From positions 3,299,658-3,363,657 of the forward strand of contig NZ_CP028897.1 in assembly GCF_003072645.1 (NCBI RefSeq): DNA of 64,000 bases. Reading direction: 5' to 3'. Position numbers and translations under genes: made by a program. The DNA is from Dongshaea marina (GTDB lineage Bacteria; Pseudomonadota; Gammaproteobacteria; Enterobacterales; Aeromonadaceae). Numbering within the stretch: position 1 is the first letter of the stretch; each line of letters opens with the position of its first letter. Shown here one piece after another: positions 1-64,000 of this stretch. The notes below the pieces were generated by a model, which searched no databases, was not told the origin of the DNA, and saw only the letters and a program-made list of their open reading frames with translations.

Positions 1-1
1 C

Positions 2-952
2 ACCTACCAGGGCGCAGGAGTTATCCCCAAAGAGTTGCTTCAATATTTCTATGGTCGGGTCGGCCTGTTTAAAAACCAGCCCGGTGATATGTTACTTGAG
101 GGCGCGGATGTGGTGGTCTCCATCGGATTCAATCCGGTTGAGTATGATCCCGAGATCTGGAATCTTAATACCAACAGCTCAATTATCCATATCGATTATA
201 AGCCTGCGAATATCCGGGAAGCATATCAACCCAAATTCGAGCTACTGGGGGATATCGATGAAAATATCCGTCTGCTGACCGCCGTATGTGAAATCAACCA
301 CCATAACGATCATCCCGAGCTCAGAGCTCAGCTCAATAGCACCATCTCTGCGGGCAGCTCAAAGCTCGGCAAGCCAGGGACGGTTCATCCCCTGCGCTTT
401 TGCTATGAGCTATCCAGGATCATCGATGATGAGACTATTGTCTGCTGCGATATAGGCACCGTCTATATGTGGCTGGCCCGCTATGTCTTTACTCACAATC
501 CCCGGCAGCTGCTGTTCAGCAATGGCCAACAAACCCTGGGCGTCGGACTCCCCTGGGCGATGGCTGGTAAGTTAGCTTTTCCATACAAAAAGGTGATCTC
601 AATCTCGGGTGACGGTGGCTTCCTGTTTTCGGCGATGGAGCTTGAAACTGCGGTTCGGGAGAACATCAATATCAAGCATATTGTCTGGACCGACGGTACA
701 TACAATATGGTCAAAGAGCAGCAGCTGCTCAAGTACAACCGGGAAGCAGCTGTTGAGCTTGGAAGAGTAGATATCCCGATGTTTGCTAAGAGTTTTGGAG
801 CCGAAGGTTATCAGGTTTCTTCACCCGAAGAGCTGACCCCGCTTCTTGAAAAAGAGGTGGGAGATAAGCCTGTGATTATTGATGTCAATATCGACTATAG
901 CGATAACGAAGATCTGTTTATCTCAGCCATCGATCCTGAGTGTATTCAATAG
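2..952 (+). CDS. alsS: Acetolactate synthase, catabolic type (3' part, 5' end outside window)
   Basis: Thiamine-diphosphate enzyme that joins two pyruvates into 2-acetolactate, the first step of acetoin/butanediol formation. The reading frame is already open at the window edge and the first residues (TYQGAGVIPK) match the middle of the family, so roughly the N-terminal 45 percent is missing. The visible part holds the central domain (FYGRVGLFKNQPGD, then GADVVVSIGFNPVEYDP) and the C-terminal ThDP domain, with GDGG at about residues 200-203 followed 24 residues later by N of TYNMV, the ThDP/Mg motif. Lack of a regulatory-subunit gene next door and the short QPGD segment favour the FAD-independent catabolic enzyme over IlvB. 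The next gene follows after 55 bp in the same direction and is probably in the same operon. Confidence 0.88.
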   Translation, partial: TYQGAGVIPKELLQYFYGRVGLFKNQPGDMLLEGADVVVSIGFNPVEYDPEIWNLNTNSSIIHIDYKPANIREAYQPKFELLGDIDENIRLLTAVCEINHHNDHPELRAQLNSTISAGSSKLGKPGTVHPLRFCYELSRIIDDETIVCCDIGTVYMWLARYVFTHNPRQLLFSNGQQTLGVGLPWAMAGKLAFPYKKVISISGDGGFLFSAMELETAVRENINIKHIVWTDGTYNMVKEQQLLKYNREAAVELGRVDIPMFAKSFGAEGYQVSSPEELTPLLEKEVGDKPVIIDVNIDYSDNEDLFISAIDPECIQ

Positions 953-1007
953 ATTATTTCCTCTAAGTCCCCCGCCAAATGGGGGACAAAGATCAAGGGA
1001 GCCCATT

Positions 1008-1808
1008 ATGAACCTTGTATTCAGCCATAAAAACAGCGCCAGCAGCGCATTTAAGGTCATCGGCAGTGTCGAAGATGTGATTGCCGGTATTATCCAGCCC
1101 AGGCTTATCAACCAAACCTTCAAGGCATCGGACTATCAATTCGGATTTGAAGTCGCAACCCCTTGCGGCATCGATAGCATGGGTGAGTCGGTTCTCGTCA
1201 ACGGCTGGTGCTATACGGCTTCAACCGATAAGCATAGTCAGGAGTATCTATCCACTATCTCGGGACAGGAGTTTCAATCCTCCGGCTGTTTTCTGCTCCC
1301 TCAGGGCGAGACGCCATGCAGTAAATTCATCGGCTATGATCTGGCTCTGCCTTATGCTGACTATATTGAAAAGCTATACCGGGAGTTCAATCAGCCACTG
1401 CTGTTTGCCGCGACGGTCCAGTTTAAAGAGCTCTGCGCCGCCTACATCGCTAAGGCCCCGGTCTATAATGAAAATATTTTTGAGAACCGGGATATTTACT
1501 ACTCAGAGCCCAAGATGACATTTCACAATGTGAGCTGCTTTATCATTGGAGCCGTGACAGATTATAACAACCCGTCTCTGTCCGAGGTAAATAACCAGCT
1601 GAAAGTGGTGCTCTACCACAACCCATTTGATGAGACCAACTCTTTGAGCTCCCATACCCACGGAGTGACTCTTGATCGCTATCAAGAGCGCTATGAGGAT
1701 ATTCACCCCGATAACGTGGATAAAACACTGCATATTTTTAACGAAGGCTCGATCATTGAAGCCATTCAGGGAGACATTTTCCGGATAGGATCTGTTACTT
1801 CGCTCTGA
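1008..1808 (+). CDS. Putative divergent acetolactate decarboxylase-like protein
   Basis: 266 residues from ATG 1008, which has AAGGGAG about 7 bases upstream; longer in-frame starts lie in the intergenic region. I do not recognise it as a standard BudA/AlsD, but its order of segments follows that family: FGFEVATPCGIDSMGESV where AlsD has FGLGTFNGLDGEM, then LLFAATVQFKELCAAYIAKA, then TFHNVSCFIIGAVTDY where AlsD has TFENVKGTVVGF, then YHNPFDETNSLSSHTHG where AlsD has YHVHF followed by GGHVLD. The normal His-x-His zinc pair would be His-x-Pro here and the third His becomes an HTH cluster. Length is close to the usual 240-260. Its place directly behind acetolactate synthase is the budA position. 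The functional assignment is inference; it could be an unrelated family. Confidence 0.45.
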   Translation: MNLVFSHKNSASSAFKVIGSVEDVIAGIIQPRLINQTFKASDYQFGFEVATPCGIDSMGESVLVNGWCYTASTDKHSQEYLSTISGQEFQSSGCFLLPQGETPCSKFIGYDLALPYADYIEKLYREFNQPLLFAATVQFKELCAAYIAKAPVYNENIFENRDIYYSEPKMTFHNVSCFIIGAVTDYNNPSLSEVNNQLKVVLYHNPFDETNSLSSHTHGVTLDRYQERYEDIHPDNVDKTLHIFNEGSIIEAIQGDIFRIGSVTSL

Positions 1809-1849
1809 GCTGGAAATACCGAGCGGATCAGACTTGCCTTCCATTGAAG

Positions 1850-2017
1850 ATGATGACAGATATTTGGAGACCGCCAGTAACCTTATCCAATGAAGCCTTC
1901 AGCCTGCTGAGCGAGCACACCCAGGATCCCCCGCGATTAGCCAAGGGAGATCAAGTGACATGGTTCCACAATGACAAGGCCCTATACGGGCAGGGTAACG
2001 ACTTGAAAAATGCTTAG
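1850..2017 (+). CDS. Small hypothetical ORF (55 aa)
   Basis: A 55-codon frame starting MMTDIWRPPVTLSNEAF and ending GNDLKNA, 41 bp behind the decarboxylase-like gene in the same direction. The composition is balanced and protein-like (RLAKGDQVTWFHNDKALYG), but no Shine-Dalgarno is evident and I recognise no family. It may be a small third gene of the operon or the remnant of a longer one. Confidence 0.3.
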   Translation: MMTDIWRPPVTLSNEAFSLLSEHTQDPPRLAKGDQVTWFHNDKALYGQGNDLKNA

Positions 2018-2066
2018 GTTCTGACTGAATCTCTTTAAGATAGGTTTTCTCATCACCAATTTACTC

Positions 2067-2072
2067 TATAAT
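2067..2072 (+). promoter_or_regulatory. Possible -10 box overlapping the annotated yccS start
   Basis: A perfect TATAAT hexamer includes the first two bases of the only upstream ATG of the next gene. There is no good -35 at 17 bp. If it is used, transcription would begin near 2079 and translation would have to start further in, for example at one of the TTG codons at 2083-2098. Confidence 0.3.
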
Positions 2073-4242
2073 GGGCGATTATTTGGCTACTCGGTTGTTG
2101 ACGCCCTTGTCCCTGCAGCATCTCATTCGTCGTACCGTCACGGACAGTCAGTTATTTTTCGCTTTCAAATCACTCATCGCACTGGCTGGGGTGCTGATCC
2201 CTGGCCTGCTATTCGGCCACTTTAATGAATCTGTTGTTCTCTCCCTGGGAGTTGTTGCGGGCGCGATTGCCGAAACCGATAGCAGCATTCGCGGGAGATT
2301 GAAAAACCTGGCGATGACCATTGGCTGCTTCCTGCTCGCCACTTTTTCAGTGGAGCTGCTTAAACCCTACCCCTGGTTGTTTGGGCTCGGCATTTTCAGC
2401 TCAACCTTTATTTTTGTGATGGTGAGTGCCCTGGGCAAACGCTATGCCTCTATCTCTCTGGCCGCCCTGCTGGTTGCCATCTATACCATGCTTGGGATGC
2501 ATACAACCCCTAACCTATGGTTTCAACCGCTGTTTCTGACCAGTGGTGCGCTCTGGTATGGATTGATCTCACTACTCTGGTTGTGGTTTTTCCCTCACAA
2601 GACAGTTCATGAACAGCTGGCACAGCTCTGCTTTACCCTGAGCCACTATCTGCGTGAGAAATCCCGTTTTTTCCCAATTGAGCCCCAGGAGGTTCGGGAG
2701 ATCCGCCACAACCTGGCCCAGCTGCACGTGCCTTTGGTTCATGCCCGCCATGAGCTATTCGATACCCTGAAAAGCCGGCGCCGAAGCCGCGATCCCGAGT
2801 TTCTGGCTCTGATTGAGCAATACAATAAGTTGCTGGAGATCCACGAGCGGGCAATTGCCAGCCATTATCCCTATGCCAGGCTCAACGAAGTGGCCAGTAA
2901 AACCGCCCTGATCGCTGGCTTTAAAGAAGTCCTAACCCAGCTGGGAGAAGCCTGCTATCAGCTGGGGCGCGCCATACTGACCCATCAGGCCTATCAACAC
3001 TCTGCCGGCCTTAACTGGGCAATTTCGGCACTTGACGATCAACTCCAGTTAGCCCACCAAAAAGGTGACTACCCTAGTGAGCTGCATCAACCCCTGCGGT
3101 TACTCTGGAGAAACTTAGAGCAGATCAATCAGCGGCTGCAACAATTCCAATCCCTAAGCGAGCAGACCTCTCCACTCGAGATCAAGCTGGGGGATATCCG
3201 CTCACATGACTCATCCCTGCCGCTTCTTAAGCTGCTCCGCCGCTATTTCAGCATCGACTCTCTGCAGTTTCGCCATGCCATTCGAATGGGACTATGCCTG
3301 GTGGCGGGATACGGGATCCTTGAGCTGTTCCATCTGGAGAAAGGCTACTGGATCCTTCTGACCTGCCTGTTTGTTTGCCAGCCCAGTTATAGCGCTACCC
3401 GAGCCCGGCTTCTGCAGCGCATGAGTGGTACTGTTACCGGTCTGATCCTCGGGCTTCCCCTGCTCTATTTCGCCCCGACGATCCAGCTGCAGCTGGTGAT
3501 AATGGCCCTGTGTGCCTTTTTGTTTTTCACCCAACTGCGTAACCACTACAGCATTGCGGTGATCTTTATTACCCTGTTTGTGGTGTTTGCCTTCAATATC
3601 CTGGGCAATGAAGGCTATCAGATCATGCTGCCGCGCCTCGCAGATACCATCATCGGCTCGCTACTCTCTTTTGCCGTTGTGACCCTGCTATGGCCCGACT
3701 GGCAAATGCGTCAACTCCCCAAGCTGCTCAGTCACTCCCTCACCGCCAATGCCTGTTATCTGCACGCCGTGATGCGCGATGGCAATGCCTGGCTGCACAG
3801 CTGCAGCCACCGTGCCCACCTGGCGGATAACGAGGTCGCCAAAGCCTGGCAACAGATGTTGATTGAACCGGGCTCCTGTCCGAAAGAGGTTCAGTTATGC
3901 TACCGATTGAGTGTCAGTAACCATGCCCTGCTCTCCTACATTGCCGCACTGGCCGTGCACATTCACCCTGAATCACGAGCACTCCCCGGGCTACTACGCG
4001 CCCAGGCAGATCGTATCGAGATAATGCTCAAGCAAGCCGCGGCATCGGTACAGGCACTCAATCCAGGCGAGCAAGAGCAGATCCAAACCCAGTCTATCAT
4101 CGCTGAGCAGTCTCAAACCGAGCAGGATATATTCGGCTATCAGCTGCAGCTCATCGAAAATCAATCCCGTAAGATCCTGGCGCTGGCCCAAACCCTGGGG
4201 GCAGAACACCTTGAATTTGCCTCCATGGAGGTAAGCCGCTAG
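2071..4242 (+). CDS. yccS: YccS/YhfK-type FUSC-domain inner membrane protein
   Basis: 723-residue integral membrane protein of the FUSC/aromatic-acid-exporter-like family. It has the family's duplicated layout: a first hydrophobic bundle (about residues 25-180), a long soluble stretch with coiled-coil character (about 190-400), a second membrane bundle (about 405-545, with [26 protein letters not shown], a signature of the family) and a C-terminal helical domain. E. coli YccS is 717 residues. Substrate is unknown; related proteins are thought to move aromatic acids or contribute to envelope stress. The start is uncertain because the ATG lies in a TATAAT box and has no clear ribosome site. tusE follows after 31 bp, as yccS and tusE are also neighbours in enterobacteria. 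Confidence 0.8.
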
Positions 4243-4273
4243 GATCGCCCTTTGGCTAATCAAGAGTTATCAC

Positions 4274-4603
4274 ATGTTAGACATAGATGGAAAAGAGATC
4301 CCAACCGATCCCCAGGGCTATCTGCTGGATCATCTGTTGTGGAGCGAGGCCCTTGCCGAGAAGATCGCTTCCCAGGAGGGGATCAGCCTAACCTCAGATC
4401 ACTGGGAGGTTATTCACTTTGTGCGCCGCTTCTATCTGGAGTACAACTCCTCTCCGGCGATCCGCGCCCTGGTCAAAGCTATGGGTAAGGAGTACGGCGA
4501 AGAAAAAGGCAATAGCCGTTACCTTTACCGGCTATTCCCAAAGGGACCTGCCAAGCAGGCCACTAAAATTGCCGGCCTCCCCAAGCCGGTACGCTGTATT
4601 TAG
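4274..4603 (+). CDS. tusE: Sulfur relay protein TusE (DsrC family)
   Basis: 109 residues, the usual length for TusE/DsrC. TusE takes persulfide sulfur from the TusBCD complex and hands it to MnmA for 2-thiolation of wobble U34 in tRNA. The C-terminal KPVRCI places the acceptor cysteine at the second-to-last residue, as in the family, and the [16 protein letters not shown] helix is typical. It follows yccS closely in the same direction and may be co-transcribed with it. tusBCD and mnmA are not in the window. Confidence 0.92.
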
Positions 4604-5460
4604 CTCAACCTTGAGTGTAAATGCCTTGGGAGACTCGGCCAGATCGCTATCTCCCTCGGATCTTTTAGATTTCTACTGCACGCCAACTTTAGCTGTAATA
4701 AACCTCAGATCTGCATAAGCGCTTCCTTTTCAAGCCGAGACATTCGGATGCTCGGCTTCTTTTCCTGGAAGGTATATGCAATGAGGCCAGCAAGGAGATT
4801 CACCATAAAGCTGACGCAGCTACGATGCCGTGAGTGTTCTATCTGAGAGATGTTCTTCAGCTGATCAAAGACGGTTTCAATGATGAAGCGTTTGCGAAGC
4901 ATCAGCTTATCCCATAGCCGCATCAACTTTGGTTTCATATTCTTCCTGATGCTGGTAATTAATGTGACCCCTTGGTCTGCCAGCTCTTCTGCAAGTGGTC
5001 CTGAAATATAGCCTTTATCTCCATAGAGTGAACCCCAGAGCTGCTCGCACATTTCAGGAAGAGGAGTTCTGTCATCAACATTGGCTGGGGTTAATTTGAC
5101 CGAGATAACACCACCTTGATCATTGATAATAAGGTGCAATTTAAATCCATAAAACCACCCCATGGTTCCTTTGCCACGCTTGGCTGCACCTTCAAATACT
5201 TGATGCCGAGGGATGCGAAGGTTATGGCAAACCTGAAGTTTTGTTGAGTCGACGAATGCAATCCCAGTAGGTTTTGCTTGTCTGTGGGTGAGATAGGAGC
5301 ACAAAGGGATCAGGGTCGCTTGCATCAATTTCAACATCCGACTGTAACTCACCAGGCCGGGGAACTCACTTTTCCAGTACTTACAGACAAACTGAAGATA
5401 ATAGGATTTAAAGTCTCGGAAGCCCAAGCGATGAAATGCGATGACGATGGTCATCACTTC

Positions 5461-5590
5461 TGCGTTTTTTGGTCCATCGCGATCACCCAATAAGATCGAT
5501 AGCGATCACTGAATAATATCGATCGCGATCGCTCAATAATATCGATGGCGATCACTTTTGAGTTTTATATTATTGGGTGATCGGCATGAA
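5461..5590 (+). repeat. IS21 left-end multiple terminal repeats
   Basis: Four closely spaced copies of a motif like ATATCGATnGCGATCAC lie between the left tip and istA, with alternating spacers of the form CAATAATATC. The right end (8040-8080) has related copies in the opposite sense. IS21-family transposases bind such repeated sites at each end. Confidence 0.7.
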
Positions 5591-5694
5591 TATTATGCAG
5601 TCCCGACCGAAATGTTATTCATTTCAACTCCCGTTTCGCAGGTGTTTTTTTAACCGGCTATGCTCTCTGTTTGACCTCGAGCGGAGAGCCAGCC

Positions 5695-7242
5695 ATGCCA
5701 ACGGTGCATATCACCATGCGAAAACTCAAAGAGATCCTCAGACTCAAGTACCAAGGCGGCCTGAGTCACCGCCAGATCGCAAGCAGCCTGTCTGTGTCTC
5801 CGTCGACTGTGTCCAATTACTGCAAAAGGGCCCAACAGATGGGGCTATGCCAATGGCCTCTGCCTGCTGAGTGGGATGAAGAGCGGCTGCGCCGTGAGTT
5901 CCTTGAGACCCGGATCACGGTTCGTCAGACACCTCCTCTGCCGGATTGGGCCGTGGCCCATCAGGAGCTCAGACGCAAAGGGATGACGCTACAACTCCTG
6001 TGGGAGGAGTATGCTGAGCGACATCCCAAGAACCACTACAGCTATAACCATTACTGCATGCGTTATCGTGAGTGGCGTAAATGCCAGTCTCCCTCAATGC
6101 GTCAGAGCCATAAAGCCGGTGAAAAACTGTTTGTTGATTACTGCGGTCCAACCGTGCCCATCGTGGATCCGAGGACTGGGGAGGAGCGTCGGGCTCAGAT
6201 CTTTGTCGCTGTGATGGGTGCATCCAGCTACACCTACGCCGATGCAACCTTGAGTCAGGGGCTGGAAGACTGGGTGATGAGCCATAAACGGGCCTTCGAA
6301 TTTCTGGGGGGAGTACCAGAGATGATCGTTCCGGATAATCTCAAAAGCGGAGTCAGTAGAGCGTGTCGCTACGAGCCAGATCTCAATCCTACCTATCAGC
6401 AGCTGGCTGCACACTATGGTGTTGCAGTGCTTCCTGCCCGTCCTTACAAGCCCAAAGATAAAGCCAAGGCTGAGGTGGGCGTGCAGATCGTTGAGCGCTG
6501 GATCCTGGCAAAACTGCGCCATGAGACCTTCTTCAGTCTGGCTCAGCTAAACCAGCGGATCGGGGCTCTGCTCACCGAGTTGAACAATCGCCCGTTCAAG
6601 AAGCTGCCGGGAAGCCGTAAATCACAGTTTGAATTGCTAGACAAACCGGTGCTCAAATCGCTGCCTCAAAACCCCTATCAGTTCACCCGGGTGAAGGCGG
6701 TTCGGGTTCATATCGACTATCACATCGAGCTCGACAAGCACTACTACTCGGTTCCCTATACCCTGCTCAAACGCAAGCTTGAAGCGCATATCTGCGACAA
6801 CCTGGTACGGATCTATCATGGTGGTCGCTGTGTCGCGACACATCCACGCAGCTATCAGCAGGGAGGGCAAACCACCCACCCCGATCATATGCCGGTCGCA
6901 CACCAAAAGCAGATGCAATGGACCCCGGGACGCTTTCTGAACTGGGCTCAGGAGATAGGCCCCTCCACGCTTGCGGTGATCAAACAGCTGCTCTACCGAA
7001 AGTCCCACCCGGAGCTTGGATATCGGGCCAGCCTTGGGATCCTCAACCTGGAAAAGCGATATGGACGCCCCCGCTTAGAAGCGGCCTGCCAGCGAGCAGA
7101 CCGAACGGGCGTTTACTATCAGAAAGGGATCCGCTCCATCCTGGAAAAGGGGCTGGATGGCCAGCCACTGCCCGAAACTCAGCCGGATCGTCTGGCGGAG
7201 CTCACTCACCTCAATATCCGTGGCTCAGGCTACTATCACTAA
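5695..7242 (+). CDS. istA: IS21-family transposase IstA
   Basis: 515 residues from ATG 5695, preceded by GGAGAG; an earlier in-frame ATG at 5671 lacks a ribosome site. The N-terminus has a helix-turn-helix (LSHRQIASSLSVSPSTVSNY, about residues 21-40). The DDE catalytic triad is readable as D148 (LFVDYCG), D214 (VPDNLKS) and E260 (AKAEVG). The C-terminal part has the Mu-type beta-barrel segment (HYYSVPYTLLKRKLEAHI). istB starts 9 bp after its stop. Confidence 0.94.
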   Translation: MPTVHITMRKLKEILRLKYQGGLSHRQIASSLSVSPSTVSNYCKRAQQMGLCQWPLPAEWDEERLRREFLETRITVRQTPPLPDWAVAHQELRRKGMTLQLLWEEYAERHPKNHYSYNHYCMRYREWRKCQSPSMRQSHKAGEKLFVDYCGPTVPIVDPRTGEERRAQIFVAVMGASSYTYADATLSQGLEDWVMSHKRAFEFLGGVPEMIVPDNLKSGVSRACRYEPDLNPTYQQLAAHYGVAVLPARPYKPKDKAKAEVGVQIVERWILAKLRHETFFSLAQLNQRIGALLTELNNRPFKKLPGSRKSQFELLDKPVLKSLPQNPYQFTRVKAVRVHIDYHIELDKHYYSVPYTLLKRKLEAHICDNLVRIYHGGRCVATHPRSYQQGGQTTHPDHMPVAHQKQMQWTPGRFLNWAQEIGPSTLAVIKQLLYRKSHPELGYRASLGILNLEKRYGRPRLEAACQRADRTGVYYQKGIRSILEKGLDGQPLPETQPDRLAELTHLNIRGSGYYH

Positions 7243-7251
7243 GGATCAAAG

Positions 7252-8007
7252 ATGACAGAACAACTCAAACAGCAACTTCGGGAGCTGAAACTAAGTGGTA
7301 TCCGGGATGCCCTGGAAAGGCAACATCAGCAACCCGGGCACTACCAGGAACTCGGGTTCGAAGAGCGACTCAGCCTGCTGCTGGAGCAGGAGCTGACGGA
7401 TCGGTCTCAGCGGCGGATCGAGCGCCTTATCAAGCAGGCCCGATTCCGGCTGCAGGCAAATCTGGAGCAACTGGATTATCGAAGTGATCGCGGCTTGCAT
7501 AGAGCCCAGATCCGCTCACTGGCAGAGGGATACTGGCTTAGCCTGGGGCAGACTCTGATCCTGACCGGGGCGACCGGGTGCGGGAAAACCTATCTGGCCT
7601 GCGCCCTGGGCCATCACTTCTGTCTGCAGGGACTCGGGGTTCGCTACTTCCGGTTTAAAGAGCTGCTGGAGCAACTGCAGCTGGCTCAGGCTGATGGCAG
7701 CTATCGAAAGCTGATGGTTCAGTTGAGAAACACGCCGCTTCTGATCCTCGATGACTGGGGACTGGAGTCGCTGAATGCGCTTCAGCGTAGCGATCTACTG
7801 GAGTTAATCGATGCTCGCCATGGTCACGGAGCCACACTGATCGGCAGCCAGCTTCCGCTGGAGCACTGGCACACAATGATCGGTGAATCAACCCATGCGG
7901 ATGCGATCCTGGATCGTCTGGTTCATGGAGCGATCCGTGTAGAATTATGCGGAGAATCGATGAGAAAAATCACCGCAGAGTTGACGGATGCCGATCACTC
8001 AGGGTAA
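7252..8007 (+). CDS. istB: IS21-family helper ATPase IstB
   Basis: 251-residue AAA+ ATPase related to DnaC that assembles with IstA and target DNA. Walker A is GATGCGKT at residues 106-113 and Walker B is LLILDDWG at about 163-170. A clear AAGGA precedes the ATG at 7252. Length matches the family and no lesion is seen. The stop lies 80 bp before the right end of the element. Confidence 0.94.
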   Translation: MTEQLKQQLRELKLSGIRDALERQHQQPGHYQELGFEERLSLLLEQELTDRSQRRIERLIKQARFRLQANLEQLDYRSDRGLHRAQIRSLAEGYWLSLGQTLILTGATGCGKTYLACALGHHFCLQGLGVRYFRFKELLEQLQLAQADGSYRKLMVQLRNTPLLILDDWGLESLNALQRSDLLELIDARHGHGATLIGSQLPLEHWHTMIGESTHADAILDRLVHGAIRVELCGESMRKITAELTDADHSG

Positions 8008-8421
8008 AAAATAACCCAGTCTGTGAGACGGGATGTTGAGGTGATCGACATCATATTATTCGGTGATCGCCATCGCGATAATACGCAACTTCACTGACAA
8101 CCAGGCGAGAGGGTCTGTTCCGCTGCTTCACACCTAAGGAGATCTGCTGTTTTTGCCAAGCGGGTAGAAAGACCTGACAGAAATCATCGACATCAACGAA
8201 AATAGCTTCTAAATTGATCATGCCCAAGCTCCTTGGCGATTGATGGTTCTGGACAAACGATCAGATCGCAGCTTGGGCTTTTAGTTCCCCTCTTATGCGC
8301 AGCTCAGGTTAATAAAGTAAGAAGCTAACAATTGATCTAGATTTTGTAGAATCTAAATCAGGAGCTAAGCAAAGCATCGAGCCAGAAAACACGTAAATAT
8401 AAAGCCTATAAGTTCGGATGG

Positions 8422-8846
8422 ATGATGAATTATGATATACACAATAACAAAGGGGCTGGTCCACTTCTTATAGGGATATCCCGCGATGAAGCTCGATCAT
8501 GTATGGAAGATGCTCCAACCTCTTTCAAAAGAAGTCCACAGGCGCATGAGCCCTGCGATTACTATGAGATGATTGGGGTTTTTATTTACTATAAAAGCCC
8601 AGGACTTATCGAAGCGATAGAAGTTTCTTCTCCCTCAGCTGTAATGTATCAGGGAGTTGATCTACTCAGCATACCTTTTGCCGTGGTAAAAAATTATTGT
8701 CTACTGTTGATAAGAACCTGGAAGTCGAAGCGGACAGCTTAACCTCCTTGAAATTAGGGGTTGAAGTGTATGCCCCTAATTCCGATGACAATCCCAACTC
8801 ACCGCCAGAAAGTATTATTATTTTTGAAGATGGATATTTCGATTAA
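8422..8846 (+). pseudogene. Small cytoplasmic protein, frameshifted (immunity-protein-like)
   Basis: The first frame gives MNYDIHNNKGAGPLLIGISRDEARSCM and reads well to FAVVK near 8690. It then becomes unlike protein, while the neighbouring frame continues naturally as LLSTVDKNLEVEADSL and ends SIIIFEDGYFD at 8846. One extra A in the A6 run at 8688-8693 would join them (VVKKLLSTVD), giving about 140 residues. The GxGPLLIGISRDEAR opening and the acidic FEDGYFD ending recall small immunity-like proteins linked to polymorphic toxins, but I cannot name the family and no toxin gene is adjacent. The gene sits beside the IS cluster. The lesion may be real or a sequencing error. Confidence 0.6.
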
Positions 8847-8869
8847 CTCGGTTGCGTTCCAAGTGCCTT

Positions 8870-9050
8870 TTAGTTCCCTCATTCATCAAGTCTTGTTCGA
8901 GGCAGGGATGCCGAGCCTCGGAGCGTGATGGAGGGACTCATCACGCGCAGAGAGCTTTTGGTTACTTTTCTCGGCAGAAAAGTGACTCGCCAGTCGGGCG
9001 ATACCGACGATTGCCGCAAAGCGGCAAATACATGAACAGCTGAAAGCTGA
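8870..9050 (+). repeat. Structured dispersed repeat, copy 1 (diverged)
   Basis: Shares the architecture of the repeat at 20.0, 20.5 and 53.2 kb. Hairpin 1 is GCGTGATG (8923-8930), loop GAGGGACT, CATCACGC (8939-8946). Hairpin 2 is GTTACTTTTC (8961-8970), loop TCGGCA, GAAAAGTGAC (8977-8986). Hairpin 3 is GTCGG-GCGATA-CCGAC just after. Stems differ from the other copies by paired changes. A short frame over it is a shadow. Confidence 0.6.
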
Positions 9051-9073
9051 GGCTTAAAATTCAAACCTAAGCC

Positions 9074-9100
9074 GGAGCCACCTCCAACGGAGGATGGCTC
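9074..9100 (-). terminator. Possible terminator hairpin after dedD
   Basis: An inverted repeat GAGCCxCCTCC-AAC-GGAGGxTGGCTC lies 8-34 bp beyond the dedD stop. There is no T run after it on the minus strand, so intrinsic termination is uncertain. Confidence 0.3.
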
Positions 9101-9107
9101 ACAGGAA

Positions 9108-9644
9108 TTATGATGATTTAGGATGGAAGGGAAGCAGTTGTCCTTTAAGGCCCGTCAGCTTATCAAGGCCCGCCAGTTGCTGCTGCAGCTTATCTTTAGA
9201 AAGATCGGGACCGACAAAGACCCGGCTTAACTCTTTCTCCCCCTGAATCCTGGCGACATGAGCCTGATACCCCTGCTTTCTGAGCTTATCGACCAGGGCT
9301 TTGGCATTATCCAGGTTGCCGAACACCCCGAGCTGGATCACCCAGGCGTCTCCCTTAAACTGAGAGGCGGGGTTGTCTTGCGGGGCTTTAGCTGCTGGAC
9401 TATGCGTATCATGCGGCGTACCCGGTTGCACTGCGGCTGTATCCTGCGGTTTATCTGAGCTCTGCGGCTGTGAAATCTCCGGAGTTTTAAGGGACAGTTC
9501 ACGGGTTTTCGGGGCTGTTGGAATGGTGACAAACTGCTCTTTGATCTCTGAGCGATGGCCACTCAACAGATCCGGCAGGATGATCACAGCCAGAGCAACC
9601 ACCACAATCGCTCCAACCAATCGGTTTTGAAACGGTGTCGACAT
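9108..9644 (-). CDS. dedD: Cell-division SPOR-domain protein DedD
   Basis: 178 residues. A single N-terminal membrane helix (about residues 8-26, LVGAIVVVALAVIILPDLL) anchors it in the inner membrane. A Pro/Gln-rich linker follows, and the C-terminal SPOR domain (about 98-175, AWVIQLGVFGNLDNAKALVDKLR ... SRVFVGP) binds denuded glycan strands at the septum. Gene order folC-dedD, with a 12-bp gap, is the standard one. In many relatives cvpA and purF come next; here the order breaks at dedD and repeats and insertion sequences follow. Confidence 0.92.
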   Translation of the reverse strand: MSTPFQNRLVGAIVVVALAVIILPDLLSGHRSEIKEQFVTIPTAPKTRELSLKTPEISQPQSSDKPQDTAAVQPGTPHDTHSPAAKAPQDNPASQFKGDAWVIQLGVFGNLDNAKALVDKLRKQGYQAHVARIQGEKELSRVFVGPDLSKDKLQQQLAGLDKLTGLKGQLLPFHPKSS

Positions 9645-9656
9645 CCTGTACTCTCC

Positions 9657-10903
9657 CTATTTTCGCCTAGCCAACAGCTCGGCTACCGTAAAAAAGGAAC
9701 CAAAAACGATCACCAGATCTTCATCCTTTGCCTGCACTAAGGCAGATTGATACGCCTTCTCAACACTTGCGTGGCAATAATGGGCTTGCTGACCAAGATA
9801 AGATGCCAGCTCATCACAGCTTGCAGCTCGCGGGCCACTCAGTGATGCCAGATGCCAATGATCCACCTGAGGTATCATCTCTTTAAGTGTCCCACCAATA
9901 TCCTTATCATGCAGCATTCCAACTACGGCATGACATGCCCCCTCAACAGGGAGCTCGGCAATTCGTTTTGCAAGCAAGGCTGCGGCATGAGGATTATGCG
10001 CCACATCAACAATTACCCGGGGAGCACAGTTAATCTGCTGAAAACGCCCGCTCAGCTGCACCGATTTCAGTCCCGTCATGATCTGCTCAGGGCTTATTGC
10101 CAGCTCCAGCTGCTCTAACACAGCAAGGGCGGTCACTGCATTATCAAAGGGATATTCGGATAGGGTAAGTCCGAAAGTTGCCAGTCCGGCCCCCGGTAGC
10201 TCCAGCTGCGCTCAAAACACTCACAGTCAAACTCTGCCCCGCGCTGCAGAAGCAGGGCTTCACAGCTTTTGGCCGTTTGAGCGATACTCTCAGGCGGGTT
10301 CGGCTCGCCACTGATCGCAGGCGCTCCCTTTCGAAAGATACCGGCTTTCTCAAAGCCGATTGATTCAAGAGAGTCACCCAGCCAATCACAGTGATCCAGC
10401 GCAATCGAGGTGATTGCCGCGACCTTAGAATCAACAATGTTAGTCGCATCTAAGCGCCCGCCCAGGCCAACTTCCAATAAGATGACATCCGGGGAGAACT
10501 TCTTAAACAACCACAGGGCTGCCAGAGTGCCGAACTCAAAGTAGCTCAGGCTCACCTCACCTCTGGCACGCTCGATGGCGCCAAAGGCCTGGCAGAAATC
10601 ACTGTCATCGACGGGGCTGCCGTTGAGAGTGACCCGTTCATTGTAGCGAACCAAATGAGGGGAACTATAGGTGCCTACGCTATATCCGGCTTGCTCAAGG
10701 ATCTCCCTGAGCAAGGCACAGGTTGAGCCCTTCCCATTGGTTCCACCCACTGTGATCACATGGCCTGTTTGCTGACGTAGACCCAGCCTGTCTGCTACAG
10801 TGCCAACACGGTCTAACCCCAGCTCAATCGCGGCTGGGTGGATCCGTTCAAGATACCCCAGCCAATCATCCAGCGAACGAACTTCGCAGGCTGTTTGTTC
10901 CAT
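9657..10903 (-). CDS. folC: Dihydrofolate/folylpolyglutamate synthase FolC (frameshifted as given)
   Basis: Bifunctional ligase that adds glutamate to dihydropteroate and to folates; usually essential. The N-terminal frame (10903 to about 10150) has the ATP loop GGTNGKGS and the VGLGGRLDATN segment. It runs out just after LPYPNIP, while the C-terminal frame resumes with DNAVTALAVLEQL and ends at 9657. Adding one base in the CCCTTTG stretch (10145-10151) gives NIP(F/L)DNAVTAL, as expected for the family. Total length is then about 416 residues, near normal. ATG 10903 overlaps the accD stop as TGATG, so I prefer it to the in-frame TTG at 10906. A sequencing deletion is more likely than a true knockout. 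Confidence 0.88.
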
Positions 10904-11802
10904 CAATCAGACACCGTTGCCGTCAGCTCACGCGGCATCACATCCTCAATCAGATGGCGGTTCATCAACTTAGCCAGGACACCCGCCAGACGATCGCGCA
11001 TCTGACGACGATCAACAATCATGTCGATCGCTCCATGCTCCAGCAGAAACTCACTGCGTTGGAAACCTTCAGGAAGTGTCTCGCGAACCGTCTGCTCGAT
11101 AACCCGAGGTCCGGCAAAACCGATCAGCGCCTTGGGCTCACCAACATTGATATCCCCAAGCATCGCCAGACTCGCTGAAACCCCACCCATGGTTGGGTCG
11201 GTCATCACCGAGATATAAGGCAGCCCCTCTTCACTGAGCTTCGCCAGTGCCGCACTGGTTTTTGCCATCTGCATCAGGGAGAACAAGGCCTCCTGCATCC
11301 GGGCTCCACCACTGGTAGAGAAGCAGATCAGGGCACGGCGATCTGCGATTGCAGCCTCAACGGCCTTAACAAAGCGGGAGCCAACCACGGTTCCCATGGA
11401 GCCACCCATAAAGGCAAAATCAAAGGCACAAGCAACAACAGGAAGCCCCTTGAGTGTCCCTTTCATCACAATCAGTGAATCTTTCTCACCCGTTGACTTC
11501 TGGGCGCTGGAGAGACGATCTTTATACTTCTTGGAGTCACGGAATTTCAGGATATCCTGAGGCTCAAGTTCGGCTGCCAGCTCACTGCGATTATCCAGAT
11601 CCAGGAACTTTTCGAGACGAGCACGAGCACTAATACGCATGTGATGATCGCATTTTGGACAAACTTCGAGGTTACGCTCCAGATCCGCGCGATACAGCAC
11701 CTGATCACAGGAGGAACACTTAGTCCACACTCCCTCAGGAATGCTGCGCTTACGATCTCCAACCACTTTGCTTTTCGGGAGAAGTTTTTCAAGCCAACTC
11801 AT
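10903..11802 (-). CDS. accD: Acetyl-CoA carboxylase carboxyltransferase subunit beta
   Basis: 299 residues. With AccA it transfers the carboxyl group from biotin to acetyl-CoA, making malonyl-CoA for fatty acid synthesis. The N-terminal zinc ribbon is complete: C29, C32, C48 and C51 (CSSC and CPKC). The crotonase-type carboxyltransferase core follows, with [21 protein letters not shown] and the oxyanion-hole glycines in [12 protein letters not shown]. It is translationally coupled to folC through the TGATG overlap. truA lies 133 bp upstream on the same strand; that gap probably holds the accD promoter. Confidence 0.97.
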
Positions 11803-11935
11803 TACAATCCTTCACTTTTATCTGATATCAATGGTCTTCGCACCTGAAGCTGAACACCTGAAACGGAACAGCACGGGAAAGAATTAAACCATAATTGAAC
11901 GCGAGTGTACTATATTTTCGTAACACTGCCCTAAC

Positions 11936-12721
11936 CTAAGGTGCCATCCATAAAGGACCACAAGGCACCTCAGGCAATGAAAACTGTCGAGGATAATCGA
12001 CCTCAACCAGATACAAGCCTCCCGGCTTTGCCGTCACACCAGCAGCTTCTCGATCTTTCGCCTCCAGTACATCCCTGACCCATTGTGGAGACTGCTCACC
12101 CATCCCGACCTGCAGCAGGGTCCCGGTAATATTGCGAACCATATGATGCAGGAAGGCATTCGCCTTAATATCCAATACAATATAGGGACCATGGCGCGTC
12201 ACCGATAGTTCCATCACGTTGCGAAACGGTGTCCGGGATTGACACTGAACCGCACGAAACGAACTAAAATCATTTTCACCCAACAGATACTGGCCTGCCT
12301 TATGCATCAAATCAGCATCCAAAGGCAGATGATAGTGACTCACTCCTGAGTTCAATACTCCGGGACGGAACCTGTGGTTATAGATCACATAACGGTAGCG
12401 GCGGGCTGTTGCAGAAAACCGGGCGTGGAACTCTTCATCCACCACCTTGCACCAACGCACAGCAATATCTTTAGGCAGGTTGGAGTTGACCCCCAGCGTC
12501 CAGGCTGCATCTTTTCGAACCGACTCGGTATCAAAATGAATCACCTGGCCCGTGGCATGAACGCCGGCATCAGTTCTCCCGGCACATTGAACATCAACCC
12601 GATGGCAGGCTATTTTTGTTAACACCTGCTCCAACTCTTGCTGGACAGAAGCCACCTCTCGCTGACGTTGCCAGCCATAATAGTGAGTCCCATCGTACTC
12701 AATCCCAAGAGCTATTCGCAT
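11936..12721 (-). CDS. truA: tRNA pseudouridine(38-40) synthase TruA
   Basis: 261 residues from ATG 12721 (an in-frame TTG one codon earlier is less likely). TruA isomerises uridines 38-40 in the anticodon stem. The catalytic aspartate is D51 in [11 protein letters not shown], and the later [17 protein letters not shown] segment is the family signature. It lies between fimV and accD, the order also seen in Vibrio and Pseudomonas. Confidence 0.96.
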
Positions 12722-12778
12722 CAACCAACCCGTAAATCAAAACCAAAGCTGGTGATTATACGCAAAGCCTCCCCAACA

Positions 12779-12805
12779 AAAAAGCGGCGTGATAACACGC
12801 CGCTT
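12779..12805 (-). terminator. Rho-independent terminator of fimV
   Basis: On the minus strand AAGCGGCGTG, loop TTAT, CACGCCGCTT is followed directly by TTTT. It lies about 20 bp past the fimV stop and before truA. Confidence 0.85.
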
Positions 12806-12824
12806 AATTTCCTTAAGCAATAGC

Positions 12825-15800
12825 TTAATTAATATTCTTTAATAGTTTTAGTGCCGTCGCCTTCTGTGCGTTATCCCCTTTATCAAGGACCTCCTGAAGC
12901 AGCTCTTTTGCGCTCTCCTTATCATCAATCTCGAGATAAGCTCTGGCTAAATCCAGTTTCGCATCTGAGCCTCCCTCCTCATCATCTTCATCAGTCGATG
13001 CACCTTGGGCAGCTGGCGCTGGCACCTCCTCTTCGACTACAGCGGGTTGAGCTTCGGGTTCGAGTTCCGGCTCAGATTCCGGCTCGGGTTCCGGCTCGGG
13101 TTCCGGCTCAGGTTCCGGCTCAGGTTCCGGCTCAGGTTCCGGCTCAGGTTCCGGCTCAGGTTCCGGCTCAGTCTCAGGCTCGGGTTCCGGCTCAGGTTCC
13201 GGCTCGGGCTCCGGCTCGGGCTCCGGCTCGGGCTCCGGCCCAGGTTCCGGCTCAGGTTCCGGCTCAGGTTCTGGCTCGGGTTCCGGCTCAGGCTCTAGCT
13301 CAGGCTCGATTTCAGGTTCGGAGCCAGAGCCGGCAAGGAGCTCATCAAGCTCATCAAATTTCTGACTCTCTGCCTGATCACGCCCCGGTACTGACTGAGT
13401 TAACTCCTCAACAGCAACCGACTCATCAAATGCTGCGCCAAAATCGGACAGTGCTTTTGCACTCGGATCCTCAGACTCCACCAGTGCCTGCTCGGCCGAG
13501 GCGACATCCATCCCCTCAAACTGACTTAACTCTGAGTCGTCAAGCTCCCGAGGCTCTTCGTCAAGCTCTTCAGGCAGCTCCGCTTGTGGCTCGGCTATCT
13601 CTTCGGGAATGGCCTCAACTTCCTCTTCGGAAACCTCCTCCGGCAACTCAAATTCACTCAGGTCCACTTGTGGCTCTGCTATCTCTTCGGGGGTAGCCTC
13701 AACTTCCTCTTCGGAGACCTCCTCCGGAAGCTCAAGCTCGTCCAAGTCCACTTGTGGCTCGGCTATCTCTTCGGGGGTAGCCTCAACTTCCTCTTCGGAG
13801 ACCTCCTCCGGAAGCTCAAGCTCGTCCAAGTCCACTTGTGGCTCGGCTATCTCTTCGGGGGCAGCCTCAACCTCCTCTTCGGGAACCTCTTCCGGCAACT
13901 CAAACTCACTCAGGTCCGTCTCGGGCTCTGCCGGCGCTTCGAGCTCCTCAATCGCTTCGTCCGCTTCCTCCGGAAGCTCAAACTCACTCAGGTCTGTCTC
14001 GGGCTCAGCCGGCGCTTCGAGCTCCTCAATCACTTGGTCCGCTTCCTCCGGAAGCTCAAACTCACTCAGGTCCGTCTCGGGCTCTGCCGGTGCTTCAGGC
14101 TCCTCAATCGCTTCATCTGCTTCCTCCGGAAGCTCAAACTCACTCAGGTCTGTCTCGGGCTCTGCCGGTGCTTCAGGCTCCTCAATCACTCGGTCCGCTT
14201 CTTCCGGAAGCTCAAATTCACTCAGATCCAGATCGGGCTCTGCCGGTGCTTCGGGCTCCTCAATCGCTTCGTCAGCTTCGTCCGGAAGCTCAAACTCACT
14301 CAGGTCCGTCTCGGGCTCTGCCGGTGCTTCAGGCTCCTCAATCGCTTCATCTGCTTCCTCCGGAAGCTCAAACTCACTCAGGTCTGTCTCGGGCTCTGCC
14401 GGTGCTTCAGGCTCCTCAATCACTTGGTCCGCTTCTTCCGGAAGCTCAAATTCACTCAGATCCAGATCGGGCTCTGCCGGTGCTTCGGGCTCCTCAATCG
14501 CTTCGTCAGCTTCGTCCGGAAGCTCAAACTCACTCAGGTCCGTCTCGGGCTCTGCCGGTGCTTCAGGCTCCTCAATCGCTTCATCTGCTTCCTCCGGAAG
14601 CTCAAACTCACTCAGGTCTGTCTCGGGCTCTGCCGGTGCTTCAGGCTCCTCAATCACTTGGTCTGCTTCTTCCGGAAGCTCAAATTCACTCAGATCCAGA
14701 TCGGGCTCTGCCGGTGCTTCGGGCTCCTCAATCGCTTCGTCAGCTTCGTCCGGAAGCTCAAATTCACTCAAATCCAGATCGGGCTCTGATAATTCCTCAA
14801 CTTCGGAGGTGAGATCGACCTCCAGATCCGGCTCTTCCAGATCACTTAAGTCGACCGCAGCCGACTCTTCAGGCTTTTCCGGCGAGTCATCCTCCACGTC
14901 AGGCTCTTCAAGCTCACTCAGATCAAGATCCCCGGCCGGTGGCACTTCATCCTCAGATGGTGATTCTAACTCAGCTTCGAGATCGCTTAAATCCAGCTCA
15001 GACTCCTCGGAACTCTCGACATCTGCAGACTCCTCTTCATCCCAACTAACCTCAAGCTCCTCCTGTTCATCCACCGAGGCGGCCGGGTCTTCGGTTTCTC
15101 CATCGAAAGAGACATCCGTTTGCTCAAGCTCAAAGTCCTCTTCGCTAAAACCATCCGGGACAGCCTTACTCTCGCCCTCAGGGGCATCAGATGGAACAAG
15201 ATCCGGGGATTCAAGCTGCTCCGACTCATCTGTATCAGCAAAGACCTCCTCGGCCTCTTCCTCATCGGCAAAGACCTCTTCCGCTGGCTCAGCAGGTTCT
15301 TCAGGTAGCTCATCGTCCTGTGTCAAAGAGAGATCATCGTCAGCAGTAAGATCCGGAACTTCCCCATCATCAGCAAGCAAGCTGGAGAGTTCATCATTAT
15401 CCTCATCCATCAACATGGTTGTGGATTCGGCCATATCCTTTTCCTGATTCTCAAGCTCTCGCTTGGCACGCATTCTGAGCCAGAAGCTCACAATCAGCAG
15501 CACGATCAGTACAGGGAAGACAATCAGTAACACCAGGTTCAACCAGGAGCCAGCAAAATCATCGAACCAGCCCTTTTCCTGTTGCTGCTGTTGCTGTTCA
15601 AGGAGCTGCTGTTGCTGCTGCACCAACTGGGCTTCTATCAATTGCAGCTGTTTCTTCAGCTCATCCTGCTCTCCAAGTTGACCCTTGAGGCGATCGATTT
15701 CAGCATTGAGTTTCTGGATTCGCAGCTTGAGGCGATGGTGCCCCTCCGCCATCATCTCGAGCTGCTGGTTAGATTCTTCAACCTGCCCCTTGAGCTCCTT

Positions 15801-16457
15801 CACCAATTTGGAATCGACCGCAGGCTTGGGAGGCTCCACAACTGCGGGGGCTGCTTCAGGGTCCACCTTGGTGGCTTCAGCCTCAGAGGCTGTCACCACC
15901 TTTGGTGCAGGCTTTACCTTAGTGGCTTGCACAGGTTCAGGTTTAGGTTCGGGCTTAGGATCAGGCTTTGGTTTTTCAGATACAGGTGCAGGCTTAGCTT
16001 TTGGCTGCTTTATGGGAGCATATTCAAATTTAGCCTGGCGCTCCTGCAGGAACCAGCTCCGCGCCGCTTTGCTATCAAGCCTGCTGATCTCAGCCCTAGA
16101 TGGTAATTTCAGTGTACTGCCCAGTATCAGGTGGTTGATGTGGCCCTGCTCAAAGGCCTGAGGATTTTTATCGAAGATCCCCTGCATCACCTGATAAATG
16201 GTTACAGATGTGTCAGGACGAAAACGGGTCGCTAGTGACCAGAGGGTGTCCGTTTTTAGAATCGGCCCGTAGCTTTCGGGAAGAGAGGCCTGAGCCTTGT
16301 TCTGTTCAGCCAGCGGCAAAGCCTCGCCGGAAGGACCAACCAGCTCAACATAGAACTGATCACTTTGGTACTGATCATCCGATGCTGCACTGGCAGTCCC
16401 CTGTAAGAAGACCATCAGTAAACAGACAAGTACCAGCCATTTGTGTGTAGATCCCAT
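12825..16457 (-). CDS. fimV: FimV/HubP-type polar landmark protein with long acidic repeats
   Basis: 1210 residues. A signal peptide (first 24 or so residues, ending ASAA) is followed by a FimV N-terminal/LysM-like region that would face the periplasmic peptidoglycan ([13 protein letters not shown] ... [11 protein letters not shown], about 65-120). Next come a Pro/Lys linker, a Gln-rich coiled coil (about 215-300), one membrane helix ([21 protein letters not shown], about 306-326) and a very acidic cytoplasmic region. That region holds eleven 26-residue DLSEFELP repeats, four 28-residue variants and a long Glu-Pro tract. The C-terminal FimV domain ([22 protein letters not shown]) ends it. FimV/HubP organises the cell pole, including chemoreceptors, pili and ParA-type proteins. 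AAGGAAGGG precedes the ATG. Confidence 0.93.
13066..13322 (-). repeat. 12-bp tandem repeat encoding a Glu-Pro tract in fimV
   Basis: About twenty copies of a GGCTCxGGTTCC-type dodecamer (plus strand) encode alternating Glu and Pro. Copies differ mainly at third codon positions (GGTTCC, GGCTCC). The tract should be rigid and extended in the protein and prone to length change in the DNA. Confidence 0.85.
13560..14790 (-). repeat. 78/84-bp tandem repeats in fimV with a 234-bp higher-order period
   Basis: Eleven 78-bp units encode DLSEFELP[ED]EAD-type 26-mers, and four 84-bp units nearer the gene's 3' end encode 28-mers with [11 protein letters not shown]. Within the 78-bp array the pattern of small differences (PDEADEA, PEEADQV, PEEADEA) recurs every three units, giving a 234-bp supra-repeat present about three times. 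Confidence 0.85.
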
Positions 16458-16611
16458 AACCCTTCCTTCATTGAGCTGTCAGAGTCCTGATCCCGTGCCA
16501 ACTTACCGACTTCCAATATGGGTTGGCTCAGCCCACAGCAAAAAACGCTGCTATCTTGCTAAAGTTTAGGAAAAAACTGATTTGATTTACATTTCTCCGC
16601 CCAAAAAATAG

Positions 16612-16640
16612 CAAGAGGCGCAAAGCGCCTCTTGTTTTAA
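16612..16640 (-). terminator. Bidirectional-looking terminator between fimV and asd
   Basis: CAAGAGGCGC (16612-16621), loop AAA, GCGCCTCTTG (16625-16634). On the minus strand the stem is followed by CTATTTTTT, fitting the end of asd transcription; on the plus strand by TTTTAA. The rest of the 345-bp gap holds fimV's upstream region and nothing else I recognise. Confidence 0.8.
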
Positions 16641-16802
16641 TGCCAATAATGTGCCACTTAGAGCTGTTCTGAACCGGGTCACCACTTCAGTGCGGTACTG
16701 CCCGAACAGGCCAGGTTCCTCTGAAATGATAATCGGCATTGGGAGCCCACATGCAAAGCCCGTGATTTGTTACAGTATTGACTCCATGGTTGGGAGACGA
16801 CT

Positions 16803-17822
16803 CTAGTGCCAGTAATGCTTCACCAGCTCCTCGGCAATCTGAATGGCGTTGGTGGCCGCTCCTTTTCGGATATTATCCGCTACCACCCACAGGCTCAGGC
16901 CATTGGGATGAGAGATATCATCGCGGATCCGTCCCACAAAAACACTATCCTCACCGGCCGCATGGGTCACCTGGGTCGGATACTCTTGTGCATCTTCACA
17001 CAGAGTCACTCCCGGGGCATCCCGCAGGACCGACTTGGCTTGCTCCGCATCAAAGGGGATCCGGGTCTCCAGGTGGATCGCCTCGGCGTGCCCATGAAAT
17101 ACCGGGATCCTGACGCAGGTTGGATTGACGCCGATCGAGGGATCGCCGAAGATCTTGTGAGTTTCCCACACCATTTTCATCTCCTCCTTGGTATAGCCGT
17201 TATCCAGGAAGCGATCGATGTGCGGCAGGGCATTAAAGGCGATCTGTTGCGCAAAGGTCTCACTTTTTACCGGTCTTGCGTTCAACAGAGCCGCGGTCTG
17301 AGATGCAAGCTCATCAACCCCGGATTGTCCGGCACCGGAGACCGACTGATAGGTTGCAACATTGATCCTCTCGATCCCAGCCTGATCAAAGATTGGCTTG
17401 AGAGCTACCAACATCTGGATGGTTGAACAGTTCGGATTGGCAATCACGCCCCGTTGACGGTACCCGGCAATGGCATCAGGATTCACCTCAGGAACCACCA
17501 GGGGAATATCCTCTTCATAGCGAAACTCTGAGGTGTTATCGATGACAACCGCTCCTGCATCCACAGCCTCTGGTACCCAGCGACGAGAGGCCTCACCCCC
17601 GGCGCTGAAAAAACATAGCTCAACATTGGACCAGTCAAAGCCCTCAACATCTAATACTTCCAGCTCCTCCCCCTGGAAAGTGATATTGGTTCCTGCACTT
17701 CTGGAGGAAGCCAGGGGGAAAAGCTCTGCCACCGGGAATTCCCGCTCCTCCAGAAGCTCAATCAGCATCCGCCCCACTGCACCACTGGCCCCCAATACCG
17801 CGACTCTGTAACTTTGTTGCAC
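16803..17822 (-). CDS. asd: Aspartate-semialdehyde dehydrogenase
   Basis: 339 residues. It reduces aspartyl phosphate to aspartate semialdehyde, the branch point to lysine/diaminopimelate, methionine and threonine. The NADP-binding GASGAVGR is at residues 11-18, the catalytic C132 is in NPNCSTIQ, and the later HGHAEAIHLET holds the acid-base His. Because the catalytic Cys is present, this is a real dehydrogenase and not the inactive Usg paralogue found at this map position in E. coli. pdxB ends 18 bp upstream. Confidence 0.94.
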   Translation of the reverse strand: MQQSYRVAVLGASGAVGRMLIELLEEREFPVAELFPLASSRSAGTNITFQGEELEVLDVEGFDWSNVELCFFSAGGEASRRWVPEAVDAGAVVIDNTSEFRYEEDIPLVVPEVNPDAIAGYRQRGVIANPNCSTIQMLVALKPIFDQAGIERINVATYQSVSGAGQSGVDELASQTAALLNARPVKSETFAQQIAFNALPHIDRFLDNGYTKEEMKMVWETHKIFGDPSIGVNPTCVRIPVFHGHAEAIHLETRIPFDAEQAKSVLRDAPGVTLCEDAQEYPTQVTHAAGEDSVFVGRIRDDISHPNGLSLWVVADNIRKGAATNAIQIAEELVKHYWH

Positions 17823-17840
17823 CTACCCACTCCTTTTTCG

Positions 17841-18965
17841 TTATAAATAAAAACCCAATTCTTGTAATTGAGCCCGTCTGTCATTCTCGACACCCTCAAG
17901 CCGTAATGAGGATAACTCCCGACGCACCGGATATGTTTTACGTAGCCGGTCAAACCCCCCGGGGTTTGCAACCTGAGCTCGAAACCTGGCGTCATCTTGT
18001 CGCACATCGTAAACCAGCTGCATCAACTTTTGCTGCTGCTCCGGACCTAGTACTCCCCGAACGCGGACCGTAGAGATCTCAGGCTCAGGCAATAACGGCT
18101 GCAAACTCAGCTCAGTGGGCATGCCCAGGCAATCGCACACCGCCCGATACAGGATCTCCGTACCCCGTGCTTTTCCTTCCAGACTATATCCGGCAATGTG
18201 TGGTGTTGCCAACTGAGTATGTGGAATTAGATCCTGCAGGATATCCGGCTCACTCTCCCAGACATCCATCACCAGGTTGAGGGGCTCCCCACCCATCTGA
18301 CGCGCCAGTAAGGCCCGGTTATCCCATACCTCACCACGCGAGGAGTTCACCAAAATCTTTTTGCCGGTAAGCGAGTTGAGCTCACTTGCTCCCAACAGAT
18401 GGAAAGTCCCATCTTGGGTTTCAGCAGGAGTGAGCGGCACGTGATAGCTGATAATATCCGCATCCCAGAGAAGTTGTTGATGGGAGATAAATGGCCCCGT
18501 ATCACCGGCTCTGGCACGAGGAGGATCGCATAACAGTAGCTTCATCCCCAGCGCTGTGGCCTTGGAGGACAACTCACGACCAATATTGCCCACGCCCACT
18601 ATCCCAAGGCTCAAATCTCTCAAATCAAGCTGCTGACGCTCGGCTACCACAAGCAGTGCGCTCAGCACATATTCAGCCACCGAGATCCGGTTACATCCGG
18701 GGGCACTTGAAAAGCGGATCCCCCGTTGTTTGAGATAATCCTGGTCCACATGATCGGTGCCTATGGTTGCAGTCCCGACAAACCTAAGGTGCTCAGCTTC
18801 GGCCAGCAACTCCTGATTGACCTGAGTCACCGAGCGAACCAGCAGGATATCGGCGTTTTTCAGCTGCCGCGCAGCTAACTCACGCCCGTTCACCCGCTCA
18901 ATTGACCCCATATGAGCGAAGAACTGCTCGGCATAGGGAATATTTTCATCAATCACAAAATGCAT
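17841..18965 (-). CDS. pdxB: Erythronate-4-phosphate dehydrogenase
   Basis: 374 residues from ATG 18965, which has GAGGAG just upstream; the in-frame TTG at 18977 is rejected. PdxB oxidises 4-phosphoerythronate in the DXP-dependent pyridoxal phosphate pathway. The Rossmann motif GIVGVGNIGRELSSKA, the catalytic NSSRGE and PHIAGYSLEGKARGTE are all present, as is the C-terminal PdxB dimerisation domain. Probably co-transcribed with asd. Confidence 0.95.
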   Translation of the reverse strand: MHFVIDENIPYAEQFFAHMGSIERVNGRELAARQLKNADILLVRSVTQVNQELLAEAEHLRFVGTATIGTDHVDQDYLKQRGIRFSSAPGCNRISVAEYVLSALLVVAERQQLDLRDLSLGIVGVGNIGRELSSKATALGMKLLLCDPPRARAGDTGPFISHQQLLWDADIISYHVPLTPAETQDGTFHLLGASELNSLTGKKILVNSSRGEVWDNRALLARQMGGEPLNLVMDVWESEPDILQDLIPHTQLATPHIAGYSLEGKARGTEILYRAVCDCLGMPTELSLQPLLPEPEISTVRVRGVLGPEQQQKLMQLVYDVRQDDARFRAQVANPGGFDRLRKTYPVRRELSSLRLEGVENDRRAQLQELGFYL

Positions 18966-19109
18966 ACGACTCCTCAACAGCCCGGGACAAGGCGATAAAC
19001 ACGGATCCAGAGCTCATACTATCAAAACAAAGGCTTATCCTGAAAATGGCTAATCCGTCCCAACTATGGCATCCTTGCCACATGATTGTTTAGCCAATAC
19101 CAAGGACAG

Positions 19110-19889
19110 ATGTTTTACATTAAAAAACAGCTCATCACCCTGGTGATCCTGCTTATAGTGATCAGTATCAGCTTTATCTCCGAGCATCTGGGAGTACGCT
19201 GGTACCCCATGCTGGATCTTCATTCATCCTTTGCTTCCATCCTATATGGGCTGACGCTGTCGGTCAGCAGCAAAGGCTTGATTGTCACTTTGATTGTGCT
19301 GTTATTGATCAGCGCAGGCTCACGCCCTTTCTGCCTTAATCGCCTGGTGATCCTGGTTGGCTGCCTGCTGGTTGCTCTGGCCGTCGCCTGGGGAACCAAG
19401 ACGGTGGTAAAACATGTGACTCAGGAAAGTCGCCCCTACCTTGAGCAGTTAGCGGCCGAAGGGAAAATCCCCTCAACCGACAGTTTCTATCAGCTCAAAG
19501 AGGCAGATAGAGGCCAGCTGATCAAATCACTGAAGCTTCCCGACACCCCGGCCTGGCTGCAGCAACACCTGACCAAAGAGGTGAACTACTCCTTCCCCTC
19601 AGGCCACTCGATTGCAGCAATCACCCTGGTAATGTTCTTTATGCCGATCTGGTTTTCGATGCGCCGCCCCGGCTGGCTGGTCGGCTTACTGGTGCTATGG
19701 GGCGTCGGGGTCTGTTATTCCCGACTGTTATTGGGTCTGCACTGGCCAGGAGATGTCCTTGCCAGTAGCATTTTTGGCTCAGTGTTTGGTCTGGCGATGG
19801 CGAATATCTTTCTGCTCTACCAACGAAGCCGCTCCAGTAACCGCCCCGGGCGGCGGATCTTCTCGAGCCGTAAAGGGTTGTTTGACTAA
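19110..19889 (+). CDS. pgpB: PAP2-family phosphatase, PgpB-like
   Basis: 259 residues from ATG 19110, with AAGGA 7 bases upstream (the longer frame from TTG 19086 covers this ribosome site). Five or six membrane helices. All three PAP2 motifs are present: KHVTQESRP, SFPSGHS and SRLLLGLHWPGDV. PgpB-type enzymes remove phosphate from phosphatidylglycerol phosphate and undecaprenyl pyrophosphate at the periplasmic face. Divergent from pdxB. Confidence 0.88.
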   Translation: MFYIKKQLITLVILLIVISISFISEHLGVRWYPMLDLHSSFASILYGLTLSVSSKGLIVTLIVLLLISAGSRPFCLNRLVILVGCLLVALAVAWGTKTVVKHVTQESRPYLEQLAAEGKIPSTDSFYQLKEADRGQLIKSLKLPDTPAWLQQHLTKEVNYSFPSGHSIAAITLVMFFMPIWFSMRRPGWLVGLLVLWGVGVCYSRLLLGLHWPGDVLASSIFGSVFGLAMANIFLLYQRSRSSNRPGRRIFSSRKGLFD

Positions 19890-19998
19890 GAATCTGCGGA
19901 GGAGGGAGCCACCTCCTCCCTCACCCTAACTCTTTCTTCTCCAAACCAGGCTTCTACTTTTTGTCCTTCGGACGAGTTGTTTGTGGCTGTGACACATT

Positions 19999-20442
19999 GT
20001 CGGGAGGCGCCCGACAGCGCCCTACTTTTGTATCGCCAAAAGTAGGCAAAATCTCGCTCAGCACTACGAGTCCCTCCGTAGAGCTTCGCAGCTCGGCGTC
20101 CTGCCTCTAACACATAAAAAGCCCAAATTACCTCAGTAGCTGAATCGAAGAAAGGAAGTTATGCCCCTCGTGAGCGAGATCCGGGGCGCCCCGGGAGATG
20201 CTCGTCGCTAACAACATCCATGTTTATCGCGGCATTCACACCTCCCTGTGTATCAGAAGTGCGGGCATCTTTGCCATATAGGGATATATTAATGCCGTGG
20301 AAGACAGGGCGTAGTTGCATAGCAACGTAGCGAGAGGCAGGATGCCGAACTGGGGAGGGCTTTCAGGATGATAGCCGCCTGAGAACGGCCTTGCCTGCTG
20401 CCGGTCAGCACCGGCATCTGCAGCATAGCTGCAAATCAGCCA
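19999..20442. repeat. Dispersed repeat, modules A1 (19999-20178) and B1 (20207-20442)
   Basis: Module A1 matches A2 over 180 bp with few differences; module B1 matches B2 over about 234 bp. A1 contains, read on the minus strand, the three-hairpin element: CTACG-GAGGGACT-CGTAG (20064-20081), CCTACTTTTG-n6-CAAAAGTAGG (20021-20046) and GTCGGG-n5-CCCGAC (from 19999). B1 carries TTGCATAGCAACG and GAGAGGCAGGATGCCGAAC. I find no coding frame that stands out. Confidence 0.75.
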
Positions 20443-20504
20443 TCCGCAGGAAAAAACAGGTTCAGTTTGATCTGCTGTCAGCTATTTGTGCCTGCGGCAC
20501 AGGT

Positions 20505-21134
20505 GTCGGGAGGCGCCCGACAGCGCCCTACTTTTGTATCGTCAAAAGTAGGCAAAATCTCGCTCCGCGCTACGAGTCCCTCCGTAGAGCTTCGCAACTC
20601 GGCGTCCTGCCTCTAAAACATAAAAGGCCATGATTGACTCTGTAGCTGAACCGAAGAGAGGAAGTTATGCCCCTCGTGAGCGAGCGCCGAGGCGAACCGT
20701 AGAGGATTGGAGTTGAGCAACAGAAGTTGCGAAAGCGTAGCCAGACCATGGGTGTAACCTCTCCCTGAGAGGTGTAACGAGAGGCAGGATGTCGAACTGG
20801 AAAGGAATATCATGGATGATATTCGGTCTGTCTACATGGTACTTCAATTATCAGAAGAGCAGAGGGTTAATCGAGGGGGCACCAGGGGATTGCACGCCGC
20901 TAACAACATCCATGTTTAACGCGACATTCACACCTCCCTGTGTATCAGGGGAAGGGCGTTCCCAGCCATACAGGATGTATCAATGCCGTGGCAGGTAGGG
21001 CGTAATTGCATAGCAATGAAGCGAGAGGCAGGATGCCGAACTGGGGAGGGCTATCAGGATGATAGCCGCCTGAGAACGGCCTTTGCCTGCCACCGGTCAG
21101 CACCGGTACTTGCAGCGAAGCTGCAGATTAGCTG
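20505..21134. repeat. Dispersed repeat, modules A2 (20505-20684) and B2 (20899-21134)
   Basis: Second copy of the A-B pair in the same orientation. A2 and B2 are separated by 214 bp instead of 28 bp; the extra segment carries another GAGAGGCAGGATG motif near 20779. Hairpins are kept: CTACG-n8-CGTAG (20560-20577) and CCTACTTTTG-n6-CAAAAGTAGG (20527-20552). Together the two copies fill the 1.3-kb gap between pgpB and fabB. Confidence 0.75.
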
Positions 21135-21163
21135 TACGTAGCAAAAACTCCGGAATGCCCCAT

Positions 21164-21196
21164 AAAAAAGCGGAGCTCAGTGAGCTCCGCTTTTTA
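21164..21196 (-). terminator. Rho-independent terminator of fabB
   Basis: Perfect stem AAAAAGCGGAGCTC...GAGCTCCGCTTTTT with a 3-base loop, ending about 20 bp past the fabB stop. Symmetrical, so it could also stop plus-strand transcription. Confidence 0.88.
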
Positions 21197-21215
21197 ACTC
21201 TGTTGAAGACGTCAG

Positions 21216-22430
21216 TTAGCCTTTGTACTTACTAAAGACCAGAGTTGCATTGGTGCCACCAAAGCCGAAGCTATTGGTCATCACATGCTCAAGATCGACC
21301 GTCTTAGTCTCGGTGACCACAGGGATACCTGCCGCCCCTTCATCCAGGGTCTCGATGTTGATGCTTGGTGCGATGAAGCCATGCTCCATCATCAGCAGGG
21401 TGTAGATAGACTCATGAACGCCAGCCGCACCCAGTGAGTGTCCGGTCATCGCCTTGGTTGCCGAGATATCAGGAACCTGGTCACCGAAGACATTTTTGAT
21501 CGCTCTAAGCTCGACCGTATCGCCCGCAGGAGTCGAGGTACCATGAGTGTTAATATACTGGATGTCACCACCAACAGTTGCCATCGCCTGCTTCATGCAG
21601 CGCTCGGCACCCTCACCCGATGGAGCAACCATGTCGGCACCATCAGAGGTCGCACCATAGCCAGTGATTTCGGCGTAGATATGGGCACCACGGGCCAGAG
21701 CATGCTCCAGCTCTTCGATCACCAGTACACCGCCACCGCCAGCGATGACAAAACCATCGCGATCGGCATCATAGGTACGAGATGCTTTCTCAGGAGTTTC
21801 GTTATACTTGGTCGACAAGGCGCCCATGGCATCGAATTCCATCGCCATGGTCCAGTCCAGCTCTTCACCACCACCAGCAAAGACCACATCCTGCTTTCCA
21901 AGCTGGATCTGCTCAACCGCGTTACCCACGCAGTGAGAGCTGGTCGCACAGGCAGAGCTCAGGGAGTAGTTCACACCCTTGATCTTAAAAGGAGTAGCCA
22001 GACAAGCAGAGGTCGTCGAGCCCATGGTACGCGTCACCATGTAAGGTCCTACGCGACGCACACCCTTAGAGCGCATGATATCTGCAGCTTCAACCTGGTT
22101 GCGCGAAGAGGCACCACCGGATCCAACGATGAGGCCGGTACGCACATTAGATACCTGCTCCTCAGTCAGACCTGCATCTTCAATCGCCTGTTGCATGCTC
22201 AGATAGGTAAAACCTGCCGCATCCCCCATGAAGCGCATGATCTTGCGATCGATGTGCTCAGAAGGAACCAGATCTGGTTTACCCCAGACATGGCTGCGCA
22301 TGTTTTGCTCTTTAAATTGCTCAGAGTAACTGATGCCCGACTTGCCTGCTTTGAGCGAAGCCAGGACTTCCTCTTTGTTGTTACCAATGCTAGAAACGAT
22401 ACCGATACCGGTGATTACCGCTCTTCTCAT
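21216..22430 (-). CDS. fabB: 3-oxoacyl-[ACP] synthase I FabB
   Basis: 404 residues from ATG 22430 (E. coli FabB is 406); the upstream TTG extension is rejected. It condenses acyl-ACP with malonyl-ACP and is required for unsaturated fatty acid synthesis. The Cys-His-His triad is visible: Cys in [10 protein letters not shown] (about 163), His in [12 protein letters not shown] (about 298) and His in [12 protein letters not shown] (about 333). Divergent from mnmC with a 115-bp gap, as in E. coli. Confidence 0.96.
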
Positions 22431-22545
22431 GAAACAATCCAATCCCAACGTGTAAAGAATTGGGCCCAGTCTAACAGTTTTTTAGTAAAATACCGATCCG
22501 ATTTTGTGTAATCTGCCCAAGAGTAGGAAAATTTTCGAGGTTGAT

Positions 22546-24549
22546 TTGTCTAAAAAGCAGTTAGCACCCGCTCAAATCCAGTGGAATGAGCGTGGCACCC
22601 CGGTCTCCGATACCTTTGATGATGTTTATTTTTCATGTGATAACGGTCTGGCTGAAACTCAATACGTATTTCTGGAGCAAAATGAGCTACCCGAACGCTG
22701 GTCCACTCATCCCCATTCGCAGTTTGTGATCGGTGAGACCGGTTTTGGCACAGGTCTGAACTTTCTGGCTGCCTGGCAGCTCTTCAGAGAATACCTGAAA
22801 TCTTCAGCCCACTCACAGTGCCAGCGACTGCATTTTATCAGTGTGGAAAAACACCCACTGGCCCGCCATGACCTTGAGAAAGCCCTCTTAAGCTGGCCCG
22901 AACTCTCAAGCCTGAGTGAGCAGCTCATCGCCCGCTACCCGCAGGCAGTACCCGGTTGCCATCGCATCATCTTTGATGGGGGGCGCGCCACTTTGGATCT
23001 CTGGCTCGGGGAAGCACTGGAATGCTTTGGTGACATGGCCACCACCAGCAGGGGTCTGGTCGACTGCTGGTTTCTCGATGGCTTTGCACCAGCCAAAAAT
23101 CCCGAGATGTGGCAGCAGCCGCTGTTTGAAAAGATGGCACTCCTGTCCCGGGAGAAAGCAAGCTGCGCCACCTTCACCGCTGCCGGGTTTGTTCGTCGTG
23201 GCTTGATTGAGGCCGGCTTTAACATGCGTAAGGTCAAGGGCTTTGGCCATAAGCGCGACATGCTGGCCGGGAGGCTGGGCCAGCTTAAGGCAGCACAGAC
23301 ACTGGCCCCCTGCGACCAAAGAGCGCCCTCATCAGCCAGTAGCTTTACTGTGATTGGCGGAGGACTCGCCAGTGCCTGCACCACCCTCGCCTTGACCCGC
23401 CGTGGGAAACGGGTGCGTCTGTTATGCGAGGGCTCAGAGCTTGCGACAGGAGCCTCCGGCAATCGCCAGGGAGCGCTTTACCCACTGCTCAATGGAGAGC
23501 ATGATCGCCTGAGTCAATTCTACTCCCTGGCATTTGGCTACAGTCACCGCCTTGTTGAGACGCTTGCTGAGAGTTACCCCATCGCCCATGATTGGTGTGG
23601 GGTCACTCAGCTCGCCTATGATGCCAAGAGTAAGGCCAAGCTCGACAAGATGCGCGAGGCAAACTTCCCCGATAGCCTGGTCAAACCACTCTCGGTCGAC
23701 GAGACAGAGCGGCTTAGCGGAGTTGAATTGGGGGTGACAGGGGTCAGCTATCCACAAGGAGGCTGGATCTATCCTAAGGAGCTGACCCAGGCTCTCATTG
23801 CCGAGGCTCATAAAAGCGGGCTACTGGAACTTAGGTATAACTGCCGGGTCACCGAGCTTATGCGCCACCAGGAGCAATGGTTGCTCACAACCCGGGACGG
23901 TGAAAAGCTGGAGGCTGAGGCCGTGATTGTCGCCGCGGGTGCCAACTGCACTGATTTTTCGCCACTTGCCGAGCTCCCTGTGAGCCCGGTACGAGGCCAG
24001 GTCTCTCACCTGCCAACCCAGCCTCCAATTCAGGACCTGAAAACTGTTTTATGCTATCAGGGATACTGCACCCCGACACATCAGGGGAGTCACTGCATCG
24101 GAGCAAGCTTTATTCGCGGTGAACGCTCGGTGAAATTTAGCCTCGAAGAACATCAGCAAAATAAGCAGCGCTTGGTTGACTCCCTTCCCGCCCTGAAGTG
24201 GCCATCGGAGTTGGACTTTTCAAAGCCCGACGGCCGGGCAGGCCTGCGCTGTACCAGCCGGGACCACCTGCCACTGGTTGGCCAGGCGACCAACTACCCC
24301 GAGCTCAAAGAGCGGGCTAAGCATTTAAGCCCCGGGAAATCGGCCGAACTGCAGTGCTACCAACCTGAGCTCTATCTCATTGCGGCTCTGGGCTCCCGGG
24401 GTCTGTGCTCAGCTCCCCTGTGTGGTGAGCTGCTGGCGGCACAGCTTTGTGGTGAGCCTTTGCCGCAGAGTCATCAACAGCTCAGGGAGCTCTCTCCCAA
24501 TCGCTTTTGGATGCGTAAGTTGGCAAAGGGAGCGCCGCTGCCCGCTTGA
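22546..24549 (+). CDS. mnmC: tRNA 5-methylaminomethyl-2-thiouridine biosynthesis bifunctional protein MnmC
   Basis: 667 residues if started at TTG 22546, which has GAGG 6-9 bases upstream and gives the usual family length; no ATG is available and the longer frame from 22504 lacks a ribosome site. The N-terminal SAM methyltransferase domain contains VIGETGFGTGLNFL and DCWFLDGFAPAKNPEMW. The C-terminal FAD oxidoreductase starts with VIGGGLASACTTLALTRRG. The protein first removes the carboxymethyl group (FAD domain) and then methylates U34 of tRNAs for Lys, Glu and Gln. Confidence 0.94.
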   Translation: MSKKQLAPAQIQWNERGTPVSDTFDDVYFSCDNGLAETQYVFLEQNELPERWSTHPHSQFVIGETGFGTGLNFLAAWQLFREYLKSSAHSQCQRLHFISVEKHPLARHDLEKALLSWPELSSLSEQLIARYPQAVPGCHRIIFDGGRATLDLWLGEALECFGDMATTSRGLVDCWFLDGFAPAKNPEMWQQPLFEKMALLSREKASCATFTAAGFVRRGLIEAGFNMRKVKGFGHKRDMLAGRLGQLKAAQTLAPCDQRAPSSASSFTVIGGGLASACTTLALTRRGKRVRLLCEGSELATGASGNRQGALYPLLNGEHDRLSQFYSLAFGYSHRLVETLAESYPIAHDWCGVTQLAYDAKSKAKLDKMREANFPDSLVKPLSVDETERLSGVELGVTGVSYPQGGWIYPKELTQALIAEAHKSGLLELRYNCRVTELMRHQEQWLLTTRDGEKLEAEAVIVAAGANCTDFSPLAELPVSPVRGQVSHLPTQPPIQDLKTVLCYQGYCTPTHQGSHCIGASFIRGERSVKFSLEEHQQNKQRLVDSLPALKWPSELDFSKPDGRAGLRCTSRDHLPLVGQATNYPELKERAKHLSPGKSAELQCYQPELYLIAALGSRGLCSAPLCGELLAAQLCGEPLPQSHQQLRELSPNRFWMRKLAKGAPLPA

Positions 24550-24560
24550 GTACCCTCATG

Positions 24561-24590
24561 AAAAAGCACCACATTTGAGTATGTGGTGCT
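24561..24590 (-). terminator. Rho-independent terminator of the DUF922-like gene
   Basis: Read on the minus strand: AGCACCACAT, 6-base loop, ATGTGGTGCT, then TTTTTC. It sits between the convergent mnmC and the 24714 gene and may serve both. Confidence 0.8.
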
Positions 24591-24713
24591 CTTCCCAGTT
24601 GAGTGGATCCGCATCTCCTGCATCGATTGGTCCGCAGCTCGCTATTCTAGCTCTCGCTACATTGCTCTGGGTGCAACTTACCCACAGAGCTTAGTGGATA
24701 TACATCCTGGGTG

Positions 24714-25331
24714 TTAGGAGCCTGTGACAGGCCAGCTTAGGCCAAGCTTAGCTCCCCGCTCACTTCGCTCACGAAATACGCGCATCTTTTGGGCTGCAAG
24801 ATGGAGCTGCCGATAACCAATCGCATCGGCCTGCTGACGGAGCTGTGCACAGCTATCATTTCGGGATAGATTATCAAAACTCTTGGCTATCTGGGCTGCG
24901 GCATCCAGAACGATCCATTTATGCTGCTCCTCATATTCGCCACTCGCCTCCAGATAGCGCTGCCAAAGGCGTTGCTCCTGCTGAGACACCGCGTCGCTCT
25001 CCTCCCAGTTAGGCAGAGTTACCTGGATCTCTGTTATCACCTCTCCCCCTTTCACCAGGCACTGACCGGGCGCTTGTTTAAGATCAAATAGCCAGCGCAA
25101 TTGATAGCGGGCACTACCGGTTACCCGCCGCCCGGAGGGCTCTTTGGGACCCAGCTGACGGATTTGAGCGGCCAGGGTGTTCAGATCCGGCGCCTGTAGA
25201 TCATAGAAATTAACCTTGATCTGTACCACAGATGTGACAGCGTGAGGTATGGCTGCGATACATCCAGCACTCACTCCCAGCAACACTCCAACCAGAAGAG
25301 AGTACAAGACAGCCTTGTTCAACCGCATCAT
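24714..25331 (-). CDS. Secreted DUF922-like protein
   Basis: 205 residues with an N-terminal signal sequence (AVLYSLLVGVLLGVSAGC, about residues 7-24); the Cys at the end could be lipidated, though the box is imperfect. The body resembles DUF922 secreted proteins: a YDLQAPDLNTLAAQIRQLGP opening, a paired-Cys core, LPNW, and a helix with E-x-x-H. In DUF922 that helix often carries HExxH; here it reads YEEQH, so the first zinc-ligand His is replaced and protease activity is doubtful. Function unknown. It stands alone between convergent mnmC and a divergent nucleotidase. Confidence 0.6.
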   Translation of the reverse strand: MMRLNKAVLYSLLVGVLLGVSAGCIAAIPHAVTSVVQIKVNFYDLQAPDLNTLAAQIRQLGPKEPSGRRVTGSARYQLRWLFDLKQAPGQCLVKGGEVITEIQVTLPNWEESDAVSQQEQRLWQRYLEASGEYEEQHKWIVLDAAAQIAKSFDNLSRNDSCAQLRQQADAIGYRQLHLAAQKMRVFRERSERGAKLGLSWPVTGS

Positions 25332-25649
25332 TGATCCACCTTGATCCCATCCGGGTTAACGCTGTGTTTGACTGGTTTTTGGAGCCAGCCCACAAAACTT
25401 GCTCATGGGATCTCTCGTTACGGATAATCAGCTCCCTGAACTCTTACTACAAAACTAGTCCAGGCTGAATCACGCTGCAAAATAGTCAATATGTTCTAAA
25501 CTCGATCAAATAATACACAAATGAAGCCACTCCACCACGACACTTCTTCTGTGAAAAGGGTGTGGAGCTGTTTTCATTTGCTTCTGGGCAGAGAAGCATT
25601 AGACTGCTCCGGGTTGATCACCCGATTTCTGATGTAGGAGTTCTGGATA
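25332..25649. other. Divergent intergenic region
   Basis: 318 bp between two divergently read genes. It should hold promoters for both. The middle is AT-rich (AAAATAGTCAATATGTTC) but I can fix no promoter pair, operator or small gene with confidence. Confidence 0.4.
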
Positions 25650-27395
25650 ATGCGGGAGAACCGATTACAGCTTAGGCTCGTTCACCTCAACGATACCCAT
25701 TCTCACTTCGATCCCTCGGATCTGGTGCTCAACCCACCTGGTGCCCAGCAACATCACTCGATCAGCATCTCCTGCGGCGGTTATGCCCGGATCAGCCAAT
25801 TTTCCAAGGCCCAGCGAACACTCGCAAAAGAGCAGCAGCAGGAATTTTTGCTGCTGCATGCGGGGGATTCTTTCCAAGGCTCTTTGTATTTCAACTGCTT
25901 CAAGGGCGAAGCCAACGCAACTTTACTCAATGCGCTGGGGATTGATGCGATGACTCTGGGGAATCATGAGTTTGATCTCGACCACCAGTTGCTGGCTGAG
26001 TTTATCCAACAAGCCAAATTTGAAGTCCTGGCCTCCAACATAGAGTTTCGCGCCGATGATCCCCTGTACTCCTGCTACACCGAAGGAAAGCTCAAGTGTC
26101 ACCAAGGGGGAGAGCTCTCACAGCAGCTGATGTTAAAGGAGCTCAATGGTCATAAACTCGCCATTATCGGGGTCACCACCGAGCAGACCCCGGATATCGC
26201 CTGCCCTGAGCCAGGCACCCTGTTCCATAGTGTGCAGCAAACCACCCAGGATCTGATCGACAGACTCCGGCAATCCGGGATTGTGAACATCATTGTGCTC
26301 AGTCATCTCGGCATTGAGCAGGATCGTCAACTTGCCCGTTCGGTCGATGGACTCAGCCTCATCATAGGTGGACACACCCACACCCTTCAGGGCGATTTCT
26401 CTGCCCTGGGGCTTGTCACCGATGGTCCCTACGGCGAAATCATCAATCAGGTTCCGATCCTGCACGCAGGCAAGCACGCCGAAAGCCTGGGACTGGCCGA
26501 GATTGAGTTTGATGAGCAGGGGCAAGCTCGTTTGCTCCATGGAGCAACCTACTTCCTGCTTGGCCCGGAGCCGAAGCTTATTTGTGATACACCGCTATCC
26601 TGTGAGCAATACAAAAAGCTGGAGCAGACAATCTTCTCTCACCCGCAGCTCGTGTGTGTTGAAGATGATCCAGAGGTTGCCGGGATCATCACCAGGCGCT
26701 ATCAGCCCGCACTCCATGAGCTATCAAGAGCAATTGTCTGTGACGTCGAAGCTCCCCTGAGGCATAGCCGGCTGCCCAGTGATACCCTGCCCCATGGCAG
26801 CGAGATAGCGCCGCTGGTCACCCAATCTTTGCTGGAGTTTGCCCGCTTAGAAAGCCACCCGGTACACTTCGCGATTCATAACGCAGGAGGGGTTCGAACC
26901 TCACTGCCGGCAGGCGATCTGACCCGGGCCGATATTCTGGGTCGGTTACTTCCCTTTGCGATTCCACTGGTTATCTATCAGCTTCGTGGCCAGGAACTGC
27001 GCGAGCTTCTCGAGTCTGCCATTAACAATGCCCTGGATAACGGGGTAATTGGCACCGGGAGTGGCAGCTTTCCCTATGTGGCCAACCTTCGTTATCACTA
27101 CCAGGTTGAGGCACCTGCCGGGGAGAGGATCACTTTACTTGAGCATCGAAATGACGATGGACTGTGGCGGGAGGTCATTGCTGGTCATAAGTATCGGGCT
27201 GTCTCTTCCGCTTATACCGCCTCAGGCAAAGAGGGTTATGATCTTCTCGGTCAGCATTGTCCGACCAGCCAGATCCATCTCAGCACCACCCTGGGTGAGG
27301 CGTTTGAGCAGTACGCCCGCAACCAAAAGGTGCTACGGCGTCCCCGTGAGCCCCTGGTCAGCATCAAAGAGTCCAGCTCCTCCCGGGTGGCGTAA
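25650..27395 (+). CDS. 5'-nucleotidase/metallophosphoesterase family protein
   Basis: 581 residues. The N-terminal calcineurin-like phosphoesterase domain has HLNDTHSHF (12-20), LHAGDSFQGS, TLGNHEFD and IIGGHTHTLQG, all the dinuclear metal ligands. The C-terminal 5'-nucleotidase domain has HFAIHNAGGVRTSLPAGDLT and an aromatic substrate clamp (GSFPYVANLRY). There is no signal peptide, unlike UshA, so it would act in the cytosol unless exported by another route. It probably hydrolyses nucleotides or nucleotide sugars; exact substrate unknown. Confidence 0.85.
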   Translation: MRENRLQLRLVHLNDTHSHFDPSDLVLNPPGAQQHHSISISCGGYARISQFSKAQRTLAKEQQQEFLLLHAGDSFQGSLYFNCFKGEANATLLNALGIDAMTLGNHEFDLDHQLLAEFIQQAKFEVLASNIEFRADDPLYSCYTEGKLKCHQGGELSQQLMLKELNGHKLAIIGVTTEQTPDIACPEPGTLFHSVQQTTQDLIDRLRQSGIVNIIVLSHLGIEQDRQLARSVDGLSLIIGGHTHTLQGDFSALGLVTDGPYGEIINQVPILHAGKHAESLGLAEIEFDEQGQARLLHGATYFLLGPEPKLICDTPLSCEQYKKLEQTIFSHPQLVCVEDDPEVAGIITRRYQPALHELSRAIVCDVEAPLRHSRLPSDTLPHGSEIAPLVTQSLLEFARLESHPVHFAIHNAGGVRTSLPAGDLTRADILGRLLPFAIPLVIYQLRGQELRELLESAINNALDNGVIGTGSGSFPYVANLRYHYQVEAPAGERITLLEHRNDDGLWREVIAGHKYRAVSSAYTASGKEGYDLLGQHCPTSQIHLSTTLGEAFEQYARNQKVLRRPREPLVSIKESSSSRVA

Positions 27396-27475
27396 GAGGA
27401 TTTATTTAAACCAAAGCTGACAGCTCAACAGAGCCTGAGGTGTCAGGCTGCCATTTATTTGCCAAACTAGAATAA

Positions 27476-28264
27476 ATGACCCTGTCTGTGACCGGCATGT
27501 TTAAGCGACTTTTTTATGGGGGGCTCTGTCTCCTGGTTGTGTTCAGTGCACCACTGAAAGCGCGCACCCTGATTAAGGTGGGAGGCTATGCTTTTGCCCC
27601 TTTTGTACAAAAGTCCGATGCTGATCACTATCAGGGGATCAGCTTACAGATGATCCAGGCCCTCAATCAGATCCAGAGCCGTTACCAGTTTGTGTTTGTC
27701 CCAACCACCCCAAAGAGTCGCTACCAGGCTTTCGAACGTCACCGTTTTGATATGCTTCTTTTTGAAAGTAAGCGCTGGGGCTGGAAGGGTTACCCGGTGG
27801 AGACGACCAAAGAGTTTCTAACTGGTGGGGAGCTATATATAGCTCTGAATAAAGAGGGCCGGGATCAACACTATTTTGACAAACTCAGCAACAAACGGCT
27901 GATCGGTGTTTTGGGTTACCACTATGGTTTTGCCAGCTTCAACAGCGACCCAAACTGGCTGCATTCAAAATTTAAGATCCTGCTGGTCAAAAACAATCAG
28001 GCGAGTATCGATGCACTGCTCAAGGGACGGGGCGATATCGCCACGGTCACCGTCTCTTTTCTGTATCTCTACCTGCATCAACACCCTGAGCTCAAGGGAA
28101 AGCTCCTGATCTCCAAAAAGATGGATCAGCTCTACCATCACACCATTTTGATCCGTCAGGGGAGCCGACCTTCGGTGGATGAGCTGGAGAAGATGCTTGA
28201 TGAGCTCAAAAAAAACGGGACCTTTGATCGGCTATTTCATAACCTCATCGGTCCCGTATGGTGA
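27476..28264 (+). CDS. Periplasmic solute-binding protein, family 3-like
   Basis: 262 residues, or 255 if started at ATG 27497. A signal sequence (RLFYGGLCLLVVFSAPLKA) leads into an SBP_bac_3-type fold beginning IKVGGYAFAPFVQK and continuing GISLQMIQALNQ. A second lobe carries GVLGYHYGFASF and KGRGDIATV. No ABC permease or ATPase gene is adjacent, so it may act as an orphan receptor or with a distant transporter. Convergent with aroA. Confidence 0.75.
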   Translation: MTLSVTGMFKRLFYGGLCLLVVFSAPLKARTLIKVGGYAFAPFVQKSDADHYQGISLQMIQALNQIQSRYQFVFVPTTPKSRYQAFERHRFDMLLFESKRWGWKGYPVETTKEFLTGGELYIALNKEGRDQHYFDKLSNKRLIGVLGYHYGFASFNSDPNWLHSKFKILLVKNNQASIDALLKGRGDIATVTVSFLYLYLHQHPELKGKLLISKKMDQLYHHTILIRQGSRPSVDELEKMLDELKKNGTFDRLFHNLIGPVW

Positions 28265-28310
28265 TAGGGAAGGTTGAGCCCTCCCCTGTTTCAGAAAAAC
28301 CTCAGGTCAC

Positions 28311-29593
28311 TCAGCGGCAAACCAAAGATTCAAATCGCTCAAAGTAATCCGGAAATGTCTTAGAGGTACAGCCAGGATCATTGATGGTCACCTGAGTTTC
28401 GCCCAGGGCAACCAGGGAGAAGCACATCGCGATTCGATGATCGTTGTAGGTATCGATCGCCGCATGCTTGAGGCTGGCGGGCGGAGTCACCTCGATATAG
28501 TCCTCCCCTTCAACCACTTCGGCTCCGACTTTACGTAACTCGGTGGCCATCGCAGCCAGGCGGTCGGTCTCCTTGACCCGCCAGTTGTAGATGTTGCGGA
28601 TTGTGGTTTTTCCTTTGGCAAACAACGCAGTGACGGCAATGGTCATGGCCGCATCCGGGATATGGTTCAGATCAAGATCGACCCCGTGGAGCTCCCCTCG
28701 CTCAACCTCTATATAGCGCTCACTCAGGGTCACCTTAGCCCCCATCTGCTCAAGCACCTCGGCAAAGCGAATATCTCCCTGCATACTGTTGCAACCAATG
28801 CCAGTCACCCGCACCTTGCCACCAGCAATAGCACCTGCTGCCAGGAAATAGCTGGCCGAAGAGGCATCGCCCTCGATCAACAGTTCCCCGGGAGCCTCAT
28901 AACTCTGGTTACCGCGAATATAGAAGGTTTGATAGTCATCATGCTCGACCACCACACCAAAGCTACGCATCAGGCGCAGGGTGAGCTCAACATAGGGTTT
29001 AGAGACCAGTTCACCGCTGATCAACAGACGGGTATCACCAGCCGCCATCGGAGCCGCCATCAGGAAAGCACTGAGGAACTGGCTGGAGATAGAACCATCA
29101 ATCCGTACTTCCCCCCCCACAAGCCTTTACCATTGATCATCACAGGTGGGTAACCATCCTGCTTCATGTAATGAATCTCGGCGCCGGCCTGGCGCAGGGC
29201 ATCCACCAGGTGAGCGATCGGCCGCTCCTCCATCCGAGGCTCTCCGGTCAGGGTATACTCTCCCGTTCCCAGACACAGGGCTGCACACAGAGGGCGCATC
29301 GCCGTTCCGGCGTTGCCCAAAAAGAGCTGTACCGGCTCGTTGACACTTAAGGGGCGTCCCAGTCCCTGAATGGTGCACTCACGGCGATCGTCTGAAAGCT
29401 GATAAGAGATCCCAAGCGATTTGAGGGCACTCAACATGTGGCGGATATCATCACTATCGAGAAGGTTGAGCAGGGTCGTTTGCCCTTTGGCCAGGGCTGC
29501 TAATAGCAGAGCCCGGTTCGAGATACTCTTGGAGCCGGGAAGATTGACCTCTCCCTCAACCCCTGTAATGGAATCCAAAGTTAACGATTTCAT
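28311..29593 (-). CDS. aroA: 3-phosphoshikimate 1-carboxyvinyltransferase AroA (frameshifted as given)
   Basis: EPSP synthase of the shikimate pathway. The N-terminal part runs from ATG 29593 (AGAAAGG upstream; [28 protein letters not shown], then [12 protein letters not shown]) to the C8 run at 29111-29118. The C-terminal part resumes as [15 protein letters not shown] and ends at 28311. Adding one base to the run restores [12 protein letters not shown] and about 427 residues, the normal length. In-frame partners and the essential pathway argue for an indel error. Third gene of serC-hisC-aroA. Confidence 0.92.
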
Positions 29594-29661
29594 ACGACCT
29601 TTCTGTCCTTTCATACTGCTTATCATCCGAAACTATCAGTGTTACTCACAAAGTACAATGG

Positions 29662-30780
29662 TTAACCATCATTCTCGGCCAACTTGAGCACCCGCTTCAG
29701 GGCATCCATAAAGATCTGATTCTCCTGCTCGGTACCAATGGTCACTCTCAGGTGATTGGGCATTCCATAGCCCGCGATGGGTCGTACTATGACCCCAAGA
29801 GCCAGCAGAGCCTGGTAGAAGGGGGCGGCCGGTTGCCCGAGATCCAGGGTGATAAAGTTGCCATGTGACGAAATATAATCTACCTGAAGCTCCTGCAAAA
29901 AACTCTCCAGCCGTAGCTTCTGAACCCGGTTTAACTCAAAAGATTGCTCAATAAAGTCGCTATCTCCCAGGGCCGCAATGGCTGCTGCCTGGGCAAGCAA
30001 ACTGGTATTAAAGGGCTCACGCAGGCGATTCACCAGATCGGCAACCCGCGGGTGTGCCACCGCATATCCCAGCCGTAAACCTGCCAGCCCGTAGGCTTTG
30101 GAGAAGGTCCGGCAGAGAATGAGGTTATCAAACTCTCCAAGCCAGCTTATCGATGGCGCTCGCGCAGAAGGCTCAAGATACTCGCCATAGGCCTCATCGA
30201 GCAGGATCAGTACATGGGGTGGCACCCCTTTGATAAACTGATATAACTCATCACTGTCCAGTAAAGTCCCGGTCGGATTATTGGGGTTGGCGATACAGAC
30301 AACCTTGGTTTTGTCGGTAATAGCTCGGCTCATCGCCTCAAGATCGTGCCCCCACTCCCGGGCCGGAGTCTTGACCGCCCGGGCAACCAAAGACTGGGTG
30401 ACCAGCTCATAGACGATGAAGGCATGCTCTGAGTAAATCACCTCATCGTCCGAGGTCACGAAGGTGCGGAGCAGCAGTTCCAGCACCTCATTGGAGCCAT
30501 TGCCCAGGATCAACTGCTCAGGCCCACAGCCCAGATGGTGGCTCAATGCTTTTTTCAACTCAAAACCATTGGCATCGGGATAACGATGAACCTCAGAGGC
30601 CGCCTCACGAAGTGCTTCTATCACCCTTGGGCTACACCCCAGCGGATTCTCATTGGATGCAAGCTTTACAATTTGGCTCAGTCCCAGCTCACGCTCCAAC
30701 TCAGAGGTTGGCTTCCCCGGCTGGTAGGGATGAAGCTCCCGGACTCCGGGATGGGCTCTTTGGATGAAATCACAGCTCAC
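29662..30780 (-). CDS. hisC: Histidinol-phosphate aminotransferase
   Basis: 372-residue class I/II PLP aminotransferase. ASNENPLG near the start, DEAYGEY in the middle and the PLP lysine in RTFSKAYGLAGLRLGY identify it. It converts imidazole-acetol phosphate to histidinol phosphate and often also acts on aromatic acids. Its place between serC and aroA, as in Pseudomonas-type serC-pheA-hisC-aroA clusters, suggests a role in aromatic amino acid synthesis alongside histidine synthesis. Confidence 0.92.
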   Translation of the reverse strand: MSCDFIQRAHPGVRELHPYQPGKPTSELERELGLSQIVKLASNENPLGCSPRVIEALREAASEVHRYPDANGFELKKALSHHLGCGPEQLILGNGSNEVLELLLRTFVTSDDEVIYSEHAFIVYELVTQSLVARAVKTPAREWGHDLEAMSRAITDKTKVVCIANPNNPTGTLLDSDELYQFIKGVPPHVLILLDEAYGEYLEPSARAPSISWLGEFDNLILCRTFSKAYGLAGLRLGYAVAHPRVADLVNRLREPFNTSLLAQAAAIAALGDSDFIEQSFELNRVQKLRLESFLQELQVDYISSHGNFITLDLGQPAAPFYQALLALGVIVRPIAGYGMPNHLRVTIGTEQENQIFMDALKRVLKLAENDG

Positions 30781-30829
30781 GAATTCTCTCCTTTAGCTCT
30801 GAATGCACTATTTACAAATTCATATCGAT

Positions 30830-31918
30830 TTAACGGCGCTGCAGCTTCTCAAACAACTCCATGTACCCAACCAGGGCCTTTACCCCCTCCAGTGGCATGG
30901 CGTTATAGATGCTGGCGCGCATTCCTCCCACGGCCCTGTGGCCCTTCAACGCCAGCAACCCCCGCTGCTCGGCGCCCCGAAGAAACTCGGGATCCAACGC
31001 CCGGTCCGGCAACTGGAACGGGACATTCATCCGGGAGCGGTAACTCACAGCCACTGTATTACGGTAAAAGTCACTGCTGTCGATGTACTGATAGAGGTAA
31101 TCGGCCTTGGCCTTATTATGCTCCTCGATCGCTGCAACACCTCCCTGGCGTTTTAGCCACTGGAATACCTTACCGGCCAGGTACCAGGCGAAGGTTGGCG
31201 GAGTGTTATACATGGAGCCATGTTTTTCCATCTGTCGGTAATCCAGGATCGCCGGGATATCATCACGGGCATCAACAAAAAGAGCGGGATCGGCGATCAC
31301 AATCGCCAATCCGGCAGGGCCGATATTTTTTTGCGCTCCGGCATAAATAAGTCCGAACCGACTGACATCCAGCGAACGGGACAGCAACATCGAAGACATA
31401 TCCGCGATAAGCGGCTTACCCTGGCTATCCGGCAGCTCAAACAGCTCAACTCCTTCAATAGTTTCGTTGGGGCAGTAATGAAGATAGCGCGCCTCGGCGC
31501 GGATCCTTAACTTCTCTGTGACCCGGGTATGACCATCACTATCGGTCTCTAACCCCTGGATCCTGGAGACATCCGCGTATTTATCTGCCTCATCGGCCGC
31601 CCCCTTTGACCAATGACCGGTCAGCAGGTAATCGGCTGCATCTCCCCGGGTCAACAGGTTCAGGGGCACGGCTGAAAACTGGCCACGACCACCACCATGC
31701 ATGAAAAACACCCGGTAGTGAGAGGGAATATTCATCAGTTCTCGCAGATCCTGCTCAGCCTGCTCAGCAACCTTCATATAGTGACTGCCTCGATGGCTGA
31801 GCTCCATCACCGAGACTCCAAGCTGATTGAAGTCACAAAATTCGCGCTGCGCTTCACGCATCACATCTTGGGGAAGCATTGCCGGACCGGCACAGAAGTT
31901 ATACACCTGTTTACTCAT
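30830..31918 (-). CDS. serC: Phosphoserine aminotransferase
   Basis: 362 residues from the second of two adjacent ATGs (31918), equal to E. coli SerC. Makes phosphoserine and, in PLP synthesis, 4-phosphohydroxythreonine, so it works downstream of PdxB encoded elsewhere in this window. Signature FCAGPAMLPQDVM, MELSHRGSHY, and the PLP lysine in YAGAQKNIGPAG are present. First gene of the serC-hisC-aroA unit; gaps of 49 and 68 bp follow. Confidence 0.95.
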   Translation of the reverse strand: MSKQVYNFCAGPAMLPQDVMREAQREFCDFNQLGVSVMELSHRGSHYMKVAEQAEQDLRELMNIPSHYRVFFMHGGGRGQFSAVPLNLLTRGDAADYLLTGHWSKGAADEADKYADVSRIQGLETDSDGHTRVTEKLRIRAEARYLHYCPNETIEGVELFELPDSQGKPLIADMSSMLLSRSLDVSRFGLIYAGAQKNIGPAGLAIVIADPALFVDARDDIPAILDYRQMEKHGSMYNTPPTFAWYLAGKVFQWLKRQGGVAAIEEHNKAKADYLYQYIDSSDFYRNTVAVSYRSRMNVPFQLPDRALDPEFLRGAEQRGLLALKGHRAVGGMRASIYNAMPLEGVKALVGYMELFEKLQRR

Positions 31919-31921
31919 CAT

Positions 31922-32805
31922 CAAGGCCTGTCGATGACCCTGATGGGTCACTCAAAAGAGGAAAAGTACAGTTATGCTAATCCATATCTTTTGGCGACTA
32001 AAGCCCTGATTTTTAATTTTTTATGGGCGTTAAACAAAGCTCTTTCATACAGAAATACCCTCTGAAACTGAAGAATATTCAAGGGCTTTTCAAACCATCG
32101 AGAAGCCCTGATGCGATCGGCATGCCGACAAAAGCTGAGCTTTGGAGCATACATAAAGGAAGTGGATACACAGGGGCTCGGTGGTGGCTGAAAATTAACA
32201 CTACTCCTGATGCAGATACGACCATGAATCATCAAAGACGAGAACACTCAGTCATTATGCTAAGAGATTCCCGGGTCCAAGGTTAAGTTTTGTGCAGTTC
32301 GTGAGTAAGTTCAAAAAAACACACTCTCATCTAAAAAATTGATTGAGTTCACCGAATTCACAGAGGATAGTTAAGCGGTTAACTTAATTTAACGCCAATC
32401 ACAGCTGGATTAGTGAAACGAAAAAAATAAAGAGCGATGAGACCATGGAAAGGCTTAATCAACACGATAAACAATTCTTTAAACAAGCAAGACTATATTG
32501 CGACCTCTCCCCACCCTAATCTCTAAGTCACGACAAATCAGTCAGAAAACAATAAATAAGATACGCATATGCACTTGTTTTCATTGAATAAATAGAAATC
32601 AGAAAGGTGTTTTGTTCTGTTTTCATTAAATACGTATCTTTAGCATCATCAATGATGATTATTGATTAATCTTTTTTCGTTGAGCGGTTGGATACTCAAG
32701 GGTATCCATCATCATAAGAATTAAATCATCCTCAGGGAACGCTCTTATAAAAGAGCATTGCTGCGCTCAATCATAATTATCTCAAGCCAGAACAAAAGGG
32801 ATCCT
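31922..32805. other. Long intergenic region upstream of serC and the sugar transporter
   Basis: About 880 bp without a gene I can support. Two overlapping frames on opposite strands (31972-32247 minus, 32023-32286 plus) have no ribosome site or family likeness. From about 32290 the sequence becomes AT-rich, as expected for a regulatory region. Inverted repeats GGATAC-TCAAGG-GTATCC (32690-32707) and GCTCTT-ATAA-AAGAGC (32741-32756) lie just upstream of the transporter. Confidence 0.5.
32690..32756 (+). promoter_or_regulatory. Possible operator region of the transporter-glucosidase unit
   Basis: Two short inverted repeats, GGATAC-n6-GTATCC and GCTCTT-n4-AAGAGC, sit 50-116 bp before the start codon. 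Their position fits a repressor site or a leader hairpin. No regulator gene is next door, so the binding protein is unknown. Confidence 0.3.
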
Positions 32806-34086
32806 ATGTCTATTAGCATCGATGAAAAGCCAAAGAAAAAGCAGATGATTTTTAAATCCAGAGGGGATGCAACCCGGGCCATCATCCTGACCTTCTTTAT
32901 CTTTCTGGTGGTTGGCTACCAGGCCTTTGTGTATGGCATGCTCACCATCCCCATGTCTGAACACTTCCATATTCCACAGTCACGCCTCATCTTCTATGAC
33001 TCTTTTGGCATGTGGGGACAGCTGATCGCCATGTTCATCAGTGGATTTCTGATCTCCCGTATCAAAGGGGTGAACACCATACTGCTGGGGGCGGTCATCA
33101 TGCTCGTGGTGCAGCTGTTATCCGTCTACGCGCCGAATATTGAGCTCTACACCCTGTGTACCTTCTTTACCAATGTAGCCGTTGGTTTCATGCTGATGCC
33201 CTGCACCTATCTCATCGCGGGTAGTGTCGAAGAGGAGGGGAAAAACCAGGGGTTGCTGAGTATCGTCAATGTGTTTTTCAGTATCGGCGCCACCCTCAGC
33301 CCATTTTTTACCGGATTGTTGATTGCAAAGGTTTCCTGGGAAGCGGTGTTCTTCCTCAACGTCATCCTGTTTATGCTGGTGATCCTGGTTATTTTTACCT
33401 TGAAGATCCGCGAATACTATGAGCATGAAGTCAATGCAATGCAAGCGGCCGCCAAGCAGGAGAAACCAGCCGCAGGGATGCAGTTCATCACCCTGCCCTT
33501 TGTGCTTACCGGACTGGCCCTGTTCCTGATGATGTATGTGGAGCAGATCATCAACTACTTCTTCCAGCCCTATCTGCACTCCAACATGCAGATCTCCATC
33601 GAAAGCGTCGGCGCCATCATGATGATGTATGCCATCGGCCAGGCCGGGGGACGCTTGCTATTTGGTAAATTCCTGCTGCCTAAGATCAAGATCTACAAAT
33701 ACATCATGACGGCAACCATCCTATTCATGCTGTTGCTGGTTGTGTTTTTGCAGCTTAAAACTTATCTGGCTTTTATGGTGATCGGCATCGTTTTAGGTCT
33801 GGCCGACTCCTGCCTCTACCCCTCTATCTATGGTTATGGGATTGATCAGCTCGATGGTACCAACTCCAAGGCGATCTCTATTCTTGGTTGCAGCGGGGTT
33901 TTAGGAATTCCCTTCGGCACCGGGATCTCGGGGCTCATCGGTGAACACTTTGACAAGACCACGGCCATCGCCATTGCCCCGGTCCTGTTACTGGTGATCT
34001 GTATTCTGATTTTCTGGATTCACAAGCTCCGTAGCCAGCGGGCACAAAGCGGGGCACAGGAGATCACCGCAGTTGCAAGCATCTAA
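32806..34086 (+). CDS. MFS transporter, probably sugar/oligosaccharide
   Basis: 426 residues from ATG 32806, which has AAAAGGGATCC upstream; the frame from 32758 is longer but without a ribosome site. Twelve hydrophobic helices with a charged central loop (EYYEHEVNAMQAAAKQEKPA, about residues 205-225). The 43-bp gap to the GH13 glucosidase suggests they form one unit that imports a glucoside and cleaves it inside the cell. The substrate is inferred only from this neighbour. Confidence 0.8.
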   Translation: MSISIDEKPKKKQMIFKSRGDATRAIILTFFIFLVVGYQAFVYGMLTIPMSEHFHIPQSRLIFYDSFGMWGQLIAMFISGFLISRIKGVNTILLGAVIMLVVQLLSVYAPNIELYTLCTFFTNVAVGFMLMPCTYLIAGSVEEEGKNQGLLSIVNVFFSIGATLSPFFTGLLIAKVSWEAVFFLNVILFMLVILVIFTLKIREYYEHEVNAMQAAAKQEKPAAGMQFITLPFVLTGLALFLMMYVEQIINYFFQPYLHSNMQISIESVGAIMMMYAIGQAGGRLLFGKFLLPKIKIYKYIMTATILFMLLLVVFLQLKTYLAFMVIGIVLGLADSCLYPSIYGYGIDQLDGTNSKAISILGCSGVLGIPFGTGISGLIGEHFDKTTAIAIAPVLLLVICILIFWIHKLRSQRAQSGAQEITAVASI

Positions 34087-34129
34087 CCCATGCAATCTCT
34101 TTAATCATCCAAACAAACCTGGAGGACTC

Positions 34130-35788
34130 ATGAACAAAAGTTGGTGGAAAGAAGCGATCGTCTATCAGATCTACCCCCGCTCTTTTAATGACGCAAACGC
34201 TGATGGGATCGGCGATCTACGGGGGATCATCGATAAAATCGACTATATCGCCTCCCTTGGGATCAACACCATCTGGTTAAACCCTGTCTATGAATCCCCC
34301 TTTGATGATATGGGTTATGACATTGCCGATTATAAAAATATAGCTTCCTGCTTTGGCTCGATGGCCGACTTCGATGAGCTACTGGAAAAGGCACATCAGC
34401 GCGACATTCGGATCCTGATGGATCTGGTAGTGAATCACTGCTCTGATGAGCATCATTGGTTCACTGAAGCAAAACAATCCAAACAGAGCCCCTACCATGA
34501 CTACTTTGTGTGGAGGGACGCTGGGGAAAGCCGGGAGCACCCCAATAACTGGATCTCATTTTTCTCGGGTCCGGCCTGGGAGTACAACCCACAGACCGAT
34601 GAATATTACCTGCACTATTTTTCCAAAAAACAGCCCGATCTGAACTGGGAGAACCCCAATGTCCGTGAAGAGGTGCAGGGCATCATGGAGTTCTGGCTGG
34701 CCAAGGGGGTGGATGGTTTTCGGATGGATGTGATTGGTCTTATCTCCAAGCCCCCAGGATTGCCGGATATACCCGAGGATACCCACGACATCGGGGCCTT
34801 CTATAACAACGGCCCCAGGTTGCACGAGTTTTTGCAGGATATCCATGCCAAAGTGTTGTCACGCTATGACTGTATGACGGTCGGCGAGTGCCCGGGGGCG
34901 ACCGCCGAAGATGCCCTGCTATTGTGCGGCGAAGATAGACGGGAGCTTCAGACCCTGTTCCATTTCGAGGCAATGGATGTGGATAAGCGTTCTGCTGAGC
35001 ATTACGAGGTCGGCAAGGTTAGTGTACCTAAGCTCAGGGAGGTGATGCAGAAGTGGCATGACACCCTGTATGGTAAATCCTGGAATAGTGCCTACCTGAT
35101 GAACCACGATCAACCACGCAGCGTCTCGCGATTCGGGGATGATGATCGCTACCGGATCGAATCGGCGAAGATGCTGGCAACCTTCCAGCTCACCCAGTGG
35201 GGGACTCCCTATATCTACCAGGGAGAGGAGATCGGCATGACCAACTGCCACTTCGAGCCACAAGAGTTTCGGGATATTCAGATGATTAACTATTATCGGG
35301 AGCAGCGGGAACTTGGCAAGAGCAAGGAGGAGCTATTGCCCGGCCTGCTCTACAAGGGGCGGGATAACTCAAGAACTCCGATGCAGTGGGACAGCAGCAA
35401 AAATGCAGGCTTCTCCAGCTCCGACAACACCTGGATCAAGATCAACCCCAACTACCCTGCCATCAATGTGGATGCCGCTGAGCGCGATCCCGAATCGATC
35501 CTTCACTATTACCGCAGCGCTATCGCCCTGCGTAAGGCTCATCCGATATTGACCTATGGCAGGCAGGAGCTGATCGAGCTTGGGGATGATGCTCTCTACG
35601 GCTACCTGCGTAAGGATGAGCAGGAGGAGCTGTGGGTGATCTTAAGCTTCGATGCCGGGGAGAAACCGATCCGGCTCAAGGGACTCAACCAGTGTCAGCC
35701 TCTGCTGGGTAACTATCCGGCGCCAAGCCTTAAAGAGGAGCAGCTGACCCTGCGTCCCTATGAGGCCCTGGTGCTAAAGCGACACTAA
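34130..35788 (+). CDS. GH13 alpha-glucosidase (oligo-1,6-glucosidase-like)
   Basis: 552 residues from ATG 34130 with GGAGG upstream. Strong GH13 subfamily 31 features: WWKEAIVYQIYPRSF at the start, DLVVNHCSDEH, catalytic nucleophile D200 (GFRMDVIG), acid/base E253 (TVGECPG) and transition-state D327 (NHDQPR). No signal peptide, so it hydrolyses imported sugars such as isomaltose, maltose or sucrose-type glucosides in the cytosol. Val directly after the nucleophile (MDVI) is typical of alpha-1,6-active members. Ends 65 bp before gyrA, convergent. Confidence 0.92.
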   Translation: MNKSWWKEAIVYQIYPRSFNDANADGIGDLRGIIDKIDYIASLGINTIWLNPVYESPFDDMGYDIADYKNIASCFGSMADFDELLEKAHQRDIRILMDLVVNHCSDEHHWFTEAKQSKQSPYHDYFVWRDAGESREHPNNWISFFSGPAWEYNPQTDEYYLHYFSKKQPDLNWENPNVREEVQGIMEFWLAKGVDGFRMDVIGLISKPPGLPDIPEDTHDIGAFYNNGPRLHEFLQDIHAKVLSRYDCMTVGECPGATAEDALLLCGEDRRELQTLFHFEAMDVDKRSAEHYEVGKVSVPKLREVMQKWHDTLYGKSWNSAYLMNHDQPRSVSRFGDDDRYRIESAKMLATFQLTQWGTPYIYQGEEIGMTNCHFEPQEFRDIQMINYYREQRELGKSKEELLPGLLYKGRDNSRTPMQWDSSKNAGFSSSDNTWIKINPNYPAINVDAAERDPESILHYYRSAIALRKAHPILTYGRQELIELGDDALYGYLRKDEQEELWVILSFDAGEKPIRLKGLNQCQPLLGNYPAPSLKEEQLTLRPYEALVLKRH

Positions 35789-35805
35789 CACGGAAAAAAC
35801 GTAAT

Positions 35806-35833
35806 AAAAAAGCCAGCATCTGCTGGCTTTTTT
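35806..35833. terminator. Bidirectional terminator between glucosidase gene and gyrA
   Basis: Perfect AAAAAAGCCAGCA-TC-TGCTGGCTTTTTT, with A and T runs on both sides, between two convergent genes. Confidence 0.92.
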
Positions 35834-35853
35834 CACCCAGAGATCAAAGAGCT

Positions 35854-38532
35854 TTACTCTTCATCACTGTCGCTGTCTTGCTGCTGAGAAGGGGTTTCCT
35901 CAGTCGCTTCACCGGCCATATCCGCTGGCAGCTCCTGATCCTCCTCATCCGAAGGCTCATCAATCCGCTGCAAACCAACCACCTGCTCATCATCCCCGGT
36001 ACGGATCAAACGAACTCCGGCGGTGTTACGACCAATGACACTCACCTCGTGAACCCGGGTTCTTACCAAAGTGCCACCATTGGTGATCAGCATGATCTCG
36101 TCTTTTTCGACCACCTGAACCGCTCCGACCACCAGGCCGTTACGCTCGGTCACCTTGATCGAGACCACCCCCTGGGTTGCCCGGCTCTTGGCAGGGTACT
36201 CATCCAGGGCAGTCCGCTTACCGTAGCCATTGGCGGTCACCGTCAGGATCTCACCCTCGCCACGCGGTACGATCAGAGAAACCACCTTGCTGCCATCGGC
36301 AAGCTTGATCCCACGCACCCCGGTTGCGGTCCGGCCCATAGGACGAATGGCCAACTGCTCATTGCCCTCATCATCGAGCTTCACCGCACCGCTCTCGCTG
36401 TCACGAACCTTTTCGTTAAAGCGCACCACCTTACCGGCATCAGAGAACAGCATGATGTCATCTTCACCCGTGGTGATATCCACCCCGATCAGCTCATCCC
36501 CCTCATTGAGGTTCAAGGCAATGATCCCGGCAGAACGCGGACGGCTATAGGCCGACAGCGGTGTCTTCTTCACCGTACCGGATGCGGTCGCCATCAGGAT
36601 ATATTTATCATCATCGTATGCCTGTACCGGCAGAATTGCGGTGATCCGCTCCCCCTCCTCCAGAGGCAACAGGTTCACAATCGGTCGGCCACGGGCGGCA
36701 CGGGTCGCCTCTGGCAGCTGGTAGACTTTGAGCCAGTAGAGGCGTCCGCGACTCGAGAAGCACAGGATGGTGTCATGGGTATTGGCCACCAGCAGGCGCT
36801 CAACAAAATCCTCCTCCTTGATCCGGGTCGCCGACTTACCGCGTCCACCACGGCGCTGCGCCTCATAGTCGGTCAGCGGCTGATATTTCACGTAGCCCTG
36901 GTGAGACAGGGTCACCACTACATCTTCCGGGGTGATCAGATCTTCGATATTGATCTCGGCGCTGGAGGTGGTGATCTCAGTCTTACGCTCATCGCCGTAA
37001 CCGGCCTTGACCGCTTCCAGCTCTTCACAGATCACTTCCATCAGGCGTACGCTGTCGCTGAGGATCCGCATCAATTCTGCGATCTGTTCCAGGATCTCCT
37101 GGTATTCGCCGATAATCTTCTCATGCTCAAGACCGGTCAGTTTCTGCAGGCGCAGATCCAAAATCGCCTGGGCCTGGACCTCGGTCAGATAGTAGAGGCC
37201 GTCCCGGATCCCGAACTCAGGTTCCAGCCACTCGGGGCGCGCCGCATCATCTCCGGCCTTTTCCAGCATGCCGGCAACCTGTCCCAGCTCCCAGCCCTGG
37301 CCGACCAGTGCTTCTTTCGCGGCGGCAGGGGTGGGTGATTTGCGGATCACTTCAATCACAGGATCCAGGTTCGCCAATGCGATCGACAGACCTTCCAAAA
37401 TGTGGGCTCGATCCCGAGCCTTACGCAGCTCAAAAATACTCCGGCGAGTCACCACTTCACGACGGTGCTGGATAAACGCCTTGAGCACCTCTTTGAGATT
37501 GAGGATCTTAGGCTGACCATCGGCCAGAACCACCATGTTGATCCCGAACACCACCTGCATCTGGGTGTGGGCATAGAGGTTATTCAGCACTACATCGGCC
37601 ATCTCACCGCGCTTGAGCTCGATGACCATCCGCATCCCTTCACGGTCCGACTCATCACGCAGCGCACTGATCCCCTCCAGGCGCTTATCTTTTACCAGCT
37701 CGGCAATCTTCTCGATCAAGCGGGCCTTATTGACCTGATAGGGCAGCTCGGTAACCACGATCCGCTCACGACCGCTGTCCATCTGCTCGATTTCAGTGCG
37801 GGCCCGAATATAGATCTTGCCGCGCCCGGTACGATAGGCCTGCAAAATACCACTGCGACCATTAATGATGGCTCCGGTTGGGAAATCCGGACCCGGAATG
37901 TATTCCATCAGCTCATCACAGCTGAGATCTTCATTGGCGATCAGCGCCAGACAGCCATCGATCACCTCGTTGAGGTTGTGAGGTGGGATGTTAGTCGCCA
38001 TCCCCACCGCAATCCCCGATGAACCGTTGACCAGAAGATTCGGAACTCGGGTCGGAAGAACCGCAGGGATCTGCTCGGTTCCATCATAGTTAGGAACCCA
38101 ATCAACCGTCTCTTTATCCAGATCGGCCAGCAGCTCATGAGCAATCTTATCCATGCGTACTTCGGTGTAACGCATCGCTGCCGCAGAGTCACCATCGACC
38201 GAACCGAAGTTCCCCTGGCCATCGACCAGGGTATAACGCATCGAGAAGTCCTGGGCCAAACGGACTATGGTGTCATAAACCGCCGTATCACCATGGGGGT
38301 GATATTTACCGATGACATCACCGACCACACGTGCAGATTTCTTGTATGGCTTGTTCCAGTCATTGCTGAGCTCATTCATCGCAAACAGCACACGCCTGTG
38401 TACCGGTTTGAGGCCGTCACGTACATCCGGTAGTGCACGGCCTACGATGACACTCATCGCATATTCCAGATAGGAGCTCTTTAGCTCCTCCTCAATATTA
38501 ATCGGCAGGATCTCATTAGCCTGATCGCTCAT
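35854..38532 (-). CDS. gyrA: DNA gyrase subunit A
   Basis: 892 residues from ATG 38532 (AAGG upstream); the six-residue extension from 38550 is rejected. Type II topoisomerase subunit that breaks and rejoins DNA. The catalytic tyrosine is in AAMRYTEVR (122). The C-terminal domain has the GyrA box QRRGGRGK and ends in a very acidic tail (about 30 residues, DSDSDEE). In the quinolone region residue 83 is Thr ([10 protein letters not shown]) and 87 is Asp, whereas E. coli has Ser83. Divergent from ubiG, a common arrangement. Confidence 0.97.
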
Positions 38533-38691
38533 ATGTGCCTTAATCCCCAACCTGTTATCAATTTTTTAGCAGTAGCGCATGATACCACAGAAAAGCCGCT
38601 CGAAGCAGTCCTGAATTGACTTGACATACCAGCTTTAAACAACTCAGCTCCCGAGAGATCAAGGATAATTTCTGTGAGTCTCACCCTAGGG

Positions 38692-38697
38692 TATACT
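38692..38697 (+). promoter_or_regulatory. Candidate -10 box of ubiG
   Basis: TATACT lies 36 bp before the ATG chosen for ubiG, with only a weak -35 (TTTCTG at 38669). Transcription from it would start near 38704, which rules out the GTG start at 38674 for that transcript. Confidence 0.4.
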
Positions 38698-38733
38698 GTC
38701 CCTCTTCCTGATGCGCAAAGTAAGAGAAATGGA

Positions 38734-39432
38734 ATGAATATCGATCCTCAAGAGATAGAGAAATTTGAGGCCATGGCCCACTCCTGGTGGGATGAGCAGG
38801 GTGAGTTTAAGGCGCTTCACCAACTGAACCCTGTGCGCCTGGACTGGATCACTGAAAAATGTGATGGCTTGTTTGATAAGAAGATCCTGGATGTCGGTTG
38901 TGGCGGTGGATTGCTCTCAGAGGGGATGGCGCGCCGGGGGGCGAAAGTCACGGGTATCGATATGGGTAGAGAGCCACTTGCGATCGCCCGGTTGCATGCC
39001 CTGGAGCAGGGGGTAGAGCTTGACTACCGGCAGATGACCGCCGAAGAGTGTGCCGAGCAACATTCCGGGGAGTTTGATGTGGTGACCTGCATGGAGATGC
39101 TGGAACATGTTCCCGATCCCGCCTCGGTGATTCGGGCCTGTGCCAAGCTGGTCCGCCCGGGAGGATTGCTGTTCTTCTCCACCATCAACCGCACCCTCAA
39201 GGCTCGGATGATGATCATCCTGGCCGCAGAGTACATCCTTAAGATGGTTCCCAAGAAGACCCACGACTACCGGAAGTTTATCACCCCGGCCGAACTGTCG
39301 GTGATGGCTGAAGCAGCAAACCTGGTGGTTGAAGATATGGCGGGAACTCACTACCAGCCGCTGTTTGGGATCTTCAAGCTGCACCCCAATGTGGATGTGA
39401 ACTATATGCTGGCCTGTCGTAAACCCGACTAG
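38734..39432 (+). CDS. ubiG: Ubiquinone biosynthesis O-methyltransferase UbiG
   Basis: 232 residues from ATG 38734 ([19 protein letters not shown]). It methylates both hydroxyls formed during ubiquinone synthesis using SAM. Motif [20 protein letters not shown] and motif II region [16 protein letters not shown] are clear, and the [19 protein letters not shown] segment is UbiG-specific. The longer frame from GTG 38674 would overlap a -10-like box. Divergent from gyrA. Confidence 0.95.
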
Positions 39433-39454
39433 ATATAAAAGATACCGAATACCA

Positions 39455-39478
39455 TTGAGATGGCTCGAGCCATCTCAA
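39455..39478. terminator. Perfect 24-bp palindrome between ubiG and the secreted protein gene
   Basis: TTGAGATGGCTC followed directly by its reverse complement. It lies 23 bp past ubiG and 33 bp past the convergent gene's stop, the position of a shared terminator, but neither side has a T run. Confidence 0.45.
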
Positions 39479-39510
39479 TTAAAGAGCTCTTTCGCTCAGT
39501 GCAACCGCGA

Positions 39511-40401
39511 TTACCCTACATTTGGTAGCATCACTGAGTTTGGAGTGGTATTAATCTGTGAACAGGTATCCCCACTGCAGTTAGTGACCTTGAGCTTTTG
39601 CCCCACTTGTGGCTGATTAATATCAAACGAAACAAAGGTCGGACTGGTTAGATACACATGACAGCTACCGGACTGTGGAAAATTAATATCGGCCGAGAGG
39701 TTGGGGTGACTGCTGGTATCTGAATTAATATCTTTTCCACAAACTTGTCCCTCAAGTCCTGCTTTTCCATCTCCTATCTGTAGATGATATACAGAGGTTT
39801 CTATTGGTGTCATTTTCCAGCTCAGCTGTGATACTGATATTTTACAATGAGCCACGGCATTCGAGACCTCATCCGGCGAAATATATACTTGCTTCACCGA
39901 AGATGCAGGATAGGTTGAGTATTTACTGCACATCGCGCTCTGTCCTGTTCCAATCACCACATCCGCTCCTGCTTTCAAGGTGCAAGTCTCAAGCATATCA
40001 ATGGGTGAAAAACTCGGGCACAGAGCATTATCCAGCCGATACTGACGTGTTTCTCCCGAAGGCTTATCAAAGGACCACCATTTACCTAATTTAGAGCCCT
40101 GATAACTACTATTCCAGGCCCGATAAACTGTCGTATCTTCGATGACTTTATAGACCTCTCCCTGACACAGGTTTCCCTCCCCCTCTTTACCTAATGCATC
40201 AGCAGGTACTTTCTGAGTGGGCTCAGATTGAAAGTGCTCCTCAAGGGAGTCAGGAGGTGTTGCAGTCCCTGGGCAATCAGGTGAAGTATTAGCAGCATAC
40301 TGCACCGCTCCCGAGCTCAATTCAGGTTGAATGATATTTTGCTTCGCAGATACGCCAAGAGAAATAAAAAGCATACCGGAAATCACAAATGATTTTCTCA
40401 T
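39511..40401 (-). CDS. Secreted cysteine-rich protein of unknown function
   Basis: 296 residues. A clear signal peptide (RKSFVISGMLFISLGVSA, cut near residue 19-20) then a mature protein with ten cysteines, enough for five disulfides. A central block reads GEVYKVIEDTTVYRAWN, then SKLGKWWSFDKPSG, YRLDNALCPSFSPIDMLETCTLKAGADVVIGTGQSAMC; conserved-looking aromatic and Arg residues suggest a folded enzyme-like domain, but I cannot name it. The C-terminal 100 residues look like a beta-rich domain. No related genes are nearby. The 5' flank is AT-rich. Confidence 0.6.
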   Translation of the reverse strand: MRKSFVISGMLFISLGVSAKQNIIQPELSSGAVQYAANTSPDCPGTATPPDSLEEHFQSEPTQKVPADALGKEGEGNLCQGEVYKVIEDTTVYRAWNSSYQGSKLGKWWSFDKPSGETRQYRLDNALCPSFSPIDMLETCTLKAGADVVIGTGQSAMCSKYSTYPASSVKQVYISPDEVSNAVAHCKISVSQLSWKMTPIETSVYHLQIGDGKAGLEGQVCGKDINSDTSSHPNLSADINFPQSGSCHVYLTSPTFVSFDINQPQVGQKLKVTNCSGDTCSQINTTPNSVMLPNVG

Positions 40402-40705
40402 AAGAAATCCTTTTGAATTAATGCGCCAATAATTGTCACTGTCAAAAGATGTGGCAACAACAATCTAGTCGATACTTATTTGCAAATCACTCATTAAAAC
40501 TTTAACGATACGGTTTTATTTATTAATCTGTTTTATATGTGACAAAAGCTTTCACACACTACTGAAAAGAACCTGAGTTATTAAAAATATATTTGATATC
40601 TATCGGTACACCTCACACAGTCACTTCATATACCCCTTAATATCTCCCTGAGAAAATATTCGTCCGGATTGTTCTACTTTTTATGTTTCTCGAAGCGATA
40701 AACGT
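40402..40705. other. AT-rich intergenic region
   Basis: About 300 bp, clearly more AT-rich than its neighbours, upstream of the secreted protein gene and downstream of gadB. It probably holds the promoter of the secreted protein; no gene is visible. Confidence 0.4.
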
Positions 40706-40733
40706 AAAAAAGCCACCGAGGTAGGCGGTGGCT
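40706..40733 (-). terminator. Rho-independent terminator of gadB
   Basis: On the minus strand AGCCACCG, 7-base loop, CGGTGGCT, then TTTTTTACG, about 40 bp past the gadB stop. Confidence 0.85.
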
Positions 40734-40773
40734 CTATCACTATGCTTCAATCAGGAACGCTTTACATGGATGC

Positions 40774-42192
40774 TTAGCACTTATGCCCTGCCCCATGATG
40801 ATCATGAAGCTTGGGAGCCTTGGCACTCCCGCCATTCTCTTCAAGATATTGACAGGCTTCCAGGATGTGCCGGGTCAGGATCTCGCAGGAGTCTTTATTC
40901 AGATGCGGGCGCACCACGATCCGCAGCATGGCGATCGATTCCGCATTGGCTGGCAGGGTATAGGCAGAAACTACCCAGCCACGCTCTCTGAGCTTGTTGG
41001 AGACATCAAACACATTGTAGCGGGTCACCTTCTCATCCAGCTGGATCGCCACCAGAGGCATCTTCTGCACCCCACCCTGGTTGAGGGCCTTAAACAGGCC
41101 CGACTCCACCAGCTGCTGCTGCAGATATTGCGCATTATCCATTGAGGTCTGCATCAGGCAGGTATAACCCGCCTTGCCCATCCGCAGGAAATTATAATAC
41201 TGGGCCAGGATCATCGAGGTACCACGCGAGAAGTTCAATGTCGCGGTCGGGCTCTCTCCTCCCAGATAGTTCACATAAAAGATCAGCTCTTCGTTAAACA
41301 CCGACTTATCACGGAACAGTACCCAACCGACCCCGGGATAAACCATGCCATATTTATGGCCCGAGGTGTTGATACTCTGGACCTTCTCCAGCCTGAAATC
41401 CCAGGCATAGTCCGGACTGACAAAAGGCGCAATGAAACCGCCGCTGGCACCATCTACATGCAGGGGCACATTCCAACCCTTCTCCTGTTCAAGACGCACC
41501 AGATAATCGTTGATCCCCTGGATATCATCATCTTCACCGGTAAAGGTGCTGCCACAGATCGCCGAGACACAGATGGTGTTTTCATCCACATAGTCATCCA
41601 GCTTGTCAGCGGTCAGGATATAGCAGTCCTTCTCCATCGGAACGATGCGTGCCTCCACATCAAAATAGCGGGCAAATTTTTTCCAGACAATCTGCACATC
41701 CCCACCGAATACAATGTTGGGCTTGTCGGTCGGCTTGCCCTGAGCCTTCATCCTATCCCGCCAGTTCCACTTATGGGCCAGGGCCGCCAACATCACCGCC
41801 TCGGATGAGCCGATCGTCGCGGTACCATAGGGCTCACAGTCGGCGGGCGCATGAAACAGGTTGGCCAGAATGCTCACACAGCGCTGATGGATCTCCTCAG
41901 ACTGGGGATACATATCATGATCGATGAAGTTCTTATGGATATTCTCCATGATGAGCTTTTCCGCCTCCGGCTCCATCGCCGTGGTGACAAAGCTCGACAG
42001 GTTGAGATCCGGGTTAGCATCCATAAACATCTCAGACTTAATAATGTTATAGGCCGCGCGAGAATCCATCCCATCCTCGGGCATTTCATATCGGGGAACT
42101 TCGCAGTTGAAATCGAGAAACCAATCACCACGGGGCGCAAGGTGGCGCTCTTCATGGGTCAGACTCTTCGCATGCTTGGATTTACTTAACAT
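40774..42192 (-). CDS. gadB: Glutamate decarboxylase
   Basis: 472-residue PLP enzyme converting glutamate to GABA while consuming a proton; part of acid resistance. The PLP lysine is in NTSGHKYGMVYPGVGW, and HVDGASGGFIAPF and GSSEAVMLAALAHKW are diagnostic. The N-terminal region that controls membrane association and the C-terminal tail that closes the site at neutral pH in E. coli are both present by length. The partner antiporter GadC is not next to it; an MFS transporter gene lies 55 bp upstream on the same strand. Confidence 0.95.
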   Translation of the reverse strand: MLSKSKHAKSLTHEERHLAPRGDWFLDFNCEVPRYEMPEDGMDSRAAYNIIKSEMFMDANPDLNLSSFVTTAMEPEAEKLIMENIHKNFIDHDMYPQSEEIHQRCVSILANLFHAPADCEPYGTATIGSSEAVMLAALAHKWNWRDRMKAQGKPTDKPNIVFGGDVQIVWKKFARYFDVEARIVPMEKDCYILTADKLDDYVDENTICVSAICGSTFTGEDDDIQGINDYLVRLEQEKGWNVPLHVDGASGGFIAPFVSPDYAWDFRLEKVQSINTSGHKYGMVYPGVGWVLFRDKSVFNEELIFYVNYLGGESPTATLNFSRGTSMILAQYYNFLRMGKAGYTCLMQTSMDNAQYLQQQLVESGLFKALNQGGVQKMPLVAIQLDEKVTRYNVFDVSNKLRERGWVVSAYTLPANAESIAMLRIVVRPHLNKDSCEILTRHILEACQYLEENGGSAKAPKLHDHHGAGHKC

Positions 42193-42247
42193 TATTCACT
42201 CCTTGTCAATCATCAGACGTGAGCAAGGGTTAGAGCGATGAGCCCCA

Positions 42248-43536
42248 TTAGCTGGGGACGCTACACTCTTGCTCACTATGAATATCTCTGGCGTGGGTCT
42301 CCTTCAGGCACAGAGCAGCCAGAGTCGCAACGCCCATGCACAGGGTCACCATGCTCAGGGCGATCAGATAACTATGTTGATCGGGTCCATGGGAGGGGGC
42401 AATCCTGTCCAATACCCAGCCGATCGCAGGTTGAGAAGCGGCGCTCCCCCCAATAAGCCAGGTATTCACGAACCCAAGAGAGATCCCCGCCGAATTGGGG
42501 GGACGGATATCATGGCCATAGGCATAGGCCAGAACATTACCACTGGCAAAAAAGCCCAACAGGATCAGCAGAATCTTCATCTGCCATAGCGCCAGGGATG
42601 GAATATAGAGCATGGCGGCGATCATCAGCGCCGAAAGCAGAGCGCACCCCAGCATCGGCAGCTTGCGCAAGCCAATCTTGTCCGACAACCAGCCGATGAT
42701 AAAACTACCGGCAATCCCCCGACAAACAGCAGGGAGTTCACCCCGGCCGCATCGACCGCCGACAATTGATAGCGTTCGGCAATATAGCTGACACCCCACA
42801 GAGCGCCGACGGCCGCAAACGCGGTATTAATGGTTGCGGCATAAATCCCGATCAGCCAGAACTCTTTAATCGCAAACACATGCTTAAGATCCTGCCAGCT
42901 TTTTTGTAATCCGCGGCTGGCTGAGGGTTCAGTTCTCTTCCCGGAAACCGGTCCCGGCTTATTGCGCACCACCAGCAAGATAAGGAGAGTGAGCAAGGCT
43001 CCGATACCGGCTAAGCACTCGATCGTGGTTCGCCATCCCAGGGTTTGAGTCACGTACGCCAAAGGAGCCTGGGCTACGATCGCCCCTATCATCCCAACCA
43101 TATTGGTCAATCCGGTCAGGGTGGCAAACAACCGGCTATCGAACCAGTTTGAAACCAGCTTCAGGCAGGAGACAAAAGAGAAGGCGGCTCCGGCCCCGAT
43201 AAAAAGCCGCATCAGGATCATTGCGTAGGCCTGGGTGGAAAAAGAGAAGGCAACACAACCCAGGGTTGCGACAATCGCCGCGATAAACAACGGCCATTTA
43301 GGACCAAAGTGATCGACTATGAGGCCTATCGGGATCTGCAGCAGGGCATAGGAGAGAAAGTAAACCGAGGCGATGACTCCCACCATCTCGGCATTGATAT
43401 GAAGATAGGATTCGAGATCCTGACTGATGACCCCGGGGACCACCTGGTTCATGTAATCAAACAGAAAATAGCAAGCTCCAATCCCCCAGATCACCCAGGG
43501 GAGAAGTTTGCGAACTGCCGGTTTTGCTTCATCCAT
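42248..43536 (-). CDS. MFS transporter upstream of gadB (frameshifted as given)
   Basis: The N-terminal frame from ATG 43536 covers about eight helices to LLFVG. The C-terminal frame takes over with GIAGSFIIGWLSDKIGLRKLP and ends at 42248. One more base in the C5 run at 42716-42720 gives LLFVGGIAGSFI and about 429 residues, a normal MFS length. The DYMNQVVPGVISQDLESYL first loop and the GLIVDHFGPKWPLF motif A resemble MFS transporters of intracellular and aquatic gammaproteobacteria. Likely co-transcribed with gadB; exchange of glutamate and GABA is a guess from position only. Confidence 0.85.
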
Positions 43537-43790
43537 TGAACCTGTCACTCCCTCGCAGACATGCCATCACGCAGGGTCACCATGATGGCACACCCTCGCG
43601 ATGCTGCAAATCATATTTTCTGTGGAAGTAAAGTAAAATCGAAACGACAGAACTGGTCTAAAGCGTGGATCCTGGCGGCGCATATTCTATCAAGCTTGTA
43701 GGCAGGCTTGTGTGATCTGTGTTACCCTTCTGTTACCACTTGAACTTACTATCGATACTGTAAATACCCAGTTTTACAGGCCCCCATTTC

Positions 43791-44036
43791 ATGGCATATG
43801 GAAAACCAAGCTTGAAAAATCGATTTGTTCACCTGACCCGACGCCAACTCAAGCGTCACCAGAAATTGAAACTTTCCCGTCGCAAGCACCTGACCCGTCA
43901 CCATTGGGCCAATGGCTACCAGATCACTGACTCATCCCCCTTGCAGGAGCAGCTTTTTTGCGTCTGTGATGATGACAGTGTAGGGAACGCTTCAGAGTAC
44001 CATTCATGGAAGATGCCGATCACTAAGTCTTCCTGA
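43791..44036 (+). CDS. Small basic hypothetical protein
   Basis: 81 residues, strongly basic in its first half (RFVHLTRRQLKRHQKLKLSRRKHLTRHHW) and acidic later (CDDDSVG). It is followed at once by a good terminator, which supports a real transcription unit, but only a weak ribosome site is seen. The basic half suggests nucleic-acid or ribosome contact. No family recognised. Confidence 0.45.
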   Translation: MAYGKPSLKNRFVHLTRRQLKRHQKLKLSRRKHLTRHHWANGYQITDSSPLQEQLFCVCDDDSVGNASEYHSWKMPITKSS

Positions 44037-44042
44037 ACTCGC

Positions 44043-44068
44043 AAAAGGCCTGCCTGCAGGCCTTTTTC
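44043..44068 (+). terminator. Rho-independent terminator
   Basis: AAAAGGCCTGC-CT-GCAGGCCTTTTT, symmetric, directly after the small basic gene and before the convergent marC-like gene. Confidence 0.88.
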
Positions 44069-44082
44069 GTATCTTGCCGCCG

Positions 44083-44691
44083 TCAGCTCCAGCCCGGCAC
44101 ACCCAGAGCACTCAGTAATACCTCGATAGACAGAGCCGCCAGAATCATCCCCATCACCCGAATAAGGATTGCTGCACCATTTTGCCCTATGACTTTGAGA
44201 ATCGGCGCGGCCGCCAGCATCAACAAAAAGGTGATGGCCAGCACCCCAAGCAGGATCAGGGTGGTTCCCGCCTGAACCGGGATCGAATAAAGGTGATTAT
44301 CGGTCAATACAATCACCGCCATGATTGCTCCGGGACTGGCGATTGAGGGGACCGCCAGCGGAAATACCGCCAGATCATGATCCGTCTCAGTCTGCTCCTT
44401 CTTGCCCCCCGGGTTGCCAAAGATCATCTGCAACCCAAACAGAAAGAGGATGATGCCACCGGCGACCTGGAGGGATATCAGCTTCACCCCCATGGCGGTC
44501 AGCAGCACCTGACCGATCACCACGGCTCCCACCAAAATGATCGCTGAGTAGCAGATCGCCTTAAAGGCGATCCGCCGCTGCTGACGGCCGGAGAGTCCGG
44601 CGGTCAGGCCGGCAAAAATTGAGAGGGTCCCCACGGGATCTATGGTCGCCAGTAGCATGATCCCATCCCGGATAAACTTCTCGGCTAACAT
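44083..44691 (-). CDS. MarC-family (UPF0056) inner membrane protein
   Basis: 202 residues with six hydrophobic helices. The ATIDPVGTLSIFAGLT first segment and FPLAVPSIASPGAI are MarC-family hallmarks. The transported substrate is unknown; marC itself was once but is no longer tied to antibiotic resistance. 22 bp downstream of the YaeR-like gene on the same strand. Confidence 0.88.
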   Translation of the reverse strand: MLAEKFIRDGIMLLATIDPVGTLSIFAGLTAGLSGRQQRRIAFKAICYSAIILVGAVVIGQVLLTAMGVKLISLQVAGGIILFLFGLQMIFGNPGGKKEQTETDHDLAVFPLAVPSIASPGAIMAVIVLTDNHLYSIPVQAGTTLILLGVLAITFLLMLAAAPILKVIGQNGAAILIRVMGMILAALSIEVLLSALGVPGWS

Positions 44692-44713
44692 ATCCCTCCC
44701 TGGTTAAATTAGG

Positions 44714-45100
44714 CTATTCCTCGTAAAGCTCAAGCGGTAACTGGTCCGGATCCCGGAAAAAGCAAAAACGCTTGCCGGTAAACTCATCAACCCGGATCGG
44801 CTCAACCTCTATTCCCTGCTGCTTCAGGCTCTCAGTCGCGGCATCAAGATCATCGACGGCGAAGGCAAGATGGCGCAGTCCAGCAGCCTCAGGCCCATTG
44901 ATCCGTCTGGGCGGATCAGGAAATGAAAACAGCTCAATCTGGTAGTCTCCGGACAGAGCCAGATCCAGTTTATATGAGTCGCGCTCGGCTCGATAATTCT
45001 CAGCAAGGATCTCGAGTCCCAGAATATCACAATAAAACGCCTTAGAGCGTTGGTAATCAGAGGCGATGATCGCCACATGATGGATTTTTTTTAACTGCAT
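44714..45100 (-). CDS. gloA2: VOC-family protein YaeR (glyoxalase-like)
   Basis: 128 residues from ATG 45100 (a GTG one codon earlier is possible). Very close in sequence pattern to E. coli YaeR: HHVAIIASDYQRSKAFYCDILG, IELFSFPDPP, GLRHLAFAVDD, FRDPDQLPLELYE. Metal ligands of the VOC fold (H, E, H, E) are in place. Possibly a minor glyoxalase; the true substrate is uncertain. Confidence 0.9.
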   Translation of the reverse strand: MQLKKIHHVAIIASDYQRSKAFYCDILGLEILAENYRAERDSYKLDLALSGDYQIELFSFPDPPRRINGPEAAGLRHLAFAVDDLDAATESLKQQGIEVEPIRVDEFTGKRFCFFRDPDQLPLELYEE

Positions 45101-45122
45101 CACAGCTCCAGATAAAAGGTGA

Positions 45123-45868
45123 TTAGCGATCCGGCTGAGCCTTGAGTGACTGTCCGGTCACCCCGACACTATCAGCCCCAGCAGATAAAGGTATGTTGGC
45201 ATAATATCCAGCGGAGTACGCAGGGTTTGCGGGTCCTCATCAGGCTTTGCCGAGGCTCGCATCCCGGTTCGGGTCGCTCCCGGGTTAATACAGTTCACCC
45301 GTATCGATTCACTGGCAAGCTCCTCGGCCCAGGTCTGCATCATCCCTTCGGTCGCAAACTTAGAGATGGCATAGGTCCCCCACAAGGCTCTGCCCTGCTG
45401 TCCTACCCCGGATGAGGTAAAGATCAGTGAAGCGCTATTAGCCTTTCTCATTAAGGGTAACAAAGCCTGGGTCAGCAGAAACTGAGATTTAAGATTTACC
45501 TGCATCAGCAGATCCCACTGCTGCTCCGAAGTATCCTCCAGGAGGATAAGCTCCCCCAAAACCCCCGCATTATGCAGCAAACCATCCAGGCGGGGGATCC
45601 GATGCATCAGCCGTTCAGCAAGCTGCTGACAAATCTCGGGGGTTGCCAGGGAGAAATCGATCAGCTCGTAGATGACCTCAAGCCCATAAGCTTGGGAAAG
45701 CTCTTGAGCCAATGCCTCAAGCTTAGCTGCAGAGCGTCCCAGCAGTACCGGGATCCCATCTGCTTCACGCACAGAAAATGCCAGCTGGCGACCGATCCCC
45801 TCGGTGGGGCCGGTGATCCCGATATAACGATTGGCTAACAGCTTGGGAGGGATCTGGTAATCGTGCAT
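45123..45868 (-). CDS. yciK: SDR-family oxidoreductase YciK (C-terminal frameshift as given)
   Basis: Short-chain dehydrogenase with GITGPTEGIGR for NAD(P), NAG in LHNAGVLGE and the catalytic Ser-Tyr-Lys (FTSSGVGQQG..WGTYAISKFA). As given the frame runs off after YLYLLG into a stop at 45158. Adding one base to the C4 run at 45176-45179 gives LLGADSVGVTGQSLKAQPDR and a stop at 45123, the usual YciK ending, for about 248 residues. Orthologue function is unproven. Divergent from the lipoprotein gene. Confidence 0.88.
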
Positions 45869-46035
45869 CTGTTACTCCTCTAAAGGCGGGCTCAACTAAC
45901 CCAAATGGAGACACATTGTACTGAATGCCCCGCAGCAGCAACAGTGTACCGGTTAATAAATTGTTGTGATTGGCAGTTGTTCTTCTCCATGGGACAATAG
46001 TCAGCCCTGCTTCAGCTTTCAATTAGGATCGATTG

Positions 46036-47034
46036 ATGGTTTATCGCCTGTTACGCGCCGTGGCGCTTTGTACTCTGCTCTCACTACTGGCGGCCTGTGC
46101 CACAGTCCCTCCTCCACCGACCCCAAATCAATACGGATTTCAGATCAAGCCTCTGGAACAGCCAGTCACAAATCAAAGCTACCAGCTTCTCAAGATGCAG
46201 CTGCCGCTGGGCCATGGTCTGAATCCGACCCTGGATCTGTTTATGATTGAGCAAGACCATGACTCCAAACAGTCGATCGCCAAGCGGACTCAGCTCTACT
46301 GGAACAAGGTTCAGGCGAAGGGGATCCAAATAAGCCGCAGTAAAGTAATGAAAGAGCTACCAAACTCAGTGCTGATGAGCTTTGATGCCACCTCGGGCAC
46401 CCAGCCGTTTCGTGGTTTTGTACGGGGTGTTCAGCGCGGCGATAACCTGTATATCCTAATGGTCATGGCCACAGCCCGCCAGTGGCAACACTATGGAAAG
46501 ACACTGCTCAAGAGCTTCAATAGCTTTAGCCCAGGTGAAAGCGCTCCTCCGCAATCCGGACAACTGGTGTTTAACAAGAGTAAATTTAGCATCCTGCCAT
46601 TGGGGGAAGCGGGGGAAATGCAGCGTTTCTCTCCGCTGTTAGCCATGTACCTCCCCCACCCGGATGAGTTCAGTTCAAGTAGCTCCCTGGTGGTTCAGGG
46701 GATCAAGACCCCACAAAGTTATGCCGATGCCCTGGTCAGTGAGCCGGTCAAAGTCCGCGACAGGGTGAGTCAAACCATTGAGCAACAACTGACTCAGCTG
46801 GCACAGCAACAACAAGCAAAACTCGGTAAGTTCACTCTCACCAACCTCAATGACCATAGCTTTACCCTGAGTTATCAGCAAACGCGCCAGGGAATCACCA
46901 CTCACTACTATCTCAAGATGGTGATCAGCTACTTCAGAATGTATATGGCAACTGCCAGTGCTACTGACACCCACTGGCCCACTGAGCAGCAGCAGATCAA
47001 AGCCAGTGTGGATAGCCTGATGATGCAAGGCTAA
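46036..47034 (+). CDS. Putative lipoprotein of unknown function
   Basis: 332 residues from ATG 46036 with AGGATC upstream. A lipoprotein signal ends in LLAAC with Cys at residue 21, followed by a Pro-rich spacer (TVPPPPTPN). The rest has two similar-looking halves, each with a hydrophilic alpha/beta pattern (QLPLGHGLNPTLDLFM and FSILPLGEAGEMQRFSPLLAMYLP). Not Asp at +2, so outer-membrane sorting is expected. No family named. Confidence 0.7.
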   Translation: MVYRLLRAVALCTLLSLLAACATVPPPPTPNQYGFQIKPLEQPVTNQSYQLLKMQLPLGHGLNPTLDLFMIEQDHDSKQSIAKRTQLYWNKVQAKGIQISRSKVMKELPNSVLMSFDATSGTQPFRGFVRGVQRGDNLYILMVMATARQWQHYGKTLLKSFNSFSPGESAPPQSGQLVFNKSKFSILPLGEAGEMQRFSPLLAMYLPHPDEFSSSSSLVVQGIKTPQSYADALVSEPVKVRDRVSQTIEQQLTQLAQQQQAKLGKFTLTNLNDHSFTLSYQQTRQGITTHYYLKMVISYFRMYMATASATDTHWPTEQQQIKASVDSLMMQG

Positions 47035-47060
47035 ACGCTCGCAAGCCTCACCACAGACAG

Positions 47061-47095
47061 CAAGCGGGCCGCCTTCAGGTGGCCCGCTTGTTTTC
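47061..47095 (+). terminator. Rho-independent terminator after the lipoprotein gene
   Basis: CAAGCGGGCCGCC-TTCA-GGTGGCCCGCTTG followed by TTTTC. It may also end the convergent comFB-like gene, whose stop is at 47109. Confidence 0.85.
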
Positions 47096-47108
47096 ATCCG
47101 ACCGGGGA

Positions 47109-47393
47109 TCAGTCTCTGTCGCGCTGCTCCTGACGCTTATCATCCACCAGTTGTGCCCGGGCCTTCTCAACAGCCTCGGCCACCTTGGCCTGCATCATCA
47201 GAAAATCCTCATCACTCAGATGAGAAAAAGCATCGACATCATCGCGAATATAACGCGGGGTAAGGATATTCAGGGTAATGCAGCACAGATCCGCCAGATA
47301 CTCCGGATCTTTGATCTCATCAAGCTCAATATCATGCACATGCTGAACCACCAACTGTTCATATAGGTTATGAATATCAACATCTAGCTTCAT
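47109..47393 (-). CDS. ComFB-like late competence protein
   Basis: 94 residues. The LYEQLVVQHV opening, LADLCCITLNILTPRYIRDDVDAF core and a charged C-terminal helix fit the ComFB family. Members in cyanobacteria and other phyla bind cyclic dinucleotides, and in Bacillus the gene lies in the comF operon, but its role in gammaproteobacteria is unproven. Divergent from uppP. Confidence 0.75.
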   Translation of the reverse strand: MKLDVDIHNLYEQLVVQHVHDIELDEIKDPEYLADLCCITLNILTPRYIRDDVDAFSHLSDEDFLMMQAKVAEAVEKARAQLVDDKRQEQRDRD

Positions 47394-47579
47394 GGTGAGG
47401 ACTCCTAAGACGCTTACCTAAAGAATAGCCTGAGATAGACCCGTTCGCTCCCGAACTACTGCATTTACCAGCATCTGACACTCTATACACCCGGCATGAT
47501 TGTCTGCTATGTTTTGCTCTGCACAGCCCACTTAGGGCGTTATGTAACCCCTACTCAATCAGGATATGAAGGATCGTCT

Positions 47580-48380
47580 ATGGGCCACTTTGAGGCATTT
47601 TCGTTAGCGTTGATTCAGGGATTGACCGAGTTTCTTCCCATCTCAAGCTCCGCCCACCTGATCCTGCCCTCACAGCTTCTTGGGTGGGAAGATCAGGGGC
47701 TGGCCTTTGATGTAGCCGTTCACCTGGGTACCCTACTGGCTGTCATTCTCTATTTTCGAAAAGAACTCATCATCCTGCTCAAGGCCTGGCTGGGATCCAT
47801 TTTTAAGAGACAGCACAACCAGGACTCACGACTTGCCTGGATGATAGTGCTGGCCACCATCCCTGCCTGTATATTTGGTCTGCTGATGAAGGATATCATT
47901 GAGCTCTATTTGCGCTCAGCCTGGGTAATCGCCGCCACCACTATAGTGTTTGGACTCCTGCTATGGTGGGCCGATAAAAAGGGCAGCCGCAGTAAAGATG
48001 AGCATCAGGTCTGCTGGAAGCAGGCTCTCTATATAGGGATTGCCCAAGCACTGGCCGTGATCCCCGGCACCTCACGCTCCGGGATCACCATGACTGCCGG
48101 CCTGCAACTGGGGCTGACCCGGGAGGCGGCGGCACGCTTTTCATTTTTGATGTCGATTCCGATCATCTTGCTGGCCGGAAGCTACCTTGGCCTTAAACTC
48201 TTTACCCAGGCTGCTCCCATCAACTACTCCTTTTTTGGCATCGGGATGTTGGTCTCATTTGTCAGCGCCTACGCCTGTATCCATCTCTTTTTGAAATGGG
48301 TGACCCGGGTGGGAATGCTGCCCTTTGTGATCTATCGATTGCTGCTGGGAGCTGGACTGGTGGTGTTTTTGCTGATCTGA
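47580..48380 (+). CDS. uppP: Undecaprenyl-diphosphate phosphatase UppP (BacA)
   Basis: 266 residues from ATG 47580 with AAGGA upstream. Recycles undecaprenyl pyrophosphate to the monophosphate carrier used for peptidoglycan and other envelope sugars; over-expression gives bacitracin resistance in relatives. The two inverted motifs are [16 protein letters not shown] (residues 13-28) and [15 protein letters not shown]. About eight membrane helices. Confidence 0.95.
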
Positions 48381-48448
48381 GGATTATCGGCAAGTGCAGA
48401 GCAAGGCGGACACGCCTTGGCGGAAAATACTGTGGCAGAGATTCAGGG

Positions 48449-49051
48449 TTACTTCTGAAGCTGAGCTAGCAGCTGCTCCAGTACATCCTTAGTAAAGCGC
48501 TGCATCGCCTGCTCATGATAGATCTCACTGGTCGAATAGATGAGCTGCTTGAGATGCTCCTTGGTATCCTCAATCGCCTTCATATCCCGATAACAGCGCA
48601 GCGCGGTATAGATGGAGACAATCAACCTTTCCGCAGTCAGCTCAGATTTTTGCTTGTAGTCATTGATATCGTAGTGGATCACTGTATCCACCTCGGGGGT
48701 GATCCCGGGCTGACCGGTACGCAGTATGATCCGGGTTAATCTGTTATTGAGATCTTCACGGGTATATCGGGCAACCTCCAGCCCCTCATGTTCGGTTTCC
48801 ATCACCACATCCAACAAGATTAAGGCGATGTCGGAGTGTTGCCTGAGAAGCTCACGGGCCTCTTGTCCAGAGTTTGCCTCTAACAGCTCAAGCCCCTTAC
48901 CGAAAAACACCTTATTTTTAATCACCATCCGGGTAAGGTGGTGAATATCAACCTCATCATCGACCACCAGGATCTTCCAGCGCTCATCAGTATCGCTCTG
49001 GGCAGAGCTATCACTCATCTTGTCAGTGGGTGAGATATCATCATCGACCAT
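48449..49051 (-). CDS. Response regulator receiver protein, DUF3369-linked type, short
   Basis: 200 residues. Receiver domain about 26-150 with VVDDE (acidic pair), phospho-acceptor D81 (LILLDVVMETE), Thr in LRTGQPG and Lys in YKQKSEL. The downstream helix (SIYTALRCYRDMKAIEDTKEHLKQLIYSTSEIY) matches the start of DUF3369, which in larger proteins continues into output domains such as HD-GYP or GGDEF. Here the protein stops shortly after, so it may be a stand-alone regulator acting through protein contacts. No kinase gene is adjacent. Confidence 0.85.
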   Translation of the reverse strand: MVDDDISPTDKMSDSSAQSDTDERWKILVVDDEVDIHHLTRMVIKNKVFFGKGLELLEANSGQEARELLRQHSDIALILLDVVMETEHEGLEVARYTREDLNNRLTRIILRTGQPGITPEVDTVIHYDINDYKQKSELTAERLIVSIYTALRCYRDMKAIEDTKEHLKQLIYSTSEIYHEQAMQRFTKDVLEQLLAQLQK

Positions 49052-49556
49052 GGCTGTGACTCTTGGCTGAATTCAACTATAAGCATAGATGAACTCATCA
49101 TAATTGCAGCTCTGCCCGATATGCCGGTGCTGACTGGCAGCCGCTAAAGTTCCCAGCTGCAACTCTTTCTATCCTGCGGATGGCTCTTCTATCTGTGGCC
49201 AGGCCACGGAAATGTCGGGATGTGATGAGAGTATGGATGCTCGAATGCCGCGGTAGCCAGGGAGGGCGTTAGCTGCCGACAGCACATTACTTTTGTATCG
49301 TCAAAAGTAATCAAAGTCTCAAAAATGATAAGGAGGAGGCCTGGTTCAAATTCCGCTGAAATGCAACGGACACTGGGCTGGCGATTTCTTAGAGGAGATA
49401 ACTGACTCAATTCATCGCATAACAGATGAATTTTTATCCCCTGCTGTGATGCCTGGTCATCTCGCGATAATAACAAAGATACAGTTAAGAAGAAGGATCA
49501 CCAGGGGAGTCAATCCTAACTGGGAGAAAACTTCTACCATTCTCAAGTATCAGGGG
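49052..49556. other. Intergenic region with a repeat fragment
   Basis: About 500 bp. A fragment of the dispersed repeat lies at 49262-49325; hairpin 2 is ATTACTTTTG (49286-49295), loop TATCGT, CAAAAGTAAT (49302-49311). A 95-codon minus-strand frame over 49189-49476 is a repeat shadow. Nothing else is recognised. Confidence 0.5.
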
Positions 49557-49640
49557 TTAGTACCCGAGTATAAAATAGAGGGTAAATACAGCGACAATGA
49601 CAGCTAGGCTTATCATCATGATCATATCGGTTACGAGCAT
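49557..49640 (-). CDS. Predicted 27-aa single-helix membrane peptide
   Basis: ATG at 49640 is preceded at 6 bases by GGAGGTGA, a near-perfect complement to the 16S rRNA tail. The frame encodes LVTDMIMMISLAVIVAVFTL and ends LYFILGY, essentially one membrane helix with an acidic N-terminus. The strong ribosome site and uniform hydrophobicity support a real small membrane protein. No large partner gene is next to it. Confidence 0.55.
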   Translation of the reverse strand: MLVTDMIMMISLAVIVAVFTLYFILGY

Positions 49641-49881
49641 AAATCACCTCCAAATCAGACATTGTTTCAACGGCAAACAAGTACCTCTGATGCTACTCTC
49701 TGCAATTTGATAACGCTCAACAACATCATGAGTTTGCAGTGGAATACAGGTGCTACTACACTCTCACCCTACATTCAACTGTCTAATTATGCAATTAAAC
49801 AGCATATTAAGCCACCGATAGTTGACATATTTCCCTCCGGATGTTTCGAGAGTGTTAACTGAGCACCGACAAACTTGTAAC

Positions 49882-50484
49882 TCAGCTTGCCTTGATGAGC
49901 CCAAACAGGGCCTCTGCCAGCTGACTATGGCTCAGTGGGTCGAGATGAACACCATCCTCTGCATAGCCGGTGCATATTATGGCCGCATCCAAATACAATC
50001 CTTGATAACGCTCGGCCAGCTCACGATAACCCTGACGCAGTGCGGGTAGTTTTTCCGGTGCAGCACTAAAGCCTGCCTGTAGCGCAAAATCTAAAATCCT
50101 GGGGGGAGAAACCAGGATGATCTGAGGAAACGGAACCACTGTTTGCTGAATACAGCGAATGAGGGACTCCATACTATTGACGATATCGCTGGCACTGCGC
50201 CCCAAGTGATCGCTTAAATCATTGGTGCCAAGCATCAGGATCACCTTGTCCAATAAGCCGTGTTGAGCAAGCACCGCGGGCAAGGTATCATATCCATTAA
50301 GCCCCGGCATCCCTGGCTCTTCGACCCCGGTGTTTCGGCCATTAAGCCCCTCTTCAATCACCTGGTAATCCTCACCCAGTTTCTGCCCCAGCAGACCGGG
50401 CCAGCGCACGCTTTCAGCAAAGCGACTTCCACCGGTGATATATCCCCAAACATTAGAATCACCGTAACAAAGAATTTTTTTCAT
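49882..50484 (-). CDS. SGNH/GDSL-family hydrolase
   Basis: 200 residues. Block I CYGDSNVWGY holds the nucleophile Ser at residue 10; LNGRNTG supplies the block II Gly; LGTNDLSD is block III; DGVHLDPLSH holds the Asp and His. No signal peptide, so a cytosolic esterase or lipase-like enzyme. It resembles arylesterase/acetylhydrolase members. Substrate unknown. Confidence 0.88.
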   Translation of the reverse strand: MKKILCYGDSNVWGYITGGSRFAESVRWPGLLGQKLGEDYQVIEEGLNGRNTGVEEPGMPGLNGYDTLPAVLAQHGLLDKVILMLGTNDLSDHLGRSASDIVNSMESLIRCIQQTVVPFPQIILVSPPRILDFALQAGFSAAPEKLPALRQGYRELAERYQGLYLDAAIICTGYAEDGVHLDPLSHSQLAEALFGLIKAS

Positions 50485-50845
50485 ATAAGTCCGATTCCCT
50501 GAGAAATTTACTCAGTGCAGTCTAACAGATATGTCGTCGCCACCCGACTTTAGATGCATGAGAGCTGACATCACTTTGTCGCCTTAGCTGATCTGTGAGT
50601 TAAAGAAAGAACAACCCACTACATGCCAAAGATTGAGAAGGTAAATGAAATTTATTCTTTCTATCTTATTCTGCGTATTTATGAGAAATACAATTCTCGC
50701 TTTTAACAGAGCAAAAACCTCTCGCACCGCTGTAACGAGTTGATATTATAGTAATATTATGCAAATATCCTATACAAAAGCGGCAACCCAGTGCTGAACT
50801 TATACTAAATTCAACCTAATAAGCAGTTAAACTCTAGGGAAGAAC
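50485..50845. other. AT-rich intergenic region
   Basis: 360 bp of lower GC than the flanking core genes, marking the left edge of an accessory patch. No gene, RNA or clear promoter was identified. Confidence 0.4.
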
Positions 50846-51514
50846 ATGAAGTGTTGGGCGAAAAACGTATCTCCCTGCTGTAATACGCAGTCTAGTGAGC
50901 ACTATATATCAAAGGGGCTTTTCAGCGATAAGATGCTTTACGTTGAAAGTGCACCTTTCCTTGGTGGAACTAGCAAAGAGATTGCTAAGGCATCTCTCAC
51001 AAGAAACTGCCTTTGTAAAAGGCACAATGAAAGACTTTCCATATATGATGATGAAGCAATTCATTATGGTGAATCTCTTAAATATTGTTTAGAGCTCTCA
51101 CTGAAGAGAAAAAATTCAAATGCAAGAAAATTCAGTTTACATTCCAGAATCATCAATTGTGATCGCCTCAATCGTTGGATAATAAAAACCTACTTGGGAT
51201 TAGCTGAGTTCTTCAAATATGAATCGGCAATAGACAAAGGAGAATTGGCGAAGCTAGTATATTCAGACACTTCGATTAAGCACTATCTTCATCTAGAAAC
51301 AACAATGGAAATACAAGAAGACTTCCAAATAAAGGAGTCTGTATCTATCGCGCCACTAGAAAAAAATGAGAGGACGATCGGAATACAAGTTGAACTATAC
51401 GGCATTCGGCTTAATGGAATATTCTCAGATAAACCAGAATATATTCAGAGCCCTATAAGAGTAAAGTTTAATGAGCATAAACAAGGTCCATCCTGCGTGG
51501 TGAAGTTCAAATGA
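50846..51514 (+). CDS. HNH-endonuclease-like hypothetical protein
   Basis: 222 residues in AT-rich DNA. The N-terminal 70 residues look like a zinc-bound HNH-type fold: CC near residue 10, SEHYISKGLF, then NCLCKRHNERLSIYDDEA, matching the C-x-H-N pattern seen in HNH_5-like proteins. The remainder is helical then beta-rich with no family I know. The composition points to recent transfer. It might be a defence or mobile-element nuclease, but that is inference. Confidence 0.5.
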   Translation: MKCWAKNVSPCCNTQSSEHYISKGLFSDKMLYVESAPFLGGTSKEIAKASLTRNCLCKRHNERLSIYDDEAIHYGESLKYCLELSLKRKNSNARKFSLHSRIINCDRLNRWIIKTYLGLAEFFKYESAIDKGELAKLVYSDTSIKHYLHLETTMEIQEDFQIKESVSIAPLEKNERTIGIQVELYGIRLNGIFSDKPEYIQSPIRVKFNEHKQGPSCVVKFK

Positions 51515-52006
51515 ATTTTTATAATCCTGCAATGGTTCCACTGACCTGTCATTTAAATTTCAGGCAGAATTACGTACAAGGCTTTCAGGCTGATTTTCCT
51601 GTATTATGTACTAGAAAGGATTGAGTATGAGTGAAATCAAACCAGAATTAATTGCCATAAATCATGATGAGTATTATGCAAAACATATCGGTGTTACTCC
51701 AGATGGCCTTCAATTTTTTCTAACAAACCCATTCGAGCCAGATTCACAAGGAAAAAAAGGTTGCGAATATATAGCACTATTCAAGTTTGATGAAAAAGGA
51801 AACCTTGTCGATTCTGAAATTGAAGCGTTAGGTCCAAGGGGATTTTTTTCTGATGATGATGCAAGGGAGAAGTATTATTCAAGGCTTGAGAGTCTTGGTA
51901 ACGTAAATTATCAAAGAATTGAAGTTAAGCCTTTTTGTGTAAAGTACAATGATACAAACTTCGGATTAATTGCTCGGGAGCCAGAATACGCAGGTGATAT
52001 TTGGGC

Positions 52007-53047
52007 GGCGTTGTTTCCTAAATCGATGGAACCTTTTGGTTTGAGCAAGATCTGATCTCCCATCGTCATGATGGGAAGCTTCAAATGGGTAAATCCAACG
52101 GCAAAATCAAGAACTGGTCTCAATACAATAAAGCATTGGTAAAGCGTGGCTCGATCACCTTCTGGTTGGATGAGAATGCAGTCAAAAACTGGCATTGTCA
52201 GGAGCACCATGGCGACAGAGGAAGAGGCTTCACGTTCAGTGATACCGCTATCGAAACCGCGTTGATGCTCAAAGGAGTATTCAGCCTTCCACTGAGGGGG
52301 TTGCAAGGATTCCTTGATTCGGTCTTTCAGCTCATGAATGTTCCTCTTAAGTCACCGACTTATAGCTGTATCAGCAAACGAGCGAAGACCGTTGAGATAA
52401 AATATCGCCGCCCCAGCCGAGGCCCTGTTGCTCACGTGGTCGTTGATGGGACAGGGCTCAAAATCCACGGTGAGGGAGAGTGGAAAATGCGCAAGCACGG
52501 AAAAGAAAAGCGCCGAGTTTGGCGCAAGCTCCACCTGGCTGTTGATGCTCAAACTCATGAAATCATAGCAGCCGAGGTCAGCCTTGATAGTGTTGGAGAT
52601 AACGAGGTGTTGCCGACCTTATTAAACCCACTACGACGCAAGATACAGCAAGTCTCAGCAGATGGTGCATACGATACAGAGGCTTGCTATGCACTGTTAC
52701 AGAGAAAGGGTTGTAAACCAACGATTCCTCCCCGCAGTAATGCAGCTTACTGGAAAGGAGATCATCCCAGAAATGAAGCTGTCGAAGCGCTTAAAAATGG
52801 GCAGCTTTCACAATGGAAGCATGACAACGACTACCATCAGCGCTCGTTAGCAGAAACAGCAATGTCTCGCTACAAACAGCTCAATTCTCCACAGCTGAGC
52901 TTACGTTGTTATAACGGTCAGGTTGGGGAAGCCTTGGCCGGAGTTAAAGCTTTAAACAAAGTGATCGGGCTTGGTATGCCTGTCAGGCAGCAAGCTGCCT
53001 GAATGGGTACAAGTCAATTATCAGACTCGGATTTAGGAAACAACGCC
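52007..53047 (+). mobile_element. IS5-family (IS903 group) insertion sequence
   Basis: 1041 bp with perfect 18-bp terminal inverted repeats, GGCGTTGTTTCCTAAATC at 52007-52024 and its complement at 53030-53047. It is flanked by a 9-bp direct repeat TATTTGGGC (51998-52006 and 53048-53056), the duplication size typical of IS903. One transposase gene, intact. Confidence 0.96.
52085..53002 (+). CDS. IS5-family transposase
   Basis: 305 residues. DDE residues read as D121 (VVVDGTG), D193 (SADGAYD) and E257 (LAETAMSRYK). The KIKNWSQYNKALVKRGSITFW start is characteristic of the IS903/IS1031-type group. No frameshift, so the element is potentially active. Confidence 0.95.
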   Translation: MGKSNGKIKNWSQYNKALVKRGSITFWLDENAVKNWHCQEHHGDRGRGFTFSDTAIETALMLKGVFSLPLRGLQGFLDSVFQLMNVPLKSPTYSCISKRAKTVEIKYRRPSRGPVAHVVVDGTGLKIHGEGEWKMRKHGKEKRRVWRKLHLAVDAQTHEIIAAEVSLDSVGDNEVLPTLLNPLRRKIQQVSADGAYDTEACYALLQRKGCKPTIPPRSNAAYWKGDHPRNEAVEALKNGQLSQWKHDNDYHQRSLAETAMSRYKQLNSPQLSLRCYNGQVGEALAGVKALNKVIGLGMPVRQQAA

Positions 53048-53204
53048 TATTTGGGCTGTAGATCTTTTACCTGGTAATTATATGGCATTTTTCGATCCAT
53101 GGGACAGTGGTGAGTATGACACGTAATGCGCATAACAAGATGCAACATTAGACTTCCACTATTTATCATATAACTGACATGCTAATTTGAAAGATCCAAT
53201 TATT

Positions 53205-53345
53205 TCAAGCCATGGATGGCGAGCCGCGCAGCTCGATGGAGGGACTCATCGCGCGGAGCGAGATTTTGCCTACTTTTGACGATACAAAAGTAGGGCGCAG
53301 TCGGCGCCCCGACACTATGCAGCGAAGCTGCAAACCCCAGCCCGA
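53205..53345 (+). repeat. Structured dispersed repeat, copy 4
   Basis: Opposite orientation to the copies at 20 kb. Hairpin 1 GATG-GAGGGACT-CATC (53235-53250), hairpin 2 CCTACTTTTG-ACGATA-CAAAAGTAGG (53269-53294), hairpin 3 GTCGG-CGCC-CCGAC soon after. It lies between the IS-disrupted gene and nqrM. Confidence 0.7.
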
Positions 53346-53434
53346 AGGGCATCTGCTCTCTGAGCTGAAACCGCCACCGGCGGGTAATCATCATTCATTG
53401 AAATGATGGGATACCTCAAAGGTATCCCATCCCA

Positions 53435-53644
53435 CTAAAGAATTCGATTATCCTGATACCCCTGCTCCCGCATCTTCTTCTTGCGGGCATCGCAGGGCTC
53501 GGGGCAGTCACACTCCTTCTCGATACCGATCGAACCAAGGCCTCCGCAGGAGCCCTTGATCGTCTTGCGCTGAACTATATATCCGATCGCCATCGCCGCA
53601 AACACCAGGATAAACACCAAAAATGTGATCAAAAAATAGATCAT
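53435..53644 (-). CDS. nqrM: Na+-NQR maturation protein NqrM
   Basis: 69 residues. One N-terminal membrane helix (FLITFLVFILVFAAMAIGYIV) then a Cys cluster (GSCGG, CDCPEPC), as in NqrM/DUF539, which helps deliver the iron held by NqrD and NqrE. Its ATG overlaps the apbE stop (ATGA). Confidence 0.93.
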   Translation of the reverse strand: MIYFLITFLVFILVFAAMAIGYIVQRKTIKGSCGGLGSIGIEKECDCPEPCDARKKKMREQGYQDNRIL

Positions 53645-54675
53645 CCGCGACTCACTATATATTTTTTAAAGGCCTGACTATAAGACTCCCGAACCCCATC
53701 TTTGGTTCGCTCGATCACAAATACCGCCAGGTTATGTTTCTTGGCAAACGCTAGGGTGCGCTTTGCGCCCATCACCATGAAGGCAGTGGCATAACCATCG
53801 GCATCCATGCAGGAGGGGGTCACCACACTCACCGAGAGGATCTTGTTGACCTCGGGCTTGCCGGTCAGAGGATTGATCTCGTGGGCAAAGGTCTTACCAT
53901 CAAGCTTGTAGAAGTTACGATAGTCTCCGGAGGTGGCGATGGCATTGTCACCTATCTGAAGCACCTCCTGAACCGTCCCCCAGCGTTTGGCCGGCTTCTC
54001 AATCGCTACCCGCCACTTGGTGCCCTTGCCATTGACCCCGTTGGCCCGAACCTCGCCACCGATATCCACCAAATAGTTATCGATTCCGAGGGACTCGATA
54101 TAATCGGCCACCTTATCCACCCCAAACCCCTTGGCGATCGCCGAGAGATCCACATACAAACCCGGGATATCCTTTTGCAGGTACTGGCCCTCCACACTGG
54201 TGGTCACATGCAAAAAGCCCAGCCCGACCCGCTTGCGGGTTCGCTCAATTAAAGCCTCCGATGGAACCTGGGTTGGCCGCTTATCCGGACCAAAGCCCCA
54301 CAGGTTTACCAGCGGGCCGACCGTCACATCCAGCGCTCCCCGGGTCATCCGTCCGATCTGGATCGCCCGGGTCACCACCCTGGCGGTATCTACGGAGACC
54401 GCAAATGGCTTGGTCTGTTTCGATGAATTAAAACGCGATAGCTCGGAGTCCGGAATGAAGGTCGACATCTGCTGATTAACCTCATCCAGCAGTGCATCCA
54501 CCTTTGCCTTAAACTTATCCGGATCCTTGATCCCATCTCCGGTTACCTTAATCGAATAGAAGGTCCCCATGGTCTGGCCACTGATGGCGATCTCTTTTTT
54601 GGCCTGTCCCTGACAGGCCGTCAACAAAATGGCCAGCCCGCTAAGGGCCAGCCATCGAATTACCACAGACACCAT
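53641..54675 (-). CDS. apbE: FAD:protein FMN transferase ApbE
   Basis: 344 residues. Lipoprotein signal with LLTAC near residue 20, so anchored outside the inner membrane. It attaches FMN through phosphoester bonds to threonines of NqrB and NqrC. DIGGEVRANG and TSGDYRNFY with the following HEINPLTGKP are the FAD and metal motifs. Lies between nqrF and nqrM, as in Vibrio. Confidence 0.95.
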   Translation of the reverse strand: MVSVVIRWLALSGLAILLTACQGQAKKEIAISGQTMGTFYSIKVTGDGIKDPDKFKAKVDALLDEVNQQMSTFIPDSELSRFNSSKQTKPFAVSVDTARVVTRAIQIGRMTRGALDVTVGPLVNLWGFGPDKRPTQVPSEALIERTRKRVGLGFLHVTTSVEGQYLQKDIPGLYVDLSAIAKGFGVDKVADYIESLGIDNYLVDIGGEVRANGVNGKGTKWRVAIEKPAKRWGTVQEVLQIGDNAIATSGDYRNFYKLDGKTFAHEINPLTGKPEVNKILSVSVVTPSCMDADGYATAFMVMGAKRTLAFAKKHNLAVFVIERTKDGVRESYSQAFKKYIVSRG

Positions 54676-54679
54676 TTAT

Positions 54680-55902
54680 TTAACCACCAAAATCATCCAA
54701 CAGGATATTGTCTTCCTCGACTCCGAGATCCTTGAGCATCCGGATCACCGCGGCGTTCATCACCGGAGGACCACACATATAGTACTCACAATCCTCGGGG
54801 CCTCGTGATCCTTGAGATACTGTTCATAGAGCACGTTATGGATGAAGCCGGTATAACCATCCCAGTTATCCTCAGGCTGGGGATCCGAAAGGGCCACATG
54901 CCACTCAAAGTTTTCACACTCCTCGGCCAGCTTGTCGAAGTCCTCCACATAGAACATCTCACGCTTGGAGCGGGCACCATACCAGAAGGTGATCTTACGC
55001 TTACTCGCAAGGCGTTTGAGCTGATCGAAGATGTGCGAGCGCATCGGCGCCATCCCGGCACCCCCGCCGATAAATACCATCTCGGCATCTGTCTCTTTGG
55101 CAAAGAACTCGCCAAAAGGCCCGGAGATGGTGACCTGATCGCCCGGCTTGAGGCTCCAGATGTAGGAGGACATCAGTCCCGGTGGGATCTTGGGATGATT
55201 AGGCGGCGGTGTAGCGATCCGCACGTTGAGCATGATCACCCCCTCCTCGTCGGGATAGTTTGCCATTGAGTAGGCTCGCACCACATGCTCATCCACCTTG
55301 GACTCGAGATCGAAGAACTTAAAATGCTCCCAGTCGCCACGATACTCACCGGGCACATCAAAGTCGGCAAACTTCACATGGTGCGGGTCTGCCTCGATCT
55401 GGATGTAACCCCCGGCCCTGAAGGGCACCGATTCACCATCGGGGATCTTCAGCACCAGCTCTTTGATGAAGGTAGCCACATTGTCATTGGATACCACCTC
55501 ACACTGCCATTTACGAATGCCGAAGATCTCTTCGGGCAGCTCGATCTCCATGTCATGCTTCACATTGACCTGACAGGCCAGGCGGGTACCGCTACGGGCA
55601 TCGCGCTTACTGATATGATCCAGCTCGGTGGGCAGGATATCTCCGCCCCCGGACTTGACCACCACCCGGCACTGGCCACAGGAGCCACCGCCACCGCAAG
55701 CCGATGAGATAAAGATCTCGTTGGCAGCTAGGGCACCCAACAGCTTACCTCCGGCCTGGGCGGTCGTTGATTTCTCGGGATCGCCATTGATGCTCAGGGT
55801 TACATCCCCCTCGGCCACCAGCCGGGACTTGGCCAGCAGGATCACTGCCACCAAAATCAGCACAATCACGATAAACATGACGACGCCTAAAATTATTTCC
55901 AT
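54680..55902 (-). CDS. nqrF: Na+-translocating NADH:quinone reductase subunit F (3' frameshift as given)
   Basis: NADH-oxidising subunit with an N-terminal membrane helix, a 2Fe-2S domain ([12 protein letters not shown] with a later LACQV Cys), an FAD domain (RAYSMANYP) and an NADH domain ([14 protein letters not shown]). As given the frame ends early after KDHEAP. One more base in the G4 run (plus strand, 54797-54800) gives [20 protein letters not shown], ending DDFGG at 54680, the standard C-terminus, for about 408 residues. Confidence 0.94.
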
Positions 55903-55929
55903 TACCGATTCCTTCTACCCTGTTAACTG

Positions 55930-56526
55930 CTACAGCGATACACCCGAAAAGGACATAAAGCCCAGTGCCATCAGCCCGGCGGTGATAAAGGTGATCCCAA
56001 GCCCGCGCAATCCCGGCGGGACATCGGAGTACTTCATCTTCTCACGAAGCCCTGCCATCAGGACGATGGCCAGCATCCATCCCAGGCCACTGCCAAATCC
56101 GTACACCACGGACTCGGTGAAGTTGTATTCACGCTGCACCATGAAGGAGACGCCACCGAAGATGGCACAGTTCACCGTGATCAGCGGCAGGAAGATCCCA
56201 AGGGCGTTGTACAGAGCCGGGAAGTACTTATCCAGGGTCATCTCCAGGATCTGCACCACGGCCGCAATCACCCCGATAAAGGTGATGAAGTTCAGAAAGC
56301 TCAGATCCACCCCGGAGATCAGGGCCCCATCCTTGAGGATATACACATAGATGAGGTTATTGAGCGGCACCACTATTGTCTGCACCACGGTCACCGCGAT
56401 CCCAAGGCCAATCGCCGTCTTGATCTTCTTGGACACCGCCAGGAAGGTACACATTCCCAGGAAGAACGAGAGCGCCAGGTTCTGAATAAAGACTGAGCTG
56501 ATAAAGAGGCTTATATAATGTTCCAT
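55930..56526 (-). CDS. nqrE: Na+-NQR subunit E
   Basis: 198-residue membrane protein with six helices. The Cys in [12 protein letters not shown] and that in TVNCAIFGG are the pair that, with those of NqrD, hold the intramembrane iron site. Ends FSGVSL. Four bases separate it from nqrD. Confidence 0.96.
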
Positions 56527-56529
56527 CGA

Positions 56530-57154
<625 letters not shown>

Positions 57155-57162
<8 letters not shown>

Positions 57163-57928
57163 AGTTGATCTCTCCCTTGCGAACCTTCTCCAGGAAGGGT
57201 CCCCAGCCTTGAGGTCCCATCCAGAACTTAAAGGTATTTTCCACACCATCGGATGTCAGGGTCGCACCTGACAAAGCATCGATATCGTGAGCCGAACCCT
57301 TAGGTGCGTTTTTCATCACCCGCAGTACCAGATCGCCCTTGCTATCAAACAGGGTCTTACCCACCCACTGCGCCTTCCAGGCGGGATTTTCCACCTCGGC
57401 ACCCAGCCCCGGAGTCTCCTCCTGCTGGTAATAGTTAAGCCCCATCACTGTATTGCCATCGGGCTTGAGGGCTAGCAGGGCATACATGGTAGACCAGAGC
57501 CCCTGGCCGTGGATTGGCAGAATAATCGCCTTGAGTTTGCCCTGATCATCCCGGGCCAGATACACGGGTGCCAGGTTGGCACGCCGGCCTATCTTGGCAA
57601 CATCCTCAGCTGAGGGAACCTTGATACTGGTCTTGGGATCCTTGGCCGCAGATGTCTGACTATAGGTGCTGGCATCTCCGAAGACAAAGTCACCTGTGTT
57701 GAGATCTACCAGTTTAGCCACTATATGTTGCTGATAAGATTGCGCCACATTGTCCACGCTCAGACCAGCAACCTGCAGGATATTGATCTGCTTATCCAGT
57801 GCCTTATTCTCTTTTTGCAGCGGGCGCAGTCCAACCGCGGACAGTGAGACCACGATGGCACACACCAGGCACAGGGTGCCAATCACCACAAAAGTTCGAA
57901 GGACGGTCTCTTTTTTCTTATTGGCCAC
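57155..57928 (-). CDS. nqrC: Na+-NQR subunit C
   Basis: 257 residues from GTG 57928, which has GGAGGATT upstream and gives exactly the Vibrio cholerae length. One N-terminal helix and a periplasmic domain with covalent FMN on the Thr of [13 protein letters not shown], the ApbE target motif. Overlaps the end of nqrB by 11 bp. Confidence 0.96.
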
Positions 57929-59160
57929 GGGCAATCCTCCGCTTGATATTGCGCTGGGTGACAAAATAATCAAACAGCGGGGCAAACAGGTTGGCAAACA
58001 AAATGGCCAGCATCATTCCCTCGGGGAATGCCGGATTGACCACCCGGATCAGCACCACCATCACACCGATGAGTACGCCATACCACCACTTCCCGGCATC
58101 GGTAAAGGAGGCCGAAACCGGATCGGTTGCCATATACATCATTCCAAAGGCAAAGCCCCCAGCACCAGGTGCCAATACCAGGGCATGGCAAACATGTTAT
58201 TGGTATCTGAGCCGATGAGATTAAACAGGGTTGAGCAGGCAATCATGCCGATCATCACCCCCAGGACGATGCGCCAGGAGGCGATTCCCTGGTAGATAAG
58301 GAACAGTCCGCCCAGGATCAACAGCAGGGTTGAGACCTCTCCCATGGAGCCTGGCATGTTTCCGATGAAAGCATCCCACCAGCTGATCGGCTGCTGAGTC
58401 ACAGTATGCAGCAGCGCGCTGTGCCCTCCCTCCTGCCACTGGCTGAGCGCTGTAGCGCCGGAGAAGCCATCCACCGCGGTCCACACGGTTGCACCCGAGA
58501 TCTGCGCCGGATAGGCGAAGAACAGGAAGGCACGCCCGGCCAATGCCGGATTGAGGAAGTTCTTACCGGTTCCGCCAAACAGCTCCTTGGCCACCACTAC
58601 CCGAAGGTGATCCCAAGGGCCGCCTGCCACAGTGGTAGTTCGGGCGGAACTATCAGGGCAAACAGGATCGAGGTCACAAAGAAGCCCTCGTTGACCTCAT
58701 GGCGACGCACGATGGCAAACAACACTTCCCAGAAGCCACCGACCACAAACACTGTGATATAGATGGGGAGGAAGAAAATAGCACCGATCAGCGCCATGCT
58801 TCCCCAGCCGGCTCCCGGGCCAATCTCAGCCCCCAGGGCCTGAGCCAGCGAGTAGTGCCAGTGACTGCTGATAAAGCTCGCAAGCTGCGCAGGATCCGGA
58901 TACATCTGACCCAGGGCGATGACTCCCTGGTGGCCGATGTTGTACCAGCCATAGATCATCGCCGGAAAGACCGAGAGCCAAACCATAATCATGGTCCGCT
59001 TGAGATCCATGCTGTCACGCACATGGGCGTCGGCACGGGTGACCTCTCCCGGTGTATAGAGTATGGTGGCCGCCGCTTCATAGAGCGCATAAAAGCGCTC
59101 AAAGCGGCCCCCCGGCTCGAAGTGGTGCTCGAGCTTATCCAAAACCTTTTTTAAACTCAT
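57918..59160 (-). CDS. nqrB: Na+-NQR subunit B (two frameshifts as given)
   Basis: Membrane subunit carrying covalent FMN and riboflavin and part of the sodium path. Three consecutive frames make one protein: 59160 to about 58602 (ending AALGITFG), to about 58158 (starting [18 protein letters not shown], with the FMN Thr in [10 protein letters not shown], ending WYWHLVLG), and to 57918 ([18 protein letters not shown] to RIARGQ). One extra base in the C3 run at 58600-58602 and one in the C5 run at 58156-58160 restore 414 residues; Vibrio NqrB has 415. Confidence 0.94.
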
Positions 59161-59162
59161 CG

Positions 59163-60506
59163 TCACCCCTCTCGCTCAATCTTGGTCAGACAGTCCCGCA
59201 ACACAGGTCCATATTCAATTTTGCAGGGACACACAAAGGTGCACAGTGCCAGATCCTCTTCATCCAGCTCCAGGCATCCCAGGCTCTGCGCACCATCCGT
59301 ATCTCCGGACAACATGTCCCGCAGCAACAGGGTTGGCAGAATATCCAGCGGCATCACCTTCTCATAGCTGCCGATAGGCACCATGGAGCGCACACTGCCC
59401 CGGGTCGAGGAGGTGAGATTAAATTTACGCCCCTTGAAAAAATGTCCAAAAAACGAGCGGGTTAGGGAGAATCGGTTAGAGCCAGGAGCGATCCAGCCGA
59501 GCAGCTCTCGTTCGCGATCTTCGGCGATGACTGAGATCTGTTGATGATAACGCCCGAGGTAAGCTTCGGCCTCTTTGGCCTGCCGGCCACACAGGACCGA
59601 GCCGGAGATCACTCGCAGCTCTCCCTCGGCCAGCTCTCCGGCGGTGAGCTCTGTAGTCGATGCTCCAAGGCGAGTCCGAACCAGCCTTGGCTGATTCACA
59701 CAAGGGCCAGCCAGCGAAATAATCCGCTCAGGATTGAGCTTTCCTGTGACAAACAGCTGCCCCAGGGCGATCACATCCTGATAATTGATATACCAGGCGG
59801 TCTTGTGAGCGCTGACCGGATCGATAAAGTGGATATGGGTCCCGGGCAGGCCACTGGGGTGGGGACCGGTGAACACATGCTCCTCAACATTAGACAGAGA
59901 GCTGTGAGGCAGACTTCGTTCATCCTTACAGACATGGACTTTGCCCTCGGTCAGTCGGCTTAACACCGCAATACCGTTGATAAAGTCATCACCATGCTCC
60001 TTGATAATGAGGGAGGCATCCGCCGCCAACGGATTGGAATCCATCGCGGTGACAAAGATCGCCCTTGGGGTTGCATCAATTGCTGGAACTTTACTGTAGG
60101 GACGGGTTCTCAGAGCGGACCAGATCCCAGAGCTTTGCATCTGCGAGCGAGCCTTGCTCTCATCAAGAGAGGCCAGCTCTGCAGGGGTGTAGGAATCAAA
60201 CTCTAAGCCATCATCAGACTCATCCACCTCGATCACCACGGATAACAGCGCGCGCTGTGCGCCGCGATTGATCTCCAATACCTTTCCCGAAGCGGGTGCA
60301 GTAAAAATCACTCCCGGATTTCGTTTATCTTCAAACAGGGCTTGCCCCTGCCGGACAGTCTCCCCCTCTCTGACCCGCATCGTAGGACGCATCCCTATAT
60401 AATCCGAGCCAAGCACTGCCACTTTTGAAATCTTCGGACCTTCGTGAACCACCTGCTCAGGCGCTCCCGAGATCGGAAGGTTTAACCCTTTTTTGATTGT
60501 AATCAT
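59163..60506 (-). CDS. nqrA: Na+-NQR subunit A
   Basis: 447 residues from ATG 60506, with AGGTGAGC overlapping; a GTG two codons upstream is possible. Peripheral subunit that binds ubiquinone. [35 protein letters not shown] and the C-terminal [23 protein letters not shown] are diagnostic. First gene of the nqrABCDEF-apbE-nqrM operon. Confidence 0.97.
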
Positions 60507-60625
60507 GCTCACCTATCCACTGCCATGTCGTGGAAACGGGAAGGAGAGGCGACATGAGCCATTGGGACTCCTTTCCCGCTAAATACGCTAGTGCCAGTCA
60601 AGCCGCGACCAACGCTTAAATCCAA

Positions 60626-60639
60626 AGTATCTTATAATA
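60626..60639 (-). promoter_or_regulatory. Candidate -10 region of the nqr operon
   Basis: On the minus strand TATTAT (60639-60634) overlaps into GATACT (60631-60626). TTGCGT 17 bp upstream of GATACT is a fair -35. This gives a leader of about 110 bases before nqrA. Confidence 0.4.
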
Positions 60640-60663
60640 TCACCGGTCACGCAAAAGCATCCA

Positions 60664-60679
60664 TGTGAAACCAGTCACA
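60664..60679. promoter_or_regulatory. Consensus CRP-binding site upstream of nqr
   Basis: TGTGA-AACCAG-TCACA, a perfect match to the two CRP half-sites with 6-bp spacing. It is centred about 45-52 bp upstream of the possible nqr start sites, near activating positions, and lies downstream of bolA's stop, so nqr is the only gene it can readily control. Confidence 0.6.
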
Positions 60680-60729
60680 TCATCCAATATTCGTTGGCGT
60701 TATCCTCAAAAAGTATGCCACTTTAGGCA

Positions 60730-61041
60730 TCACTGAAACTTAGATCCCACACAGGAGGGGGTTCGGGGTGCACTCCCCTGACGCAACCACTCCTCCTGGG
60801 TATAGGTGTGCATCGCCAGGGCATGGATGATCCCGGCTAGTTCATCGGCCAGGATCTGATTGACCTGCTTATGCCGAGCCAGTAGCCGTTTACCAGCAAA
60901 GGCTTCTGAGACGATGATCACCTTAAAGTGACTCTCGGCATCCGCAGGTCCCCGATGCATATGGCTCTCATTGATCACCTCCAGGTGGGAGGGTGACAGG
61001 GCCTCAGTTAACTTTTGTTCGATCTGTTGCTGCACAGACAT
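60730..61041 (-). CDS. bolA: BolA-family protein
   Basis: 103 residues from ATG 61041 (GGAGA upstream; the longer frame is rejected). BolA class II fold with the conserved [37 protein letters not shown] and [14 protein letters not shown]. BolA proteins pair with monothiol glutaredoxins in iron-sulfur handling. The long C-terminal extension after EEW favours BolA itself over IbaG. Stands between nqr and rlmG, divergent from the latter. Confidence 0.9.
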
Positions 61042-61143
61042 TATGATTCTCCGAGCTTCAATTGACACAATCCCTATTTTAGCCTGATTTAAGCGCCAAT
61101 CTTGGGTAAACTAGCGACCAATTTTACCCAAGCATCCTTTGTT

Positions 61144-62274
61144 ATGAAAACTCAATTCCTCTGCGCCAGCCTGGAGCTGGATCTGTATCGCTACCCCAAA
61201 CGTTCCAAAGAGACTCTGCAGGCCTGGGACTCTGCCGATGAATATCTGCTGGAGGAGCTCAGCGGTTTTGAGTTACAACAGGGGCAACCACTGCTGGTTT
61301 ACAATGATCAATTCGGTGCCCTCACCTGCTCTCTCATTGCACAAAATCACCCGGTGACCCAGGTCAGTGACTCCTGTATCAGTGACAGGGCAACCCAGGC
61401 TAATCTTGCAGAAAACCAACTCCCCACAGAGTCGTTAACCCAGCAGGATCCGCTGAGCCCCCTTAAAGAGGTTGCCCTGGTGTTGTTAAAGGTTCCTAAA
61501 AACCAATCCCTTCTCGAGTGGCAACTTGCCAATTTGCAGCAGCAACTGCCAGCGGGCACCCGGATTATCGCCGCCGGTAAGGCCAAAGAGATCCACACCT
61601 CGACCCTGAAACTCTTTGAAAAGTACTTAGGATCAACCCATACATCCCTGGCCAAGAAAAAGGCGCGGCTGATTTTCAGTGAAATTGCTGAAAAAGAGCC
61701 TTTGCCCTTGCCCTCGCCTGTGGTGTGGCCCCTTGAGAAGAGCTCCTATCAGATCAGTAACTATGCCAATGTTTTTTCCCGCAACCAGCTGGATATCGGG
61801 GCGCGCTTTTTTATCTCGCACCTTCCAACCGGCTGCCAGGGCGATATCATCGATCTAGGCTGTGGCAATGGAGTAGTCGGCCTGATGGCGTTAGAGAAAA
61901 ACCCCGAGGCAAAAGTTATTTTTGTGGATGAGTCAAAGCTGGCGGTTGCCTCGGCACGCTTTAATATTGAAAAAAACCGTCCCCAGGATCTGTATCGTTG
62001 TGAATTCCACGTCAATAACTGTCTTGATGATTTTGCCAAGGGAGAGGCTTCGATTGTCTTATGTAATCCCCCCTTCCATCAGCAGCAAACGATCACCGAT
62101 CATATCGCCCGTCAGATGTTCCGCGATGCCCGCCAAGCCCTGGCTCGCGGGGGAGAGCTGTGGGTCATAGGAAACCGCCATCTTGGCTATCATATTCAGC
62201 TCAAAAAACTCTTCGGGAACTGCCAAAATATCGCGGGAAATAAAAAATTCTCTATCCTGAAAGCGTTACGTTAG
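61144..62274 (+). CDS. rlmG: 23S rRNA (guanine1835-N2)-methyltransferase RlmG
   Basis: 376 residues from ATG 61144 (MKTQFLCASLELDLYRYP). Tandem methyltransferase-like domains: a degenerate N-terminal one and an active C-terminal one with SAM motif IIDLGCGNGVVGLMAL and catalytic NPPFHQQ. Methylates G1835 of 23S rRNA. The start at 61102 is less likely because it would run into the bolA promoter. Confidence 0.95.
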   Translation: MKTQFLCASLELDLYRYPKRSKETLQAWDSADEYLLEELSGFELQQGQPLLVYNDQFGALTCSLIAQNHPVTQVSDSCISDRATQANLAENQLPTESLTQQDPLSPLKEVALVLLKVPKNQSLLEWQLANLQQQLPAGTRIIAAGKAKEIHTSTLKLFEKYLGSTHTSLAKKKARLIFSEIAEKEPLPLPSPVVWPLEKSSYQISNYANVFSRNQLDIGARFFISHLPTGCQGDIIDLGCGNGVVGLMALEKNPEAKVIFVDESKLAVASARFNIEKNRPQDLYRCEFHVNNCLDDFAKGEASIVLCNPPFHQQQTITDHIARQMFRDARQALARGGELWVIGNRHLGYHIQLKKLFGNCQNIAGNKKFSILKALR

Positions 62275-62366
62275 CGATCGCACAAGCAGCTTAAAAAAAA
62301 GCGTCTACACTTGTCGGTGAGAGGTGAGCCGAACTGTGCAGTTTCCCGGTTTTTGAGGCTGTCAGG

Positions 62367-62498
62367 ATGGCCACTTTTCATGAAAATCAGTACACCTACG
62401 CAAAATGGATCTTTGCTCGCTCGCAGTTTGAGCGGTTTTCACAAGCCTTGGTAACGAGGCGCTGTATCGAAATGGACTTCAACTCCCTGTGGCTTTAG
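62367..62498 (+). CDS. Possible 43-aa ORF
   Basis: ATG 62367 follows CAGG and opens a frame reading ATFHENQYTYAKWIFARSQF and ending DFNSLWL. Hydrophilic and aromatic-rich, plausible as protein, but the ribosome site is weak and no family is recognised. It occupies the otherwise empty 330-bp gap between rlmG and the next gene. Confidence 0.25.
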   Translation: MATFHENQYTYAKWIFARSQFERFSQALVTRRCIEMDFNSLWL

Positions 62499-62601
62499 CC
62501 CGGGGCGCGGGTGCGTTGGTTTTCTCGCTCAGGCCTTTGGTGTTCTGTTTGTCTTTACAGGCCTTGGTGATTCATCATTTGGAGCCTTTAGGAGTTTTAT
62601 C

Positions 62602-62925
62602 ATGAAAATCAACGATTATATTGAGCATCACAGCCAGCAGCTTGCCTGCTTCGTCTTTGCCTTCCTTGCCCATGAAATCGCGTTTCGCGAATTGCACAAC
62701 TTTACCTGGAGTGCACTGGCTGAGTGGACACCACTTTGTGACGAGGATAAGCAGCCCGAATCGGATCAGGAGCGTGTCTTCTGGCACCTGTTGTATGAGT
62801 TACATCAATGGGATGAGGGCCAGCTATCGCAAGACAAGTGGCTTCGCTTACAACTTTGGAACTGTGCCCTGTTTCTCAATGGCCAGGGTAGCTGCCCCGC
62901 ATACTGTGTTGGGACACGTCCTTAA
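62602..62925 (+). CDS. Conserved-looking hypothetical protein
   Basis: 107 residues with TAGGAG 8 bases before the ATG. Mostly helical: KINDYIEHHSQQLACFVFAF, then an acidic stretch (CDEDKQPESDQE) and an aromatic helix (RVFWHLLYELHQWDEGQL), ending in a Cys-containing tail. I do not recognise the family. Position just before ampG in the same direction, with a 62-bp gap. Confidence 0.6.
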   Translation: MKINDYIEHHSQQLACFVFAFLAHEIAFRELHNFTWSALAEWTPLCDEDKQPESDQERVFWHLLYELHQWDEGQLSQDKWLRLQLWNCALFLNGQGSCPAYCVGTRP

Positions 62926-62987
62926 GCCTTGAAGTACAAGGAGTTCTCCTCCAAAATGGGGAACTTTTAAGCTTAAGGATCAGAGCC

Positions 62988-64000
62988 ATTAAGTCATTAT
63001 CTCCTTCCTGGACACGCGCTGTCTTTGTTTACTTCGACAGGCGTGTCCGTTTTATGTTCGCCCTCGGCTTCTCCTCGGGACTACCGCTCCTGCTGGTGTT
63101 TGGCACCCTATCCTTCTGGCTCAGAGAAGCCGGGGTGAGTCGTTCCGAGATCGGTTTTTTCAGCTGGGTGGTGCTGGCTTACGGGTTTAAATGGGTCTGG
63201 TCTCCCCTGGTGGATCGCCTGCATCTTCCCCTGCTGACCCGGTTACTGGGACGGCGCAGGGGCTGGATGCTGCTATCGCAGCTGATGATTATTCTTGCCC
63301 TGTGCGGAATGGCCCTGAGCGATCCGACCACCCATCTGATCTGGTTTGCCCTGTGTGCCCTGCTGGTTTCCTTCTCCTCGGCGACCCAGGATATAGTGAT
63401 CGATGCGTTTCGTATTGAGTCCGGATCTGAAAAACTCCAGGCGGCGATGGCTGCCGCCTATATGGCTGGGTATCGACTGGCGATGATCCTCGCCGGGGCC
63501 GGAGCCCTGGCGATTGCCGCCTGGGCCGGAAGCAATATCGGCTATAACCTCCACGGCTGGCAGGTGGCCTACTTCTGTATGGCTGGCTTTATGCTGGTCG
63601 GTGTCGTCACCACTCTCATTGCCAGGGAGCCAAAGATCGAAGAGAGGGCGATTGAGCAGGAGGAGGTATCGGTTCGTAAAGATCTCTTGGAGAAGGGCTA
63701 CGGCAGGGTGAGCTCGACGGCCCTCGCCTGGCTGCATGGAGCCCTCTATGAACCCTTTGCCGACTTTTTCCGCCGCTATGGCTGGAGTGCGCTGCTGATC
63801 CTGGCCCTCATCTCAACCTACCGGATCTCCGATATCGTGATGGGAGTGATGGCCTACCCCTTCTATGTGGATATGGGCTTTACCAAGGAGCAGATCGCAA
63901 CCGTAACCAAGGTTTACGGGGTGATCATGATCCTGGTGGGGGCCGGCATCGGTGGGATCCTTATTAACAAGCTTGGCACCCTGAGGATTTTGCTGGCCGG
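62988..64000 (+). CDS. ampG: AmpG-family muropeptide permease (3' end outside window)
   Basis: MFS transporter importing anhydromuropeptides during cell-wall recycling. The frame is open to the window edge (338 codons). Typical segments: FALGFSSGLPLLLVFGTLSFW, KWVWSPLVDRL, GRRRGWMLLSQ, SATQDIVIDAFRIES, YRLAMILAGAGAL. The first ATG (63054) would remove the conserved VYFDRRVRF segment. Upstream in frame the only codon placed well after a ribosome site (AAGGA, 8 bases) is ATT 62988, giving KSLSPSWTRAVFVYFDRR. The start is therefore uncertain. Confidence 0.88.
   Translation, partial: MKSLSPSWTRAVFVYFDRRVRFMFALGFSSGLPLLLVFGTLSFWLREAGVSRSEIGFFSWVVLAYGFKWVWSPLVDRLHLPLLTRLLGRRRGWMLLSQLMIILALCGMALSDPTTHLIWFALCALLVSFSSATQDIVIDAFRIESGSEKLQAAMAAAYMAGYRLAMILAGAGALAIAAWAGSNIGYNLHGWQVAYFCMAGFMLVGVVTTLIAREPKIEERAIEQEEVSVRKDLLEKGYGRVSSTALAWLHGALYEPFADFFRRYGWSALLILALISTYRISDIVMGVMAYPFYVDMGFTKEQIATVTKVYGVIMILVGAGIGGILINKLGTLRILLA
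63010..63048 (+). other. Hairpin inside the ampG start region
   Basis: GGACACGC...CTGTC and GACAG-GCGTGTCC form a long imperfect stem around a TTTGTTTACTTC loop and are followed by GTTTTA. It looks like a terminator or attenuator but lies in the apparent coding sequence of ampG. Confidence 0.35.

Follow-up and report, generated by a model that had tools for sequence, protein, structure and literature searches.

The open frame considered here lies within the window, by which we mean the whole stretch of 64,000 nucleotides of Dongshaea marina DNA that was analysed, in a gap of the long-ORF map between a GDSL-type hydrolase gene and a response-regulator gene. The features of the locus, with positions counted from the first base of the window, are the following.

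44083-44691: gene for a NAAT-family transporter
48449-49051, minus strand: response-regulator gene of 200 codons, with DUF3369 matched over the first 52 of its 168 positions only
49052-49881: gap of 830 bases that holds the 27-residue frame (long-ORF map)
49457-49540, minus strand: second hydrophobic frame of 27 residues, MVEVFSQLGLTPLVILLLNCIFVIIAR, hydropathy 2.64 (sequence and hydropathy)
49557-49640, minus strand: open frame of 27 residues from an ATG, MLVTDMIMMISLAVIVAVFTLYFILGY, predicted as one hydrophobic helix (translation and 19-residue hydropathy)
49644-49651, minus strand: Shine-Dalgarno-like GGAGGTGA, with its GGAGG core 6 bases from the ATG (sequence and Shine-Dalgarno scan)
49787-49828, minus strand: mini-frame of 13 residues, MSTIGGLICCLIA, behind GGAGGGA and upstream of the 27-residue frame (sequence)
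49882-50484, minus strand: GDSL-type hydrolase gene (PF13472, E 3.5e-16)
54760-55902, minus strand: nqrF gene of the sodium-pumping NADH reductase (profile match over positions 1-368 of 405)

A preliminary description of this DNA had placed a membrane peptide of 27 residues at 49557-49640, and this is borne out by the frame on the minus strand, which runs from ATG to TAA and translates as MLVTDMIMMISLAVIVAVFTLYFILGY; the plus-strand reading of the same positions is not this frame. The Shine-Dalgarno sequence, described as lying 6 bases before the ATG, is correctly placed if the distance is taken from the GGAGG core, the upstream bases being TTTGGAGGTGATTTATG, while the full GGAGGTGA ends 3 bases from the ATG; the sequence preceding the frame is GGAGGTGATTTATG. 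The portrayal of the product as almost a single membrane helix also fits, as the best 19-residue Kyte-Doolittle mean is 2.75, and the translation contains no lysine, arginine or histidine. Thymine accounts for 30 of the 84 bases, and the GC content is 39% at the frame against 51% in a sample of the genome.

The rarity of this arrangement was judged from a sample made up of the window and 40 stretches of this genome, each 20 kb long, 864 kb in total. The intergenic part, defined as the 149,705 bases outside ORFs of at least 100 codons, contains 1152 ATG starts that open 20-50 residues, with nested starts counted apart, or 957 distinct frames. A Shine-Dalgarno match of at least 8 bases precedes 3 of the 1152 starts, and a 19-residue hydropathy of at least 2.3 is reached from 9 of them, representing 7 distinct frames of which two are in this gap; both traits are combined only in the frame described here. 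If the traits were independent, 3 x 9/1152 = 0.02 such cases would be expected in the sample and about 0.14 per genome by length, an estimate that is our own arithmetic, with counts that include the frame itself and a comparison made post hoc. A first simulation yielded no frame with both traits and has little power, having produced about 18 frames with an 8-base match and 429 with a match of at least 6 bases. The observation of a frame with its Shine-Dalgarno sequence is confirmed, and it is better than chance.

The length of the match is a separate matter. A match of 8 bases is no rarer before intergenic frames (3/1152) than before long open frames (1/313), so that this match length alone is no marker of a gene, and for the same reason a strong Shine-Dalgarno sequence before a hydrophobic frame, convincing as it looks, is insufficient to call one. 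Matches of at least 6 bases offer the more telling contrast: they precede 33 of 313 long frames and 20 of 1152 intergenic ones, the long-frame counts taking the best of the early ATGs, which favours long frames. Three control motifs reached 6 bases or more before 11, 5 and 3 of the 1152 starts, and the Shine-Dalgarno sequence is enriched over these.

The gap contains more than this one frame. The second hydrophobic frame opens 16 bases past the stop of the first, in another reading frame, and no Shine-Dalgarno match of at least 4 bases was found before it at a spacing of 4-10 bases. When 6000 gaps were simulated at matching dinucleotide content, a single strongly hydrophobic frame turned up in 90 of them and two in none; this count is likewise post hoc. 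Two hydrophobic frames in one gap speak for small peptides encoded in tandem or for what is left of a membrane protein. A scan of the gap's minus strand gave neither a sigma-70-like promoter pattern nor a terminator pattern. The plus strand has one promoter-like and one terminator pattern, near shuffle expectation, and the promoter-like site lies inside the 27-residue frame, its count of one being below the shuffle mean of 2.2. The gap also carries a dispersed repeat (49225-49325 in the window) around an inverted CTTTTG...CAAAAG core; blastn returned 30 pieces of it, itself included, in 864 kb of the genome, and further copies lie in the window near 20011, 20517 and 53260.

Stop-to-stop frames of response-regulator homologs, measured in 7 of 80, span 514-536 codons against 200 here, which indicates that the gene in D. 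marina is truncated. These 80 were kept from 188 relatives, and since the top-ranked is 54% identical there is no close relative among them. The uppP/bacA gene lies beyond the response regulator. On the other side, the GDSL hydrolase gave three distant matches, at 28-42% identity, in 60 other genomes. Further along are two ORFs (50846-51514 and 51621-52055) with no Pfam match at E<=0.1, followed by a transposase gene in the window at 52085-53002 on the plus strand (PF13737 and PF01609); the distance between this gene and the 27-residue frame is about 2.5 kb.

It was proposed in the preliminary description that peptides of similar size serve as subunits or regulators of oxidases, pumps and transporters. 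The adjacent genes suggest no partner of these kinds. The nqrF gene and the NAAT-family transporter gene are not adjacent, being about 5 kb from the frame on either side, which is too far to be evidence of partnership. There is no direct support for a subunit or regulator role, and any such role is hypothetical. The nqrF frame itself ends in differing sequence, its C-terminus appearing frameshifted or lost, and an ApbE-like gene follows it at 53641-54675.

Searches among relatives yielded no convincing homolog. The DNA that flanks the frame is not conserved either, a region of 381 bases being matched in none of 60 relatives, 36 from the same family and 24 from the order. With the peptide as query, the 74 other family genomes, all of them from other genera, gave one match at E<=1, which has E 0.7 and lies within a frame of 354 residues. 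Among 394 genomes of the order, 21 other genomes had matches at E<=1, the best being 0.143 in a frame of 662 residues, and 368 other genomes of the class gave no match at E<=0.2. At E<=0.001 nothing outside the own genome was matched in overlapping sets of 61 genomes, 394 of the order, 75 of the family and 369 of the class. The peptide has no second copy in its own genome at E<=10, and Pfam, NCBIfam and PDB sequences were likewise unmatched up to E 10. Nothing was matched at E<=10 among plasmids and phages, where a query of 27 residues has little power, and PHROGs returned just two matches, at E 0.38 and 0.6. Among the papers listed in a literature search on the genus Dongshaea, none dealt with this locus.

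As a positive control for the reach of these searches, the N-terminal 27 residues of the CydX encoded in this genome were run through the same search. Of the 74 other family genomes, 47 matched the control at E<=0.03, for the most part with 44% identity, and 4 more did so at E 0.57-0.76, two of which (G001 and G016) gave matches only within frames of more than 580 codons, probably by chance. Since this control succeeds, a moderately conserved helix of 27 residues would be visible to the search. In 23 of the 74 relatives, which may or may not have CydX, the control had no match at E<=1, so that a fast-evolving peptide could escape. Position offers no further help. Of 61 family genomes, counting this one, 56 gave a match to uppP, and 30 uppP loci (29 of them from other genomes, up to 1.5 kb on either side) held no hydrophobic small frame behind a Shine-Dalgarno sequence except the one described here; the neighbours of uppP in the relatives differ from those here, many being cca-like by eye, and position therefore gives no test of whether the frame is conserved.

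Seven weak matches, six from the 24 non-own places of the order search and one from the family search, were examined closely, and all were rejected as chance; the remainder were judged from the listed frame lengths and E-values alone. One (L003, E 0.44) is preceded by GGAGAGG but sits in a different reading frame of a 559-codon open frame that is glycosidase-like by eye. Two from different species of one genus (L004 and L011, E about 0.6) begin with MLVT and resemble the peptide; their 13th codon is an in-frame TAG, a Shine-Dalgarno sequence is lacking, and they overlap the start of an oppositely directed frame, epimerase-like by eye. Another (L008, E 0.175) comprises 26 residues from a TTG without a Shine-Dalgarno sequence, two (L013 and L025) overlap longer open frames, and the family match (L190) is a portion of the 354-residue frame. 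A degenerate TDMIMMI pattern gave 12 matches in viral contigs; the frames concerned have 11-44 codons and their surroundings are unrelated, and these matches were rejected as well.

Codon usage was compared between genes and open intergenic sequence. The synonymous-codon score of the 27-residue frame is -2.4, which is not coding-like: 92% of 6421 gene windows score higher, and the value is in the mid-range for open intergenic windows. Among genes, 8.0% of the 6421 windows and 2.9% of 35 membrane-like windows score -2.4 or lower; for open intergenic sequence the shares are 41% of 3308 windows and 34% of 136 hydrophobic ones. A version based on the composition of the gap points in the same direction, with 17% of null draws as high and 3% of coding draws as low, and the score of the second frame is low too, at -1.0. 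This evidence comes from 26 codons and is weak, with a likelihood ratio that we estimate at about 3; young or acquired genes score low in codon usage as well.

We tentatively prefer, at a probability of roughly 0.45, to think of an orphan frame within a long intergenic stretch that appears to be decaying, a frame on which ribosomes could initiate, given a transcript, and which has no selected function. A selected function is less likely than none because conservation, codons and setting do not mark a maintained gene, and we counted the dispersed repeat in the gap and the truncated response regulator next to it in favour of an orphan frame. Counted against it were the unique combination of Shine-Dalgarno sequence and helix, the tandem pair and the enrichment of the Shine-Dalgarno sequence over the control motifs. 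If RNA covers the frame, ribosomes would be expected to start at the Shine-Dalgarno sequence and ATG, and the short product would, by analogy with YohP, insert in the membrane as one helix. Excerpts of PMC7549839 describe the 27-residue YohP of Escherichia coli as inserted post-translationally via SRP.

Thymine-rich non-coding DNA would give rise to frames of this sort, an idea taken from the part of PMC7005711 that treats de novo membrane frames in yeast. The frame resembles these in being hydrophobic, in having no detected homologs, in its richness in thymine and in its GC content of 39%, although the model comes from yeast. If made, the peptide could represent a bacterial case of a membrane peptide that has arisen from non-coding DNA.

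A possible alternative, though the odds are against it, is a genuine lineage-restricted small membrane protein, perhaps a member of a tandem pair, that would bind to a larger membrane protein and modulate it, in the way of YohP, MgtS or CydX while being unrelated to them. CydX/YbgT has its role in cytochrome bd oxidase. The intact 27 codons, the strong Shine-Dalgarno sequence before one very hydrophobic helix, the sole such combination in 864 kb, and a hydrophobic frame of the same length just downstream, a pairing absent from the simulated gaps, all argue for a product of this kind, which, if made, would add to the orphan small membrane proteins, perhaps as half of a tandem pair. Set against this are the single family match at E<=1, inside a long frame, the codon usage of both frames, which leans non-coding, the lack of an obvious membrane partner among the adjacent genes, the lack of a promoter pattern on the coding strand, and a second frame without a Shine-Dalgarno sequence.

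CydX/YbgT (PF08173) is likewise a short membrane peptide of a single helix, but the frame has no PF08173 match in Pfam at E up to 10 and is flanked by genes for a GDSL hydrolase and a response regulator. YohP also has 27 residues that form essentially one transmembrane helix, and according to the excerpts of PMC7549839 it is expressed and prone to form dimers; the frame here, a candidate gene, matches neither NCBIfam nor Pfam. Two copies of CydX/YbgT that exceed the Pfam cut-off are present elsewhere in the genome (L203 1501-1608 and L204 near 1495-1641).

It is doubtful that the two frames encode a pair of small membrane peptides confined to the genus and perhaps of recent origin from non-coding DNA, in which the first has the near-perfect ribosome site and the second, equal in length, would be translated by coupling from the first. 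We also regard it as unlikely that the 27-residue frame represents the beginning of a longer membrane protein, now decayed and interrupted by a frameshift, with the second hydrophobic frame as a further piece. The 16-base distance between the frames, their different reading frames and the truncation of the adjoining response-regulator gene are what a remnant would leave, but neither piece has a Pfam match, and while weak matches of the first piece do fall in longer frames (best E 0.14, the 662-residue frame), none has a meaningful E-value. For the second piece no significant relative was found in 147 other genomes of the order, its best match, E 0.0136 among 148 genomes, being at about chance level for so many.

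Least likely is a type I toxin that acts on the membrane and has its translation repressed by an antisense or structured RNA, for although the peptide has fewer than 60 residues and one hydrophobic helix, as membrane type I toxins do in the excerpts of PMC8309996, it has no lysine, arginine or histidine at all, no second genomic copy, no family match in Pfam or NCBIfam and no Rfam antitoxin match (four sub-threshold names, none an antitoxin), the antisense promoter on the plus strand is unconvincing, and RNA structure from 49680 to 49457 is ordinary rather than in excess (z -0.98, with 35 of 200 shuffles as good). In size and hydrophobicity the peptide is like DinQ, ShoB, IbsC and TisB. The same excerpts (PMC8309996) state that membrane type I toxins mostly carry C-terminal positive residues, with IbsC, ShoB and DinQ as exceptions, and these three share the absence of such residues with the frame.

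Two other hydrophobic frames preceded by a Shine-Dalgarno sequence were seen elsewhere in the genome, with 30 and 34 residues (L118 19809-19901 and L142 18078-18182, both on the plus strand). For the 30-residue frame, 4 of the 74 family genomes gave matches at E<=1, the best of which, at E 0.06, is in a frame of 26 residues.
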